From: an uncultured Sphingomonas sp.
Lineage (GTDB): Bacteria; Pseudomonadota; Alphaproteobacteria; Sphingomonadales; Sphingomonadaceae
Assembly: GCF_902806265.1 (NCBI RefSeq)
Contig: NZ_CADCVZ010000054.1
Coordinates: 1 to 64,000 of the forward strand
Reading direction: 5' to 3'
DNA: 64,000 nt
Position numbers and translations under genes: made by a program. The notes under the pieces are model-generated. The model worked only from the letters and a program-made list of their open reading frames with translations. It did no database searches and was not told where the DNA came from. Below, in pieces: positions 1 to 64,000 of the stretch. Each line of letters starts with the position of its first letter. Within the stretch, counting starts at the first letter, position 1.

Positions 1-141
1 CGTCATCAGCTACGACGAACACCCTGCCGCCGGATCGACAGCCAGGCCTGGATCTTCTTCAAGATTTTTCCGGCGCCGCCGCCGCCGTGCGTGCCGGAGT
101 CCGCTTTGCGTGCTGAAGTGCACTCCAGCGGCCCCACCTGA
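1..141. other. Window edge, no supported gene
   Basis: All three forward frames were read. None shows RTX repeats or another recognisable domain, and the frame that later encodes RTX repeats is closed by TGA at 139-141. The reverse-strand reading frames here are compositional shadows of the GC-rich repeats. The stretch may be a degraded 5' part of the following gene, but the sequence does not show this. Confidence 0.5.
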
Positions 142-792
142 CGCTCCGTCTCGCCGCGGAGCGGCGCGACGGGATGCCGCCCGCCGACGCCTAGGTGGCT
201 GCTGCTTGGGGCGCCAGCGGCACTGCTGCCGGGTCGGACTTCCCGCGCCGACGACGACCACCTCTTCGGCAGTGACGGCAACGACGTCGAGACCGGCGAC
301 GCCGGCAACGACCACCTCGACGGCGGCGCCGGCGACGACCAGCTGAATGGCCGGGAAGGCGACGATCATTTGTTCGGAGGTGCCGGCAACGACCTGCTCC
401 ACGGAAGTTATGGCACCGATACTCTGACAGGCGGCGCGGGCGCCGACATCTTCAGCTACACGTCAGCGATCGACGGGAACGACGTCATTCTCGACTTCAA
501 CCGGGCCGAGGGTGACAAGATCGACATCTCTGGCAGCGATTCCAACCTGTCTGGTAAGGACGGACAAACGGGCTGGTGGTTCGCTGGGGACAGCTACCGC
601 TCCGACCTGCAGAGCGACGGTCGGGGGCAGATTGTGGTCATTGCGAACGGCGACGGGACCTACACCTTCAGCGCATACTACGCCAACACGACCACGCCGC
701 ACATCCAGACGATCGTCAATACGGCGGTGACCGTTACCGACTTTATCGGGGTCACGGACGCCCCACCAGCAGCGATGGGTTTGGTCTTCTGA
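142..792 (+). pseudogene. RTX calcium-binding protein, 3' remnant
   Basis: From about position 250 the frame encodes seven tandem glycine/aspartate-rich nonapeptides of the RTX type (GGAGNDLL, GGAGADIF and variants). A C-terminal segment rich in Asp, Asn and aromatic residues follows, like the ends of serralysin-type and other type I-secreted proteins. RTX repeats bind calcium outside the cell and precede the C-terminal secretion signal. The frame is open from 142 to the TGA at 790-792 but has no ATG or GTG before the repeats. The first TTG is at 370, inside a repeat. The upstream 100 codons are proline/arginine-rich and do not look like coding sequence. I therefore call it a truncated or frame-disrupted remnant, although an assembly error at the left edge is possible. 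It converges on lysK. Confidence 0.6.
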
Positions 793-824
793 GCTATCTG
801 GTAGCGGCCGGTGGGTCCCGCTGA

Positions 825-2396
825 TCAGGCCAAGGCTGCGGCTATCAGCCGCCGCGTGTTCTCGACGCCGTAGAGCGCGATAAAGCTGCCCATGCGAGGT
901 CCATCGCTGCTTCCGAGCAGGATCTCGTACAACGCTTGGAACCAGTGGCGCAGGCTGTCGAACGGATGGCGCTTGCCGATCTCGAAGACTTCGGTCTGGA
1001 TCACGTCGGAACGGGTGTCGGGCGGCAGCTGCGCCAGGTAGCGGTCGACTTCGCGCAGTGCGTCGATCTCGTGCCCGACTGGCGCGCGCCGCTGTAGGGT
1101 GGGCACGACGAAGTCACGCGCATAGTTCACGGCCAGGCCGATGAGCTCGTCCAGCTCCGGGTTCGCTTCCGGTGAGCAGGCGGGATTGTAGCGGCGGACG
1201 AAGCGCCAGGCGGTGTCCTTGTCCTGCACGCCCGGCAGGCTGGTTAGGTTGAGCAGCAGGCCGAAGCTGACTGGCAAGCTGTAGGGCTCGGGCACCGCGC
1301 CGTCGTGGATGTGGTGCACGGGGTTGCCGAGGCGCTGCTCGACCGGCTGCTCAGGCCACTTGCCCCGGAACTGCCAATATTCGTCGATCGCGCGCGGGAT
1401 CAGCCCGAGGTGGAGGCTCTTGGCCTTCTTCGGCTCGCGGTAGAGGTAGAACTCCAGGCTCTTCTCGCTGCCGTAGGTAAGCCATTGCTCCAGGCTGAGG
1501 CCGTTGCCCTTGGACTTGCTGATCTTCTCGCCGCGCTCGTCGAGAAACATTTCGTAGTTGAAGCCCTCGGGCGGGCGGCCGCCGAGGACGCGGGCGATCT
1601 TGCCCGACTGGATCGTGCTGTCGATCAGGTCCTTGCCGGCCATCTCGTAGTCGACGCCGAGCGCCACCCAACGCATCGCCCAGTCCACCTTCCATTGAAG
1701 CTTGGCCAGGCCGCCGAGGGCCGACTGCGTGACCTCTTGCCCATCCTCGTCGGTGAAGGCGACCGTGCCCGCTTCGGCGTCGACCACGCGCACGGGCACC
1801 TGCAGGACCCGGCCGGTGGTCGGCGAGATCGGAAGCACGGGCGAATAGGTTTGGCGGCGCTCTTCACGTAAGGTCGGGAGCATGACGCCGAGGATGTCGT
1901 CGTAGCGGCGCAGCACCTCGCGCAGCGTCTCGTCGAAGCGGCCGCTCCTGTAGCATTCGGTCGAGCTCAGGAACTCGTAGTCGAAGCCGAACCGGTCGAG
2001 GAAGCGGCGCAGCATGGCGTTATTGTGGTGCGCGAAGCTTTCGTGTTCGCCGAATGGGTCGGGAACTTGCGTCAGCGGCCGGCCGAGATGCTCCCGCAGC
2101 AGCTCGGCATTGGGAACATTGTCCGGCACCTTGCGCAGCCCGTCCAGGTCGTCGCTGAAAGCGATCAGCGTGGTCGGCGCTCCGCCGGTGAGCGTCCGGT
2201 AGGCGTGCATCACCCAGGTGGTGCGCAGGACCTCGGTGAAGGTGCCGATGTGCGGCAGGCCGGAGGGACCGTAGCCGGTCTCGAACACCGTGGGCGCGCC
2301 ATCGGGCTTCCCCTCGGGCCAGCGCTTCAGCAGCTTGCGCGCTTCCTCGAACGGCCAGGCCTTGGAGGTCATCGCCGCGTCGCGCAGGTCGTTCAC
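825..2396 (-). CDS. lysK: Lysyl-tRNA synthetase, class I
   Basis: Charges tRNA-Lys with lysine in the cytoplasm. This is the archaeal-type class I enzyme, which in bacteria is found mainly in alphaproteobacteria and spirochaetes, and is unrelated to the usual class II LysRS. The class I signatures are clear: the HIGH-type motif PHIG at residues 48-51 and the KMSKS-type loop KISKSKGNG at 291-299. About 523 residues is normal for the family. I chose GTG at 2396 because it gives the family-typical N-terminus NDLRDAAMTSKAWPFEEARK and has an AAGGG stretch just upstream. ATG at 2372 is the alternative. The frame stays open further upstream, but that part would overlap the divergent helicase gene. 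Transcribed divergently from the DinG-type helicase with 37 bp between the starts. Confidence 0.93.
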   Translation of the reverse strand: MNDLRDAAMTSKAWPFEEARKLLKRWPEGKPDGAPTVFETGYGPSGLPHIGTFTEVLRTTWVMHAYRTLTGGAPTTLIAFSDDLDGLRKVPDNVPNAELLREHLGRPLTQVPDPFGEHESFAHHNNAMLRRFLDRFGFDYEFLSSTECYRSGRFDETLREVLRRYDDILGVMLPTLREERRQTYSPVLPISPTTGRVLQVPVRVVDAEAGTVAFTDEDGQEVTQSALGGLAKLQWKVDWAMRWVALGVDYEMAGKDLIDSTIQSGKIARVLGGRPPEGFNYEMFLDERGEKISKSKGNGLSLEQWLTYGSEKSLEFYLYREPKKAKSLHLGLIPRAIDEYWQFRGKWPEQPVEQRLGNPVHHIHDGAVPEPYSLPVSFGLLLNLTSLPGVQDKDTAWRFVRRYNPACSPEANPELDELIGLAVNYARDFVVPTLQRRAPVGHEIDALREVDRYLAQLPPDTRSDVIQTEVFEIGKRHPFDSLRHWFQALYEILLGSSDGPRMGSFIALYGVENTRRLIAAALA

Positions 2397-2433
2397 TGTT
2401 GCCCTTTCGTTCTCACCGCGCCACATCAGGCAA

Positions 2434-5160
2434 GTGGCCGCTCCTTTGCCCCTTCCCGCGCTGCACGCAAGCCACGCCGGCATCTGGATCGCCGGCGCGA
2501 ACGGCGGTGTGCGCGAGGTCGGGCGCGGGCAGGCGATCGGGCAGCTCGCGGAAACGCCGCACATCCTCCTGAACGCTCCGCTGGTCGGGCAGCGGCTGGG
2601 CTATGGTGAGGTGAGCGGGCTGGACCTGCTGGAGCTGTTCGCCTTCATCCACCCCGCGCGGTTCGCGGTGCCGACGGTGGCGGGGATGGCGCGGGCGGTC
2701 GGCGTGGCGGTGCCGACCGGGGAATCGGAGTTCGCCGCGGCGCTGCAGGCGATCGCCGGGCGCTTGCTGGCCGTGCCGGACGGTGAGTGGCCCGAACGTG
2801 AGGGCGCATGGACCAGCAACGCCACCCTGCACCGGCTCGGCTGGGGCTGGGCGGGGCTGGTCGGGCAGCGGCTGCGGCGGCCCGACAAGGCCGAGCGGAT
2901 GCTGTTCTCGCGGCTGGCGACCTGGGAAGAGGGCGCCGAGCGGCCGCCGCCGCGAACGGTGCGGATCGGGGCAGACGAGGCAGAGACGCGGCTGACCAAG
3001 CTCACGGGGCAGGGGGCGGAGACGCGCGAAGGGCAAAGGGCGCTCGCCGGCGCAGTGGCGGGCGTGTTCGCACCCCGCGCCGCGCGGGATGCGCCCAACC
3101 TGCTGCTGGCCGAAGCTGGGACGGGAATCGGCAAGACGTTGGGCTATCTCGCCCCCGCGTCGCTGTGGGCGGAAAAGGCGGGCGGGCCGGTGTGGGTGTC
3201 GACCTACACCAAGGCGCTGCAACGGCAACTCGATGCCGAGGGCGCGCGGCTCCACGCCGACCCCGATGAGCGCAAGCGGCGGATCGTAGTCCGCAAGGGC
3301 CGCGAGAACTACCTGTGCCTGCTCAACCTGGAAGATGCGCTACAGGGCGCGTTCTCGGGCCGGGCGGCGGTGCTGGCCCAGCTGGTTGGGCGCTGGGCGG
3401 CCTACACCAAGGACGGTGACATGGTCGGTGGCGACCTGCCGGGCTGGCTGCCGAGCCTGTTCCGGCGCGCGGGGGCGACCGCGCTGACCGACCGCCGCGG
3501 CGAATGCGTCTACGCCGGCTGCCCGCATTACCGGCGCTGCTTCATCGAGCGGGCCGAGCGGTCCAGCCGGGAGGCTGACCTGGTGATCGCCAACCACGCG
3601 CTGGTGATGGTCAACGCCGCCCGGGCGCGGATGAGCCGGCCACCCGAACGCATCGTCTTCGACGAAGGGCATCATCTGTTCGATGCCGCCGACTCGACCT
3701 TCGCGGTGGCGCTGACCGGGCAGGAGACGATCGAGCTGCGGCGCTGGATCATGGGCCCGGAGAAGAGCTCGCGCGGGCGGCGCCGGGGCCTGTCGGCGCG
3801 ATTGATGGACGTGGCCAGCTACGACGACGGGGGCGGCGAAGCGCTCGAGTCGGCGGTCGAGGCGGCACGGGCGCTACCGTCCGATGGATGGCTCGGGCGC
3901 ATCGCCGAAGGCGCGCCGTTCGGATCGGTGGAGCGGCTGCTCTCGCAGGTGCGCGGGACCGTTTACGCCAGGGCGCGGGCGCAGGACGCGGGGTATGGTC
4001 TCGAGACCGAACTGGCGGAGCCAGATGGCGAGCTTGTCGCGGCCGCGGCCGGTGCGCTGGAGGCACTGGAGTCCCTGCAAAAGCCGTTGGCGGCGCTCGG
4101 GCGGCGGCTGGAAGCGGTGCTGGAAGACGCGCCAGACTGGCTCGACGCCGCGGCCCGGGCGCGGGTGGAAGGTGCGATCGCCGGCCTGACCTGGCGCGGC
4201 GGAGCGCTTGCAGCCTGGTGCCAGCTGCTGGCCCGGATCGGCGGTGCGGCCGATCCCGAGTTCGTCGACTGGCTGAGCGTGGACCGGGTCGAGGGCCGTG
4301 AGTTCGACATCGGCATTCAGCGCCGCTGGCTCGACCCCACGCGGCCGCTCGCGGCGACCGTGCTGGCTCCGGCGCACGGAGTGCTGGTGACCTCGGCGAC
4401 GCTGCGCGGCGGCGGCGAGGACTGGGCGGCGGCGGAGGCACGGACCGGCGCGCTGCACCTGCCACGGCCTGCGGAGCGGTTCGAAGCGGCGAGCCCGTTC
4501 GACTATCCCAATTCGGCCGAGGTGCTCATCGTCACCGACATCGGCCGCAACGACCTGCCCGCGCTGGCCGGCGCCTATGCCCGACTGATCGAGGCGGCGG
4601 GCGGCGGCACGCTGGGGCTGTTCACCGCGGTGCAGCGGCTGAAGGCGGTGCATGCGCGGATTGCGGACCGGCTGGCGCGCGAAGGCTTGCCGCTGCTCGC
4701 CCAGCATGTCGATCCGATCGATACGGGCACGCTGGTCGACATCTTCCGCGACGATCCGCGCTCCAGCCTGCTTGGCACCGACGCGCTGCGCGACGGGGTC
4801 GACGTGCCGGGCGAGTCGCTCCGGCTGGTAGTGATGGAGCGGGTGCCCTGGCCAAGGCCGACCGTGCTCCACGGCGCGCGGCGGATGGCCGGGGGCGGGT
4901 CGGCCTACGACGACCGGGTAGTCAAGGCACGGCTGGCGCAGGCGTTCGGCCGACTGATCCGACGGCAGGGCGACCGGGGCAAGTTCGTGATCCTGTCCGC
5001 CGCCTGTCCCTCGCGCCTGCTCACTGCCTTTCCGGTGGGAGTGCCCGTGCGCCGGGTGACGCTTGCCGAAGCCATCGCGCGGGTGGGGGCTGGGTCAGTC
5101 CTCGAGCAGGCTGGCCAGCTGCTGCCGCAGCCGGCGGAGGTCGTCGGCGGAGACTCCTGA
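2434..5160 (+). CDS. DinG-type ATP-dependent DNA helicase
   Basis: Superfamily 2 helicase of the XPD/DinG branch, about 908 residues, expected to unwind DNA 5' to 3' during repair or R-loop removal. Walker A GTGIGKT lies near residues 229-235 and the Walker B variant DEGHH begins near 410. Four cysteines (about 295, 358, 363 and 369, the last three in [12 protein letters not shown]) are placed as in the FeS domain of this family. The C-terminal half has the second RecA domain, ending in [14 protein letters not shown]. The N-terminal 200 residues are not like E. coli DinG, but they match the long form I associate with sphingomonads. GTG at 2434 (followed by [16 protein letters not shown]) is preferred; the frame is open further upstream into lysK. 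Its last 66 bp overlap the convergent merR gene. Confidence 0.85.
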
Positions 5161-5448
5161 CCCGTTGCCGTTCAACGGTATCGCCGGCCCGTCGGACACA
5201 TCCACCTGCCCGTCGCGAAGCAGCTTCTGCACCCCGCGCACCGTGTAACCTTCATGGGTAAGCAGCTGGTGGATGCGCCGGGCAAGCTCCACGTCGGCCG
5301 GCCGGTAGTAGCGGCGGTTGCCCGCGCGCTGCAGCGGCTTCAGCGGGAACTTGGACTCCCAATAGCGCAGGATATGCTGCGGGACGCCCAGCTCTTCGGA
5401 GAGTTCGCCGATGGTCCGGAAGGCGTCGGGCGCCTTGCTGCCGGCCAC
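5095..5448 (-). CDS. MerR-family transcriptional regulator
   Basis: Small DNA-binding protein of 117 residues. It has an N-terminal MerR winged helix (about residues 10-80: [20 protein letters not shown], followed by RRYYRP) and a short helical tail ending in [14 protein letters not shown]. It lacks the cysteine-bearing effector domain of metal-sensing MerR proteins. It follows ihfA by 15 bp on the same strand and is probably co-transcribed; an ihfA-merR pair is common in alphaproteobacteria. Its 3' end overlaps the convergent DinG-type helicase gene by 66 bp. The target genes cannot be inferred from sequence. Confidence 0.87.
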
Positions 5449-5463
5449 CGCGCGCCCGTGCCT

Positions 5464-5799
5464 TTAGCCGCGCGCGACCTTGTCGCGCATCGTCTGGCTG
5501 GCCCGAAAGGTCATGACCCGGCGCGGCGCGATCGGCACTTCGACGCCGGTCTTCGGATTGCGGCCGACCCGCTCGCCCTTGTCGCGCAGGACAAAGCTGC
5601 CGAAGCCCGAGATCTTGACGTTCTCGCCTTCCGACAGCGAAGCGCACATATGGTGCAGCAACCGCTCCACCATGCCCGCCGACTCGGCTCGCGACAAACC
5701 AAGCCGACGGTGGACCACGTCGCTGAGGTCAGCCCGGGTCAGTGTGCCGCTTAGCGCTTCCTTGAACTGCCCATTCCGGGCAACACCGGCATCGGCCAT
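5464..5799 (-). CDS. ihfA: Integration host factor subunit alpha
   Basis: DNA-bending HU/IHF-family nucleoid protein, 111 residues, expected to pair with an IHF-beta subunit encoded elsewhere. The dimerisation helices ([20 protein letters not shown]) are followed by the beta-arm with [10 protein letters not shown] and its intercalating proline, typical of IhfA. An N-terminal extension of about 15 residues precedes the usual start, so a start nearer residue 10 is possible. Lies between fabH (108 bp upstream) and merR. The fabH-ihfA gap carries a short hairpin and may hold an additional promoter. Confidence 0.92.
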
Positions 5800-5822
5800 T
5801 GTTGTTCTCCGCCCACCCTGTC

Positions 5823-5839
5823 GGCGCTCCCCCAGCGCC
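5823..5839 (-). other. Small hairpin in ihfA leader
   Basis: Perfect 6-bp inverted repeat, read on the minus strand as GGCGCT-GGGGG-AGCGCC, in the fabH-ihfA gap about 24 bases 5' of the ihfA start. No U-tract follows, so it is not a classical terminator. It could be an attenuator, an mRNA-stabilising stem, or chance in GC-rich DNA. Confidence 0.35.
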
Positions 5840-5907
5840 CAATTGCTAAACTAACCTAGAACAGGCTTTGTCAGCAACCTGACCAAGAGCACATTTTCGA
5901 CGAAATA

Positions 5908-6879
5908 TCAAAAGCGCACGGCAGCCGCCCCCCAGGTGAAGCCACCACCCATGGCTTCCAGGACCACCAGGTCGCCCTGTTTGATCCGGCCATCCTTGAC
6001 TGCCACGTCGAGGGCCAGCGGAACTGAGGCGGCCGATGTGTTGGCGTGCTGGTCCACCGTCAGCACCACCCGGTCGGACGATAAGCCCAGTTTGCGGGCG
6101 GTCGCGTCGATGATGCGGGCGTTCGCCTGGTGGGGGACAACCCAATCGACCTCGTCGGCGGTCAGCCCGGCCACGCCAAGCACCTCGGTCAGGACGTCGG
6201 CAAGGTTGACCACCGCGTGGCGGAACACCTCGCGGCCCTTCATGCGCAGCTTGCCGACAGTGCCCGTGGTCGACGGACCGCCATCGACGTACAGCATGTC
6301 GCTGTGCCGGCCATCGGCGTGGAGGCGGGTCGCCAGGATCCCGCGGGTGCCTTCCTCCGCCTTGAGGACGACCGCGCCCGCGCCGTCGCCGAACAGCACG
6401 CAGGTGGTGCGGTCCTCCCAATCGAGGATGCGGCTGAACGTCTCCGCGCCGATTACCAGGGCGGTGTCGGCGTTGCCCGCGCGCAGCATCGCGTCCGCAA
6501 CTGACAGCGCGTAAAGAAAGCCGGTGCAGACCGCATGCACGTCAAACGCGATGCAGTCGCCAACCCCGAGCATGGCCTGGACCCGCGTCGCGGAGGAGGG
6601 AAAGGTCTGATCGGGGGTGGCGGTTGCAAGCACGATGAGGTCGATCTCGCCCGGCTCCAGCCCAGCTTGCTCCAACGCTTTGCGGCTGGCCTCGGTGGCC
6701 AGGGTCGCGGTGGTCTCGCCATCCCCCGCAATGTAACGCGTCCGGATGCCGGTCCGTTCGACGATCCACTCATCGGTGGTATCGACCTGCGCCGCGAGTT
6801 CCGCATTGTCGACGCGCCGCTTTGGCAAGGCGGAGCCGACGCCGCCGATCACCGCCCGCCGCGCGACCTCAATCGTCAT
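5908..6879 (-). CDS. fabH: Beta-ketoacyl-ACP synthase III
   Basis: Starts type II fatty-acid synthesis by condensing acetyl-CoA with malonyl-ACP. The full catalytic triad is visible: Cys118 in AVCTGF, His250 in [10 protein letters not shown] and Asn280 in ANTSAASVP. The length of 323 residues is standard. The start codon overlaps the plsX stop by 4 bases, so it is translationally coupled to plsX in the rpmF-plsX-fabH operon that links phospholipid and fatty-acid initiation to ribosomal protein L32. FapR-type control is not expected in this lineage and none is seen. Confidence 0.97.
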
Positions 6880-7949
6880 TGCGCGGCTTCGGCGAAAGCG
6901 TGGGCACGGAAATTATCGAGGTCCTCGCCGATCCGCCGCGTGATGTCGTTGCGGACCATGCGGGCAGCAACCCCGATCGCGTTGCACACACCCTTGGCGT
7001 TTGCGCCGCCATGGCTCTTCACGACCAGGCCATTGAGGCCGAGGAAGACCGCGCCGTTATGGTTGTTGGGGTCGAGGTGGACCTTGAGCATGTGCAGCGC
7101 CGGACGGCTAAGCGCGAATCCGGCTTTGGAGCGGAGCGAGGAAGTGAAGGCACGGCGCAGGAGGTCGGTCACGAACCGGGCGGTGCCCTCCGCGGTCTTG
7201 AGGGCGATGTTGCCCGAAAAGCCGTCGGTCACCACCACGTCCATCTTGCCACGGGACAGCTGATCGCCTTCGGTGAAGCCGTCGAACTGCATCGGCAGGT
7301 AGCTCGCTTCGCGCAGCAGGGCGGCGGCTTCCTTGAGCTCGTCGGTACCCTTGAGCTCCTCGGTGCCGATGTTGAGCAGCTTCACGCGCGGCTTCTTCAG
7401 TCCGTTCACCGTTCGAGCATAGGCGGCGCCCATGACGGCGAACTGAACCAGATTCTGCACGTCGCATTCGGTGTTCGCGCCGAGATCGAGCATGATGACG
7501 TCGTGCTCGCCAAGCGTCGGCAGCAACGCCGCGAGCGCCGGGCGGTCGATGCCCGGCATGGTGCGAAGTGCCAGCTTGGCGATGGCCATCATGGCGCCGG
7601 TATTGCCAGCCGACAGGGCCGCATCGGCCTGGCCCTTCTTCACCGCACGAATGGCCATTCCCATCGACGTGGTCTTGGCGCGGCGGAGCGCCTGGCTGGG
7701 CTTTTCCGCGCTGCCGATCGCGTCGGGCGCGTGAACCACTTCGACCGAGCCCGCGGGAAAGCTTAACCTCTCCAGCTCTGGCCGTACCTGCGCCTCATCC
7801 CCGATCAGCAGGAAGCGAAGCGAAGGATCCGAACGGAGCGCACGGACGACCCCACCCAGCATCGCTGCCGGGCCGTTGTCGCCCCCCATTGCATCGATCG
7901 CAATCCGCGGCGTGCCGTTTAGACCGCTGCTGTCCGGACTGCGATTCAC
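6876..7949 (-). CDS. plsX: Phosphate acyltransferase PlsX
   Basis: Converts acyl-ACP to acyl-phosphate, the acyl donor for PlsY in phosphatidic acid synthesis; peripheral on the cytoplasmic membrane. 357 residues with the family-diagnostic N-terminus [13 protein letters not shown] and the central [12 protein letters not shown] segment. The start is taken as GTG at 7949, 14 bases after the rpmF stop. A few residues precede the conserved region and there is no alternative ATG before it. Overlaps fabH by 4 bases. Confidence 0.95.
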
Positions 7950-7963
7950 TGGGGGGTGGCCGC

Positions 7964-8143
7964 TCAGGCCTCGGTCGAGACGATCTCGCGGCCGTTATAA
8001 TGGCCGCAGGCGGTGCACAGATTGTGCGGCTTCTTGAGCTCGCCGCAGTTCGGGCACTCCTGGAAGCTCGCCGGGCTCAGCGCGTGGTGGCTGCGGCGCA
8101 TATTGCGCTTGGACGGCGACGTTTTTCTCTTGGGGACGGCCAT
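7964..8143 (-). CDS. rpmF: 50S ribosomal protein L32
   Basis: Short 59-residue protein starting [20 protein letters not shown], the conserved L32 N-terminus. Two CxxC pairs (Cys30/33 and Cys43/46) form a zinc ribbon, so this is the zinc-binding C+ form. First gene of the rpmF-plsX-fabH operon. The 135 bp upstream separate it from the MBL-fold hydrolase gene and should contain the promoter, though I cannot pick convincing -35/-10 boxes. Confidence 0.96.
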
Positions 8144-8278
8144 TGCGGCACCTGTTCTCGTGTTGGCTCAAACAAAATGCGACGAACCTCGCCTCGGCTC
8201 GAACGGGTTGCCCCGCGGCGGCGAAGGATCGTCGCGAACGATGGGGCCTATAGCGGAAAGCTCCGGACGCGCAAGCCG

Positions 8279-8941
8279 TTAGGCCGCGGCCAGCACGCGG
8301 TCGCTGACGAAGGGGTTGGAGGCACGCTCCCGCGCGAAGGTCGAGGCGGGGCCGTGGCCGGGGATGAAGGCGGTGTCGTTGCCCATCGGCCAGAGCTCGC
8401 GAACCACGCTGTCGAGTAGCGCCTGGTGGTCGCTTCGCGGGAAGTCGGTCCGGCCGATCGAGCCCGCGAACAGCACGTCGCCGACGATCGCCAGCTTGGA
8501 AGCCGCGTGGTGGAAGACGACGTGGCCAGGCGTGTGGCCGGGGCAGTGGTGAACCGCGAAGCTCAGCTCCCCGACAGTCAACGTATCGCCGCCGTCGAGC
8601 CAGCGCGAGGGTTCGAACGAACGGCCCTCGATGCCATAGCGAGCGCCGTCCTCGGCCAGCGTGGCGATCAGCCAGCGGTCCTCCTCGTGCGGTCCCTCGA
8701 TCGGCACGCCGAGTTCCTCCGCGAAGATCCCGGCCTGGCCGCAATGGTCGATGTGGCCGTGGGTCAGCAGGATCTTCTCGACCGTCACGCCCGTTTGCGC
8801 GACTGCCGCGCGGAGCTTGGGCAGGTCGCCGCCGGGATCGACGAACGCGGCCTTCATGGTCGCGGTGCACCAGATGAGGCTGCAGTTCTGCTGCAGCGAC
8901 GTGACCGGGATCATCGCCGCCTTGAGCGCGGGCTCACCCAC
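8279..8941 (-). CDS. MBL-fold hydrolase, glyoxalase II-like
   Basis: Single-domain metallo-beta-lactamase fold enzyme of about 220 residues. The metal-binding motif THGHIDH places His61, His63, Asp65 and His66. Further ligand-region motifs are HHCPGHTPGH, IVGDVLF and FIPGHGP. This matches the YcbL-like group of hydroxyacylglutathione hydrolases, which cleave thioesters such as S-lactoylglutathione. Substrate is inferred from family only. GTG at 8941 gives a family-like N-terminus (EPALKAA) and sits 2 bases beyond the S9 peptidase stop; ATG at 8914 is the fallback. Likely third gene of a dipeptidase/peptidase operon in reverse order: S9 peptidase ends immediately upstream. Confidence 0.85.
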   Translation of the reverse strand: MGEPALKAAMIPVTSLQQNCSLIWCTATMKAAFVDPGGDLPKLRAAVAQTGVTVEKILLTHGHIDHCGQAGIFAEELGVPIEGPHEEDRWLIATLAEDGARYGIEGRSFEPSRWLDGGDTLTVGELSFAVHHCPGHTPGHVVFHHAASKLAIVGDVLFAGSIGRTDFPRSDHQALLDSVVRELWPMGNDTAFIPGHGPASTFARERASNPFVSDRVLAAA

Positions 8942-8943
8942 GT

Positions 8944-10902
8944 TCAGCGCCCCGCTACCTTGGGCCGCGCGGCCTGCGAGCCGCCCAGCAGATGCTCCTG
9001 CCAGAACAGGAGCGAGGCCCAGAACTGATAATCCTGGTTCTCCTTCTTGTTGAAGCCGTGACCTTCGTTCTCGCCAACGAGATACCAGGTCGGCGTGCCG
9101 CGGGCCCGAAGCGCCTTGACAATCTGGTCGGCCTCCGACTTGGGCACCCGCGGGTCGTTGGCGCCCTGGACGATGAACATCGGCGCCTTGATCTCGCGGA
9201 TGCGGCGGAGCGGCGAGATCTCCTCCAGCTTGGCGCGCTGGGCGGGCACGCGCTCGTCGCCATATTCGACCCGGCGCAGGTCGCGGCGGTAGCTCTGCGT
9301 GTTCTCCAGAAAGGTGTTGAAGTTGGAGATGGCGACCACGCACAGCGCGCCTTTGAACGCATCGGCGTAGCGGATGGCGGACGCGTAGCACATGTAGCCG
9401 CCGTAGCTGCCGCCGGTGACGCCCATGCGCGCGCTGTCGATCCGCGGGTCAGCGCGGAGGCGGTCGAGGAAGGCGCCCACGTCCTTGACCGAGTCCTCGC
9501 GCTTGAATGGGCCGTTGTCGAGGCTGACGAAACGCTTGCCGTAGCCCGTGGAGCCGCGGACGTTGGGGTAGAAGACCGAGATCCCCAGCTCGTTCAGCAG
9601 GTAGTTGCTGCGGCCCTGGAAGCCCGGCCGGGTCTGGCCTTCAGGTCCACCATGGATGTTGACCAGGACCGGCCGCTTGCCCGGGAAGCGGCGCGGATCG
9701 GGGCGGTAGAGGAAGCCGCTGACGGGCTCGCCATCGAAGCTCTTCACCTCCACCAGCTCGGCCTCGACATTGACGCTCGGATCGAGGCCGCCGGTCTCGC
9801 TTTCGGTCCAGCGGGTGGCCCGAAGCGTCCGCGGGTCGACCGCGTAGGCGTCCGCCGGACTGCGCGCGGAGGACAGGGTGAGGCCAACCGTGCCCCAGGG
9901 CGCGAACTCCAGCGCCCCGATCACGCCGACCGGAAGGCCGGACACCTGGCGGGGGCGGCGTGACGCCACGTCCATCAAGTACAGCCGGCTGATCCCGGCT
10001 TCGTTGGTGACGTAGGCGACCGTGCGGCCGTCGTCCGAGATGTCGAAGCTGTCGATGTCCCAGCGACCGGCGTTGGCGACCGGCGTGAAGCGGCCGCTGG
10101 CCGGGTCGAGGGTGCCCAGCCGCTGCACGTCCGCGCCCTCGTCGGAGGTCACCCACAGTGTCCCGTCCGGCGCGAACTCGGAGCCGCCGATCGCCACGTC
10201 CGCGGCATGGTTGCCGACCGGCGTCATGGTGCCTCGCGCGACGTCGAGCAGGTACGGATCGACGTTGGTGATGGACTGGTAGTTGAGCACGATCGCGCGC
10301 GCCGCACCGGGCGCGAAGTCGGCGATGCCCCAGCCGCCGCCCTTGACCTGCGCAACCATGCGGTTCGATGCCGGATTGCGGGGATCGATGACGTAAAGGT
10401 CGCTGTCCGCGCCGTTGCGGCGGGTGGATGAATAGGCGAGCAACCGCCCGTCCTTGCTCCACGGACCCATCTCGTTGCGGCTCTTGCCGTCGGTGAGCAG
10501 GTTCAGGCGGCCGTTCGCCAGCGTGTAGATCTGGTAGAACTCGTCCCCGCCATTGTCCTTGGACACCGCGAGCACGTCGCCCGCGGGCGACCAGCGGCCG
10601 CCGACCGGCTCGGCCTCGAAGCTGATCTGCCGCCGCATCATCATGGGTCCGGCGACCGTGTGCAGCTGCGCCGTGTTGGCGAAGCGGGTGGATACCAGCA
10701 TCGAACGGTCGCGCGGGTTCCAGCCGGCGAAGCCTGCGGTGCGGAACTCCATGTAGGGCCGGGTAGCGACGGCGAGCTCCTGCGGCACCGGGGGAACCGC
10801 GTCCACAGTGACGGCGGCCGGCTTGGGCGCGTCGGCGGCGGCGAGCGGAGCGGCCAGCAGGACGGTGGCGGCGGCGAGGACGAAGCGAGACTTGTTGATC
10901 AT
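8944..10902 (-). CDS. S9 family prolyl oligopeptidase-like peptidase
   Basis: Exported serine peptidase of 652 residues. A signal peptide covers about residues 1-23 (hydrophobic core, AAA cleavage region). A beta-propeller of about 370 residues follows, with TolB/WD-like blades. The C-terminal alpha/beta-hydrolase domain has Ser499 in GGSYGGYM, Asp583 in GANDPRVP and His615 in NEGHGF. The family cleaves short peptides or acyl-peptides, here probably in the periplasm. It starts 9 bases after the M19 dipeptidase stop, which suggests a shared periplasmic peptide-degradation operon. The exact specificity is not evident. Confidence 0.92.
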   Translation of the reverse strand: MINKSRFVLAAATVLLAAPLAAADAPKPAAVTVDAVPPVPQELAVATRPYMEFRTAGFAGWNPRDRSMLVSTRFANTAQLHTVAGPMMMRRQISFEAEPVGGRWSPAGDVLAVSKDNGGDEFYQIYTLANGRLNLLTDGKSRNEMGPWSKDGRLLAYSSTRRNGADSDLYVIDPRNPASNRMVAQVKGGGWGIADFAPGAARAIVLNYQSITNVDPYLLDVARGTMTPVGNHAADVAIGGSEFAPDGTLWVTSDEGADVQRLGTLDPASGRFTPVANAGRWDIDSFDISDDGRTVAYVTNEAGISRLYLMDVASRRPRQVSGLPVGVIGALEFAPWGTVGLTLSSARSPADAYAVDPRTLRATRWTESETGGLDPSVNVEAELVEVKSFDGEPVSGFLYRPDPRRFPGKRPVLVNIHGGPEGQTRPGFQGRSNYLLNELGISVFYPNVRGSTGYGKRFVSLDNGPFKREDSVKDVGAFLDRLRADPRIDSARMGVTGGSYGGYMCYASAIRYADAFKGALCVVAISNFNTFLENTQSYRRDLRRVEYGDERVPAQRAKLEEISPLRRIREIKAPMFIVQGANDPRVPKSEADQIVKALRARGTPTWYLVGENEGHGFNKKENQDYQFWASLLFWQEHLLGGSQAARPKVAGR

Positions 10903-10911
10903 GGAGAAACC

Positions 10912-12171
10912 TTATTGGGCTGGGGCGGACTGCTCAAGCGTGGCGAGCGAGGGCGGCACGTCGCGCATCTCACGCGCGACCGCTTCGGCCCGGCGCAGCG
11001 CGCCCAGAATGTTGCCGCCGGCAAGCTTGGCGAGGTTCGCGTCCGACCAGCCGCGGCGGATCAGCTCGGCGAACAGGGCCGGGTAGTCGCCCACGTCCTC
11101 GAGGCCCACGGCGGTGAACGGCACGCCATCGAAGTCGCCGCCGAGGCCGACATGGTCATGGCCCGCGACCCTGGCGATATGCTCGAGGTGATCGGCGACC
11201 TTGGCGAGCGGCACCGGCGGCCGCGGGTTAGCGGCTTCCCAGGATTTGAGGCCGGCGTCCACCGCCGCCTGGCTGAACGGCGTAGTGGCCTTGAGCCGGG
11301 CCTCCTCCGCCACGCGGCGCGTGTTCCATTGCCAGACCTCCGGCGAGAGGAAGACGGGGTAGAAGTTGACCATCACCACACTGCCGTTGGCGGGCAGCAG
11401 ACGGAGCACCTCGTCCGGAACGTTGCGCGGATGCGGGTTCAGGGCAGCGGCATTCGAATGCGAAAAGATGACGGGGGCCCGGCTTACCCGCAGCGAGTCG
11501 ATCATCGCCGCGGGTGAGACGTGGCTGAGGTCCACCAGCATGCCGAGACGGTTCATCTCGGCCACTACCTGCTCGCCGAACGGGCTGATGCCGCCATGGC
11601 GCGGCTCGTCGGTGGCGCTGTCGGCCCATTCGGTGGTCTGGTTGTGGGTCAGCGTCATGTAGCGGACACCGAGGTCGTGGAAGCGGCGAAGCGCCGGCAG
11701 CGAGCCCGCGATGTGCCGGCCGCCCTCCATGCCGAGCACGGAGCCGACGCGGCCCGCGCGATGGATGCGGAGGAGGTCGTCGGCCGATGCCGCGAGCTCG
11801 AGGTCATTTGGGTAGGCCGCAATCAGCCGGCGCGCCGTGTCGATCTGCTCCAGCGTGGCCCGTAGCGCCGCGTCGCCGGTGATCGTGCCTGGGATGTAGA
11901 CCGACCAGAACTGCCCGCCGACGCGGCCTTGGCGGAGCCGGGGAATGTCGGTCATCAGCGGCTTGTCGCCGCTACCCCGATCCACGGCCAGGTTTGCAAC
12001 GCTGCTTTCGTGGTTCTCGCGCAGTTCCCATGGCAGGTCGTTGTGTCCGTCGATCAGCGGCGTGCGCTTGAGGACGCGATCGATGCGCTTCTGTGTCGCT
12101 CCGTCGATCGACTGAGCCGCGGCAGGAGCGGCAAGAAGGAGCGCGGCAAGGTAAAGGGCGGCAGAGCGCAT
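10912..12171 (-). CDS. M19 family membrane dipeptidase
   Basis: Zinc dipeptidase of the renal dipeptidase family, 419 residues, with a signal peptide (residues 1-20, ending AAAQ). Metal-ligand motifs are present: LIDGHNDLPW with His43 and Asp45, the bridging-glutamate region GMEGGRHIAG, LTHN, VDLSHVS and LGGDFDGVP. Family members hydrolyse dipeptides, including L-D forms released from peptidoglycan. I use the ATG at 12171 because the signal peptide begins there; the longer open frame upstream is arginine-rich and overlaps pabB-pabC. Heads the operon with the S9 peptidase. Confidence 0.92.
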   Translation of the reverse strand: MRSAALYLAALLLAAPAAAQSIDGATQKRIDRVLKRTPLIDGHNDLPWELRENHESSVANLAVDRGSGDKPLMTDIPRLRQGRVGGQFWSVYIPGTITGDAALRATLEQIDTARRLIAAYPNDLELAASADDLLRIHRAGRVGSVLGMEGGRHIAGSLPALRRFHDLGVRYMTLTHNQTTEWADSATDEPRHGGISPFGEQVVAEMNRLGMLVDLSHVSPAAMIDSLRVSRAPVIFSHSNAAALNPHPRNVPDEVLRLLPANGSVVMVNFYPVFLSPEVWQWNTRRVAEEARLKATTPFSQAAVDAGLKSWEAANPRPPVPLAKVADHLEHIARVAGHDHVGLGGDFDGVPFTAVGLEDVGDYPALFAELIRRGWSDANLAKLAGGNILGALRRAEAVAREMRDVPPSLATLEQSAPAQ

Positions 12172-12239
12172 ATGGAAGGTCCTAGGATAGTGCCACGCCG
12201 CTTTACGAAGCAGGCCGCCGCGGGGCAAACGCCCGGGTG

Positions 12240-13955
12240 ATGAGCGAACCCTTTGTGCTGTTCGATGATGCCCGGTCCGGCGGGCGGGCACGGCTCTACA
12301 CGGGGTCGAGCGAGCAGATCGTCGCACGGAGCATGGCAGACGTGCGGCCGGCGCTCGACCGTCTGCAGCAGGCGGCGCGCGCTGGTGCGCATGCGGCGGG
12401 GTACCTTGCCTACGAAGCGGGCTACGCGCTTGACCCCGCGCTGGCGGCATCGGCGCGGCAGGGCGATGGGCCGCTGCTATGGTTCGGATTGTTCGACGGG
12501 TATCACGAGGTCGATGCCCCGGCTTGGCTGCCCGATCCCGCCGGCGCGTACGCGTCCCCGCCCAAGCCCCGCACCGCCCAAGGAGATTACCTCCTCGCCG
12601 CGGCGCGGGTCCGGGAGCATTTGTTCGCCGGGGACTTCTACCAGGCCAATCTGACCTTCGCCTGCGAGCTGGCGGTCGCCGGCGATCCGCTGGCGCTCTA
12701 TGCGCGCTTGCGCGGGAGCTCGGCCGCGGGTTGGGGCGGGATGCTGCGCCATCCGGAAGGCTGGCTGCTGTCGCTCAGCCCGGAACAGTTTTTCACGGTT
12801 CGCGACGGGGTCATCGAGGCGAAGCCGATGAAGGGCACCGCACCGCTCAGCGTGCCTGCCGATACCCTCCGCGACGATCCCAAGCAGCGGGCCGAGAACC
12901 TGATGATCGTCGACCTGCTGCGCAACGACCTGGCACGGGTGGCCGTCCCGGGCAGCGTTGACGTGCCCGAGCTGTTTGCGGTCGAGACCTACCCCACGCT
13001 GCGGCAGATGATCAGCCGCGTGACGGCCCGCCTTCGTCCTGGGCTGGACGGAGTGGATGTATTGCGCACCATCTTCCCGTGCGGCTCGGTAACCGGAGCA
13101 CCCAAGATCGCGGCGATGAGAGCTTTGCGGCGGCTCGAGCCGGAGGCTCGCGGCGCTTACTGCGGTGCGATGGGCTGGATCGAGCCGGGAGGGAACGCCG
13201 CGTTCAATGTGTTGATCCGCACGCTGGGGATCGGGTCGAATGCCCGACGCGCGCGGCTTGGGCTCGGATCGGGGCTTGTGGTGGACAGCGAGCCATACGA
13301 TGAGTGGCGGGAGTGCATTGCCAAAGGGGCTTTCGTGACACGTTCCTGTCCGCCCATCGATCTGATCGAGACCATGCGCTTCGACCCGCAGGAGGGCATC
13401 ATCGAGCTGGACCGTCACCTTCGTCGCCTGGGCGAAGCGGCGCAGGCACTCGGGTTTGCGTACGACCGCCACGCCGCTCGTAACGAGCTTCAAGCGGCGA
13501 CCTTCGGGCGCAAAGGGGCGGGAATGGCGCGGATGCTGCTTTCGCCCACCGGAACCATGGCGGTGGAACTCCGGGGCATACCGGAGCCGGACGAGCTGCC
13601 CGTGCCGGTCGCAGTGTGCGCGCTGCCGGTCGATTCGGACGACTACCGCCTTCGCTACAAGACCACCGACCGCGCGTTCTACGACGATGCCCGCCGCGCC
13701 GGCGGTGGTTACGAGACGTTGTTCGTGGACAGGGCAGGGCAGCTGACGGAAGGCACCTTCACGTCAATCTTCGTCGAGCGCGGGGAGAAGCTGCTGACGC
13801 CGCCCTGCTCGCGGGGGCTTGTTCCCGGGATATTGCGCGCCAAGCTCCTCGACGAGGGCCGGGCGGAGGAGGCGGAACTCACGCCGGCGGATCTGGCAGG
13901 CGGATTCTACATCGGGAACATGGTGCGCGGGCTGATCCCGGCACGCTTGATCTGA
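12240..13955 (+). CDS. pabB: Aminodeoxychorismate synthase I / lyase fusion (PabB-PabC)
   Basis: Bifunctional folate-pathway enzyme of 571 residues. Residues 1 to about 335 are PabB (chorismate-binding), with the signature IFPCGSVTGAPK and ENLMIVDLLRNDL. Residues about 340-571 are PabC, the PLP-dependent 4-amino-4-deoxychorismate lyase, with the likely Schiff-base Lys474 in YKTTDR and the conserved LTEGTFTSIF. Together they turn chorismate into p-aminobenzoate. The glutamine amidotransferase PabA is not encoded nearby and must be supplied in trans. GTG at 12237 immediately precedes the chosen ATG. Divergent from the dipeptidase operon and convergent with pdeM. Confidence 0.93.
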   Translation: MSEPFVLFDDARSGGRARLYTGSSEQIVARSMADVRPALDRLQQAARAGAHAAGYLAYEAGYALDPALAASARQGDGPLLWFGLFDGYHEVDAPAWLPDPAGAYASPPKPRTAQGDYLLAAARVREHLFAGDFYQANLTFACELAVAGDPLALYARLRGSSAAGWGGMLRHPEGWLLSLSPEQFFTVRDGVIEAKPMKGTAPLSVPADTLRDDPKQRAENLMIVDLLRNDLARVAVPGSVDVPELFAVETYPTLRQMISRVTARLRPGLDGVDVLRTIFPCGSVTGAPKIAAMRALRRLEPEARGAYCGAMGWIEPGGNAAFNVLIRTLGIGSNARRARLGLGSGLVVDSEPYDEWRECIAKGAFVTRSCPPIDLIETMRFDPQEGIIELDRHLRRLGEAAQALGFAYDRHAARNELQAATFGRKGAGMARMLLSPTGTMAVELRGIPEPDELPVPVAVCALPVDSDDYRLRYKTTDRAFYDDARRAGGGYETLFVDRAGQLTEGTFTSIFVERGEKLLTPPCSRGLVPGILRAKLLDEGRAEEAELTPADLAGGFYIGNMVRGLIPARLI

Positions 13956-13981
13956 CTGCCCTTCATGTTGGCGGCAAGCGG

Positions 13982-14644
13982 CTAGGCGGCAATGGGGAAG
14001 CGCAGCAGGCGATCGGCTACCGGCACCAGCGCCGCGGCCTGTCCACCCACCTTGCTGCGGATCTCCGGATGGTGGGCGTCGAGCCCGCCCGTTAGCGAGC
14101 CGAATGCCGGCAGGATCAGCTTGGCCTCCGACGCAACGTAGCAACGGCGCGAGACATGCTTGCCGCGCAGCTGCAGCCGCAGCTTGGGATGATAATGGCC
14201 GCTGATCTCGGGCGTGGGATCGCGCGGGTCGGCTTCGTGACGCAGGGTCAGGCCGCGGACATGAGCTTCCTCGACCAGCCGGCCACCACAATGGTCGGCA
14301 AAGCCAGGGTCATGGTTGCCGAGGATCCACACCCAGTCGAGCCGCCCGGTGAGCGCCAGCAGCATGGCGCGTGCAGCGTCGGGCAGGCGGTCGCAGCCGA
14401 ACCGGTCGTGAAAGCTGTCGCCCAGGCAGTAGAGGCGCTCAGGCGCGGTGCGATCGACCAGCTCGGTCAGCGCGGCCAGCGTCTGCTGGCTATCGTAGGG
14501 CGGCAGGAATTGGCCGACCCGGGCGAACCAGCTCGCCTTTTCAAGGTGCAGGTCGGCGACCAACAGCGCCTTCTCCGCCGGCCAGAACATGGCGCCCTGC
14601 GGATCGGCGAGGAAGTTGTGACCGGCGAACGAAAGGGGAACCAT
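13982..14644 (-). CDS. pdeM: Ligase-associated DNA-damage endonuclease PdeM
   Basis: Calcineurin-like metallophosphoesterase, 220 residues. Metal ligands are visible in order: Asp31 and His33 (VADLHLEK), Asp76 (LGDSFHD), Asn110-His111-Asp112 (LGNHD) and the C-terminal SGHYHPK. This set and length match the PdeM group, which co-occurs with an Lhr-type helicase, an MBL exonuclease and an ATP-dependent ligase in a predicted DNA-damage response. Here it is the last gene of a leftward five-gene operon starting with the small membrane protein at 18057. Biochemical role beyond nuclease/phosphoesterase is family inference. Confidence 0.85.
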   Translation of the reverse strand: MVPLSFAGHNFLADPQGAMFWPAEKALLVADLHLEKASWFARVGQFLPPYDSQQTLAALTELVDRTAPERLYCLGDSFHDRFGCDRLPDAARAMLLALTGRLDWVWILGNHDPGFADHCGGRLVEEAHVRGLTLRHEADPRDPTPEISGHYHPKLRLQLRGKHVSRRCYVASEAKLILPAFGSLTGGLDAHHPEIRSKVGGQAAALVPVADRLLRFPIAA

Positions 14645-14671
14645 TGCAGGGCTTCTGGCGCAGAACGGATC

Positions 14672-15130
14672 TTATTCCAAGTGGCTAAGAACATGGTCGC
14701 GCAATGACCGGGCATCGTGAAGCGCATTGTGGGGAACGGCGCTGTTGGCCGCGGTCGAGAAGCCGGGCAGGCGCATCAGGGTGAAGCTGAGCCGCGGCAT
14801 CGGCGCGATTCGCCCTGGCCCGATCGTGATGAGCCGGCAGAACAGGGCGATGTCCTCGGGCCAGTCGGCAACGATCTCCACCTCCGCGAAGCCGGTCAGC
14901 CAAGCGGCGAGCAGGATGGCTGCCTGCTCACGCTCGAGCGGCAGACCTTTGTGGCCCTCCGGCACATGATCCAGGTAGGGCACGACATTGCGCTGCACCC
15001 AGTTGTTAAGCGGTGTCGTCACGGCGAGGATCACGTAGAACTCCTCCCCGCCGCGCTCTTCGGGCACCAGGCCGAGGCTCAGGAGCTCGCCGCCGAAGCC
15101 GTTGTATTCGCAATCCAGGAAGTAGCGCAT
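14672..15130 (-). CDS. DEDD-type 3'-5' exoribonuclease-like protein
   Basis: A 152-residue protein with the exonuclease I motif at its extreme N-terminus (FLDCEYNG: Asp6, Glu8), a central Asp and a C-terminal HNALHDARS, the His-x4-Asp pattern of DEDDh nucleases. The compact size fits the Rv2179c-like exoribonuclease group rather than DNA polymerase epsilon-type proofreaders. It starts 8 bases after the lipoprotein gene and lies 27 bases before pdeM, so it is embedded in the DNA-damage operon. The ATG at 15130 is used because it places the DxE motif as in the family; the frame upstream overlaps the lipoprotein gene. Confidence 0.75.
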   Translation of the reverse strand: MRYFLDCEYNGFGGELLSLGLVPEERGGEEFYVILAVTTPLNNWVQRNVVPYLDHVPEGHKGLPLEREQAAILLAAWLTGFAEVEIVADWPEDIALFCRLITIGPGRIAPMPRLSFTLMRLPGFSTAANSAVPHNALHDARSLRDHVLSHLE

Positions 15131-15138
15131 GCCCGCGC

Positions 15139-15420
15139 TTAGCGCGGCAAAACCGTCCCGCATACGTCTGTCGGCAGCGGGCGGCCCTTGCGGCATCGCT
15201 CGGCCATCCGCCGCGCTTCGCGGCCACGACGCTCTTCTTCCTTCCGCAGTTCGCGCCCGCGCTTCTGGTCGGCCTCGGACTGGCTGGTGGTGACCGCATC
15301 CACGCCGGCCGAGACTGCCCTCACCGGCAGGGTGGCGACATCCACCGCGGTGCTGGCGATGGTGCCGACGACGCAGCCGGACAGGGCGGGGGCGAGAAGG
15401 ACGGGCAGGAGCAAGCGCAT
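15139..15420 (-). CDS. Small putative lipoprotein
   Basis: 93 residues with a lipoprotein signal peptide: MRLLLP, a hydrophobic core, then the lipobox LSGC with Cys16. The mature part has a VASTAVDVATLP-like hydrophobic stretch, then a strongly charged helix (about residues 50-80, rich in Arg, Glu and Lys) and a Cys pair near the C-terminus. No enzyme domain is recognised. It lies in the middle of the helicase-exonuclease-PdeM operon, 25 bases downstream of the helicase gene. Whether it has any DNA-repair role or merely shares the transcript is unknown. Confidence 0.7.
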   Translation of the reverse strand: MRLLLPVLLAPALSGCVVGTIASTAVDVATLPVRAVSAGVDAVTTSQSEADQKRGRELRKEEERRGREARRMAERCRKGRPLPTDVCGTVLPR

Positions 15421-15445
15421 GGCGTCTTGTACCTCCCCCGTTTCG

Positions 15446-17863
15446 CTAGTCCAGCCGCATCGCCTCCTGCGCGAGCGCTTCCGCCTCGATCAGCAGCGAG
15501 TCCTCCGCGTCCCCCCCGCCAGGCAGCGCTTCGCGGCCGATCACCACCATCAGCGGCACGGCCATCGGCGTGACCCGATCGGCGGGCACGTGGACCATCT
15601 GGTCCGCCGCGCGCTCCACCAGCCGGGCGAGGCGGCCGAGCTCCGTCATCCGGGCGCGAGCGTCCTCCCACGCGGCCTTCATCAATAGATGCTCGGGCTC
15701 GTACTTGCGGAGCACGTCGTAGATGAGGTCGGTGGAGAAGCTCACCTGCTTGCCGGTCTTGCGCTTGCCGGGGTGCTGGCGCTCGACCAGGCCGCCGATT
15801 ACCGCCACCTCGCGGAACGCGCGTTTCAGCAGCATGGACTGCTCGACCCACTCGACGAACTCGCCTTCAAGGATGTCGGGGGAGAGCAGCGGCGCCGGGT
15901 CGTCGATCGGCTCCAGACCGTAGATGGCGATGGCGTAATCGTTGGCGACATAGCCGAGCGGCTTGAGGCCGGCCTTTTCCATCCGCTTGGTGATCAGCAT
16001 GCCGAGCGACTGGTGCGCGTTCCAGCCTTCGAAACTGTACATCACCATGTAGTGGCGGCCTTCAAACGGGAAGGTCTCCACCAGCAGCTCGTCCGGCTGC
16101 GGCAGACGGGAGCGGCGCTCCTGCACTTCCAGCCATTCGCGCACGTCGTCGGGGAAGCGGTGCCATTCGGCCGAGCTGGCGAGGAACGCGCGCACCCGGT
16201 CGGCGAGGTGGGTGGTCATGCTCATCCGCTGGCCGCCGTAGGTGACCAGCCGGGCTTCGTGCTTGGAGGCGCGGACAACGATGTCGCTGTCCTTGAACCG
16301 CTCGATCTCCAGGCTGAGCCCCGCGAAGAAGATGTGGTCGCCGACCGACAGCGTGGAAGCGAAGCCCTCCTCGACGCGCCCGAGCATGCGCCCGTTCTTG
16401 AAGCGCACGTCCATCATCGGGTTGTCCACGATGATGCCGGCGTTCATCCGGTGCTGGAGCGCCACGGCGGGCTTGGTGATGCGCCAGTGGCCCGGGCTAT
16501 CCTCCACCAGCCTGCGGAACTTGTCGTAGGCACGCAGGGCGTAGCCGCCGGTAGCGATATATTGGAGAACGCGTTCGTATACTTCGTCGGAGAGGCCAGC
16601 GTAGGGCGCGGCGGAGCGGATCTCGCGGAGCAGCTCGCCCTGCTCGAACGGCGCGGCGCAGGCGCAGGCGAGGATGTGCTGGGCGAGCGTATCGAGCGTG
16701 CCCGGGCGGAAGATCTCGGGATCGAGCTCACCCGCGTCCACCGCGTCGAGCGCCGCGCGCGCCTCCAGATACTCGAAGCGGTTGCCCGGCACGATGGTGC
16801 CTTCACTCGGCTCGTCCAGCCGGTGGTTGGCGCGGCCGATCCGCTGGAGCAGGCGCGAGCTGCCCTTGGGTGCCCCCATCTGCAGCACCAGCTCGACATT
16901 GCCCCAGTCGATGCCGAGGTCGAGGCTGGAGGTGCAGACCAGCGCGCGCAGTCGCCCGTCGGCCATTGCCGCCTCCACCTTGCGCCGCGCTTCCAGTGCC
17001 AGGCTGCCGTGGTGGACACCGATCGGCAGCGATTGCTCGTTGACCCGCCACAGGTCCTGGAAGATCAGCTCGGCTAAGCCGCGGGTATTGCAGAAAACCA
17101 GGCTGGTCTTGTGCTGCTCGATCAGCTTCATGACCTGCTTGGCGGCGTAGCGGCCCGAGTGGCCGGACCAGGGGATGCGGTCCTCGGGCAGGAGGATCGA
17201 CAGGTGCGGCTCGGCGCCGGGGTCGCCTTGCACCAGATCGACCAGCGTCTCGTCGGCATCGGGGGCGAGCCAGTGGCGGTAGGCGTCGGGGTCGCTGACG
17301 GTGGCGGACAAGCCGACGCGGCGCATGGCGGGCGCGATCGCCTGCAAGCGCGCCAGCGACAGGCCGAGCAGGTCGCCGCGCTTGTCCCGGGCAAAGGCGT
17401 GGATCTCGTCGATGACGATGTTCCGAACGCCCGCGAACATCGTGAAGCTGTCGGGATAGCTCAGCAGCAGGCTGAGCGACTCCGGCGTGGTCAGCAGCAC
17501 CTGCGGCGGGCGCGCGCGCTGTCGCGCCTTGCGGTCGGACGGAGTGTCGCCGCTGCGCACCTCGACGCGGATCGGGAGCCCCATCTCCTCAATGGGGGTG
17601 AGCAGATTGCGCTGAACGTCGACCGCCAGCGCCTTTAGGGGCGAGATGTAGAGGGTGTGCAGCCCCTCGGCCGGCGTCTCTGCCAGATCGCAGATGGTCG
17701 GCAGGAAGCCCGCCAGCGTCTTGCCCGCACCCGTCGCGGCCACGAGTAACGCGTGCCGCCCGGCGCGGGCACGATCGAGCATCTCGAGCTGGTGACGGCG
17801 CGCCTGCCAGCCGCGGCCGACGAACCAATCGGCTACGACCCGCGGGAGGTCAGCTCCGCTCAG
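15446..17863 (-). CDS. Ligase-associated Lhr-type DEXH-box helicase
   Basis: Large helicase of about 805 residues. RecA domain 1 has Walker A ATGAGKT (residues 43-49), IDEIH and the motif III region GLSATVSD. RecA domain 2 has STSLDLGIDWG-type motif V and RIGRANHR. A C-terminal Lhr-core region follows. Members of this group travel with PdeM, an MBL exonuclease and a DNA ligase. No ATG, GTG or TTG is available before the conserved N-terminus ADLPRVVADWFVGRGW. The likely start is CTG at 17863, overlapping the TGA of the upstream gene (CTGA). The next in-frame ATG falls about 27 codons later and would remove the residues before Walker A. No strong Shine-Dalgarno is visible, so coupling to the upstream gene is likely. 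Confidence 0.86.
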   Translation of the reverse strand: MSGADLPRVVADWFVGRGWQARRHQLEMLDRARAGRHALLVAATGAGKTLAGFLPTICDLAETPAEGLHTLYISPLKALAVDVQRNLLTPIEEMGLPIRVEVRSGDTPSDRKARQRARPPQVLLTTPESLSLLLSYPDSFTMFAGVRNIVIDEIHAFARDKRGDLLGLSLARLQAIAPAMRRVGLSATVSDPDAYRHWLAPDADETLVDLVQGDPGAEPHLSILLPEDRIPWSGHSGRYAAKQVMKLIEQHKTSLVFCNTRGLAELIFQDLWRVNEQSLPIGVHHGSLALEARRKVEAAMADGRLRALVCTSSLDLGIDWGNVELVLQMGAPKGSSRLLQRIGRANHRLDEPSEGTIVPGNRFEYLEARAALDAVDAGELDPEIFRPGTLDTLAQHILACACAAPFEQGELLREIRSAAPYAGLSDEVYERVLQYIATGGYALRAYDKFRRLVEDSPGHWRITKPAVALQHRMNAGIIVDNPMMDVRFKNGRMLGRVEEGFASTLSVGDHIFFAGLSLEIERFKDSDIVVRASKHEARLVTYGGQRMSMTTHLADRVRAFLASSAEWHRFPDDVREWLEVQERRSRLPQPDELLVETFPFEGRHYMVMYSFEGWNAHQSLGMLITKRMEKAGLKPLGYVANDYAIAIYGLEPIDDPAPLLSPDILEGEFVEWVEQSMLLKRAFREVAVIGGLVERQHPGKRKTGKQVSFSTDLIYDVLRKYEPEHLLMKAAWEDARARMTELGRLARLVERAADQMVHVPADRVTPMAVPLMVVIGREALPGGGDAEDSLLIEAEALAQEAMRLD

Positions 17864-18057
17864 AGGCCGCTGCCGGGATCCCGCTCGTGGATCCGCTGCT
17901 CCTCTTCGTACACACGGCGAGTGCCTTCCTCGGTGGTGCGCTGGTCGACCCGGGACTTCTTGTTGCGGATCACCGCCCAGATGATCACGGCGAGAAGAAC
18001 GATCGGCCCAAGGAGGGTCACCAGGTTCCAGTAATTGACGTCGCTGCCTTCGGCCAT
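17860..18057 (-). CDS. Small single-span membrane protein
   Basis: 65 residues: a short polar N-terminus, one transmembrane segment at about residues 11-30 (LVTLLGPIVLLAVIIWAVI), then a highly charged cytoplasmic tail rich in Arg and Glu (RNKKSRVDQRTTEEG). No known domain. Its stop overlaps the proposed start of the Lhr-type helicase by 4 bases, and it is the first gene of that operon, divergent from the MBL exonuclease by 56 bp. The tail could tether a partner at the membrane, but that is speculation. ATG at 18057 is chosen over an upstream start at 18099 because it gives a compact membrane protein. Confidence 0.72.
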   Translation of the reverse strand: MAEGSDVNYWNLVTLLGPIVLLAVIIWAVIRNKKSRVDQRTTEEGTRRVYEEEQRIHERDPGSGL

Positions 18058-18113
18058 GTCGCTTCTCCGTTGCGGCGGCGGAACCAAGCCGCCGTTCACT
18101 CCTTAAGTGCGCG

Positions 18114-19115
18114 ATGCCCCGTCTGGGTTCCTGGATCGAGCCTTTTCCCCAAGGCATCTACGTGCGCCCCGCCGACGCCTGGGTCGACCCGTCGCAGCCC
18201 ACCCAACGCGCGCTGGTCACCCACGGCCATGCCGATCATGCCCGCGGAGGGCATGGCACGGTATGGGCCACGCCCGACACGCTTGCGATCATGGGCACGC
18301 GCTACGGGACACAGAACGGCTGCCCGGTCGAATACGGCCAGAGCGTCACGGTCGGCGAGGTGGAGGTCAGCTTCGTGCCGGCGGGCCATGTGCTTGGGTC
18401 GGCGCAGATCATTCTCGATTGGGGCGGCGAGCGGGTGGTGGTCTCGGGCGACTACAAGCGCCGCGAGGACCCGACCTGCGAGCCGTTCCTGCCGGTGCCG
18501 TGCGACATCTTCATCACCGAGGCGACCTTCGGCCTGCCGGTGTTCCGTCATCCGGAGGTCGGCGGCGAGGTCGACCGGCTGCTGGGCCGGCTGGCCGACA
18601 ATCCGGAGCGCTGCGTGCTGGTCGGGGCCTATGCGCTGGGCAAGGCGCAGCGGGTGATCGCGGAAACCCGGCGTCACGGACATGAGGAGCCGATCTACTA
18701 TCATGGCGCGCTCGAGCGGTTGTGCCGGCTGTACGAGGAGCTCGGCATCCGGCTGGGCGAGCTCAGGCCCGCGACCGGCGCGAGCAAGGCGGAGCTGGCC
18801 GGCAAGATCGTGATGTGTCCGCCGAGCGCGCTCAACGACCGCTGGTCGCGGCGGCTGCCCGAGCCGATCACCGCCATGGCCTCGGGCTGGATGCGCATCC
18901 GCCAGCGCGCTCGGCAGAAGAATGTCGAACTCCCGCTGATCATCTCCGACCACGCTGACTGGGACGAACTCACCGCCACAATCCGCGAAGTCGCGCCCAA
19001 AGAGGTCTGGATCACCCACGGTCGCGAGGACGCGCTGATGCACTGGTGCCAGCTCCACCAGATCAAGGCGCGCGAACTGAACCTGGTCGGATACGAGGAT
19101 GACGACGACGATTGA
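18114..19115 (+). CDS. Ligase-associated MBL-fold DNA exonuclease
   Basis: 333 residues. Metallo-beta-lactamase/beta-CASP-like fold with THGHADHARGG (metal ligands), PAGHVLGSAQ, VVSGDYKRRED and the late ISDHADWDEL motif, as in SNM1/Pso2-like and CPSF-type nucleases. It belongs to the exonuclease partner of PdeM and the Lhr-type helicase. The C-terminus is an acidic run (YEDDDDD). Divergent from the helicase operon, sharing a 56-bp promoter region. The next gene begins 17 bases before its stop, inside the acidic tail. Confidence 0.88.
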   Translation: MPRLGSWIEPFPQGIYVRPADAWVDPSQPTQRALVTHGHADHARGGHGTVWATPDTLAIMGTRYGTQNGCPVEYGQSVTVGEVEVSFVPAGHVLGSAQIILDWGGERVVVSGDYKRREDPTCEPFLPVPCDIFITEATFGLPVFRHPEVGGEVDRLLGRLADNPERCVLVGAYALGKAQRVIAETRRHGHEEPIYYHGALERLCRLYEELGIRLGELRPATGASKAELAGKIVMCPPSALNDRWSRRLPEPITAMASGWMRIRQRARQKNVELPLIISDHADWDELTATIREVAPKEVWITHGREDALMHWCQLHQIKARELNLVGYEDDDDD

Positions 19116-19848
19116 CGAGGTGCCCGTCCAGGTGCGGATCGGCACCGCCGGCTGGTCGATTGGGGCTGAAGCGAGCCCGTCCTTTCCGGGCAGCGGCAGC
19201 AACCTCGAACGCTATGCCGGAGTCTTGCCCGCGGCGGAGATCAACAGCTCCTTCCACCGATCGCATCGCCCCGCCAGCTGGGCGCGTTGGCGGGACAGCG
19301 TGCCTCAGGGTTTCCGGTTTTCGGTCAAGATGCCCAAGACCATCTCGCACGAGCGGAAGCTGGTGGATTGCACTGAGCTCGTCAGCGACTTCCTTGCGCA
19401 GGTCGAAACGCTTGGCGACAAGCTCGCGATTCTGCTGCTCCAGCTGCCGCCCAAGCTCGCCTTCGACCGGGACGTCGCCGGCAATTTCCTCCGGAACCTT
19501 CGACGTAGGACGACGGTGACCGTAGCGGCCGAGCCGCGTCACGCCAGTTGGTTCGAGAAGGAGCCCGACGGGCTGCTGAACGACCTGGGAGTTGCGAGGG
19601 TCGCTGCCGATCCGGCAATTCGCCCCGAGGCCGCCGTTCCGGCCGGCTGGCGAGGGCTGGAGTATTGGCGGCTTCACGGATCACCGATCAAGTACCGGTC
19701 AAGTTATAGCGACCGCCTTCAAGCCTACGCCGAGGAGCTGAGGCGCGCTGAAGGAAGGGCCGTCGAGCGGTGGTGCATTTTCGACAACACGGCATCGTCA
19801 GCTGCCATCTCCGACGCACTCCGGCTGCATGCAATGCTGGAGCGGTGA
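19099..19848 (+). CDS. DUF72 domain-containing protein
   Basis: 249 residues of the DUF72 (YecE-like, TIM-barrel) family: N-terminal RIGTAGWSI, INSSFHR, KMPKTISHERKL and a YWRLHGSPIKY segment near residue 195. The family resembles endonuclease IV in fold, but no activity is established that I can name. The ATG at 19099 lies inside the acidic tail codons of the exonuclease gene (17-bp overlap), which indicates translational coupling. In related clusters I would expect an ATP-dependent DNA ligase at this position; instead this gene is here. Confidence 0.88.
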   Translation: MTTTIDEVPVQVRIGTAGWSIGAEASPSFPGSGSNLERYAGVLPAAEINSSFHRSHRPASWARWRDSVPQGFRFSVKMPKTISHERKLVDCTELVSDFLAQVETLGDKLAILLLQLPPKLAFDRDVAGNFLRNLRRRTTVTVAAEPRHASWFEKEPDGLLNDLGVARVAADPAIRPEAAVPAGWRGLEYWRLHGSPIKYRSSYSDRLQAYAEELRRAEGRAVERWCIFDNTASSAAISDALRLHAMLER

Positions 19849-19916
19849 GGCCGTGAGCCAGTGGCGCTGGTAGCAGACACCAGGCGCGGTCGAGGACCGT
19901 CCGGGTTCCGGGCCAC

Positions 19917-21584
19917 CTACGCGGAGACTCTCTTGGACTTGGGCTTGGCCCCGCGCTGGCGAGCGGGACCGGCAGCTTGCTCGACTGCACGGGGCGGTGC
20001 CGGCTCGATCACCAAGCCGTCGTCCTCGGGTGCAATCGTCGCGCGGCGGAGCGCCTTGAGGAAGCCTGGCGTCGCCCGCGGGGTGACCTCGAAGTAGCTC
20101 TCGTTTGCGGCCACCCGGATTGCGCCGATGTCGTTGCGGCCGACGTGTCCGTAGCGGCAGATCAGCGGCAGCAGCCAGCGAGGATCGGCATTGTGCCTTC
20201 GGCCGGCATTGATCCTGAACCAGGTGGAGCCTTCAAACCCTGCCCGCGGTCCGGCATCGCCGCGCTCGTCCCGATCTCCCGGCAGCAGGATGTCCTCGGG
20301 CGCGGGAAGGTCGGTGCGGAGCGATCGCACAAGCGCAGCCGCGATAGCTTCGGGCGATAGCTGCGCCATCAGCTGCTCGGCGAATTGGCGGTCTTCCTCG
20401 TCCGCTTCGATTGGCGCCGAAAGCGTCTGAAGCAGCCGACTCAGGTCCTTCTCGCGGATCTGCTCGGGGGTGGGCGGAGCGATCCACTCGGCCGTGATCC
20501 GGGCACTGCGCAGCATCGCCTCCACGTTGCGGCGGCGACGGAACGGCACGATGAGCACCGCCACCCCCTTGCGCCCGGCACGGCCGGTCCGGCCGGACCG
20601 GTGCTGCAGCGCCTCCGCGTCGCGCGGCAGCTCGACGTGGATCACCAGCGACACGGAGGGCAGGTCGATGCCGCGCGCGGCCACGTCCGTGGCCACGCAC
20701 ACCCGGGCTCGCCGGTCGCGCAAGCTCTGCAGCGCGTTGTTGCGCTCGTTCTGGCTGTGCTCGCCCGAGAGGGCTACGGCATGGAAGCCGCGCTCGGTCA
20801 GGCTGGCGTGCAGCCGCCGCACGGCTTCCCGGGTGGCGCAGAACAGAATGGCGGTCTCGGCCTCGTGCAGGCGGAGCAGGTTGACGACCACATGCTCGAT
20901 ATCGGTCGGGGAGACGGCCACGGCCTGGTAGGCGATGTCGGCATGGGCCTCGCGTTCGCCGATCGTCTCGATGCGCAGCGCGTTCCGCTGGTAGCGCCGG
21001 GCAAGCGCCACGATGGGCCGCGGCATGGTGGCAGAGAACAGCAGGGTGCGTCGGCCATCCGGCGTGGCGTCGAGGATCTCTTCCAGCTCCTCGCGAAAGC
21101 CCATGTCGAGCATCTCGTCGGCCTCGTCGAGCACCACTACGCGCAGTGCGGACAGATCAAGCGCACCTCGCTCCAGATGGTCGCGGAGGCGGCCGGGCGT
21201 CCCGACAACGATGTGGGCGCCGCCCGCCAGCGCACGCCGTTCCTTTATCGGATCCATGCCGCCGACACAGGTGACGACCTGTCCCTGGGCAGGCGCGTAC
21301 AGCCATTGCAGTTCCTTGCTGACCTGAATCGCCAACTCGCGGGTCGGCGCGATCACCAGGGCGAGCGGCTCGCGGGTCCAGGGCGCGCGCTCCCCGTCCA
21401 GCAGCTGAGCCGCCATGGCCAGGCCAAAGGCGACGGTCTTGCCCGAACCGGTCTTCGCTGAAACGATCAGATCGCGGCCGTCGGCCTCCTCGGCGATTAC
21501 GCCGGATTGAACGGACGTCAGCGTGTCATAGCCGCGTTCAGCCAGCGCTCCCGCGAGCGCCGGATTGATTTCAGGATTTTGCAT
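19917..21584 (-). CDS. DEAD-box RNA helicase with DbpA-type RNA-binding domain
   Basis: 555 residues. DEAD motifs in order: AKTGSGKT (43-50), PTRELA, TPGRL, VLDEADEML, SATMP and the motif VI RSGRTGRAG. A C-terminal domain (about residues 460-530, WFRINAGRRHNADPRW) has the DbpA/CsdA RNA-binding fold, which targets structured RNA such as 23S rRNA. Role: ribosome assembly or cold-induced RNA remodelling. A 7-bp hairpin lies directly before the start codon and no clear Shine-Dalgarno is present, hinting at translational control. Downstream of the phosphomannomutase gene on the same strand. Confidence 0.92.
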   Translation of the reverse strand: MQNPEINPALAGALAERGYDTLTSVQSGVIAEEADGRDLIVSAKTGSGKTVAFGLAMAAQLLDGERAPWTREPLALVIAPTRELAIQVSKELQWLYAPAQGQVVTCVGGMDPIKERRALAGGAHIVVGTPGRLRDHLERGALDLSALRVVVLDEADEMLDMGFREELEEILDATPDGRRTLLFSATMPRPIVALARRYQRNALRIETIGEREAHADIAYQAVAVSPTDIEHVVVNLLRLHEAETAILFCATREAVRRLHASLTERGFHAVALSGEHSQNERNNALQSLRDRRARVCVATDVAARGIDLPSVSLVIHVELPRDAEALQHRSGRTGRAGRKGVAVLIVPFRRRRNVEAMLRSARITAEWIAPPTPEQIREKDLSRLLQTLSAPIEADEEDRQFAEQLMAQLSPEAIAAALVRSLRTDLPAPEDILLPGDRDERGDAGPRAGFEGSTWFRINAGRRHNADPRWLLPLICRYGHVGRNDIGAIRVAANESYFEVTPRATPGFLKALRRATIAPEDDGLVIEPAPPRAVEQAAGPARQRGAKPKSKRVSA

Positions 21585-21587
21585 GCG

Positions 21588-21612
21588 CCGCGCCTACTCG
21601 CATTCGGCGCGG
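21588..21612 (-). promoter_or_regulatory. Start-proximal hairpin on helicase mRNA
   Basis: Perfect inverted repeat with arms CCGCGCC (mRNA 5') and GGCGCGG and an 11-nt spacer, ending 3 bases before the ATG of the DEAD-box helicase. It covers the position where a Shine-Dalgarno sequence would lie. It could be a thermo-sensitive or autoregulatory element. Chance pairing in GC-rich DNA cannot be excluded. Confidence 0.45.
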
Positions 21613-21647
21613 AGCGGTAGCTTTCCCTGTCCCGGCAGACTCCGAGC

Positions 21648-23027
21648 CTAGTGCCCGCCTTCCGTCCGCTCCACGCCGGAGGCCGCGAGTTGGCCGTCGA
21701 TCTGCTGCATCAGCCGCTGCAGCCCTGCCTCGTCCTGCGCCTCGGCGCGGGCGACCAGCACGTCCTGAGTGTTGGAGGCGCGGAGCAGCCACCAGCCGTC
21801 CTGGTCCATCACGCGGGCGCCGTCGGTTGAATCGACCTTGGCGCCGTTCTGCGACAAGCGGCCCAGCACCTCGTCGATCACCGCGAACTTGCGGCTCTCA
21901 TCGACGGGGAAGCGCAGCTCGGGCGTGACGATGCTCTGCGGCATCGCGTCCTTGAGCTCGGTCAGGCTCTTGCCCGAGGCGCTGACCGCTTCGATCAGCC
22001 GAACGGATGCATAGAGTGCGTCGTCGAAGCCGTACCAGCGGTGCTTGAAGAAGATGTGGCCGCTCATCTCGCCGGCGAGCGGGGCGTGGGTTTCCTTCAT
22101 CTTGGACTTGATCAGGCTGTGCCCGGTCTTCCACATCAGCGGCTTGCCGCCGAGCTCGGCGATGCGGTCGAACAGCTTCTGGCTGGCCTTGACGTCGGCG
22201 ATGATGGTCGCGCCAGGCTCGGCCTGCAGCACCGGGACTGCGAGGATGGAAACGATCTGGTCGCCCCAGATCACCCGGCCGCGGCTGTCGACCGCGCCGA
22301 TGCGGTCGCCGTCGCCGTCGAAGGCGATGCCGAAATCGAGGTTCTTCTCCGCCACGAGCCGCTTAAGGTCCTCAAGGTTCTTCTCGACCGTCGGATCCGG
22401 ATGGTGATTGGGGAAGCGCCCGTCCACGTCGGTGTAGAGGGTGTGGTGCTCGCCCGGCAGGCGCTTGACCAGCTTCTCGAGCGCGGGGCCCGCGGCGCCG
22501 TTGCCGGCGTCCCACCCGATGCGGAAGGCGCCGCCGGCGAAGTCCTGGACCAGCCGGTCGATATAGCGGTCCATGATGTCGACATCGGTGACTTGGCCCT
22601 GGCCCTCGCACCACTGCCCGGCCGCGGCGCGAGTCCCCAGCTTCTTGATCTCCTCGCCGAACACAGAGCGGTTCGGCAGCAGCATCTTGAAACCGTTGTA
22701 GTCGGCCGGGTTGTGGCTGCCGGTGATCTGGATGCCGCCGTCCACGTCCAGCTCCGCCACTGCATAATAGAGCATGGGCGAGGGGCCCTGACCGACGCGG
22801 ACCACGTCGATGCCGCCTTCGGTCAGGCCGCGGATCAGCGCTTCTTCCAGCCGCGGCGAGTGCTCGCGCCCGTCACGGCCGACGGCCAGGCGCTTGACGC
22901 CCTCCTCGGCGGCATGGGCGGAGAAGGTGCGGCCAAGCGCGTAGGCGTCCTGTTCGTGGAGCGTGTGGCCGACGACTCCGCGGATGTCGTATTCGCGGAG
23001 GATGGTGGGATCGAATGTGTGGGTCAT
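21648..23027 (-). CDS. Phosphomannomutase / phosphoglucomutase
   Basis: 459-residue alpha-D-phosphohexomutase. The catalytic phosphoserine is Ser104 in TGSHNP, the magnesium loop is DGDGDR (237-242), and the sugar-specificity loop GEMSGH is of the PMM/PGM (AlgC-like) type that accepts both mannose and glucose phosphates. It supplies Man-1-P or Glc-1-P for nucleotide-sugar synthesis and so for polysaccharides and LPS. Upstream is mipZ, separated by 61 bp with a small hairpin; downstream is the DEAD-box helicase. Confidence 0.94.
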   Translation of the reverse strand: MTHTFDPTILREYDIRGVVGHTLHEQDAYALGRTFSAHAAEEGVKRLAVGRDGREHSPRLEEALIRGLTEGGIDVVRVGQGPSPMLYYAVAELDVDGGIQITGSHNPADYNGFKMLLPNRSVFGEEIKKLGTRAAAGQWCEGQGQVTDVDIMDRYIDRLVQDFAGGAFRIGWDAGNGAAGPALEKLVKRLPGEHHTLYTDVDGRFPNHHPDPTVEKNLEDLKRLVAEKNLDFGIAFDGDGDRIGAVDSRGRVIWGDQIVSILAVPVLQAEPGATIIADVKASQKLFDRIAELGGKPLMWKTGHSLIKSKMKETHAPLAGEMSGHIFFKHRWYGFDDALYASVRLIEAVSASGKSLTELKDAMPQSIVTPELRFPVDESRKFAVIDEVLGRLSQNGAKVDSTDGARVMDQDGWWLLRASNTQDVLVARAEAQDEAGLQRLMQQIDGQLAASGVERTEGGH

Positions 23028-23063
23028 GCGGGTGCCCCTACGCGGAAGGGCGCGGTTTGTTCA

Positions 23064-23082
23064 ACATGCGCTTACCGCATGT
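23064..23082 (-). terminator. Hairpin between mipZ and phosphomannomutase gene
   Basis: Perfect 7-bp inverted repeat ACATGCG/CGCATGT with a 5-nt loop, 6 bases after the mipZ stop on the transcribed strand. No run of U follows, so if it terminates transcription it is weak or Rho-assisted; it may instead protect the mRNA 3' end. Confidence 0.35.
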
Positions 23083-23088
23083 GCCGCT

Positions 23089-23871
23089 TCAGGCCGCCTG
23101 CGCCTGCTCCGCTCCGGGAACGCCAAGGCCGGCGATCATCTCGCGGAGTTCCTGCCGCGCGGCGATATGGCCCATGCCGACCTCGCCGAGCTGTTTGAGG
23201 TCGAGCAGCGTCAGGCCCTTGGGGAACAGCTCGCGGTAGATAACCCGCTCACCCAGGCCCGGGATGACGCGGAAGCCCACGCGGCGGGCGAGTTCGTCCA
23301 TCGCCGCCCCGACGCGCTGCTGGTTGTGGGACTGGATGTGCTGGAGGCGATTGCGCAGGACCACCCAGTCGACGCTCTTGCCGGCGGCCTTGGCGCGCTT
23401 GGTGCGGCTGTTCCAGATCAGCTCGGCGTAGAAGCTGGGCTTGGTGATCTTGAAGTTCTCGGGGTGGACCTGGCCGATAAGGTCGAGGTCGACGAAGCTG
23501 TCGTTCATCGGGGTGACCAGCGTGTCGGCGCGGAGGATGGCGGCGCGGGCGACCGGATCGTCGCGGCCGGGCGTGTCGATGACCAGCACGTCGCATTGGG
23601 TCGCGAGGCAGTCGATCGCGGCGGCGAGCGCTTCTTCGCTGAGCGTTTCAAGCACCCCGAACGCCGGCTGCGGCAACTCGGTTTCGAGCCGGCGAATGGT
23701 CGCGGCGCGGTTCTCGAGATAGCGGGTGGTGGTGCGTTGCCGGTTGTCGAGATCGAGCACGCCGACCCGGTGACCGGAGGCGGCCAGCGCGACGGCGGTA
23801 TGGACCGCGGTGGTGGACTTGCCGGTGCCGCCCTTTTCATTGGCGAAGACGATGAAGTGCGGGTTGGTCAT
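23089..23871 (-). CDS. mipZ: Division-plane positioning ATPase MipZ
   Basis: 260-residue ParA/MinD-family ATPase. The deviant Walker A is KGGTGKST (13-20), followed by the switch region VLDLDNRQRTTTRY and Walker B DVLVIDTPGRDD. The segments NDSFVDLDLIGQVHP and VVLRNRLQHIQSHN are characteristic of MipZ rather than ParA. In Caulobacter MipZ forms a bipolar gradient from ParB-origin complexes and inhibits FtsZ, so the ring forms at midcell. MipZ is restricted to alphaproteobacteria and is one of the taxonomic markers in this window. Divergent from panC. Confidence 0.93.
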   Translation of the reverse strand: MTNPHFIVFANEKGGTGKSTTAVHTAVALAASGHRVGVLDLDNRQRTTTRYLENRAATIRRLETELPQPAFGVLETLSEEALAAAIDCLATQCDVLVIDTPGRDDPVARAAILRADTLVTPMNDSFVDLDLIGQVHPENFKITKPSFYAELIWNSRTKRAKAAGKSVDWVVLRNRLQHIQSHNQQRVGAAMDELARRVGFRVIPGLGERVIYRELFPKGLTLLDLKQLGEVGMGHIAARQELREMIAGLGVPGAEQAQAA

Positions 23872-23942
23872 GGGCCTTGATCTTTCCCCCGGCGCGAACG
23901 AAGCGCCCTGCTCGACAAGGGTTTAATGCGGGGGAGTCGGCG

Positions 23943-24770
23943 GTGCAAATCATCCGTGCGGGTGAAGATGTCACGGCTGTCCGGCGGGCGTTACGCGGCA
24001 CGCTCGCACTGGTGCCGACCATGGGTGCGCTGCACGCGGGGCACCTCCGGCTGGTACAGGAGGCCAAGCGGCAAGCGGAGCGGGTCGCAGCCACGATCTT
24101 CGTCAACCCGCTGCAGTTTGGACCGGACGAGGACCTCGGCCGCTACCCGCGGCAGGAAGCGCGCGACCTCCGGCTGCTGGAAGAGGCCGGCTGCGACCTA
24201 TTGTGGCTGCCAGGGGCGGGGGACCTCTACCCGGATGGGTTCGCCACCAGCGTGAGCGTGACCGGGATCAGCGAACGTTGGGAAGGCGAAGCTCGGCCCG
24301 GTCACTTCGCGGGCGTGGCGACGGTGGTGGCCAAGCTGCTGATCGCGGTCGCGCCGGACGTGGCGCTCTTCGGGGAGAAGGACTTCCAGCAGTTGGCGGT
24401 GATCCGGCGGATGGTCCGCGACCTTTCCCTGCCGGTAGAGATCGTCGGGGTACCGACGGTGCGGGACGAGGATGGGCTCGCCCTGTCGTCGCGCAATGCT
24501 TACCTGAGCGACGAAGAGCGAGCTCGGTCTGTGGCGCTGCCGCGAGCGCTAGCCGAGGCGGCGGAGGCGATCCGCGGTGGCCGCGCAGTTGAGGGGGCGT
24601 TGGCGGAGGGCCGGGGCAGGCTGCTGGAAGCTGGCTTTTCCGGGATCGACTATTTCGCGCTGGTCGACGCCGCGAGCTTAGAGCCGCTGACCGAAGTGCG
24701 GGCCGAGATGCGGCTGATCGTCGCGGCGGTGATCGGCCCGACCCGGCTGATCGACAATTTCCCGGTCTGA
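23943..24770 (+). CDS. panC: Pantothenate synthetase
   Basis: Joins pantoate and beta-alanine using ATP, the last step of pantothenate (vitamin B5) synthesis before CoA. 275 residues, close to the family norm. Signatures: PTMGALHAGH (nucleotide-binding HIGH-like), FVNPLQF, GEKDFQQL and the KMSKS-like loop LSSRN. GTG at 23943 is preferred over an upstream frame extension because a GGGGAG ribosome-binding site lies 7 bases before it and the protein then begins at the conserved region. The gene stands alone, with panB not in view. Confidence 0.94.
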   Translation: MQIIRAGEDVTAVRRALRGTLALVPTMGALHAGHLRLVQEAKRQAERVAATIFVNPLQFGPDEDLGRYPRQEARDLRLLEEAGCDLLWLPGAGDLYPDGFATSVSVTGISERWEGEARPGHFAGVATVVAKLLIAVAPDVALFGEKDFQQLAVIRRMVRDLSLPVEIVGVPTVRDEDGLALSSRNAYLSDEERARSVALPRALAEAAEAIRGGRAVEGALAEGRGRLLEAGFSGIDYFALVDAASLEPLTEVRAEMRLIVAAVIGPTRLIDNFPV

Positions 24771-24857
24771 GCAGCGCTCACGCCATGCTCTTTTCGCCAT
24801 TAACCAATTTGAAGAGAATCGGGCCGAATTTGCACCCCAACAACAGGGGGAAAGTTC

Positions 24858-25169
24858 ATGGCGATCAGCCAACATGCCGCGGAGTTTCTGGTCCGCAGCC
24901 GACTTGCGGATGCGGAGCGGGGGGACGTGGACGCGCTGTTCGACCTGGGCGTCACCTACTCGACTGGCGAGACCGGCGTAGCGGTTGACCTGATCGAAGC
25001 GCACAAATGGTTCAACCTCGCGGCGCTGGGCGGCAGCGCCCGCGGACAGGAATGCCGGGCAGAGATCAGTGGAGAGATGACCGCGCGGGAGATCGCGGAA
25101 GCGCAGCGCCAGGCGCGGGCGTGGCTGGCAGTGACGCACGGCACAAGCCAGCGCTACGCCGTCGCCTGA
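24858..25169 (+). CDS. Small Sel1-like repeat protein
   Basis: 103 residues starting MAISQHAAEF, preceded by a good ribosome-binding site (GGGGGAAAG). The middle (ALFDLGVTYSTGETGVAVDL, then EAHKWFNLAALGGS) matches one to two Sel1/TPR-like repeats: helix-loop-helix with the AHKWFNLAA consensus. No signal peptide is seen, so it is probably cytosolic and a protein-interaction module. Function unknown. Its end overlaps the convergent ybgC gene by 16 bp. Confidence 0.8.
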   Translation: MAISQHAAEFLVRSRLADAERGDVDALFDLGVTYSTGETGVAVDLIEAHKWFNLAALGGSARGQECRAEISGEMTAREIAEAQRQARAWLAVTHGTSQRYAVA

Positions 25170-25603
25170 CGAATTCGTTCGAACGCTTCGACCCACTCGC
25201 GCGGCTGGCGGGTGGGGCGGCCGTCCAAGGTCAGAAAGGCGGCAGTGACCCGCGCGTCAGTCAGCTGTTCCGCGCCGCGGAACACCCGCTGGTGGATAAG
25301 CACGGAGGCGGCGCGGACCTGCTCCACCGCCGAGCGGATCAGCAGGTCGTCGCCGAGCTTGGCCGGGCGCAGATAGCGGATGTTCGCCTCGGCCACCGCG
25401 TACATGCCATCACCCCGTTCCATCGCGGCCCGCTGATCCACGCCGGCCGCGCGAAGCATGTCGGAGCGGGCCCGCTCCATGAACTTCAGGTAGTTGGCGT
25501 AGTAGACGATCCCCGCGGTGTCCGTATCCTCGAAGTACACGGTGAGCGCAAAGCGATGCTCCGGCCCGACGAAGCCGCCGCGGTAGGGCTGGTCGAGGCT
25601 CAT
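25154..25603 (-). CDS. ybgC: YbgC-type acyl-CoA thioesterase
   Basis: 149-residue hotdog-fold thioesterase. The active-site segment YFEDTDTAGIVYYANYLKFM (Asp26/Asp28) is diagnostic of the YbgC group, usually associated with the Tol-Pal system and active on short-chain acyl-CoA or acyl-ACP. The start overlaps the stop of the DUF3089 gene (ATGA). It ends the leftward ruv operon. tolQ, which often follows ybgC, is absent: the next gene is convergent. Confidence 0.9.
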   Translation of the reverse strand: MSLDQPYRGGFVGPEHRFALTVYFEDTDTAGIVYYANYLKFMERARSDMLRAAGVDQRAAMERGDGMYAVAEANIRYLRPAKLGDDLLIRSAVEQVRAASVLIHQRVFRGAEQLTDARVTAAFLTLDGRPTRQPREWVEAFERIRQATA

Positions 25604-26733
25604 CAGGGGCGGGCGGCCTCTTCCACCAGCCGGACGAGGTCGCCCTGCGGCGCGTTCATGTCGGCGAGGTGCATGCCCCACCCGGGCAGGAACAGCGCCC
25701 CCAGCGGGCTGGCGATGCCGACTTCACCCCCGATCCGGTCGGTGCGCCGGTCGCGCGGGTCGGCGTTGACCCGGACCTCAAGATAGCCGCGCTGGCCTTC
25801 GTTGACGCAGCGCGCGGAGACCAGGCCTTCGGTGCGGAGATAAGGCGAGGGCGGCGGACCTTGGTTGGACCACTGGATGGGACCGCCCGGCACCGGCACG
25901 CTTGAGCGGGTGTTCCAATAGCTGTCGAGGCTTTCCCAGTTGCGGCTGCCGGGCCGTGCCGGGTTGACGCAGCCGACCGTCATGCCGGGCACCGGGGCGA
26001 AGCCGAAAGTGGCGCCCTCGGGCGGGACGTTGCGGGTGCGGTAGCTGACGTAGCTGACGATGCAGCCGGTCTCACCGGGGCGGCTGCACAGGGGCGTCGA
26101 CTTGAAGGTGCCGCCGACCAGCCGGCCCTGCGGCACCAGCACGTTGAAGCCGGGGATGATCGCCAGCCGCATCTGGCGGGCGATTGGCTTGCCCTCGATC
26201 TCCTGCTTGATGAGTTCCTGCAGCATCCAGCTGCCCTGGCTGTGGCCGACCAACACGAAGGGTCGGCCGGCATTGCGGGTCGCCAGATAGTTGCGGAAGG
26301 CGGCGCGCACGTCGCCGTAGGCAGTGCCGAAGGCCGGGCGGATGTCCGTACCCGCCGCGACTGCAGCGATCGCGGTCGTGGTCATCTGGCGGTAGACCGG
26401 GGCGAACGGTCGACAGGCGGCGGCGAAGCGGGCGAATTGGGACTGCGCGGTACCGCGCTCCTCATTCACCTGAAGGTCGCTGTTGAGCCCGCGGTCGCGC
26501 GATACGGTTGGGTAAACGTAGAAGCAGTCGAGCGGCGGATTGGCGGCGACGGTGCTGCGGCCGGTCGAGCCGTAGCCGTTGGCGTTCAGCGCCGTGGTCG
26601 CGAGCGGGGTAGAGCAGACGTCCTGGCGGCCGGGTAGGCAAAGCCAGCTGGCGGCCGTTCGGTAATCAGGTGCGGCTGCGGCGGCCGGGGCGGCTTGAGC
26701 GGCAAGCAACAGGCTCAAGGGCAGGCTCATCAT
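25603..26733 (-). CDS. DUF3089 family secreted lipase-like hydrolase
   Basis: 376 residues with an N-terminal signal peptide ([10 protein letters not shown] then an alanine-rich cleavage region). DUF3089 proteins are alpha/beta hydrolases. The nucleophile elbow is GHSQGS with Ser165, and the preceding [11 protein letters not shown] is family-typical. Several cysteines outside the active site suggest disulfides in the periplasm. Possible esterase or lipase; the substrate is unknown. Its start overlaps the ruvB stop by 4 bases and its stop overlaps the ybgC start, so it is fully embedded in the operon. Confidence 0.87.
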
Positions 26734-27770
26734 TTCACTCCATTGCCGTCGAACAGGCCGGTCTGCGAACCAGCGGGCGGGTTCAATCCTAGGTGGGTCC
26801 AGCCCCGACCGTTGAGGCAGCGGCCCCGCGCGGTGCGGGCGATCAGGCCCAATTGAATGAGGTAGGGCTCGATCACGTCCTCAATGGTGTCGCGCGGTTC
26901 GCTCAGGCCCGCGGCGAGCGTTTCCACCCCGACCGGGCCGCCGCCATAGAGGTCGGCGATCATCAGGAGGTAGCGCCGGTCCATCGCGTCGAGCCCCAGG
27001 CCGTCGATCTCCAGCCGGGTGAGCGCGCGGTCGGCGGTGGCGGCGTCGATCAGGTCGGCGCCGGCGGCATGGGCGAAGTCGCGCACCCGGCGGAGCAGGC
27101 GGCCGGCGATGCGGGGCGTGCCGCGGCTGCGGCGGGCGATCTCGTGCGCGCCGCCTTGGGCCAGGTCCGCACCGAGGAGGCGGGCCGCGCGGCGTACCAC
27201 CTGCTCCAGCTCGTCCACCGTGTAGAAGTTTAGCCGGACGGGAATGCCGAAGCGGTCGCGCAGCGGCGTCGTGAGCAGGCCCTGCCGGGTGGTCGCGCCC
27301 ACCAGAGTGAAGCGCGGCAGATCGATCCGGACCGAGCGGGCGGACGGGCCTTCGCCGATCATCAGGTCGAGCGCGCGGTCCTCCATGGCCGGGTAGAGCA
27401 CTTCCTCGACCGCGGGGTTGAGGCGGTGGATCTCGTCAATGAACAGGACGTCGCCATCCTCCAGGTTGGTGAGCAGTGCGGCGAGGTCGCCCGACTTGGC
27501 GATCACCGGTCCGGACGTGGCGCGGAAGCCGACCCCCATCTCGCGCGCGACGATCTGCGCCAGCGTGGTCTTGCCGAGGCCGGGCGGGCCGAAAAACAGC
27601 ACATGGTCGAGCGCCTCACCGCGCGCCTTGGCGGCGGAGATGAACACCCGCAGGTTCTCGCGCGCGCCTTTCTGCCCAACGAACTCGTCGAGGCTCTTCG
27701 GGCGGAGCGCCGCGTCGGCGTCGTCCAGCTGGCGCTCGGGCGCAGTGATGCGGGCGGGGTCGGCGTTCAT
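26730..27770 (-). CDS. ruvB: Holliday junction branch migration ATPase RuvB
   Basis: 346-residue AAA+ motor that drives Holliday junction migration with RuvA. Walker A GPPGLGKT (61-68), Walker B with DEIH (112-115), sensor region [10 protein letters not shown] and arginine finger region RDRFGIP, then the C-terminal winged helix ending at the GRGWTHLGL segment. The start ATG at 27770 overlaps the stop of a 39-codon open frame. The gene is separated from ruvCA by the L,D-transpeptidase and GFA genes. Confidence 0.97.
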
Positions 27771-27969
27771 CGCGCGCGCTCCAGCTTGACCCCGGTTGAC
27801 CGTGGACGCGATGTTTTTCCCTCTGCGGCAGTGACAGTGAATGTGACCTTCGTGATCTTGGTGAGCGACGTCGGAGGCAAGGTCATGGACAGTCGATAAC
27901 GAGGCGCGGACTGGATCACACGCGCATGTTGCACAGGTAAAGCCGTGTAGGACAGAGGTTTGCCGCGAC

Positions 27970-28368
27970 CTAGTCGAAGTGCTCGATGGCGTCGCTGATC
28001 TCGACCCACGGATGCTTGCGCTGCTCCCAAACTGAGTAGTTTGGCCTGACGAAGTAGGGGTCGTCGAACGCGCCCATCGGGATGGCAATCGTCTCGGGCG
28101 CATTGTCGTTCGTGAAGAACAGGGTGTCGCCGCACGAGGGGCAGAAATGGAAGCGGGCGACATTCCCGCCGCCGCCGCTGTGCGCATAGGCGCTTGCCTT
28201 GCCATCGGTCGTTACCGCTTCGGCAGGAAAGCGCACCTGAGCCGCGAATACGGAACTGCTCCGCTTCTGGCAGTCGAGGCAGTGGCAGACCGACACGCGC
28301 ACCGGATCGCCGGTGACCGTGGCGCGAAGCTGGCCGCAGCGGCAGGAGGCGGTGCGCTCGGCAGTCAT
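27970..28368 (-). CDS. GFA family zinc protein
   Basis: 132-residue protein of the GFA fold (glutathione-dependent formaldehyde-activating enzyme/CENP-V). Zinc ligands are visible as CRCGQL (CxC), CHCLDCQK (CxxC with HC) and the later CPSCGD. Many GFA-fold proteins have no proven formaldehyde activity. In this window the formaldehyde-oxidation genes frmA and fghA lie about 19 kb away, so a link is possible but unproven. The start overlaps the L,D-transpeptidase stop by 4 bases; 199 bp separate it from ruvB. Confidence 0.85.
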
Positions 28369-28940
28369 GCCGTGATCTCAATGGGCGTTCCATCCGGGAC
28401 AGCGCGGTAGAGCCACTCGATCTCGGAATCGGTGACGGCGATGCAGCCTTCCGTCCAGTCGGCGAGCGTATGGCGGCTGCCGAGCGCGCCGCGCCCGTTG
28501 GGCAGGCCATGGATCATGATCTCACCGCCGGGAGCGATGCCGAGGCGCACGGCGGCCTCGGCCTGCTCGGGCGTCGGATAGCCGATGCGAAGCGACAGGT
28601 GATAGGCGCTGTTCGGGTTGCGGGTGGTGATCAGGTAGCGGCCCTCCGGCACTCGCCCATCGCCCTGCCGCTCCTTGGGCAGGAGCCCGCCGCGGCCAAG
28701 CGCGACGCGGAAGGCGCGGACCAACTTGCCGCCCCGGTAGGCGGACAAGCGCCGCTCCGACTTGTCCATCCGCAACGCGTCCACTTGCGGGGGCGGGGAC
28801 GCTGTGCAGCGTGCACCCGCATAATCCCACGCTCGGCCGCCTGCGAGGCAGCGGTCAATCCGGGCATACTCGCTGGTGGTTGCACAGCCGGTGAGCGCTC
28901 CAACGGCCAGCAGAAGGCGGAAAAAGCGGGACGGGCTCAC
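28365..28940 (-). CDS. L,D-transpeptidase lipoprotein (YkuD)
   Basis: 191 residues. A lipoprotein signal peptide ends in the lipobox LTGC (Cys19). The YkuD domain (about residues 50-190) has His144 in IMIHGLPNG and the catalytic Cys166 in [11 protein letters not shown]. These enzymes make 3-3 peptidoglycan cross-links or attach lipoproteins; this one is expected at the periplasmic face of the inner or outer membrane. The catalytic loop reads TEGCIAV instead of the common SHGCIR, as in the Ycf/ErfK-like secreted group. GTG start overlaps the ruvA stop (GTGA). Confidence 0.87.
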
Positions 28941-29533
28941 TTCGCCGCCTTCCTCAGCGCAAGCCGCACCAGCGCGTCGAGGGTGGCGCCGGGGCCGAGT
29001 TCGTCGTTGGCCGCGGCGACGGCGGCGGTGGCTTCGGCGGGCTTGAAGCCGAGGTTGGCGAGGGCGGAAAGGGCGTCCTGGGCGGCGCCTCCCCGCGGGG
29101 CTGCGGTGCCGGCTGCGGCGGCGAGGGCGGGGGCGCCGAGCTTGCCCTGCAGCTCCATGGTGATGCGTGCCGCGAGCTTGGGGCCGACGCCGTTCGCGCG
29201 GCCGACCATCGCCTTGTCGCCGGCCGACACGGCGCGGGCGAGCTCTTCGGGCGAGAGGATGGAGAGGATGGCGAGCGCCAGCCGGCCGCCGACGCCCTGG
29301 ACGTTGGTGAGCTGGCGAAAGGCCTCGCGCTCGCCGGCCGAGCCGAAGGCGAACAGGGTCATGCTGTCCTCGCGGACCTGGAGCTCGGTCAGCAGGGTGA
29401 CCGAACCACCGACCGGGCCGAGCGAGTCGAGGGTCTTGGCGGACGCCAGCACGAGGTAGCCGACGCCGTTCACGTCGACCACGGCGGTGTCGGCGGCGGT
29501 TTCGGCGAGGGTTCCGGCGAGACGGGCGATCAT
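28937..29533 (-). CDS. ruvA: Holliday junction DNA-binding protein RuvA
   Basis: 198 residues, three-domain RuvA: an N-terminal OB fold ([20 protein letters not shown]), a tandem helix-hairpin-helix region ([16 protein letters not shown] and [14 protein letters not shown]), an alanine-rich flexible linker, and the C-terminal RuvB-binding domain ([15 protein letters not shown]). Forms the tetramer that holds the four-way junction. A REPIN-like repeat fills the 125-bp gap to ruvC upstream. Confidence 0.96.
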
Positions 29534-29564
29534 CGCGGCCGGTTAGAGCAAGACTTTCAAGCGT

Positions 29565-29656
29565 CGTCATCCCCAACTTGTTTCAGGATGCCTGCATCCA
29601 CCCGAGCGGCAGCTCTCTGCAGGAGGATGGATGCTGAAACGAGTTCAGCATGACGG
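29565..29656. repeat. REPIN-like two-armed repeat, solo copy
   Basis: Imperfect inverted repeat of about 92 bp between ruvC and ruvA. The left arm (29565-29594) reads CGTCATCCCCAACTTG onward. The right arm (29625-29656) ends GTTCAGCATGACGG. The right arm is 31/32 identical to the repeat at 41641-41672. The arms are separated by about 30 bp of unrelated sequence, the same layout as the unit at 41229-41318. It carries no gene. It may act as an mRNA stem between ruvC and ruvA. Confidence 0.8.
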
Positions 29657-29658
29657 TG

Positions 29659-30144
29659 TCAGGGGATGCGCCGGGCACTCGCCAGATGGTGGGCGTGGGT
29701 GATGGCGACCGCCAGCGCGTCGGCCGCATCGGGACCGGCGATTTTCGCACCGGGGAGCAGGCGGGAGATCATCGCGTGGACCTGCTCCTTGGATGCGCGC
29801 CCGGTGCCGACCACCGCTTTCTTGACCAGGGTCGGAGCGTACTCGCCGACCGCAAGGCCGGCGCGCGCGGCGCAGAGCAGGGCGACGCCGCGGGCGTGCG
29901 CAAGCTTCAGGGTGGAGGCGGGATTCTGGTTGACGAACACCTCTTCCGCCGCCGCGGCCGCGGGACGGTGCTCGGCGAGCAAGGCATCGAGCGCGTCCGC
30001 CAGTCCGGCGAGGCGTTGCGCCAGCGGGTCGGCCGAAGCGGTCCTGATCTGACCGTTGGCGAGATGCGCCAGGCGGTTGCCCTCGGCCCGGATCATGCCC
30101 CAGCCGGTCGAGGTGAGCGACGGATCGAGGCCGAGGATGATCAG
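29659..30144 (-). CDS. ruvC: Crossover junction endonuclease RuvC
   Basis: Resolves Holliday junctions. 161 residues with RNase H-like fold: catalytic Asp7 in [14 protein letters not shown], the second acid in [10 protein letters not shown], and the C-terminal [15 protein letters not shown]. No ATG, GTG or TTG lies between the in-frame stop upstream and the essential Asp7. The next ATG (30096) would delete it. The start is therefore CTG at 30144, overlapping the yebC stop as CTGA, with GGAG 8 bases upstream as ribosome-binding site. The gene follows yebC as in many proteobacteria. Confidence 0.93.
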
Positions 30145-30884
30145 CCCAAGCGCTCCATCACCTCGTCGCTAATCTCGTAATTGCCCCACACGGTTTGGAC
30201 GTCGTCATCCTCTTCCAGCGTGTCGATCAGCTTAACCAGCTGGCCGGCCTGCTCCTCGTCGACCGCGACGGGGGTCTGCGGGCGCCAGGCGAGCTTGACG
30301 GCTTCGGGTTCTCCCAGCGACGCCTCCAGTGCCTTGGTGACTTCGTGCAAGCTGTCGATTCCGGTCCAGATGCGGTGGCCGTCCTGGTCGCTCTCGACGT
30401 CGTCGGCCCCCGCCTCGATCGCCGCTTCGAAGACCTTGTCGGCGTCGCCCGCGGTTGCCGGGAACTCGATCAGGCCCAGGCGCTCGAAGCCGTGGCTGAC
30501 CGAGCCGGAAGCGCCGAGGTTGCCGCCGTTCTTGCTAAAGGCGGTGCGGACGTTGGTCGCGGTGCGATTGCGGTTGTCGGACAGCGCTTCGACGATCAGC
30601 GATACTCCGCCTGGGCCGAAGCCCTCGTAGCGGATCTCCTCATAGTTCTCCGCGTCGCCCGACGAGGCCTTGTCGATCGAGCGCTGGATGTTGTCCTTGG
30701 GCATGGACTGCGCCTTGGCCGCCAGCACCGCGGCCCGCAGGCGCGCGTTCATGTCGGGGTCGGGCAGGCCCATCTTGGCCGCAACAGTGATCTCGCGCGA
30801 CAGCTTGGAGAACATCGCCGAGCGCTTTTTGTCCTGCGCGCCCTTGCGATGCATGATGTTCTTGAATTTGGAATGGCCGGCCAT
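30141..30884 (-). CDS. yebC: YebC/PmpR family protein
   Basis: 247 residues beginning [20 protein letters not shown], the conserved family N-terminus; three-domain TACO1/YebC fold. Described both as a DNA-binding regulator and, in recent work, as a factor that relieves ribosome stalling. AAGGAG lies 10 bases before the ATG. Located between gapR (14 bp upstream) and ruvC (4-base overlap), in the classical yebC-ruvC order. Confidence 0.96.
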
Positions 30885-30898
30885 TGCCGTGCTTCTCC

Positions 30899-31141
30899 TT
30901 AGTGCAGCCCGAGCGCGTTGCGGTAAGTTTCGAGCAGCGCGTCGGCTTCGTCGCGGGCGTGCTTCTCCATTTTTCGCAGCCGCACGACCGCCCGCATCGT
31001 CTTGGTGTCGTAGCCGTTTGCTTTGGCTTCGGCATAGACGTCCTTGACGTCGTCCGCGATGCCCTTCTTCTCTTCCTCGAGCCGCTCGATCCGCTCGATG
31101 AACAGCCGCAGCTGATCCGCCGCGACGTTGCCCTCTGCCAT
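30899..31141 (-). CDS. gapR: GapR / DUF2312 nucleoid-associated protein
   Basis: 80 residues, almost entirely charged coiled-coil helices ([20 protein letters not shown]) with a basic second half ([20 protein letters not shown]). This matches DUF2312/GapR, an essential chromosome-structuring protein in Caulobacter that binds overtwisted AT-rich DNA ahead of polymerases. Largely confined to alphaproteobacteria. First gene of the long leftward ruv operon; 121 bp divergent from pyk. Confidence 0.92.
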
Positions 31142-31262
31142 TATGGTCCCCGCTCACCAGATTCTTTTGCCGGGAGCCCGTTAGGCGAGCCTTGCCGGCC
31201 GCTCAAGCGGTTGAACAGCCGAAACCAGCGGCTATGGCGTGGGCGCAACAAGGGAGATGTGA

Positions 31263-32723
31263 GTGGCGGTTTCGGTTGGCCCACGCGGGCGTAAGGTCAG
31301 GATCCTGGCGACGCTTGGGCCGGCGAGCTCCTCGCCCGAGATGATCCTGAAGCTGATGAAGTCGGGCGCCGATGCGTTCCGGATCAACATGAGCCATGGC
31401 GACCAGGCCGCCAAAGCCGAGCTCGTGCGGATCATCCGGGCGCTCGGCGTCGAGCACAAGCGGCCGACCACCATCCTGTTCGACCTGCAGGGGCCGAAGC
31501 TGCGCATCGGCAAGCTCCAGGGCGGCTCGGCGAGCGTGGACACGGGCAGCCGGCTGGTGCTCGACCGGTCGAGCGAGCCGGGGGACGCCAGCCGGGTCGA
31601 GCTGCCCCATCCCGAGCTGTTCGGAGCGGTGGGTGAGGGCGACCGGTTGCTGATCGACGACGGCAAGGTGCGGCTGCGGGTCGCAGCGGTGGCACCGGAG
31701 CGGATCGACACCATCGTGGAGGTCGGCGGCAAGATCAGCGACAACAAGGGCGTCAACGTGCCCGACGTGCTGGTACCGATCCCGGCGATGACGGAGAAGG
31801 ACCGTTCCGACCTGCAGTTCGCGCTGGAGCAGGAGGCGGATTATATCGCGCTGTCCTTTGTGCAGCGCGCGGAGGACGTCGAAGAGGCGCGGCGGCTGGT
31901 GGACGGCCGTGCAGCGCTGATGGTCAAGATCGAAAAGCCGGCGGCGATCGAGCGGTTGGAAGCGATCATGCAGCATTCGGATGCGGTGATGGTGGCGCGC
32001 GGCGACCTGGGCGTGGAGCTGCCGGCCGAAGCCGTGCCGCCCCTGCAGAAGCGCATCGTTGCCCGCTGCCGCGAGCTCGGCCAGCCGGTGGTGGTGGCAA
32101 CGCAGATGCTGGAATCGATGATCAGCTCGCCCACCCCGACCCGGGCCGAGGTAAGCGACGTCGCCAACGCCATCTATGACGGCGCGGACGCGGTGATGCT
32201 GTCGGCCGAAAGCGCGGCGGGCGACTATCCGTGCGAAGCGGTGCAGATGATGGACCGGATCGGCCGCACGGTAGAGGCCGACCCCAACTACGCCGCCCGG
32301 GTACATTTCACCGCGACCCCGGCCGAGCCGACCACCGCCGATGCGCTGGCGGAAAGCGCGGGCAACATCGCCACGACGGTGCAGGTCGCGGCCATGGTCT
32401 GCTACACTTCCACCGGCGGCACGGCGCGGCGTATCGCCCGCGAACGGGGGCCGGTACCGCTGCTGGTGATGACCGCCAGCCAGAAGGTCGCCCGGCGGAT
32501 GGGACTGGTATGGGGCGTGCACGCGGTCAACACGCGCGACGTGTCGAGCTTCGAGGAGATGGTCGGCAAGGCCAAGCGGATGGCGCTGCGGCACAAGCTC
32601 GCCGGGGCGGACCAGCGGCTGATCATCCTGGCCGGAATCCCGTTCGGGACCAGCGGATCGACCAACGTGATCCATGTCGCACGGCTGGTCGGCGACGAGC
32701 TGGAGGACTACGCGGGGGCTTGA
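31263..32723 (+). CDS. pyk: Pyruvate kinase
   Basis: 486 residues. Converts phosphoenolpyruvate and ADP to pyruvate and ATP. N-terminal RKVRILATLGPASSS, INMSHGD, the active-site lysine segment LMVKIEKPAAIE, the signature MVARGDLGVEL and VVVATQMLESM are all present. GTG start at 31263 with an AGGGAG ribosome-binding site about 8 bases upstream. Convergent with nnrD; a GC-rich hairpin between them probably ends both transcripts. Confidence 0.97.
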   Translation: MAVSVGPRGRKVRILATLGPASSSPEMILKLMKSGADAFRINMSHGDQAAKAELVRIIRALGVEHKRPTTILFDLQGPKLRIGKLQGGSASVDTGSRLVLDRSSEPGDASRVELPHPELFGAVGEGDRLLIDDGKVRLRVAAVAPERIDTIVEVGGKISDNKGVNVPDVLVPIPAMTEKDRSDLQFALEQEADYIALSFVQRAEDVEEARRLVDGRAALMVKIEKPAAIERLEAIMQHSDAVMVARGDLGVELPAEAVPPLQKRIVARCRELGQPVVVATQMLESMISSPTPTRAEVSDVANAIYDGADAVMLSAESAAGDYPCEAVQMMDRIGRTVEADPNYAARVHFTATPAEPTTADALAESAGNIATTVQVAAMVCYTSTGGTARRIARERGPVPLLVMTASQKVARRMGLVWGVHAVNTRDVSSFEEMVGKAKRMALRHKLAGADQRLIILAGIPFGTSGSTNVIHVARLVGDELEDYAGA

Positions 32724-32775
32724 GCCGTCATCCTGGCGGAGGTGGGATCCTAGGGGTCGCGCGAGCCGCCCGGGA

Positions 32776-32793
32776 CCCCGGCCTACGCCGGGG
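32776..32793. terminator. Bidirectional hairpin / REP-like palindrome
   Basis: Perfect stem CCCCGGC-CTAC-GCCGGGG followed by GTGACG. It lies between the convergent pyk and nnrD genes and contains the nnrD stop codon in its loop. The upstream 32753-32779 stretch can pair alternatively (GGGGTC with GACCCC). The sequence resembles a GC-rich palindromic repeat family common in sphingomonad and caulobacter intergenic regions; only one copy was noticed in this window. Confidence 0.6.
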
Positions 32794-33664
32794 TGACGCT
32801 CTCCAGCAATCCCGGCACCTCGCCCGGAATCTCTCGGGCCAGATAGCCCAGGGTCCCGACCTTCTCGCCCAGGCGCCGCCCGGCCTCGCCATGGCACCAC
32901 ACGCCCCACAGCAGCGCGGTGAGCGGGTCGGCGCGGCGGGAGAGGAGGCCGCCAACGATCCCGGCCAGCGTGTCGCCGCTGCCGGAGACGCCGAGTCCGG
33001 GACCGCCGCCCTTGTACAGGAACGCGGTCCCGTCCGGCGCAACGATGTGGCTGTTGACGCCCTTGACCAGGGTGACCGCATCATAGCGCTCGGCGCAAGT
33101 GCAGCCGGCGGCGAGCGGGTCGGCCTCCACCTCTTCCTCGTCGCACTCCAGCAGGGAAGCGAGTTCGCCGGCGTGGGGCAGGAGGATGGCGGGGCAGGCG
33201 GAGCGCTGCACTTCCTCCCGTCGCTGCGGCAGGGCGCGGAGCAGGGCGGCGTCGAGCGCCAGGGGGTTCCCGTTGCCGACCAGCGCGGCGGCGAGCTTGG
33301 CCGTGTGCCCGTTGCCCTGCATCCCTGGGCCCGCGACTACCGCGTCAGCCATGGCGGCGCGTTCAGCCAGCGGCTTGACGGTGGATGGGGCGAAACCGCC
33401 GTCGCGGCCTTGGGCGAGGCCGACCACCATCGCTTCGGGCATGGCCATGGCCAGGTGCGGGGCGACGCTGTCCACCGTCGCGATCTGCAGCCGGCCGGCG
33501 CCGGCGCGCATGGCCGCCATCGCGGTCAGCAAGGCCGCGCCGCCAACGTCGCGACTGCCCGCGATGATCAGGATGGAGCCGCGCGCGTTCTTGTCGCCCG
33601 CGCCGATCGGTGGAAGCGGATACTTCTTCAACAATGCCGGCGTGAGCTCGGCGGGCGCGCTCAT
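32783..33664 (-). CDS. nnrD: ADP/ATP-dependent NAD(P)H-hydrate dehydratase
   Basis: 293 residues, YjeF C-terminal (ribokinase-like) domain only: GSILIIAGSRDVGGAALL, PHAGELASLL and the catalytic-site motif GLGVSGSGDTLAG. Repairs damaged NAD(P)HX. The epimerase domain NnrE, often fused, is absent here and must be separate. The last codons (SVTPA and the stop) are written in the palindromic repeat at 32776-32793. The start overlaps the stop of the histidine phosphatase gene (ATGA), so the two are coupled. Confidence 0.92.
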   Translation of the reverse strand: MSAPAELTPALLKKYPLPPIGAGDKNARGSILIIAGSRDVGGAALLTAMAAMRAGAGRLQIATVDSVAPHLAMAMPEAMVVGLAQGRDGGFAPSTVKPLAERAAMADAVVAGPGMQGNGHTAKLAAALVGNGNPLALDAALLRALPQRREEVQRSACPAILLPHAGELASLLECDEEEVEADPLAAGCTCAERYDAVTLVKGVNSHIVAPDGTAFLYKGGGPGLGVSGSGDTLAGIVGGLLSRRADPLTALLWGVWCHGEAGRRLGEKVGTLGYLAREIPGEVPGLLESVTPA

Positions 33665-34425
33665 CGGGTGCCCACGACCGCGTCGGGTTCGGACGTAACC
33701 GGCGCCTGGTCCTCGTGGAGCGGAGCGGCGTGGTTCCACAGCGTCAGTCGGGGAGCGCATTCGAGCTCCAGCGGCTGGAAGTCAAACGCGCAGATGCCGC
33801 AGTTGAGGACCTCGGACTGCTTGTCGATGCCGAGGATCTGCGCCTCGTCGAGCTCCTCCAGAATGTAGCGCATGCATAGCACCACGACCTGGTGGCAGAC
33901 GATCAGCACGCGGCGGTCGGCATAATGGAGGTTGATCGAATTCATCGCCGAGCGCAGCCGCAGGATCACGTCGGCCCAGCTCTCGCCGCCGGGCGGGCGG
34001 TGGTAGAACTTGCCGAGCCGCGTGCGGTGCCCGGCTTCCTCCGGGTAGCGTTCGCGGATGCCGAGCGTGGTCAGGCCGTCGAAGATGCCGAACTCGCGCT
34101 CGCGCAGCCGCTCGTCGATGATGGTGCGGGCCTTGCCGCCGGCCAGCCCGCCCGCTTCGCAGATGTGCCGGGCAGTCTGGCGCGCGCGGAGGTAGGGCGA
34201 GGACAGGATCACTTCGGGCTTCTGCCCGTCGGGCAGCGCCGCAAACCAGCGCCCCGCCGCTTCCGCCTGCTGGTGGCCGAACTCGGACAAGGGCACGTCG
34301 ACGTCGCGGATATCTATGCCGATGGTCGCCAGCCCGTGCGCGTCCGCATGATCGCGCGCGACATTGCCCTGCGACTGGCCATGCCGGACGAGGTAAAGCC
34401 GCTTGGGCCAATGGCTTGGGGTCAT
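33661..34425 (-). CDS. Histidine phosphatase family protein
   Basis: 254 residues. The phosphoglycerate-mutase-like fold has the catalytic LVRHGQSQGN (Arg14, His15, Gly16), SSPYLRARQTA, an acid region REREFGIFDG and the second histidine in VCHQVVVL. Substrate not determinable; may be a phosphosugar or nucleotide phosphatase rather than a mutase. Strong ribosome-binding site GGAGGAAGC directly before the ATG. Translationally coupled to nnrD downstream; 133 bp from the GH1-RmlD gene upstream. Confidence 0.87.
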   Translation of the reverse strand: MTPSHWPKRLYLVRHGQSQGNVARDHADAHGLATIGIDIRDVDVPLSEFGHQQAEAAGRWFAALPDGQKPEVILSSPYLRARQTARHICEAGGLAGGKARTIIDERLREREFGIFDGLTTLGIRERYPEEAGHRTRLGKFYHRPPGGESWADVILRLRSAMNSINLHYADRRVLIVCHQVVVLCMRYILEELDEAQILGIDKQSEVLNCGICAFDFQPLELECAPRLTLWNHAAPLHEDQAPVTSEPDAVVGTR

Positions 34426-34558
34426 GCTTCCTCCGCTCGGCTCAACACAAAGCATGAGGGACGGGAAAGGGTCCAGCGGTGGGCGGCCGCTCGGACGATC
34501 GAGCAAGTCGGGCGAGATTGGGCAGAGCCGGCTTCCCGCTGGCGAACGGTGGCGGGCG

Positions 34559-36712
34559 CTACCGTCCTGGCAAGTCCTCCGCGTGCAGCATGAAATCATC
34601 GAGCGCATGGTCGAGCGGTCGTAGAAGGTGACCGCGGCTGCTGGCCAGGGTGGTGTCCGCCTTGTCGCCGCCGATGTCGCGCACCAGGGTAAGGTTCTGA
34701 CCACCGCGGTCAGCGATTTGCCGGGCCAGACCGTGCCAGCTGATGCTGCCTTGGTTGGCGAGGTGCCATAGGCCGCTCTCGCCATCGAGCAGCAGGTCGA
34801 GCGTCGCATGAACGAGGTCGGGGACATAGGTGGGGCTGACCACCGCATTGTCGCTGGCGTGCACCTCTTCCCCCTTCACCAACCGGTCGAGCGTACCCCA
34901 CAGAAAGTTGTAGCGGTCCCAGGGCCCGAAGAAAGAGCTGGTCCGGACGATCAAGGCAGTGGGGTTGATGGCCAGGACGCGATCCTCGGCGTCGGCCTTG
35001 CTCTGGCCGTAGACGCAGGCGGGGGAGGTCGGGTCCGCCTCGATATAAGCTCGGCCAAGCTGCCCGTCGAACACCAGGTCGGAGCTGAAGGTCACCAACG
35101 GGATGCCACGCCTGGCGCAGGCGGCGGCGAGCAGTTCAGGGCCGGTGGTGTTGATCCTGAAGCAATCGTCCGGCTGGTGCTCGGCCTCCGGCACACGGAC
35201 GAAGCCGGCCGTGTTGACCACCGCCCAGGGCTGATATTCGTCCAGCGCCCGGTCGATGGAAGCGGCGTCGGTGATGTCCATCGCGCGCCGATCGGTCAGG
35301 ACGCGGGCCAGGCCGCGATGGTGGCAGAGCCGGCCGAATGCCTGGCCCAGCGTTCCGGTGGCGCCGGTAACCAGCAGCGGCCTGCCGCCAAGCATCCGGT
35401 CGGTGGACATGCGAGCACCGATATAGAAACGCTCCGGGCGACGCCACCAGCCCCGCCCGAGATCGATCGGGTGCGCGCACTCCTCGCCCGCGCCGAGCGC
35501 GGCCGCGGTTTTGGCGATCAGCGTGGGCCGGGGCTTGCCGCCGCGGGTATCGAAAGCGCCGACGTCGTAGTGGTTCTCCTCGCGGGTCAGCAGCGAGCGC
35601 CAGTCCACCGCGCCGAACAGCGACCACAGGGTCACGGCGCGGATGTCGACACCTTCCTCGCGGACCTGCCGGGCGGCGTTCCATACCTGCTTGAACCAGC
35701 GGACCTGCTCCTCGCGGGTGCAGCCGTGGTGTACCTCCGTGACCGCCAAAGGTATGTTGTAGCGCTCCCAGGCTTCGCGCAGGCGCTCGGCCGGGCCGAC
35801 CTTGGCGGCGAGGTGCGGGATGCGGATCGCTTCCACGTCGGCATAAGTTTCCCGCCCATTGGAGCCCGGATCGACCTGCGGATAACGTTCGACCCGCTCG
35901 TCCAGATAGCGTTCGCTGGTCAGGTAATGGTTGATGCCGATGATGTCGGGCGTGGCGTCGCCGGAGGCGAGGTCGTCCAGCAAGTCGGCGGTCGAGTGCC
36001 GTTCCAAGGTGGCGCGGAACGGGTGCCCCGCACCGACCCGGCCGGCGAGCAGATCGAGGCTGAGCCACCGCCGTTCGTTCTCGTGCGCGGCCTGATGCGC
36101 GAGCTTGCGGGTGGAGAAGGTCCGACCGAGGTCCTCCGTTGCGACCAGCAGGGCAGCCGGATTGACCTCGCGGATCGCGCGCATGGCGGTCAGGGTGCCG
36201 CGGCATTCATGGGCCAGCGCCTGGATGAACTTGCCCCAGTCGCGCGTGTGCGGGTACCAGTGGCCGTAGAGGCAGGAGAAGCGGGCGGTGGTCAGCGGCT
36301 CGTTGACCGGCGTCCACATCTCCACGAACGGATAACGCTCCGCCGCCGCGCGCGCGTAGCGGGCAAGCTTGGCTGGGAACTCCGGATCGAGCAGACTCGT
36401 ATAGCGCGGCCCGGAGCCATGGTGGACCAGTCCGCCGATGATGCGGATGCCGAGGTCGCGCAGACGCCGGAGCCGTTCGTCGTGCCACGCCCAGTTGAGT
36501 TCGTCAGGGTGGTCGGGAGCCACCCGCTCCCATACGATCGGGTAGCGGACGGTCTTGATCCCAAGCTCCGCGATGGCGTCGAGGTCCGCCAGCCGATGCG
36601 CATGGCCGGTCAGGACCACCTCGTCGCGGAACTCGTCGCCAATCCGGACAACGGTGCACTCGACCCCGCCCCAAAGCTGGAGCGGGGTTTGATGTTCTGT
36701 CGGTTCGGTCAT
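34559..36712 (-). CDS. GH1-like glycosidase fused to RmlD-type reductase
   Basis: 717 residues with two catalytic modules. Residues 1 to about 410 form a GH1-like TIM barrel: the acid/base Glu138 in TPVNEP and a candidate nucleophile in LAVTEVHHG near residue 330. Residues about 438-717 are an extended short-chain dehydrogenase of the dTDP-4-dehydrorhamnose reductase (RmlD) type: GATGTLGQ, VFDGQ, VYGQSKADAED, RTSSFFGP. No signal peptide, so both act in the cytoplasm. Pairing a glycoside-cleaving fold with a nucleotide-sugar reductase suggests sugar modification or polysaccharide synthesis. The GH1 part may have a non-hydrolytic role. The gene starts 24 bp after the GT-Glf fusion. Confidence 0.85.
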   Translation of the reverse strand: MTEPTEHQTPLQLWGGVECTVVRIGDEFRDEVVLTGHAHRLADLDAIAELGIKTVRYPIVWERVAPDHPDELNWAWHDERLRRLRDLGIRIIGGLVHHGSGPRYTSLLDPEFPAKLARYARAAAERYPFVEMWTPVNEPLTTARFSCLYGHWYPHTRDWGKFIQALAHECRGTLTAMRAIREVNPAALLVATEDLGRTFSTRKLAHQAAHENERRWLSLDLLAGRVGAGHPFRATLERHSTADLLDDLASGDATPDIIGINHYLTSERYLDERVERYPQVDPGSNGRETYADVEAIRIPHLAAKVGPAERLREAWERYNIPLAVTEVHHGCTREEQVRWFKQVWNAARQVREEGVDIRAVTLWSLFGAVDWRSLLTREENHYDVGAFDTRGGKPRPTLIAKTAAALGAGEECAHPIDLGRGWWRRPERFYIGARMSTDRMLGGRPLLVTGATGTLGQAFGRLCHHRGLARVLTDRRAMDITDAASIDRALDEYQPWAVVNTAGFVRVPEAEHQPDDCFRINTTGPELLAAACARRGIPLVTFSSDLVFDGQLGRAYIEADPTSPACVYGQSKADAEDRVLAINPTALIVRTSSFFGPWDRYNFLWGTLDRLVKGEEVHASDNAVVSPTYVPDLVHATLDLLLDGESGLWHLANQGSISWHGLARQIADRGGQNLTLVRDIGGDKADTTLASSRGHLLRPLDHALDDFMLHAEDLPGR

Positions 36713-36736
36713 CCCTGTCCCGACTGCGGCTGGACG

Positions 36737-39100
36737 TCAGATCGCCAGGCGCAGCTCCCTGCTGGACGCGCCGGTTTTGGTGCGCGCCTGGTCCAGGCGG
36801 CGGAAGGTGGCGAGCGCCTGTCCGACGATCTGGTCCATGTTGTAGTAGCGGTAGGTCGCCAGCCGCCCGACAAAGGTCACGCCCGCGGTTGCATCCGCCA
36901 GCGCCTCGTACTGTTTGAACAGCGTCTGGTTCTCCGGACGAGGGATCGGATAATAGGGATCGCCCTCCGCACTGGGATACTCCAGCGTGATGGTGGTGCG
37001 GGGGTGCTCCTGCCCGGTCATGTGCTTGTACTCGCTGATGCGGGTATAAGGCGTTTCCGTGTCCGGGTAGTTGACCACCGCGACGTCCTGAAACCGTTCC
37101 TTCTCGATCGTCGAATGGACGAAGCGCAGCGAGCGGTAGGGCAGCTTGCCGAAGCGCCAGTCGAAATATTCGTCGATCGGCCCGGTGTAGATGATGTGCG
37201 CGGCGTCCACCTCGTCCCGCACGTCGCGGAAGTCGGTGCCGAGCGACCGGTCGATCAGCGGGTGATCGAGCATCCGCTCGAACATCCGGGTGTAGCCCTC
37301 CAGCGGCATGATCTGGTGGGTGTCGGTGAAATAGCGGTCGTCGGTGTTGGTGCGGGTCGGGATGCGGCTCGTCACCTGCTTGTCGAGCTCGCTCGGGTCC
37401 AGGCCCCACTGCTTGCGGGTATAGCCCTGGAAGAACAACTCGTAGAGTTCGCGCCCGACCGCGTTGATCACCACATCTTCCGAGGTCCGGATGTCCGCCA
37501 CCGGTTCGGCGCGCGAGGCGAGGAACGCCGCGGCCTCCTCGTCGGTCTTGAGGTTCGCGTCGAACAGCTTGTTGAGCGTGGTGCGGTTGATCGGGATCGG
37601 CACCAGCTGGTCGCGGACGTTGGCGAGCACGCGGTGCTCGTACGGCCGCCACCTGGTGAACTGCGACAGATAGCCGACGATCTCGTCCGAGTTGGCATGG
37701 AAGATGTGCGGCCCGTATTTGTGGTACAGGATGCCGTCCGCGTTGAGCTCGTCGTAAGCGTTGCCCCCGATGTGCTCGCGCTTGTCGATCATCAGGATCC
37801 GCGCGCCATGCTGGGTCGCCAGCCGTTCGGCCAGGACCGAGCCGGCGAAACCGCAGCCGACGATCAGGTAATCATACTTCTTGGCCTTGGCCGCGGAGGC
37901 GCCGAACGCCGGGCGTTCGATCTTGCGGGCGGATTCCATGACGTTGTCGATCAGCTTTGCCATACGTGCCTGCGTTGTATCCCAGCTCATGTCCGCCAGC
38001 AGGAGGTCGACCTCCGCCAGCCAGCCATCGTCTTCCCTCGTAAGCGCGAGGGCGCGCTCGCACGCCTGGACGAACTGGTCGGGAGTGGCGGCGATGCGCA
38101 CGCCCGAGAGCTTCTCGTAGTGGCGTTTCACGTCCTTGATCGGCGTGGATACCACAGGTTTGCCGGCAGCGAGATACTCAGGGGTCTTGGTCGGCGAGAT
38201 GAAGCGGGTCGCCTCGTTGATGGCGAACGGCATCAGCGCCACGTCCCAATTGGCCAGGTAAGTCGGCAGCTCCTCGTAGCCCTTGCCTCCAAGATAATGG
38301 ATGTTGTCCCGGCGGGGCAGGTCGTCCTCGCTGATCTTCACCACCGGACCGACCATCACCAGCTGCCAGTCGGGCCGGGCGTCGGCCACCGCGGCGACCA
38401 GGTCGAGGTCGATGCGCTCGTCGATCACCCCGTAGAAGCCGAAGCGCGGCCGGGCGATGGCGGCTTGGTCCGCCGGGTCGGCGATGCCGCTGCGGGCCGC
38501 GCCGAAGTGCTTGCGGTCGACCGAGGAGGGGAAGGGGTGCACGTCGCCGTGGCGCTGCTTCTTGGCCTCGTACAGCGAGTAGCCGCCGGTGAAGACCAGG
38601 TCGGACGCCTCCAGCAGCTCCTTCTCCAAATTGAGCAGCTCCTGCGGCGCGAAGCGGAAGGCGCTCAGCTCGTCCATGCAGTCGTAGATGGTGGCGACCG
38701 CATCCAGGTGCCGCGAGAACGGCAGCATCATCGGCGTGTAATACCAGCGGATGAGCTTGCCTGAGATGGTCGCGACGAACCCGTCGAGCAGGCCCCTGAG
38801 CACCGTTTGCTGGGCCGCCGGGTCCAACCCTTCGGGCAGCTGCGGAGTCACGATCGTCAGATTGGGCGCGCCCTTGCCAGACCGCACCTGCAGCGAAGGA
38901 CCTTCGCCCGCGGCGGCGACCACCGGCTCTTCCCACACCACTACCGGCATGGATTTCGCAAAGCGGCTCATCAAGTGCTGGGGCCGCTGGAACACGAACT
39001 CCCACCGGAGATGCGAGAAACAGATAAGAACCGTTTTGTTGTTCGGGGATGCCGGCACAGGCACACTACCCTCACCGCGAACGCCGACACTCTCGAACAT
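36737..39100 (-). CDS. glf: Glycosyltransferase fused to UDP-galactopyranose mutase
   Basis: 787 residues. Residues about 20-390 are a GT-B glycosyltransferase (WEFVFQRPQHLMSRFAK, GFYGVIDERIDLDL, SPTKTPEYLAAGKPVVST). Residues about 405-787 are Glf: FAD-binding DYLIVGCGFAGSVLAERLA, GGNAYDE, YGPHIFHA, FFQGYTRKQWG and C-terminal RLATYRYYNMDQIVGQAL. Glf makes UDP-galactofuranose, so the fusion could make and transfer galactofuranose or channel it to a partner. ATG at 39100 has GAGGTGACTTGAAG before it. Followed by the GH1-RmlD gene in the same operon. Confidence 0.93.
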   Translation of the reverse strand: MFESVGVRGEGSVPVPASPNNKTVLICFSHLRWEFVFQRPQHLMSRFAKSMPVVVWEEPVVAAAGEGPSLQVRSGKGAPNLTIVTPQLPEGLDPAAQQTVLRGLLDGFVATISGKLIRWYYTPMMLPFSRHLDAVATIYDCMDELSAFRFAPQELLNLEKELLEASDLVFTGGYSLYEAKKQRHGDVHPFPSSVDRKHFGAARSGIADPADQAAIARPRFGFYGVIDERIDLDLVAAVADARPDWQLVMVGPVVKISEDDLPRRDNIHYLGGKGYEELPTYLANWDVALMPFAINEATRFISPTKTPEYLAAGKPVVSTPIKDVKRHYEKLSGVRIAATPDQFVQACERALALTREDDGWLAEVDLLLADMSWDTTQARMAKLIDNVMESARKIERPAFGASAAKAKKYDYLIVGCGFAGSVLAERLATQHGARILMIDKREHIGGNAYDELNADGILYHKYGPHIFHANSDEIVGYLSQFTRWRPYEHRVLANVRDQLVPIPINRTTLNKLFDANLKTDEEAAAFLASRAEPVADIRTSEDVVINAVGRELYELFFQGYTRKQWGLDPSELDKQVTSRIPTRTNTDDRYFTDTHQIMPLEGYTRMFERMLDHPLIDRSLGTDFRDVRDEVDAAHIIYTGPIDEYFDWRFGKLPYRSLRFVHSTIEKERFQDVAVVNYPDTETPYTRISEYKHMTGQEHPRTTITLEYPSAEGDPYYPIPRPENQTLFKQYEALADATAGVTFVGRLATYRYYNMDQIVGQALATFRRLDQARTKTGASSRELRLAI

Positions 39101-39258
39101 CTTCAAGTCACCTCGCGCAGTTGTGGCTGTTATGATGGTTGAACCACAATGGACCGGTTCGGGTTCCCTCAGCTGGCGGTTTGCACCGCAACATTCTTGC
39201 TGCAGTGCGACAGACTGCGGCAGGGGAGCGCCCATCCGAGCGCTCCCTTGCCGTTGAC

Positions 39259-39429
39259 TCACGCGTCCAGCCGGACCCGGCTGGCCTTGCCGCCCTCGCG
39301 TCCGGCGGCCGCCGCCCGCTCGCGATCGTGAGCGAAGTTGCCGCCGCTGGCCTTGCCGCCCTTGCTGGCGATCTCACGCTGCCGATGGGGGTCCATCGCC
39401 GCGAAACCTCGTTTCGCACTAGTTGCCAC
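39259..39429 (-). CDS. KGG-repeat stress-response protein
   Basis: 56-residue basic, glycine-rich protein: MATSAKRGFAAMDPHRQREI, a KGGKASGG motif and a second GGKAS near the end. These are the two KGG repeats of the con-10/general stress protein family. Often induced by desiccation, osmotic or heat stress. GTG at 39429 is the likely start (GGGAGAG 6 bases upstream). The 265 bp to pccB on the other strand hold no gene that I can support. Confidence 0.82.
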   Translation of the reverse strand: MATSAKRGFAAMDPHRQREIASKGGKASGGNFAHDRERAAAAGREGGKASRVRLDA

Positions 39430-39694
39430 TGCATCTCTCCCTAGCCGATCGACCAAAAGGATCGAGCGAACAGCAAGCGAGCTACATAAATGTCGCGTTC
39501 AGCTTTCTGACATGGGTTAGCGAAGCTTTCGGCTGGGCGGTTCAGAGCTTCGTTCCGTCGATTGTAAGTGTTTGTTCCGGCTCGAAATAAGGTCCGGCGG
39601 CGGCGGCGCTTCGGCGGTGACTCTAACCCTTGGCTTCGCAAGGGCGGAGCTGCGGAATTGACGAGAACGGGCGAACCGCCCAACAGCTTGCCCT

Positions 39695-41221
<1,527 letters not shown>

Positions 41222-41228
41222 GCCGCAT

Positions 41229-41318
41229 CCGTCATGCTGAACTTGCTTCAGCATCCATCCTTTGGCTCGTACAGGTGGCCTTGTGAAAGGATGGACGCTG
41301 GAACGCGTTCAGCTGACC
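41229..41318. repeat. REPIN-like two-armed unit, left part of element
   Basis: Left arm 41229-41260 and inverted inner arm 41289-41318, with about 28 bp of spacer. The inner arm differs from the consensus at about five positions plus a one-base deletion, and contains the GIY-YIG stop codon at 41309-41311. Size and arrangement match the ruvA-ruvC copy. Confidence 0.75.
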
Positions 41319-41620
41319 AATGGAGCAGACGGCAGCCCTAAGCCAGGCGCCAGGTCCACCCAGTGCGGGTTCTCACTTTCGATCAGGTTGATCTTCCATT
41401 GCCGGTGCCAGCGCTTCAGCTGTTTCTCGCGCGCAATCGCATCGTGCATGGTGTCGAACAGCTCGAAACGGGTCAAGCGCACGACGCCGTACTTAGAGGT
41501 GAAGCCTTTCACCTCCCCAGCCCTGTGCTGGTAGGTCCGAGCGATGAGATCGGACGTGACACCGATATAAAGGGTACCGTAGGGCTGGCTGGCAAGGACG
41601 TAGACGCACGGCTGCTTCAT
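41309..41620 (-). CDS. GIY-YIG nuclease family protein
   Basis: 103 residues. GIY-YIG motif split as CVYVLA and LYIG (Tyr18-Ile19-Gly20), the family Arg28 in LIARTYQH, and the acidic residue Glu65 in AIAREKQLKRWHRQWK. This is the small stand-alone COG2827/UhbQ-like form, presumed to nick or cut DNA. Transcribed against the propionate operon. Flanked by inverted repeats that share sequence with a solo repeat elsewhere in the window, so the nuclease may act on these repeats. No good ribosome-binding site is visible, which would keep expression low. Confidence 0.85.
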   Translation of the reverse strand: MKQPCVYVLASQPYGTLYIGVTSDLIARTYQHRAGEVKGFTSKYGVVRLTRFELFDTMHDAIAREKQLKRWHRQWKINLIESENPHWVDLAPGLGLPSAPLVS

Positions 41621-41640
41621 GGGCCCAAGTGCATGCGGAG

Positions 41641-41672
41641 GGATGGATGCTGAAACAAGTTCAGCATGACGG
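41641..41672. repeat. Right inverted repeat of GIY-YIG element
   Basis: 32-bp copy ending GTTCAGCATGACGG. It is inverted relative to 41229-41260 (31/32 identical) and in the same orientation as 29625-29656 (31/32 identical). It ends 4-6 bases before the mce start, occupying the place of the ribosome-binding site. Confidence 0.8.
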
Positions 41673-41678
41673 TTTGTG

Positions 41679-42098
41679 ATGAGATTCGGACGCTTGAACC
41701 ACGTCGGCGTTGCGACGCCTTCGATTGAACGAAGCCTGGAACTCTACCGCACCCTCTTCGGCGCGGAGCCGGCCTCGCCCCCGTTTGACCTCTCAGCACA
41801 GGGCGTGCGCGTCTGCTTCGTCGATGCGCCGAACTCGCAGATCGAACTGATCGAACCGCTTGGGCCGGACTCGCCGATCGCCAGGTTCCTCGAGAAGAAC
41901 CCGGACGGCGGGCAGCACCATCTGTGCTTTGAAGTGCCGGACATCGAAGAGGCTCGGACCTTCTATGAGGGACAGGGCACGCGCGTCCTCGGACCGACGC
42001 GGATCGGGGCGCATGGAACGCCGATCTTCTTCCTCCACCCGAAGGACACGGGCGGGATGCTGACGGAGATCATGGAAAGCCCGAAACAGGCGCACTGA
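41679..42098 (+). CDS. mce: Methylmalonyl-CoA epimerase
   Basis: 139 residues, vicinal-oxygen-chelate fold. LNHVGVATPSIERSL provides the first metal His, HHLCFEVPDIE the next, and the C-terminal GMLTEIME the glutamate. Converts (2S)- to (2R)-methylmalonyl-CoA between PCC and the mutase. A GTG directly precedes the chosen ATG at 41679. No Shine-Dalgarno sequence is visible because an inverted repeat ends just upstream. The stop overlaps the start of the following membrane-protein gene by one base. Confidence 0.93.
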   Translation: MRFGRLNHVGVATPSIERSLELYRTLFGAEPASPPFDLSAQGVRVCFVDAPNSQIELIEPLGPDSPIARFLEKNPDGGQHHLCFEVPDIEEARTFYEGQGTRVLGPTRIGAHGTPIFFLHPKDTGGMLTEIMESPKQAH

Positions 42099-42343
42099 TG
42101 AGCGATCGCGGTGCGGAGCTGATCATCGGCGTGGGTTGCGCGGTGCTGGCCGTGCTCCTGGTCCTGCGCATCGGGCGGGCGCTGCGGACCGGCGAGGTGC
42201 CGCTGTACCGCTCCCGGCTGACCCGGGCCGAGGCGGGGGATGCGCGGTTTTTGACGCTGCTGGGGATCAACGTGCTGGCGTTCGTCGCCATGTTCGTGAT
42301 CGCCGCCGACCTGATCCTCGGATTGGGATTGCGCGCGCGCTAG
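42098..42343 (+). CDS. Small two-span membrane protein
   Basis: 81 residues with two predicted transmembrane segments, about 8-24 (LIIGVGCAVLAVLLVL) and 52-76 (LTLLGINVLAFVAMFVIAAD), joined by a basic loop with RALRTGEVPLYRSR. No known domain recognised. The TGATG junction with mce implies coupled translation; the mutase gene begins 39 bp later. A conserved passenger of the propionate operon or an unrelated protein; cannot tell. Confidence 0.75.
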   Translation: MSDRGAELIIGVGCAVLAVLLVLRIGRALRTGEVPLYRSRLTRAEAGDARFLTLLGINVLAFVAMFVIAADLILGLGLRAR

Positions 42344-42382
42344 GGTTTTCGCGGCAACGACTTGGGTCTAGTGCCCTCCCCT

Positions 42383-44512
42383 ATGTCGAGCGATCACGAA
42401 GCCTGGAAAGCCCTCGCCGCGAAAGAGGCGCGCGGTGCCGACCTGTCGCGCACCATGCCCGAAGGCATCACCCTCAAAACCGTCTACGGACCCGAGGACT
42501 CAGCCGGGATCGATAGCGGCTTTCCCGGCATTCCTCCCTACACCCGCGGGCCCTACGCGACCATGTACGCCGGCCGGCCGTGGACCATCCGCCAGTACGC
42601 CGGCTTCTCCACCGCGGAGGAGAGTAACGCCTTCTACCGCCGCAACCTCGCCGCGGGGCAGAAGGGACTTTCCGTCGCCTTCGACCTCGCTACCCACCGC
42701 GGCTACGACAGCGACCATCCGCGGGTCGCGGGCGACGTCGGCAAGGCCGGCGTGGCGATCGACAGCGTCGTGGACATGAAGTTGCTGTTCGACGGCATCC
42801 CGCTCGGCGAGATGAGCGTCAGCATGACCATGAACGGCGCGGTGCTACCGGTGCTGGCCTTCTACATCGTCGCGGGCGAGGAGCAGGGGGTGCCGCTTAC
42901 GGCACTCAGCGGCACCATCCAGAACGATATCCTGAAAGAGTTCGCGGTCCGCAACACCTACATCTACCCGCCCGAACCCTCGATGCGGATCGTGTCGGAC
43001 ATCATCGCCTACACGAGCCGCGAGATGCCGAAGTTCAACAGCATCTCCATCTCGGGCTACCACATGCACGAGGCCGGCGCGACGGCGGTGCAGGAACTGG
43101 CCTACACGCTGGCCGACGGCATGGAGTATGTGCGGGCCGCGGCCGCGCAGGGCTTGGCGATCGACGCCTTTGCGCCGCGCCTGTCCTTCTTCTTCGGCAT
43201 CGGCATGAACCTGTTCATGGAGGTGGCGAAGCTGCGCGCGGCGCGGACGCTATGGGGGCGGATCATGACCGACCTCGGCGCCCAGTCCGAAAAGTCCAAG
43301 CTGCTCCGTACCCACTGCCAGACCAGCGGCGTGAGCCTCACCGAGCAGGACCCGTACAACAACATCGTGCGCACCACGGTGGAGGCGCTAGCGGCGGTGC
43401 TGGGAGGGACCCAGTCGCTGCACACCAACAGCTTCGACGAGGCGATCGCGCTGCCGACCGACTTCTCGGCCCGCATCGCCCGCAATACGCAGCTGATCCT
43501 GGCGGAGGAGAGCGGGGTGACCGCGGTGGCCGATCCGCTCGGTGGCAGCTGGTACGTCGAAGCGCTGACCCGCGAGCTGGAGGAGCGGGCCTGGGCCTTG
43601 ATCGAGGAGGTCGAGGCGCACGGCGGCATGACCAAGGCGGTCGCGGAGGGCCTGCCCAAGAAGCGCATCGAGGAAGCCGCGGCCGAGCGCCAGGCCAAGG
43701 TCGACACCGGGGAGACGGTGATCGTTGGGGTGAACCGCTACCGGTTGCCGGAGGAGGCCGAGCTCGACATTTTGGAGGTGGACAATGCCCGAGTGCGCGC
43801 CGGGCAGATCGAGCGGCTGGCGGCGATGCGGGGGAGCCGTGACGCGGGCGCGGTGCGGGACGCCCTCGACGCGCTTGAGTCGGGTGCGCGCAGCGGCGAG
43901 AACCTGTTGGCGTTGGCCGTGCAAGCAGCTCGCGTGCGCTGCTCCCTGGGCGAGATCTCCGACGCGCTCGAGCTTGCCTTCGGCCGCTACGCCACCAAGC
44001 CTGAGCCGGTCAGCGGCATCTACGGCCAGCGCTCCGACGTGCGCTGGCGGGGCGCGGTGGAGGGCACGCAGGCGGTCACCACCCGCCTCGGCCGCAAGCC
44101 CCGCATGCTGGTTGCCAAGATGGGCCAGGACGGCCACGACCGCGGCGCCAACCTGGTATCGAGCGCGTTCGGCGACCTCGGTTTCGAGATCATCGCCGGC
44201 CCCCTGTTCCAGACCCCGCGCGAGGTGGCCGAACTGGCCGTGACCAGCGAAGTCGACGTGGTCGGCGCCTCCTCCCTCGCGGCCGGGCACAAGACGCTGA
44301 TCCCCGAGCTGATCGAGCACCTCCGCGAGCTCGATCGCGCCGACATCAAGGTCGTCGCCGGCGGCGTCATCCCGGCGCAGGACTATGCCGCGCTCAGGGC
44401 CGCGGGGGTGCAGGCGATCTTCGGGCCGGGCACCAACCTCGCCGACGCGGCGGACGAGGTGCTGCGCCTGCTCGGGCACAACAAGCCGCCGATGGATGAG
44501 GCGGCGGAGTGA
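42383..44512 (+). CDS. scpA: Methylmalonyl-CoA mutase
   Basis: 709 residues, single-chain adenosylcobalamin-dependent mutase. TIM-barrel half: [60 protein letters not shown]-terminal B12 domain with the base-off ligand His585 in [11 protein letters not shown], followed by GPLFQTP and GGVIPAQDY. Isomerises methylmalonyl-CoA to succinyl-CoA, feeding the TCA cycle. ATG at 42383 is preferred over the in-frame start 21 bases upstream. The stop overlaps the next gene by 4 bases (GTGA). No cobalamin riboswitch was seen upstream. Confidence 0.95.
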
Positions 44513-44811
44513 TCGAGCCGCTCTATCACCTGTTCGTTTGGATCGTGTCTCCTGCCGCGGTAGGTCTCACCGCATATTATGCATTGCAAAAACGAGAGTT
44601 CTTCCTGGGAGCTTTCGCTTCTGCGAGCATGCTACTTCTGTGCGCCGGCATAGCGATGTGGATGTTCGACGGTTATCTGATGTTTTACCAGCTGATCTAC
44701 ACTGCTCTAATAGCTGTTCCCGCATCAATGTTGTTAGTTACAGCGTTCCAAGCTGCTGCTCGCCTCAGCAAATTGATCGTCCTTAAACTTCGGCCTGCGG
44801 ATACAAACTAG
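44509..44811 (+). CDS. Small membrane protein of unusual low GC
   Basis: 100 residues with about three hydrophobic segments ([58 protein letters not shown]). No family recognised. G+C is close to 50 percent, against roughly two thirds in the genes on both sides, and codons such as TTA, ATA and AAA appear that neighbours avoid. Yet it is wedged between mcm (4-base overlap, GTG start) and pccA (2 bp gap), as if resident in the operon. Looks like a recent acquisition or a gene under different selection. Confidence 0.7.
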
Positions 44812-44813
44812 GT

Positions 44814-46814
44814 ATGTTCCTCAAAATCCTCATCGCCAACCGCGGGGAAATTGCGTGCCGGGTGATCCGCACGGCCAAGCGCATGGGCATCAAGACGGTC
44901 GCGGTCTATTCCGACGCCGACGCCCGCGCGCCGCATGTGCGCATGGCTGACGAGAGCGTGCGGCTCGGGCCCGCGCCGGCTGCGCAGTCCTATCTCAACG
45001 CCGAGCTGATCCTCGACGCGGTTAAGATGACCGGGGCGGAGGCGGTGCATCCGGGCTATGGCTTCCTGTCGGAGCGGGAGAGCTTCGCGCGCGCGCTGGC
45101 GGACGCCGGCGTCGCTTTCATCGGCCCGCCGCCGAACGCCATCGCGGCGATGGGCGACAAGATCGAATCCAAGAAGCTGGCGAGGCAAGCGGGCGTGAAC
45201 GTCGTACCGGGGTACCTCGGCGACATCGCCACCACCGACGAGGCGGTCCAGATCGCGGCCGACATCGGCTTTCCGGTGATGATGAAGGCCTCGGCCGGCG
45301 GCGGGGGCAAGGGCATGCGGCTGGCCTGGTCGGAGCAGGACGTGCGGGAAGGCTTCGAGGCGACCAAGCGCGAAGGCCTCGCCAGCTTCGGCGACGACCG
45401 CGTGTTCATCGAGAAATTCATCGAGTCGCCGCGTCACATCGAGGTCCAGCTGCTCGGCGACCAACACGGCAACATCGTCTACCTGAACGAGCGCGAATGC
45501 TCGATCCAGCGCCGCCACCAGAAGGTGGTGGAGGAAGCGCCCTCGCCCTTCGTCACCCCCGAGATGCGCCGCGCCATGGGTGAGCAGGCGGTCGCGCTGG
45601 CGCGGGCGGTGGGCTATTATTCGGCGGGCACGGTGGAGCTGATCGTCTCGGGCGCGGACCCGACGGGGGAGAGCTTCTACTTCCTGGAGATGAACACCCG
45701 GCTGCAGGTGGAGCATCCGGTGACCGAGGAGGTCACGGGGCTGGACCTGGTCGAGCAGATGATCCGGGTGGCGGCGGGGGAGCGGCTGGCGTTCGGGCAG
45801 GAGGATGTGAAGCTCAACGGCTGGTCGATCGAGAACCGGGTGTATGCGGAGGACCCGTACCGCGGGTTCCTGCCGAGCACGGGGCGGCTCGTTCGCTATC
45901 AGCCCAGCGCGTCCACCCGCTCCGACGACCATGTTGTCCGCGTCGATGACGGCGTGTTCGAAGGCGGCGAGGTGTCGATGTTCTACGACCCGATGATCGC
46001 CAAGCTGATCACCTGGGGGCCGACGCGCGAGGCGGCGATCGAGGCGCAAGTCGAGGCGCTGGACGCGTTTGACATCCAAGGCATCGGTCACAATGTCGAT
46101 TTCCTGTCCGCGCTGATGCAGCATCCGCGGTTCCGCTCGGGGGAGATCACCACCGGGTTCATCGCGGAGGAGTATCCGGAGGGCTTCACCGGCGCGCCGA
46201 CCGACGAGCAGCTGACCGCCGACCTCAGCGCCATCGCCGCGCTGATCGCCGCCACGCATGAGCGGCGCGCGTCCTTGATCGACGGGCAGCTGAACGGGCC
46301 GGTGCCGGTCGCCGAGGACCACATCGTCCGGCTCGACGGCGGGGCCGAGCATCGCGTGCACTTCGAGCTGGACAAGGTAGTGGTGGACGGCGGCGCACCG
46401 CAGGTGCTGGAGGCCGACTATCAGCCCGGCCAGCGCCTCGTCCGCGCGCGCATCGGCTCGCGCCAGCGCACGGTGCTGGTCGCCAAGGACGGCCGCTCGT
46501 GGAAGATGATGGCGCGCGGCGCGACTCACCGGGTGACGGTGCTGACCCCGCTGGTGGCCGAACTCGCGCGGCACATGATCGACAAGGTGCCGCCCGACCT
46601 GTCCAGATACCTCCTTGCGCCGATGCCGGGGCTGCTCACCCGGCTCGACGTCAAGGCGGGCGACAAGGTCGAGGCCGGTCAGCCGGTCGCGGTGGTCGAG
46701 GCGATGAAGATGGAGAACATCCTCCGCGCCGAGAAGAGCGCCACCGTCAAGGCAACGCCGGTCGGCGCGGGCGAGAGTCTGGCGGTCGATCAGGTCATCG
46801 TCGAATTCGAATAA
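44814..46814 (+). CDS. pccA: Propionyl-CoA carboxylase alpha subunit
   Basis: 666 residues. Biotin carboxylase N-terminal half with [20 protein letters not shown], the ATP-grasp loop [11 protein letters not shown], and [18 protein letters not shown]. The C-terminal biotin-carboxyl-carrier domain has Lys632 in EAMKMEN. Carboxylates biotin with ATP and bicarbonate for PccB, which lies 3.6 kb upstream; the two subunit genes are separated by mce, mcm and small genes. frmA follows 10 bases downstream. Confidence 0.96.
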
Positions 46815-46824
46815 GGAAGCCCGC

Positions 46825-47937
<1,113 letters not shown>

Positions 47938-47948
47938 GAGGGACGGGC

Positions 47949-48320
47949 ATGTTCAGTCACGTGATGGTCGGGTCGAACGATCTCGAGCGCTCCAAGCGCT
48001 TCTACGACGCCTTGTTCGAAAAGCCGGGTCGGCAGGACGACAAGGGGCGCCTCAGCTACGGGCGCCGGGGCTCGGTGTTCATGGTAAGCATGCCGATCGA
48101 CGGGGAGCCGGCGACTTACGCGAACGGTTCGACCATCGGCTTCACCTACGATACGCCGGAGGAGGTCGACGCCTGGCAGAAGCGCGGAACCGAGGCTGGC
48201 GGGCAGGCGATCGAGGACCCGCCCGGCGTTAGGCAGAACGCGTTTGGCGCGCTGTACCTCGCCTACCTGCGCGATCCGGACGGCAACAAGCTATGCGCGC
48301 TGCACCGGCCGACGCAATGA
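47949..48320 (+). CDS. VOC (glyoxalase/bleomycin-resistance) family protein
   Basis: 123 residues, one vicinal-oxygen-chelate module: FSHVMVGSNDLERSKRFYDA at the start and YLAYLRDPDGNKLCALH at the end, with metal-type His and Glu replaced in part. Reaction unknown. Begins 11 bases after frmA and its stop overlaps the fghA start, so it is co-translated with formaldehyde-detoxification enzymes and may handle a glutathione adduct, which is inference from position only. Confidence 0.87.
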   Translation: MFSHVMVGSNDLERSKRFYDALFEKPGRQDDKGRLSYGRRGSVFMVSMPIDGEPATYANGSTIGFTYDTPEEVDAWQKRGTEAGGQAIEDPPGVRQNAFGALYLAYLRDPDGNKLCALHRPTQ

Positions 48321-49156
48321 CGATGGAGGTGGTCAGCGAAGCTCGGAGCCACGGCGGCCGGCAGATGGTGGTCAAGCACGCTTCGGCCGCGACTGGCACC
48401 GACATGGTCTTCTCCATCTTCCTGCCGCCGCAGGCTGAAGGCGGAGCGGAGCTGCCGATGGTCTGGTACCTGTCGGGCCTGACCTGCACCCACGCCAATG
48501 TGACAGACAAGGGCGAGTACCGCGCCGCCTGCGCCGAGCACGGGCTGATCTTCGTCGCGCCCGACACCAGCCCGCGAGGGCCGGAGGTGCCGGACGCGGA
48601 GGGTTGGGACTTCGGCCAGGGCGCCGGCTTCTATGTCGACGCAACGGAAGAACCCTGGGCGGCCAACTACCGCATGTGGAGCTATGTCACCGATGAGCTG
48701 CCGGCGCTGGTGGCGGCGGAGTTCCCGGTCGACGTTGGTCGCCAGGGAATAACGGGACACTCGATGGGCGGCCATGGTGCACTGACCGTCGCGCTGCGTC
48801 ACCCCGACCGCTTCCACAGCGTGTCGGCCTTCGCCCCGATTGTCGCTCCGGCGCAGGTACCGTGGGGAGAAAAGGCGTTCGACGGCTACCTCGGGCCGAA
48901 CCGCAGCCGCTGGCGGGCGCATGACGCGGTCGCGCTGATCGAGGATGGCGCGCGGGTGCCCGACCTGCTGGTCGATGTGGGCGACGCGGATCCGTTCCTG
49001 GAGCGCGAGCTGCGGCCCGAGCTGCTGGAGCGCGCCTGTGCCAGCGCCGGCATTTCGCTGCAGCTGCGGCGGCAGGCCGGCTACGACCACAGCTACCATT
49101 ACATCTCGACCTTCATGGCCGACCACCTCCGCTGGCACGCGGAGCGCCTGATCTAA
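48317..49156 (+). CDS. fghA: S-formylglutathione hydrolase
   Basis: 279 residues, esterase D family. Catalytic Ser149 in TGHSMGGHGA, the acid in the VDVGDADPFLE region near residue 225, and the His in GYDHSYHYI near 258; SGLTCTHANVTDKG is characteristic. Hydrolyses S-formylglutathione to formate and glutathione. I use the first ATG (48317), which overlaps the VOC stop as ATGA; ATG at 48323 is also possible. Convergent with pgl. Confidence 0.95.
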   Translation: MTMEVVSEARSHGGRQMVVKHASAATGTDMVFSIFLPPQAEGGAELPMVWYLSGLTCTHANVTDKGEYRAACAEHGLIFVAPDTSPRGPEVPDAEGWDFGQGAGFYVDATEEPWAANYRMWSYVTDELPALVAAEFPVDVGRQGITGHSMGGHGALTVALRHPDRFHSVSAFAPIVAPAQVPWGEKAFDGYLGPNRSRWRAHDAVALIEDGARVPDLLVDVGDADPFLERELRPELLERACASAGISLQLRRQAGYDHSYHYISTFMADHLRWHAERLI

Positions 49157-49157
49157 T

Positions 49158-49844
49158 TCAGGCGTACCAGTGGATGTCGATCGGCTGCTCGGCCTCGGCC
49201 AGCACCTTGCCGATCGGCAGCTTGCTCGAATGCCCGTCGGCGATCGCCCCCTCGAGCGTCTGCCGCGCGTCGTCGCCGACCAAGGTGATGAGGATGGTGC
49301 GGGCGGACAGGATGGCGGCTCTGGTCAGCGAGACGCGCGCGTCGCCGCTGTCCGCACGCAGGCCGACTGCCCGCCGCGCTTTGGGCGCATCCAGCGCGCC
49401 CTGGAGGTCGGGCCCGGCCGTAAGCCCGGCGGTGTTGCCCTCTGCGTCGACCGTCAGCCAGACGAGGTCGGGCGGCCAGGGCAGGTCCTGCAGCCGTGCG
49501 TCGGCGGCGTTGCCTGCCAGCGCCACGTCCGGATTTTCCGTCGCGACCGGCAGCACCCGGGCACCCGCCGGGATCAGCGCTGCGGCCAGCGCCCGAACCG
49601 CCGAGCGCTCATCACTGACGGGCACCAGCCGGTCGTCGGTCGGGACGACTGCAACCTTTTTCCATGGCAGCTTGGCCTTGGCGAGTCGCTGGAGGACCGG
49701 CGCACACTCCGGAGCGGCGGGCATGGCAAGCAAGGCCGCGTTGCGGGCATCCGTCGCGCTTTCGACGATAAAGCCGATGTCGCCGACAACGGCGTCGGCC
49801 CACTCATCTGCGCTGTCGTAATCCCACCATTCGGCTTCGATCAT
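49158..49844 (-). CDS. pgl: 6-phosphogluconolactonase
   Basis: 228 residues of the DevB/NagB-like fold. The segment WKKVAVVPTDDRLVPVSDE is the TDER motif region of Pgl, followed by ATENPDV and a GLTAGPDLQGAL stretch. Hydrolyses 6-phosphogluconolactone in the Entner-Doudoroff and oxidative pentose-phosphate pathways. ATG at 49844 has AAGGA about 10 bases upstream. Usually grouped with zwf and edd, which are not in view. Divergent from the EAL gene with 124 bp. Confidence 0.85.
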   Translation of the reverse strand: MIEAEWWDYDSADEWADAVVGDIGFIVESATDARNAALLAMPAAPECAPVLQRLAKAKLPWKKVAVVPTDDRLVPVSDERSAVRALAAALIPAGARVLPVATENPDVALAGNAADARLQDLPWPPDLVWLTVDAEGNTAGLTAGPDLQGALDAPKARRAVGLRADSGDARVSLTRAAILSARTILITLVGDDARQTLEGAIADGHSSKLPIGKVLAEAEQPIDIHWYA

Positions 49845-49968
49845 GGATTGCTGGTCCTTAGCTGTTCCGGCGAACGCCATTCCCCGCCCGGCGGCGAAAG
49901 TAAATGGTAGCGCGCGGCGCGGTCGTCGCCTTGCATATTCGTTAATCGGGTGCTGTTAACCTGGACTG

Positions 49969-50768
49969 ATGACGACTGCCCGACCCTTCAACCAACGCGG
50001 CGGCTGCGGCGGCTGCCGGGACGGCCAGGGCTTTCCCCTGGCAACCCGCGCCGCGTTTCACCCGATCCTGGATCTGCGCGACGAGCGCGTGTTTGCATAC
50101 GAGGCGCTGATCCGCGGCGAAGGGGCGAGGGCGCCGCCTTTGTCCTCGACAAGGTCGGCCCCGAGCAGCTGTATGCGTTCGACCAGGCCTGCCGGGTGAC
50201 TGCGATCCGCGAGGCCGTCTCAGCGGGAATTGTCGCCACCGGCGCGCAGCTGTCGATCAACTTCATGCCGAACGCCGTTTACTCGCCCATGGCGTGTATC
50301 CAGCTGACCCTGCGCACGGCAAAAGAAGTCGGGTTCTCGACCGACCGGCTGATCTTCGAGTTCACGGAGAACGAGCGGCTGCAAACGGCCCATGTGCAGG
50401 CGATCGTCGCCGCTTACCGCCAGCTCGGCTTTAAAACAGCGGTGGACGATTTCGGCGCAGGCTATGCGGGCCTGGGACTGCTGGCGGCGCTGCAGACCGA
50501 CATGGTCAAACTCGACATGGAGCTAATCCGCGGCATCGACGCGGACGGGCGCAAGCGGGCAGTAATGGAAGCGCTGGTTCTGCTGATGCGGCGGCTCGGC
50601 ACGGAGATCGTGGCGGAAGGGGTGGAAACAGCGGAGGAGCTGGCGGTGCTGCGCTTGTTCGGCGTCCGCTACGTCCAGGGCTTTCTGTTCGGGCAGCCGC
50701 GGCTCGGTGAGCTGACGCCCTATCCCGCATGGCTGCACGAGCCCACACGCACGGCCGCGATCAGCTAA
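49969..50768 (+). pseudogene. EAL-domain c-di-GMP phosphodiesterase, frameshifted
   Basis: Begins MTTARPFNQRGGCGGCRDGQ with a Cys-x2-Cys pair, then AFHPILDLRDERVFAYEALI, which carries the EAL motif itself. After GEG the frame closes at 50199. The rest continues in the -1 frame: AAFVLDKVGPEQLYAFDQAC, NFMPNAVY, EFTENE, DDFGAGYAGL, VAEGVET and GFLFGQP. All catalytic acids are thus present but on two frames. One extra G in the run at 50122-50125 would restore a 266-residue protein. A sequencing error in the G run, a true mutation, or a -1 slip are all possible. The family degrades c-di-GMP. Confidence 0.8.
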
Positions 50769-50833
50769 AGCCCGCCCGGTGCAGCGAGGCAGCCGCGCGA
50801 CTTAGCAAAGCCCTGCGCTTCGAAGCGGCAGCA

Positions 50834-53800
50834 TTAGGCCTGTTCGATCATGTCCCGGATGCGGGTGGCGAGCGCCTCGATGGCGAAGGGCTTGGTGATC
50901 ATCTGCATGCCAGGATCGAGAAAGCCGCTGGCGATGGTGGCGTTTTCGGCATAGCCGGTCATGAATAGCACCTTCAGATCCGGCCGGTGCTTGCGCGCAG
51001 CGTCGGCGAGCTGGCGGCCGTTGAGACCGGGCAGGCCAACGTCCGAGATCAGCAGATCGAGCTTGAGATCGGACTGCAAGATCTTGAGGCCTGCCGGTCC
51101 GTCGGCAGCTTCGATGGCCTTGTAGCCAAGGTCCTGGAGCACATCGATCACCAGGTCGCGCACGGCGACCTCATCCTCGACGACGAGGACGACCTCTCCG
51201 TCGTCCGAGCGATGCGCTTCGGTCAGCTCGGCGCGATCGGAGTCGAGTTCTTCGGACTCGCCGTAGTAGCGAGGCAGGTAGAGCTTGATGGTCGTGCCCT
51301 GTCCCACTTCCGAGTAGATGCGGGCGTAGCCTTCCGACTGGCGGGTGAAGCCATAGATCATGGACAGCCCGAGGCCGGTGCCTTGCCCGATCGGCTTGGT
51401 CGTGAAGAACGGGTCGAACGCCTTGGCGATCACCTCCGGCGTCATGCCGGTACCGGTGTCGGTCACGCAGATGCAGACATACTGACCGGGCCTGACGTCC
51501 CGCTGCCGCGCGGCATAAGCACCGTCGAGCCGCGCGTTGCAGGTTTCGATGGTCAGCTTGCCCCCTGCCGGCAGGGCGTCGCGGGCGTTGATCGCAAGGT
51601 TGAGGATCGCGCTTTCGAGCTGGTTAGGGTCGCACAGCGTCTGCCATAGGCCGCCGGCCGTGACGATCTCCAGCGAGACCGTCTCGCCAATCGTCCGGCG
51701 CAGCAGCTCCTCCATGCCGGTCACCAGCCGGTTGGCATTGACCGGCTTGGGATCGAGCGGCTGCCGCCTGGCAAAGGCCAGCAGGCGATGGGTGAGCGCG
51801 GCGGCGCGGTTGGCCGCGGTCATGGCGGTGGTCGCGTAGCGCTCGATCTTGTCGGTCTCGCCCTTGGCGATCCGCCGCTGCATCATGTCGAGCGAGCCGA
51901 TCACGCCAGTCAGCAGGTTGTTGAAGTCGTGCGCGATGCCGCCGGTGAGCTGACCGACCGCCTCCATCTTCTGCGACTGCCGCAGCTGTTCCTGCGTGCG
52001 CTCCAGTTCGGCCGTCCGCTCTCTCTCGCTGGTGACGTCACGGCCGTTCGCGTAGATATACTCGCCTTCCGGAGCAGCGACCCAGGAAATCGAGCGATAA
52101 GACCCGTCCTTGCGGCGATAGCGGTGTTCGACGCTGGGCGACTGGCCGGCATTCGCGTTGGCGAGGGCCTCAATGGTGAGTGCGACATCGTCCGGGTGAA
52201 CGAAGTCGAAGACCGGCCGGCCGAGGAGTTCGTCCTCGCTCCACCCGAGGATCTTGGTCCAGGCCGGGTTGACGGCATGGAAGGCTCCCGCTCGGTCGAT
52301 AACGACGAGCAGGTCGCGCGAAGTGCCCCAGACCCGGTCGCGCTCGGCAGTGCGCTCCGCCACATCGGCCTCCAGAGTCTCGTTCAATTCGCGAAGCAGT
52401 TCCTCCGCCTTCTTCTGATCCGTAATGTCGATCTGGATGCCGTCCCAGATCAGCGATCCGTCGGACTGCGTGCGAGGGGCCGAAATGATGCGGCACCAGC
52501 GAACTTCGCCATCGGCTCGCCGAAACCGGGCCTGGATGTCGAACGGCTTGCAGTCGCGGATCGCCTCCCTCTCCGCTTCGATCATGGCCGGCCGATACTC
52601 CGGCAGGATCAGCGTGTAAGCAATGGTGGGGTCGGCGAGCACCGCCTCCGCGGCTATCCCGGTCAGCTTCTCGTGGCTTTGCGAAACGTAAAGAAAGCGC
52701 CGTCCGGTCCCATCGGGCCCCGTCCGGATCTGGTAGACCATTCCCGATGGCAGGTTGTCGGTAAGGGCGCGGAGGCGCGCTTCGCTTTCGCGCAGCTGTT
52801 GCTCGGCTTGCTTTCGCTCGGTGATGTCGAGCGAGGAGCCGACCAGGCCCACGACCTTGCCTGACGGATCGCGGAAGGGCGCCTTGGTGGACAGCCAGGT
52901 GGCGTGCGTGCCGTCCGGAAGGCTGACCTGCTCTTCCAGCACCTCTGCGCGGTTCTCGGCCATGATACGCTGGTCGTTCGCCATGACCGCGTCCGCTTGC
53001 GCGGGGTCGTCCAGGAACTCGGCGTCCGTGCGGCCGAGGATTTCTCCGGGCGGTTTGCCGACCAGTTCGGACGTGCCCCGATTGGCCGCCAGCATTCGCC
53101 CCTGGTCATCCTTCGCGTAGACCACACCCGGAACCGCCTCCATCACGGCGGCAAGAAGCGCATTGCTTTCCTGCACCGCGAGTTCCGCCCGCCGACGCTC
53201 GTCGATATCGATGACCGAGCCGATGTAACCAAGGAACGAACCATCGTCGTCAAATCGGGGAGATGCCGCATCGATTGCCCAACGATAGCCGTCTTCGGCG
53301 TGCCGTAACCGATACTCGAACCGAAAAGGGGCTTGGCTCGCATTCGCCTGGAGGAAAGCGCGCTCAGCTTCCGCCCTGTCGTCCGGGTGAGTAGCATCGA
53401 GCCAGCCGAACCCCTCGGCCTCGACCTCGCTTTGGCCGGTGAACTCATACCAGCGCTTGTTCAGGTAGGTGCAGGCGCCGGAGGGATCGGTGACCCACAT
53501 CATCACCGGCGCATGGTCAGCCATGTTGCGGAAGCGCGCTTCGCTTTCGCCGAGCGCCTGCTGCCCTTCCTCGCGCTTGGTCACGTCGCGCGAAACCGAC
53601 AGCAGCATGCTTGGGCTGCCGTCCGCCCCGGCAACGGGTGAAACTTGAACGTCCCACCACTTCGAAGTACCCTTGGCGGTCGGGCAATAACCACAGAAGC
53701 GACCGGTTCCGCCAGCCTTGGCCTCTTCCGCAGCCCGTCGCACCTCCGGCCGCAACTCCTCGGGCCAAAGCGACGCCCATTCCTGCCCTGCAAAGGGGGT

Positions 53801-54400
53801 AAAGTCATCGATCTCCATCAGGCACATGCCTGGACCGTTCATCGCGTGCAGGCGCCCCTCGAGGTCGATGAGCTTGACGCAATCGGCGCTGCTCTCGAAC
53901 AAGGCATGCGCCAATTGCTCGCTTTCGTGCTTCCGCTCCTCCGCTTCGTGCTGGGCCGTTCCGTCGCGCAAGACCTTGAGAAAACCGATGTGCTCGCCGG
54001 TGGCATCGTCCTCAAAGCGCATCATCAGTCCGCAGGCCCAGAACTCCGATCCGTCCTTGCGCCGATGCCAGCGCTCGTCTTCGCTCCGACCGCTCGCCGC
54101 GGCCGTCCTCATCTCCTCTTCGCACGCATGATGCGCCAAATGCTCCGGCGTGAAGATCATGCAGGCGTGCCTGCCGAGCGCCTCCGTTTCGCTCCAGCCG
54201 AGCAATCGCTCTGCGCCCGAGCTCCAGCTGGTGACCTGGCCGGCGACATCGGTGGTGAAGATCGCGAGGTCACTCGCACTCTCAACGATGTCGCGGAAGT
54301 GCGCTTCTCCCAAGCGGACGGGAGAAACCGGCGCGGGCGCGGCAGTGACGGCCAACCCGGCTGAGCCAAGCGGCCCACCTGCGCCCTCGACGTCGTGCAT
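50834..54400 (-). CDS. Multi-PAS hybrid sensor histidine kinase
   Basis: 1188 residues, no transmembrane segment, so a cytosolic sensor. Six PAS/PAC modules in tandem (about residues 30-155, 160-285, 290-410, 415-540, 545-670, 685-810), several ending in the DITERK-type PAC linker. HisKA with phospho-acceptor His824 in GGIAHDFNNLLTGV, HATPase with LAINARDALPAGG and DTGTGM and GTGLGLSMI. C-terminal receiver from about 1070 with phospho-acceptor Asp1120 in LISDVGLPG and MTGYAENA. No cofactor residue such as a haem His or flavin Cys is evident. No separate response regulator is adjacent; the receiver likely acts in phosphotransfer. Convergent with the EAL gene. Confidence 0.92.
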   Translation of the reverse strand: MHDVEGAGGPLGSAGLAVTAAPAPVSPVRLGEAHFRDIVESASDLAIFTTDVAGQVTSWSSGAERLLGWSETEALGRHACMIFTPEHLAHHACEEEMRTAAASGRSEDERWHRRKDGSEFWACGLMMRFEDDATGEHIGFLKVLRDGTAQHEAEERKHESEQLAHALFESSADCVKLIDLEGRLHAMNGPGMCLMEIDDFTPFAGQEWASLWPEELRPEVRRAAEEAKAGGTGRFCGYCPTAKGTSKWWDVQVSPVAGADGSPSMLLSVSRDVTKREEGQQALGESEARFRNMADHAPVMMWVTDPSGACTYLNKRWYEFTGQSEVEAEGFGWLDATHPDDRAEAERAFLQANASQAPFRFEYRLRHAEDGYRWAIDAASPRFDDDGSFLGYIGSVIDIDERRRAELAVQESNALLAAVMEAVPGVVYAKDDQGRMLAANRGTSELVGKPPGEILGRTDAEFLDDPAQADAVMANDQRIMAENRAEVLEEQVSLPDGTHATWLSTKAPFRDPSGKVVGLVGSSLDITERKQAEQQLRESEARLRALTDNLPSGMVYQIRTGPDGTGRRFLYVSQSHEKLTGIAAEAVLADPTIAYTLILPEYRPAMIEAEREAIRDCKPFDIQARFRRADGEVRWCRIISAPRTQSDGSLIWDGIQIDITDQKKAEELLRELNETLEADVAERTAERDRVWGTSRDLLVVIDRAGAFHAVNPAWTKILGWSEDELLGRPVFDFVHPDDVALTIEALANANAGQSPSVEHRYRRKDGSYRSISWVAAPEGEYIYANGRDVTSERERTAELERTQEQLRQSQKMEAVGQLTGGIAHDFNNLLTGVIGSLDMMQRRIAKGETDKIERYATTAMTAANRAAALTHRLLAFARRQPLDPKPVNANRLVTGMEELLRRTIGETVSLEIVTAGGLWQTLCDPNQLESAILNLAINARDALPAGGKLTIETCNARLDGAYAARQRDVRPGQYVCICVTDTGTGMTPEVIAKAFDPFFTTKPIGQGTGLGLSMIYGFTRQSEGYARIYSEVGQGTTIKLYLPRYYGESEELDSDRAELTEAHRSDDGEVVLVVEDEVAVRDLVIDVLQDLGYKAIEAADGPAGLKILQSDLKLDLLISDVGLPGLNGRQLADAARKHRPDLKVLFMTGYAENATIASGFLDPGMQMITKPFAIEALATRIRDMIEQA

Positions 54401-54602
54401 TCCGAACCATGCTCCTCGCAGGCGCAGCCTTGGGCGCCCGCGTAAACCTTCTGAAGCAAAACTGCCCTATGCGGAAGTTCCTTGCCAACACGCAAGTTCG
54501 TCGGCCTGTCGGACCGCGCGAACGTCCCCCTTCAGCCCGATGTGATCCGCCGGGACACGCTTGACCCGTTCCACCCCGCGGGGCGCCGCTCTCTGCCGCT
54601 GA

Positions 54603-54677
54603 TGGTGACCCCTACGGGAATCGAACCCGTGTTTCAGCCGTGAAAGGGCCGCGTCCTAACCGCTAGACGAAGGGGCC
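54603..54677 (-). tRNA. tRNA-Glu (anticodon UUC)
   Basis: 75 bases including an encoded CCA (54603-54605). The acceptor stem GGCCCCT pairs with AGGGGTC (one G-U), the T-arm is ACGGG-TTCGATT-CCCGT, and the anticodon TTC corresponds to complement positions 54642-54644 in the loop CTTTCAC. Lies between recJ (42 bp) and the PAS kinase, transcribed leftward. Confidence 0.96.
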
Positions 54678-54719
54678 CTGGGTGGGCGCCGGTGCGCTTA
54701 AGCGAGGGCAGGGCGGGGG

Positions 54720-56474
54720 TCAAGCGAGGGCGGCGTCGTCGAGGTGCATCTCGGCTGCGGTGCCGCCGTTCCATTCGTCGCGCTTGATCGTGCCCGCTAG
54801 CCACCAGCGATGGTCGGACGCGGACGACAGCAGCGCCTGGCCCAGCGCCGTGTCGGCGGCGCGAAAGGCGATCCACTTAAAGCTGGCGCCGTCTTCGCCG
54901 CAGGCGAGGCCGCGGACATGGCCGTTGCCGACCACGCCGGTCTTGATGAGCCGCGCAGGGCCGGACGCCACGCGCGGACTGGGCCAGCCGGCGCCGTAGG
55001 GACCGGCGGAGTCGAGCGCATCGCACAGGCCCGCGGCCACTCCGCGCGGCGCGCACAGCGTGTCTATCAGCAGGGCGCGGCCGGCGCGGGCGCGCTCCAC
55101 GTCCGCGGCCAGGCGCTGGTGGAGGAAGGCGCGGAGCGGCTCCACGCCGTGCTGGGGCGCCGTGAGGCCCGCGGCCATGGCGTGGCCGCCGCCGGCGAGG
55201 AGCAGGCCGCTGTCCTTGGCCGCGAGCACCGCAGCGCCGAGGTCGACGCCGGAGATCGAGCGACCCGAGCCCTTGCCGGTACCGTCCTCCACCTCGGCCA
55301 CTACGATGGCCGGGCGACCGAACCGCTCCTTGAGGCGGCTGGCGACGATGCCGATCACGCCGGGGTGCCAGCCGGGGGCGGAGACCAAGATCAGGGGTGC
55401 ATCTGCCTGTTGTTCCGCCTGCTCCCCGGCATGCTCCAGCACCAGCATCTCGATGGCGCGGCGCTCTTCGTTGAGCCGGTCGAGCTCGGCGGCGAGCGCG
55501 CGGGCCTCCTCCGGGCAGTCAGTGGTCAGCAGACGGACGCCGAGGTCGGCCTGCCCGACGCGCCCGCCGGCGTTGATCCGCGGCCCAAGCGCGAAGCCGA
55601 GGTCGCGGCAGCTAGGCGCCTTGACCAGCCGGGCGGCCTCTGCGAGCGCGGCCAGGCCGAGGTTCTGGCGGCCGGCCATGACCTTCAGCCCTTGGGTGAC
55701 GAAGGCGCGATTGAGCGAGTGGAGCTTGGCCACGTCGGCCACCGTGCCGAGCGCCACTAGGTCGAGCAGGTCGATGAGCTTGGGTTCGGGCGTGCCGCCC
55801 CCGAAGCGGCCGCGGCGGCGGAGCTCGCGCAACAGGGCGACGCCGAGCAGGAAGGCCATGCCGACCGCCGCGACATGGCCGTGGGCGGCCCCAAGCGCAT
55901 CCTCGTCCAGCCGGTTGGGATTGACCAGCGCGTGGCACAAGGGGAGGGCGGAGGCGCATTGGTGATGGTCGATGACGACTACGTCGAGGCCTACGCGATG
56001 CGCCGCCTCAAGCGCTTCGAACGCCTGCGCGCCGCAGTCCACCGTGACCACTAGGTCGGCCCCGCGTTCCTTCAGCCCAACCAGCGCCGCGCCCGACGGG
56101 CCGTAGCCTTCCATCAGCCGGTCAGGGATGTAGGTGATCGGTTGCACGCCCAGCCGGCGCAGCAGCAGCACCAGCAGCGCCGAGCTGGTCGCGCCGTCCA
56201 CGTCGTAGTCGCCGAAGATCGCGATCGTCTCGCCGCGCTCCACTGCGTCCGCGACCCGCGCGGCGGCCTTGTCCATGTCGCGAAATGCCGACGGGTCGGG
56301 CAGGAAGTCGCGGATGGTTGGGGCGCGGTGGCGGGCGAGGTCGTCCCGCTCAACCCCGCGGGCGAGCAGCAGCTCGTCGAGCAGGGCGTCGCCCGTCAGC
56401 TCGCCATCCTGCGACCGCCGCCAGCGCCACGGCTGACCGCTGATCGAACTCTCCACCCCTAACGCCACGCTCAT
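54720..56474 (-). CDS. recJ: Single-stranded-DNA exonuclease RecJ
   Basis: 584 residues of the DHH phosphoesterase superfamily. Motif I IAIFGDYDVDGATS (Asp89, Asp91, Asp93), motif III VVVIDHHQ (Asp169-His170-His171), VNPNR, DLVALGTVADV, and the DHHA1 motif GGGHAMAAG. Degrades single-stranded DNA 5' to 3' in recombination and mismatch repair. Start overlaps the upstream PH-domain gene stop (ATGA). Confidence 0.95.
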   Translation of the reverse strand: MSVALGVESSISGQPWRWRRSQDGELTGDALLDELLLARGVERDDLARHRAPTIRDFLPDPSAFRDMDKAAARVADAVERGETIAIFGDYDVDGATSSALLVLLLRRLGVQPITYIPDRLMEGYGPSGAALVGLKERGADLVVTVDCGAQAFEALEAAHRVGLDVVVIDHHQCASALPLCHALVNPNRLDEDALGAAHGHVAAVGMAFLLGVALLRELRRRGRFGGGTPEPKLIDLLDLVALGTVADVAKLHSLNRAFVTQGLKVMAGRQNLGLAALAEAARLVKAPSCRDLGFALGPRINAGGRVGQADLGVRLLTTDCPEEARALAAELDRLNEERRAIEMLVLEHAGEQAEQQADAPLILVSAPGWHPGVIGIVASRLKERFGRPAIVVAEVEDGTGKGSGRSISGVDLGAAVLAAKDSGLLLAGGGHAMAAGLTAPQHGVEPLRAFLHQRLAADVERARAGRALLIDTLCAPRGVAAGLCDALDSAGPYGAGWPSPRVASGPARLIKTGVVGNGHVRGLACGEDGASFKWIAFRAADTALGQALLSSASDHRWWLAGTIKRDEWNGGTAAEMHLDDAALA

Positions 56475-57946
56475 GCGAAGCGAGATAGCAAAGCGTTGCG
56501 CACCTGACTCGCTTTTTCGCGCGGGAGCGACGGAATGACGTGGGCGGAAAAGCCGCTGCCGCCGGCGACCCCGATGCGGATGCCGGCAGTGCCGAAGCGC
56601 CGGCCGATGAAGTTCTCGGTCAAGTCCACGCTCTGCACGCTCTGCAGGGGCAGAAGCAGGGTGCGCCGCTGCCACCAGCCCCCGCGCACCAGCAGTTGGT
56701 CGTCGCCGAGCGCAAAGGCCGTGCGCCGCCAGCCCAGCCAGCGCGCCGCCACCACCAGCCCGAGGAGGGCGAGGGTGAGCAGGCCGAGCGGCGCCAGGAC
56801 GGCGGCCTGCACGAGTGCGATCAGCAGCACGGGGAGCAGCGCCAGGCAAAAGGTCCAGACATAGGCCTTGGAGACCGGCTGCAGCGGACCTTGCGGCAGC
56901 TGCCAGCCGAGCTCGGCCAGGATCGGCTGCAGTTCTTCGTCCCTGGCGAGCGGGGCGACCTGGTGATCGCCGCCGCCGCCTTGGTCCTGCGCCAGGCTCT
57001 GCAGCTTGAGCTCGCGCCAGCCGAACCGTTCCCGCACGGGTCCGGTCAGGATCAGCGCGGCCTGCACCCGCCGCAGCGGCAGGGTGACGTCGGTCAGGGT
57101 GAACAGGCCGCGGCGACGGCGGAGGCCGGTGCCGGTGCGGTCGAGGCGGAAGCGGAAGTCGCGGGCGAGCGTCCGGGCGATGCCGGTCAGCAGACCGACC
57201 AGCACCAGCAGCAGCAGTCCTGCGAACGCTGCGCCGAACCGGTGGTCCTGCACGAAGCCGGTGAGCGGTCCGGCGTTGGCCAGCAGGTCGGTCCAGAACT
57301 GCCGCTCGAACGGCTCAAAACCGATCACGTCGCCCATGGTCTGGGTCAGGCCGAACAGGCCGGCAAAGATCGCCAGCGAGAAGTTGAACACGCCGGCGGT
57401 GAGGACGCGGCGGAGGTCCATGGCGAACAGCGGCCGCGCGTCCTCGGCGGCGTCGGTGCCAACCGCGGCAGGGGCCTGGCCGCGCCGCGCGCGGACATGG
57501 TCGCGCAAGGCATGAGCACGGGCGACGGCGATGCCGTTCAACGCGCCCTCCTCCTTGCTGCCGCCCGAGGCGCCCGTGTCGAAGGTCACGCTGGCCAGGC
57601 CTAGCAGCCGCTGCAGCGGCCCTTGGGTAATGTCGACGTCCTGAACCCGGTCGAACGGGATTGAGCGGTGCGTTCGGCTGATGAGGCCGCTGTCGATGCG
57701 GAGTTCGTCCGTACCCACCCGAAAGGTGAAGCGGCGCCAGTAGACGAGCAGGCTGACGATCGCGCCCGCGAGTAGCAGCGCCCCCAGGATCAGTGCCGTA
57801 TCGAGGCGGCCAGTCGCGGCGAGATAGCCGATGCCCGCGTAGCCGCCGGCCACGCCGCGCAGGCTGCCGCCGAGCCCGGACAGGAGCATAAGTGGGTGGA
57901 GGCGCTCGGGTGGCGCTTCGTCGGCGCTCAGCGCCACTTCGGTCAT
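56471..57946 (-). CDS. PH-domain membrane protein (YdbT-like)
   Basis: 491 residues. Three bacterial PH-like (bPH2) modules, with TFRVGTDELRIDSGLISRTH and FRLDRTGTGLRRRRGLFT as clear examples (RxGxxxR pattern). They are separated by pairs of transmembrane segments (LILGALLLAGAIVSLLVYW, LLLLVLVGLLTGIA, ALLPVLLIALVQAAVLAPLG). Same domain layout as Bacillus YdbT, whose role is poorly defined. Coupled to YdbS-like gene upstream and recJ downstream by 4-base overlaps. Confidence 0.85.
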   Translation of the reverse strand: MTEVALSADEAPPERLHPLMLLSGLGGSLRGVAGGYAGIGYLAATGRLDTALILGALLLAGAIVSLLVYWRRFTFRVGTDELRIDSGLISRTHRSIPFDRVQDVDITQGPLQRLLGLASVTFDTGASGGSKEEGALNGIAVARAHALRDHVRARRGQAPAAVGTDAAEDARPLFAMDLRRVLTAGVFNFSLAIFAGLFGLTQTMGDVIGFEPFERQFWTDLLANAGPLTGFVQDHRFGAAFAGLLLLVLVGLLTGIARTLARDFRFRLDRTGTGLRRRRGLFTLTDVTLPLRRVQAALILTGPVRERFGWRELKLQSLAQDQGGGGDHQVAPLARDEELQPILAELGWQLPQGPLQPVSKAYVWTFCLALLPVLLIALVQAAVLAPLGLLTLALLGLVVAARWLGWRRTAFALGDDQLLVRGGWWQRRTLLLPLQSVQSVDLTENFIGRRFGTAGIRIGVAGGSGFSAHVIPSLPREKASQVRNALLSRFA

Positions 57947-58428
57947 TCGAGGTCCGAGCGGATGTGGCCGCGGATGAGCTCGCGGATCTCGCCCGCGCGC
58001 TCCGGCGAAAGGCCGGGTAGGGTGACGATGCTGTTGTGGGTGCCGGCGGTGTGCACCACCAGCGTGGCAGTGCCGAACAGCTTGTCCCACGGCCCGCGGG
58101 TCACGTCGATGTGCTGCACCCGGACGAACGGCACGATCGTGTCCGTGTGGAACAGCCAGCCGCGCAGCACCTGCAGCAGTGTCGGGTGCAGCCCATAGCG
58201 GAGCCGCTGCCAGATGCGCGGCGGCGCGGCGGCGGTGGAGATCAGCGCGAACAGCCCGATTGCGACCGGCAAAGCGCCCTGGATCGCCCACCCGTCCAGC
58301 AGCGCCCTGTCCAGAACCGTTGCCCCGATCACCAGCGGCAGCCAGCCGAGCAGCGTTCGCACGCGGATCACCTGCACATAGCCGCGCTCAACGTGCTGGA
58401 AGTGCTCGCTCTCCGGCTCAGCTGTCAT
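57943..58428 (-). CDS. PH-domain membrane protein (YdbS-like)
   Basis: 161 residues with two transmembrane segments near the N-terminus (LLGWLPLVIGATVLDRALL, LPVAIGLFALISTAA) and one PH-like module (LHPTLLQVLRGWLFHTDTIV, followed by PFVRVQHIDVTRGPWDK). Matches YdbS, the usual partner of YdbT. Starts the ydbS-ydbT-recJ coupled trio, 30 bp after glpX. Confidence 0.85.
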   Translation of the reverse strand: MTAEPESEHFQHVERGYVQVIRVRTLLGWLPLVIGATVLDRALLDGWAIQGALPVAIGLFALISTAAAPPRIWQRLRYGLHPTLLQVLRGWLFHTDTIVPFVRVQHIDVTRGPWDKLFGTATLVVHTAGTHNSIVTLPGLSPERAGEIRELIRGHIRSDLE

Positions 58429-58458
58429 AGACGAACAATACAGCTGGGCGGTCGCGGT

Positions 58459-59439
58459 TCAAGCCTTGAGGTTGCGATGCTCGCCGCGCACCCGGCGCAC
58501 CGTGCCGGAGCTCGCGCGCATGACGATGCTCTCGGTGGTGACCAGGTCCTTGCGCCGCTTCACCCCGTCCAGCAGCGAGCCGTCGGTCACGCCGGTCGCG
58601 GCGAAGATGCAGTCGCCCTTGGCCATGTCCTCTAAGCGGTAGATGCGGTCGAGGTCCTCGATGCCCCAGCGCCGCGCGCGGCCGCGCTCGTCGTCGTTGC
58701 GGAACAGGAGCCGCCCCTGGATTTGCCCGCCGACGCAGCGCAGGGCCGCGGCCGCGAGCACGCCTTCCGGAGCGCCGCCTGAGCCCATGTAGACGTCGAC
58801 CGTGGTGTCGGGATCGGTGACCGCGATCACCCCGGCGACGTCGCCGTCGGGGATCAGCTGGATGCCGCAGCCCAGGCTCCGCAGCTCGGCGATCAGCTCG
58901 GCATGGCGTGGGCGGTCGAGCACGCAGGCGATGATCTCGCCCGGCTCCACGCCCTTGGCCGAGGCAATCGCGCGGACGTTCTCGCTGGGGGAGCGGGCGA
59001 GGTCGATGGTGCCGTCGGGATAGCCCGGGCCGATCGCCAGCTTTTGCATGTACACGTCGGGCGCATTGAGGAGGCAGCCCTGCTCGGCGATCGCCAGCAC
59101 CGCCAACGCGTTGGGACCGGCCTTGGCGGTGATGGTGGTGCCTTCGAGCGGATCGAGCGCGATGTCGATGCCGGGGCCTTGGCCGGTGCCGACCTTTTCG
59201 CCGATGAACAGCATGGGCGCTTCGTCGCGCTCGCCTTCGCCGATCACCACCGTGCCGTCCATCGGCAGCTCGTTCAGCGCCGCGCGCATGGCCTCCACCG
59301 CAGCATGATCCGCCGCCTTCTCGTCGCCCCGCCCGATCAGCGCCGAGGCGGCCACGGCGGCGGCTTCGGTGACGCGGACCATTTCCAGCACAAGGACGCG
59401 GTCGAGCAGGGTGCTGGCGATGGGATTGGCGTTGGTCAT
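58459..59439 (-). CDS. glpX: Class II fructose-1,6-bisphosphatase GlpX
   Basis: 326 residues. Lithium-sensitive phosphatase fold with GEGERDEAPM (67-76), DPLEGT (96-101) and GSGGAPEGVLAAAA. Removes the 1-phosphate of fructose-1,6-bisphosphate in gluconeogenesis. GGAG ribosome-binding site precedes ATG 59439. Upstream open frame continues but is not family-like. Divergent from a lipoprotein gene. Confidence 0.95.
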   Translation of the reverse strand: MTNANPIASTLLDRVLVLEMVRVTEAAAVAASALIGRGDEKAADHAAVEAMRAALNELPMDGTVVIGEGERDEAPMLFIGEKVGTGQGPGIDIALDPLEGTTITAKAGPNALAVLAIAEQGCLLNAPDVYMQKLAIGPGYPDGTIDLARSPSENVRAIASAKGVEPGEIIACVLDRPRHAELIAELRSLGCGIQLIPDGDVAGVIAVTDPDTTVDVYMGSGGAPEGVLAAAALRCVGGQIQGRLLFRNDDERGRARRWGIEDLDRIYRLEDMAKGDCIFAATGVTDGSLLDGVKRRKDLVTTESIVMRASSGTVRRVRGEHRNLKA

Positions 59440-59516
59440 GGGTGCTCCGCTGTTGATTGTGGGGGCGATTAGGCGGCGGCTCGGCTCCTGTCGAGGGATG
59501 GCGCGTTGGGAGGCGC

Positions 59517-59966
59517 ATGAAGATCCTTCCCATGCTGCCAGCGCTGGCCCTCTTGCTGGCCGGGTGCGGCGGACCCGATAAATATGCCGAGAACGCCGCC
59601 ACACCCGACCTTGCGATGGCCAGCGAAACCCCGGGCGACTGGTCGCAACTCCGGCCGATGATCGGCCAAACACCCGACGAGAGTGGGCTGCTGCGCGAGC
59701 GGAGCCCGATCAGCGTTGACCTCAATGCGCTACTTGGGCCGGATGCCGAACGCTTCCGCACGGCGATGGCGGGTGCAAGCCCGCTCCTGTCGGACGGAGC
59801 GGCGCTGGTCACGATCAGCCCATCGCGGCAGGCCTATCTCGCGATCGTACCCGCGGATCATGCGCTTCATGTCGGTCTTCGCGACGAGACGGGCTGGCGG
59901 AACTACCGCACGCCGGGCGCCGACTCCAGCTTGCCCGCGCAGGTCCGGGCGCTGTTGTCGCGCTAG
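59517..59966 (+). CDS. Putative lipoprotein
   Basis: 149 residues, signal peptide with lipobox LLAGC (Cys17), preceded by GGGAGG as ribosome-binding site. The mature domain has no family I can name; it ends in a compact C-terminal region with ALVTISPSRQAYLAIVP and HVGLRDETGWRNYR. Convergent with the DUF2721 gene, which it overlaps by 4 bp. Confidence 0.75.
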   Translation: MKILPMLPALALLLAGCGGPDKYAENAATPDLAMASETPGDWSQLRPMIGQTPDESGLLRERSPISVDLNALLGPDAERFRTAMAGASPLLSDGAALVTISPSRQAYLAIVPADHALHVGLRDETGWRNYRTPGADSSLPAQVRALLSR

Positions 59967-60442
59967 TCGCCGGCGGGCTCGTCCACCTGGTGCTGCAGGA
60001 TGGCTGGGCGGATGCGGACGGCGCGGCTGCCCAGGCGGGTTTCCACCAGGAACACCGCGAAGCCCAGCGCCAGGCTGACCATCGAGGCGATGAACAGCAG
60101 GGCGATCGCGGTTCCGACGTGCGCCCCGGTCAGTCCGCCCGCGAACAGCAGGACTACCACCGCGCAGGTCAGCACCGCCGACAGCACCGACAGGAAGATC
60201 GCGCGGCTGACCAGAGCCATGCGGCGGTCGAGGATGCGGATCTCGCCCAGCGCCCGGTCATGCTCCTCGCCCCGGCTTTCGAGCACCCGCGTTTCCATGC
60301 CGCGTGCCCGGTCCACGATTCGGGCCAGCCGCAGCGCGCAGACGTTGAGGAACGCGCCGACGCCGGCGAGCAGGAACACGGGCGCCACTGCCAGTTGGAT
60401 GACCTGGGCGACGAGCGCCGCGGAGTCGGTAGCCGCAAACAT
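59963..60442 (-). CDS. DUF2721 membrane protein
   Basis: 159 residues with three hydrophobic segments (LVAQVIQLAVAPVFLLAGVG, FLSVLSAVLTCAVVVLLFAG, ALLFIASMVSLALGFAVFL) and a charged cytoplasmic loop with RIVDRARGMETR. Matches the DUF2721 family of uncharacterised inner-membrane proteins. Divergent from ubiA by 77 bp. Confidence 0.87.
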   Translation of the reverse strand: MFAATDSAALVAQVIQLAVAPVFLLAGVGAFLNVCALRLARIVDRARGMETRVLESRGEEHDRALGEIRILDRRMALVSRAIFLSVLSAVLTCAVVVLLFAGGLTGAHVGTAIALLFIASMVSLALGFAVFLVETRLGSRAVRIRPAILQHQVDEPAGD

Positions 60443-60519
60443 GCTCGCGCCTATGCCTCAGCCGCAGCGCGCCCGCTACCGCGGCAGACAAGGCGCACGG
60501 CGTGCGCTAGTCGAGCGGC

Positions 60520-61437
60520 ATGGATGCGGCGGCCGAGACGGTTCCGGACAGCGAGCGGCGCGGGCTGATCGGCGTGCTGCCCCAGCGGGTGCGGCCTTAC
60601 GCCTCCTTGATGCGGCTGGACCGGCCGATCGGGACCTGGCTGCTCTATTGGCCGTGCGCGTGGAGCGTTGCGCTGGCGGGCGTGTGGGGGCGATGGGACC
60701 TGTTCGCGTGGCTGCTGCTCGGAGCCTTCGCGATGCGCAGCGCCGGCTGCGTGTACAACGACATTGTCGACCGCGACCTCGACGTCAGGGTCGAGCGCAC
60801 CCGGCTGCGGCCGCTGGCGAGCGGGCGGGTGTCGCTGCGCTCGGCGTGGGTGCTGACCGGAGCCTTGTGCCTGATCGGGCTGATCGTGCTCCTGCAGCTG
60901 CCCTTGCCGGCGCAGCTGATCGCGCTCGGCAGCCTGCTGCTGGTCGCCGCCTATCCCTTCATGAAGCGGATCACCTGGTGGCCGCAGGCCTGGCTCGGAC
61001 TGGTGTTCAGCTGGGGCGCGCTGGTGGGCTGGCCGGCGGCGACCGGTGTGCTGGAGCTGCCGGCGGTGCTGCTGTGGCTGGGCAGCACCGCCTGGGTGGT
61101 CGGCTACGACACGCTGTACGCGATCCAGGACAAGGAGGACGATGCGCTGGTCGGGGTGAAGTCGTCCGCGCGGCGGCTGGGCGCGCGCGCCGCGCTCGGG
61201 GTAGGCGTTTGCTATGGGTTGGCGCTGCTCGGCTGGGGCGCGGCCATCTGGAGCGTGCGACCCGAATGGCTGGCCCTGCTGGCGCTGCTCCCGGCCGCGA
61301 TGCAGCTGCTGGGCCAGGCTTTCCGCACCGACCCGGACGACGGCGCGCTGGCGCTGCGGCTGTTCCGTTCCAACCGCCTCGCAGGGCTGCTGGTGTTCGC
61401 AGCGATGCTGGTCGTGGGGTTGAGCGCCGCGCCCTAG
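60520..61437 (+). CDS. ubiA: 4-hydroxybenzoate polyprenyltransferase
   Basis: 305 residues, integral-membrane prenyltransferase with eight to nine helices. First aspartate-rich motif NDIVDRDLD (80-88) and second DTLYAIQDKEDD bind the prenyl diphosphate magnesium; RLDRPIGTWLLYWP is family-typical. Attaches the polyprenyl tail to 4-hydroxybenzoate in ubiquinone synthesis. pmbA/tldE follows in the same direction. Confidence 0.95.
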   Translation: MDAAAETVPDSERRGLIGVLPQRVRPYASLMRLDRPIGTWLLYWPCAWSVALAGVWGRWDLFAWLLLGAFAMRSAGCVYNDIVDRDLDVRVERTRLRPLASGRVSLRSAWVLTGALCLIGLIVLLQLPLPAQLIALGSLLLVAAYPFMKRITWWPQAWLGLVFSWGALVGWPAATGVLELPAVLLWLGSTAWVVGYDTLYAIQDKEDDALVGVKSSARRLGARAALGVGVCYGLALLGWGAAIWSVRPEWLALLALLPAAMQLLGQAFRTDPDDGALALRLFRSNRLAGLLVFAAMLVVGLSAAP

Positions 61438-61453
61438 GCGCTACAGCGCGGCC

Positions 61454-62800
61454 ATGCTGACCACCGACCAAGCCCGCGACATCGCCGTTCGGATTGTCGA
61501 GCAGGCGCAGGCCGCGGGCGCTACCGCCGCCGACGCCATGCTGATCGCCGACCGGTCGAGCAGCGTATCTGTGCGCCTCGGCGAGCTGGAAGACGTCAGC
61601 CGCTCGGAAGGGCAGGAGATCGGCCTGCGCGTATTTGACGGGCAGCGTTCGGCCACCATTTCCTCCTCGGACCTGTCGAGCGAGGCCTTGGCGACGCTGG
61701 TCGAGCGGGCGCTGGCCATGGCGCGGGAGGCGCCCGAGGACCCGTTTTCGGGCCTGGCGCCGCCTGAACTGCTGTTGCGGGAGCCGCCGCCCGAGCTCGA
61801 CTCGTTCGATGGGGAGGAGCCCGAGCCTGCAGCGCTCCGCGCCAGGGCGCTGACAGCGGAGGAAGCGGCGCGGGCGGTGCCGGGCGTGGCCAACTCGAAC
61901 GGCGCGTCGGCCTCAACGTCGGCGTCGACCGTTGCGCTCGCCACTTCCGGCGGGTTCGCGGGGGCGTACCGGGCGTCTGGGTTTAGCAACTCGGCCAGCG
62001 TGGTCGCCGGCGCGGGCGGAACCATGCAGCGCGACTATGCCTACCATAGCGCGCGCCACCTATCCGACCTGGAGGAAGCGGAGGCGATCGGCCGACGGGC
62101 CGGGGAACGTGCGGCCGCGCGGGTCGATCCCGTGAAGCCGGAACCCGGACGCTACCCGATTATCTTCGACCCGCGCGTCGCGACTTCGCTGCTGGGCCAC
62201 ATGGTCGGTGCGATCACCGGCAGCGGCATCGCCCGTGGCACGAGCTTTCTGCTCGGCAAGCTCGGCGAGCGGGTGTTCGCGCCGGGATTGATCATCCGCG
62301 ACGATCCGCATCGACTGCGGGGCTTGCGCTCGCGTCCGTTCGACGGGGAAGGGCTGCCCGCCCGCCCGCTCGACCTGATCGCGGACGGCGTGCTTCAAAC
62401 CTGGCTGGCGGAGAGTGCGGCCGCGCGGCAGCTGGGGATCGCGCCGACGGGACATGCGGTGCGCGGCGTCGGCGGGGCGCCAGGCGCGGGGCCGAGCAAC
62501 CTGTCGCTCCAGCCCGGTCCGCGCAGCCGCGAGCAGCTGCTGGCGGCCTTTCCCCGCGCGATCCTATTGACCGAGCTGATCGGCCAGGGGGTGAACGGGG
62601 TCACCGGCGACTACTCGCGCGGCGCGGCAGGCTTCCTGGTCGAAGGCGGCGAGATCGGGCGGCCGGTGGCGGAGATCACCATTGCGTCCAACCTCATCGA
62701 GATGTTCAGGACGCTGGAGCCGGGAAGCGACCTCCACTACCGCCGCGGAGTGGATGCGCCGACGGTGCTGGTGCCGGAGATGACGGTGGCCGCGGGCTAG
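61454..62800 (+). CDS. pmbA: TldE/PmbA-family metalloprotease subunit
   Basis: 448 residues of the TldD/PmbA family. No HExxH motif, so it is the PmbA (TldE) subunit, which partners TldD and processes small peptide substrates such as microcin precursors and CcdA. Conserved: FDPRVATSLLGHMVGAITG, GIARGTSFLLGKLGERV, LTELIGQGVNGVTGDYSRGA and AEITIASNLIEMF. Overlaps the convergent CoA-binding protein gene by 4 bp. Confidence 0.92.
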   Translation: MLTTDQARDIAVRIVEQAQAAGATAADAMLIADRSSSVSVRLGELEDVSRSEGQEIGLRVFDGQRSATISSSDLSSEALATLVERALAMAREAPEDPFSGLAPPELLLREPPPELDSFDGEEPEPAALRARALTAEEAARAVPGVANSNGASASTSASTVALATSGGFAGAYRASGFSNSASVVAGAGGTMQRDYAYHSARHLSDLEEAEAIGRRAGERAAARVDPVKPEPGRYPIIFDPRVATSLLGHMVGAITGSGIARGTSFLLGKLGERVFAPGLIIRDDPHRLRGLRSRPFDGEGLPARPLDLIADGVLQTWLAESAAARQLGIAPTGHAVRGVGGAPGAGPSNLSLQPGPRSREQLLAAFPRAILLTELIGQGVNGVTGDYSRGAAGFLVEGGEIGRPVAEITIASNLIEMFRTLEPGSDLHYRRGVDAPTVLVPEMTVAAG

Positions 62801-63228
62801 TCCTGACGGGGGCCGATGCCGAGCCGCGCCGCATCGATCTTGATGCAGCGGTCCACCACCACCTGCAGCCCGGCGGCTTCGGCGCGGGCCGCCGCCTCGT
62901 CATTGATCACACCCAGCTGCATCCACACTGCCTTGGCACCGGCGGCGATCGCCTGGTCGACCGCTTCGCCGGCCTCTTCCGGCCGCCTGAAGATGTCGAC
63001 GATATCGATCGGCTCGCCGATCTGGCCGAGGTCGTGCCAGACATATTCGCCGACGATCCGCTCGCCGGTGATCCGCGGGTTGACCGGCAGCACGCGCCAG
63101 CCGCGGTCGGACAGGAACTGCATGACGCCGTAGGACGGGCGATTCGGGCGGTCGGACGCGCCCACCACCGCGATCGTCCGGGCGGAGGCGAGGAGGGTGG
63201 CGAGGTCTTCGTCTCGGGTCAGCGGCAT
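62797..63228 (-). CDS. CoA-binding protein (YccU-like)
   Basis: 143 residues, Rossmann-type CoA-binding domain: TIAVVGASDRPNRPSYGVMQ, VLPVNPRITGERI and VDIFRRPEEAGE with GAKAVWMQLGVIN. Members resemble the N-terminal domain of succinyl-CoA synthetase alpha; no catalytic function is established. Lies 15 bp downstream of apbC on the same strand, and may be co-transcribed. Confidence 0.88.
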   Translation of the reverse strand: MPLTRDEDLATLLASARTIAVVGASDRPNRPSYGVMQFLSDRGWRVLPVNPRITGERIVGEYVWHDLGQIGEPIDIVDIFRRPEEAGEAVDQAIAAGAKAVWMQLGVINDEAAARAEAAGLQVVVDRCIKIDAARLGIGPRQD

Positions 63229-63243
63229 GAGGTCAACAACCCT

Positions 63244-64000
63244 TCAGGCGGCTTGGGTTTCCAGCGCGGCGAGCAGCTTGGCTGCGAGTTCGGCGAAGGC
63301 GGTCGCCGCGGGGCCCTCGCCGGCGGCCGGTGGCTGTCCCGCGTCCGATGCCTCGCGCAGGCTCGCAGACAGCGGCAATCGCCCGAGAAAGGGAATGCCG
63401 AGCTCCGCAGCGGCTGTTTCGGCGCCGCCACTGCCGAACGGGTCCGACTCCTTCCCGCAATGCGGACACTGGTAGCCGGCCATGTTCTCGATCAGCCCGA
63501 GTATCGGGACGCTCATCTTGCGGAACAGGTCGATGGCGCGGGTGGCGTCGATCAGGCTGAGGTCCTGCGGCGTCGAGACTACCACCGCCCCCGCGGGTCG
63601 CGCCTTCTGGATCAGCGACAGCTGCACGTCGCCGGTGCCGGGCGGTAGGTCCACGATCACCAGCTCGCGGTCGGACCAGTCGCCTTCCACCAGCTGGGTC
63701 AGCGCGCCCGAGGCCATCGGTCCGCGCCAGGCGAGCGCATGGCCTTCGCTGACCAGCTGGCCCACAGAGAGGAGGCGAATGCCGTGCGCTTCGACCGGGA
63801 TCAGCTGCTTGTCGCGTGCTTCTGGCTTCTCGGACGTGCCCAGCAGCCGCGGCTGGGACGGGCCGTAGATGTCTGCATCGATGATCCCCACCCGCTTGCC
63901 GGAGCGCGCCAGGGCAATCGCGAGGTTGGTGGCCAGCGTCGACTTGCCGACCCCGCCCTTGCCGCTGCCGACAGCGATCAGTTTAGGGCCGCTCTTGGTG
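63244..64000 (-). CDS. apbC: Mrp/ApbC-type Fe-S cluster carrier ATPase (partial)
   Basis: The gene runs off the right edge, so its N-terminus is missing; 251 residues visible. P-loop GSGKGGVGKST, ADIYGPSQPRLLG, DLPPGTGDVQLSL and, near the end, the Fe-S cysteines QCPHCG. This is the Mrp/NBP35-type scaffold that loads Fe-S clusters onto apo-proteins. The expected N-terminal DUF59 domain would lie beyond the window. Confidence 0.93.
   Translation of the reverse strand, partial: TKSGPKLIAVGSGKGGVGKSTLATNLAIALARSGKRVGIIDADIYGPSQPRLLGTSEKPEARDKQLIPVEAHGIRLLSVGQLVSEGHALAWRGPMASGALTQLVEGDWSDRELVIVDLPPGTGDVQLSLIQKARPAGAVVVSTPQDLSLIDATRAIDLFRKMSVPILGLIENMAGYQCPHCGKESDPFGSGGAETAAAELGIPFLGRLPLSASLREASDAGQPPAAGEGPAATAFAELAAKLLAALETQAA

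Follow-up and report, generated by a model that had tools for sequence, protein, structure and literature searches.

Results

A GIY-YIG gene between inverted CGTC hairpins

The window, by which we mean the whole 64,000-nucleotide stretch of uncultured Sphingomonas DNA that was analysed, contains a short element with a pccB-like gene on one side and an epimerase-like gene on the other. Its parts, together with two gene-less units found elsewhere in the window, are as follows.

41230..41671, minus strand: complete REP-GIY-YIG-REP element; 442 bp, outer tags included (CGTC at one end, GACG at the other)
41309..41620, minus strand: GIY-YIG nuclease gene, 103 aa, PF01541 E=4.4e-14
41644..41671, minus strand: upstream CGTC-tagged REP arm, CGTC-ATGCTGAA-CTTGT-TTCAGCAT-CCA
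about 41292..41318, minus strand: inner degenerate REP arm (GGTCAGCTGAACGCG...)
41230..41257, plus strand: downstream outer CGTC-tagged REP arm
29565..29655, no strand assigned: two-armed REP unit without a gene, same class as in the element, with unlike arms
32726..32798, no strand assigned: gene-less CGTC pair of another (third) class, with unlike arms; ACCCCGGC-GTAG-GCCGGGGT arm at 32772-32798

The first-pass annotation of this DNA had described a GIY-YIG gene as the only protein-coding part of a unit bounded by inverted repeats, with two arms at the left end, one at the right and a gene-less unit elsewhere in the window, and each part of this description was borne out. The single gene has GIY-YIG as its sole Pfam hit, with no second domain; the 32-bp arms (41229-41260 against the reverse complement of 41641-41672) are identical at 31 of 32 positions; the left end consists of the outer arm and the degenerate inner arm, the latter extending over the gene's final 10 bases and with them its stop codon; the single arm at the right end lies 23 bp from the start codon; and the gene-less unit is that at 29565-29655. 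When up to 3 mismatches are allowed, a 24-mer of the arm matches the window at 3 places, compared with none in 100 dinucleotide shuffles.

The genome from which the window comes (2.33 Mb in 64 contigs) holds 8 matches to the A-type REP pattern and one further GIY-YIG gene of the clade, which is 53% identical (L002 in genome G000, contig C21:14335-14622) and lies between REPs of another CGTC class (inverted repeat CGTCATTCCCGCGAAAGCGGGAACCCA). A gene-less A-type pair lies about 6 kb from this paralogue on the same contig. The pair at 32726-32798 has no class-matched gene among the two GIY-YIG genes of its own genome.

The repeats fit the definition of CGTC-tagged REPs given by Di Nocera et al., 2013 (PMC3733652). 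In the available text of that survey, these have a CGTC tag (often TGTC or CCTC), a stem of 8-9 bp that almost always begins with AT, a loop of 4-5 nt and a CCA tail; they form mostly head-to-head dimers, occur mainly in alpha-Proteobacteria and in five phyla altogether, and include Neisseria dRS3 and Rickettsia RPE-4/RPE-6. According to the survey they seem to have no transposase of their own, and what moves them was left open in 2013; the main text of the survey contains no mention of GIY. Both repeats of our genome show the tag, stem, loop and CCA tail, and they likewise exist in many copies, mainly as head-to-head dimers, one of the 199 genomes having as many as 260 against the 8 noted above. 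A reversed-pattern control gave 0 matches in the tabulated genome rows and 1 with a shorter pattern at 3 mismatches. By these sequence features, the window arms are classed as members of the CGTC-tagged REP superfamily.

The protein is predicted to be a conserved GIY-YIG nuclease

No NCBIfam entry matched the 103-aa protein, PADLOC returned only PDC-S14 (E=0.0085 over 36 residues), and there was a weak match (E=0.07) to phrog_5123, annotated as 'homing endonuclease with GIY-YIG motif'. AF2 gave a model with a mean pLDDT of 95.2 from a 24-row alignment, the single-sequence model (44.9) being unusable. The nearest solved folds identified by Foldseek, at a best E-value of 1e-3, are two UPF0213 proteins (1zg2 and 1ywl), the UvrC N-domain and Slx1, with query TM-scores of 0.41-0.46 for Slx1 and 0.52-0.53 for the other three. 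On the strength of the model, we confidently predict a GIY-YIG fold. Residues Y7, Y18, G20, R28, H32, E65 and N84 are invariant in the 24-row alignment and are of the kind expected in a GIY-YIG active site, so that both the fold and the predicted catalytic residues are those of the superfamily. With synonymous sites near saturation, the median dN/dS is 0.25 for copies beside ruvB, where 129 of 153 pairs are unsaturated, and 0.17 in an mcc-like context, where 13 of 15 are, values which indicate that the protein is under purifying selection.

The arrangement recurs in the family and beyond it

A homologue is present in 140 of 199 family genomes, with up to 12 matches per genome. Our family set comprises 111 loci from the top of the homologue list (six places in range were left out), and REPs were located by a script that searches up to 200 bp from the gene for CGTC hairpins. 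This detector was written after the first arms had been seen; a control that relies on inverted repeats spanning the gene is independent of it. The idea put forward in the first-pass annotation depends on arms not being absent around other GIY-YIG homologues, and they are not: the REP > gene < REP arrangement has both arms at 80 of the 111 family loci, one arm at 20 and none at 11, and at loci from named genomes (the best 80 of 575 relatives) the corresponding numbers are 40, 24 and 16. Family loci have 5.43 REPs per kb up to 200 bp from the gene and 0.14 per kb beyond 400 bp, a 38-fold enrichment, and within the nearest 100 bp the repeats have a preferred orientation (85 plus and 27 minus upstream; 73 minus and 28 plus downstream). 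In the detector-free control, exact inverted repeats of at least 12 span the gene at 78/111 family loci, compared with 5/109 and 3/111 at shifted positions.

A sample drawn across the phylum gave both arms at 18 of 30 loci, one at 8 and none at 4. Together with the 80 named loci these make up a broad set of 110, in which 8 loci duplicate family loci (7 of the 30, and L188 of the 80) and L222 duplicates L174. Spanning inverted repeats were found at 77/110 loci of this set, against 1/103, 2/97 and 1/72 at shifted positions. A canonical arm is missing in 11/111 family loci and 20/110 broad loci. Named hosts with both arms include Rhodanobacter, Pseudoxanthomonas, Endozoicomonas, Methylocucumis, Neisseria, Propionivibrio, Sideroxydans and a Desulfobacterales genome; many of the records are metagenome bins, and single exotic taxa may therefore be misbinned. 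Among 11 loci from a plasmid collection, the detector scored both arms at 6 (including L349, whose upstream hairpin is doubtful), one arm at 1 and none at 4 (including L339, where a matching pair is visible by eye). Distant YhbQ-like GIY-YIG genes, found as weak hits, have arms at 0 of 30 loci, but this control is a weak one that cannot separate enzyme type from genome, since the genomes concerned mostly contain few or no CGTC-1 REPs.

Some further loci are worth recording. A cyanobacterial member on a Planktothrix agardhii plasmid (L342, 2501-2785) lies between the gene for an MmeI-type enzyme and DISARM drmA, with GTCATTCTGAG-type repeats nearby, and the pairing may thus extend to Cyanobacteria with other repeat forms. 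In Sinorhizobium and Rhizobium (L340, L345 and L349), CCTCATCCCTGTGCTCGTCACAGGGATCCA-type repeats sit close to GIY-YIG genes; a 2.8-kb query gave 764 matches spread over 134 records, and many of these are probably the CCTCATCCCTGTGCTCGTCACAGGGATCCA-type repeat. Finally, copies within one genome that are 87-91% identical and carry in-frame stops (L303 and L304 in G252; L306 and L307 in G364) indicate that decayed GIY-YIG elements accumulate too.

REP numbers follow the gene for one repeat type

The number of A-type REPs is associated with the A-like gene, which we defined by a cut-off of E<=3e-32 that was set after the hits had been seen. At least 3 copies are present in 54/59 genomes with an A-like gene, in 21/81 with other GIY-YIG genes only and in 10/59 with none. 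Comparison of A-like with other GIY-YIG genomes gave P=2e-15 for the A REP and P=0.08 for the B REP, and at least 3 copies of the A and B REPs summed occur in 111/140 genomes with the gene against 17/59 without it (Fisher P=4e-11), all of these P values ignoring shared ancestry and counting the gene's own flanking arms. The earlier expectation that arm copy number should track the gene was therefore upheld for A-type REPs with the A-like gene but not for B-type REPs, whose numbers across the 199 genomes do not follow that gene. In the phylum sample of 398 genomes, the CGTC-1 pattern reaches at least 3 copies in 53/111 genomes with a strong hit (E<=1e-12), 12/120 with weak hits only and 18/167 with none; outside the family these values are 40/95, 12/120 and 18/164. 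The arms are thus not equally abundant in genomes without the gene, although exceptions exist: nine family genomes with at least 10 REPs and 15 genomes in the phylum sample are REP-rich without a detected gene, and a further 15 carry the gene but neither the A nor the B pattern. We considered a diverged gene hidden in REP-rich, hit-less genomes and rejected it, as a profile search found none in the nine (0/9).

These exceptions bear on the chief rival to a REP-spreading role for the nuclease, namely homing of the gene into existing REP pairs. The REPs would then spread by other means, and a GIY-YIG parasite would cut gene-less pairs and be copied into the loop by way of the arms. GIY-YIG is a classic homing endonuclease fold, which agrees with the weak phrog_5123 match; the gene does sit in the loop of a head-to-head pair, and the existence of REP-rich genomes that lack it also counts in favour of homing. 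That A-type REP number follows the A-like gene while B-type number does not speaks against homing, as do the sites without the element that are described below, and we judge this reading unlikely.

Enzyme type and repeat type are matched

Arm sequence follows enzyme type, even between the paralogues of one genome. The upstream and downstream arms of an element differ by a mean edit distance of 1.90, compared with 7.78 when permuted (80 loci), and protein distance between genomes correlates with REP distance at r=0.473, the best of 2000 permutations reaching 0.122 (100 loci with at least one arm). The strongest test confines the swapping of REPs to paralogues of the same genome, since this removes genome-wide composition, and across 21 genomes with 44 loci not one of 5000 such swaps equalled the fit of the real pairing. 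The protein tree has 182 rows, 169 of which have a REP class seen at least 3 times and among which two duplicate locus pairs add no class changes; on it the REP class changes 31 times. Shuffled labels require a mean of 89.7 changes (minimum 76) and within-genome shuffles a mean of 44.6 (minimum 35), with 0 of 2000 as low as 31 (17 genomes, 36 loci). There are counter-examples in L049 and L044, where B-like arms flank proteins whose neighbours bear other arms.

This pairing also bears on a passive explanation, in which REPs gather between genes or act as terminators and merely happen to lie beside the nuclease gene. REPs are indeed found mostly between genes, as the available text of the 2013 survey reports (PMC3733652). 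The 38-fold enrichment with its preferred orientation, the detector-free control and the cognate pairing inside genomes are all at odds with such a coincidence; on these grounds we ruled out terminators or chance and regard the passive reading as scarcely credible.

Many copies are inherited in place

Among the 80 elements with two arms, lengths are 363-624 bp, most often 403 bp. Half of them (40/80) lie in contexts seen once and the other 40 in five shared contexts of 18, 10, 6, 4 and 2 loci, the largest of which adjoins ruvB (named by eye from its translation) and has elements of 403 bp at 15 of its 18 loci. The share of elements in shared contexts implies that many copies are old and inherited in place. 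Many RAYT copies are likewise said to be inherited in place.

Such retention would also suit a domesticated host nuclease with a cellular role, for example in processing hairpins or branched DNA or in policing REPs, in which case the REPs would regulate or mark the gene and its mobility would lie in the past. The constant length at ruvB, the purifying selection on the protein and the presence of structure-specific Slx1 and of UvrC among the nearest folds all fit this possibility. Set against it are the patchy presence and multiple matches per genome, the elements in once-seen contexts, presence or absence between relatives and the link between REP copy number and the gene. We rate domestication as quite improbable, though a domesticated role could hold alongside a REP-spreading one, as has been said of RAYTs.

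The element behaves as a unit with defined edges in several comparisons. End-to-end matches that stop no more than 2 bp from the REP edges were found for L021/L036 (84.5%) and L104/L110 (77.5%), in both cases with no flank similarity by the script's criterion, and L028/L294, both from one genome, match end to end over 406 bp at 77.8%, again with no flank similarity by that criterion.

Some related sites lack gene and REPs together

The first-pass annotation had suggested looking for empty sites, and the search yielded three Azospirillum and two Shinella relatives in which the gene and REPs are both missing. In Azospirillum lipoferum 4B a REP pair, the gene and a second REP pair stand between sufB and sufC, while in the same gap of A. 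ramasamyi, A. oryzae and strain B510 (flanks 92-97% identical) the gene is missing and no REP was detected. This comparison left out eight other Azospirillum records that fall similarly short, and target duplication could not be called in it, the junctions being blurred by divergence. Two Shinella records (flanks 81-83% identical) lack the gene and REPs present in Shinella WSC3-e. A Sinorhizobium record without the stretch beside hflX was not counted as an empty site, as REP-like repeats are present there. A search around the Novosphingobium pNL2 copy matched only that copy, and around the K1/93 copy each of the eight Rhizobium records with 80% cover contains the gene.

At ruvB, 25 genomes picked for missing the gene were searched and 24 matched; none of the 24 has a GIY-YIG hit at the locus, and in 23 of them the detector found no REP in the 650 bp before ruvB, although one (L321) has a REP-like palindrome visible by eye that was passed over through the detector's loop limit. 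Having been picked without the gene, these genomes show only that the REPs are mostly absent along with it. The one exception is G018 (L337), where the intergenic stretch that bears the element in other genomes has a REP pair without a gene, about 154 bp before ruvB; this pair would be a precursor or else a relic left when the gene was lost, and it counts in favour of homing. The Azospirillum, Shinella and ruvB sites, where REPs are absent as well as the gene (the L321 palindrome aside), speak against homing, together with the A-type copy numbers.

For the pccB-epimerase site we read 1.5 kb at 29 same-genus loci and that of the window, with pccB within reach in 24 of the 30. Four relatives have pccB and epimerase nearly adjacent (gaps of 6, -7, 6 and 21 nt) and no element; the remaining gaps are longer and unrelated, so that no exact junction can be read from them. 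One relative (L248) has the same element at this site, with both arms and a protein that is 76% identical, and the window copy is therefore not a fresh insertion. Two others (L251 and L263) have GIY-YIG genes of the clade, but of other types, near the epimerase, with no canonical arms nearby, and the remaining loci have no GIY-YIG hit within 1.5 kb. It is conceivable from L251 and L263 that the site was hit more than once. Movement was not seen directly, and neither a target-site duplication nor an exact junction was established among the sites compared.

Discussion

Our best explanation, which we consider likely, is that the element encodes a REP-associated GIY-YIG nuclease that recognises its own REP class and cuts near the CGTC edge, after which the host copies the unit or the pairs. 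One short gene would be placed between head-to-head CGTC-tagged hairpins; its product would recognise hairpins of its own class and nick or cut them on or close to the outer edge that bears the CGTC tag. Copies of the unit, or of gene-less REP pairs in trans, would then be made at new intergenic sites by the repair or replication of the host. We infer that the protein binds and cuts, where it cuts, and that copying follows; the observations that make this the best explanation are the unit and its edges, the match between enzyme and REP, the A-type copy number, the joint presence or absence of gene and repeats at some sites, and the purifying selection. The nuclease, then, probably promotes the spread of the REPs of its own class, much as RAYTs serve GTAG REPs, but through unrelated chemistry. 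Hydrolysis of DNA by GIY-YIG enzymes involves no covalent intermediate, and they are not known to perform strand transfer; joining would therefore fall to the host, and this is the weakest part of the explanation.

Since the matched pairing recurs in many bacteria, we put the GIY-YIG nuclease forward as a candidate for the enzyme that a large class of bacterial repeats has been lacking. We lean, if only slightly, towards the broader proposal that its clade is the long-missing enzyme of the CGTC REP superfamily, a hydrolytic nuclease behind a class of mobile elements of its own, acting by hairpin recognition and host repair on units of about 400 bp and co-diversifying with the repeats across Proteobacteria and perhaps other phyla. 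If this is true, elements of about 400 bp would be among the smallest self-encoded mobile units, and two unrelated nuclease chemistries would have reached the same REP lifestyle. What moves the CGTC REPs, including Neisseria dRS3 and some Rickettsia palindromes, becomes directly testable with a small enzyme and its matched hairpin, and there are dozens of natural enzyme-hairpin pairs from which to work out hairpin recognition. If the pairing alone holds, without movement, this would still be a variant, itself new, on the theme of REP plus enzyme.

Mobile elements are classed by their enzyme, and we know of no bacterial class driven by a GIY-YIG enzyme alone, nor did the literature we searched contain one. 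The first-pass annotation had likewise named no system of this type, and our search, whose coverage was incomplete, showed no earlier report. No paper among the matches listed, which included few subscription papers and no preprints, links GIY-YIG with REPs in its title or abstract; in the accessible text of one paper both terms occur, in unrelated places, and neither GIY-YIG nor CGTC appears in that of a 2024 review of bacterial MITEs or of a 2021 paper on TnpA_REP. An earlier report of the link may exist.

Among known systems, the closest in protein are the short GIY-YIG proteins of UPF0213 type (1zg2 and 1ywl), which presumably correspond to YhbQ. They share the domain and the size and are the best profile and structural matches, but weak-hit loci of this type had REP arms at none of the 30 examined, in mostly REP-poor genomes, and the A1 profile gives the REP-linked clade much higher scores. 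The closest in repeats are the CGTC-tagged REPs, whose tag, stem, loop, tail and dimers are as in the arms described here; no dedicated enzyme is reported for them in the available text of Di Nocera et al., 2013, whereas here a GIY-YIG gene is tied to them. Homing endonucleases of the I-TevI type have the same catalytic fold, and a selfish-gene logic is possible for both; here, however, no intron or intein is seen, the 103 aa have no second Pfam domain, and the ends are hairpin repeats with gene-less copies. The gene does lie in the loop of a REP pair, as one interrupting its own target would, but where it is missing the REPs are mostly missing too. Pairs of MITE and IS are similar in their terminal inverted repeats and gene-less derivatives. 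They differ in that the ends here are themselves palindromes, with no DDE or HUH transposase and no target duplication shown; with no transposase domain and no junctions defined at the sites compared, we do not class the element as an insertion sequence.

The fullest parallel is with REPtrons, in which a GTAG REP or REPIN is combined with a RAYT (TnpA_REP). In both cases a single gene is flanked by REP hairpins, gene-less head-to-head pairs lie elsewhere, each enzyme has a cognate REP class and many copies are inherited in place. The likeness to REPIN/RAYT logic drawn in the first-pass annotation accordingly holds in architecture, in cognate pairing and in the association with copy number. The REPtron enzyme is an HUH tyrosine transposase and its repeats carry a GTAG tag; here there is no HUH or catalytic tyrosine transposase, the gene has about 100 codons and is predicted to encode a hydrolytic GIY-YIG nuclease, and the flanking tag is CGTC. 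By analogy, we would therefore describe the system as REPtron-like in its working, yet built without the two features, HUH enzyme and GTAG tag, that define a REPtron.
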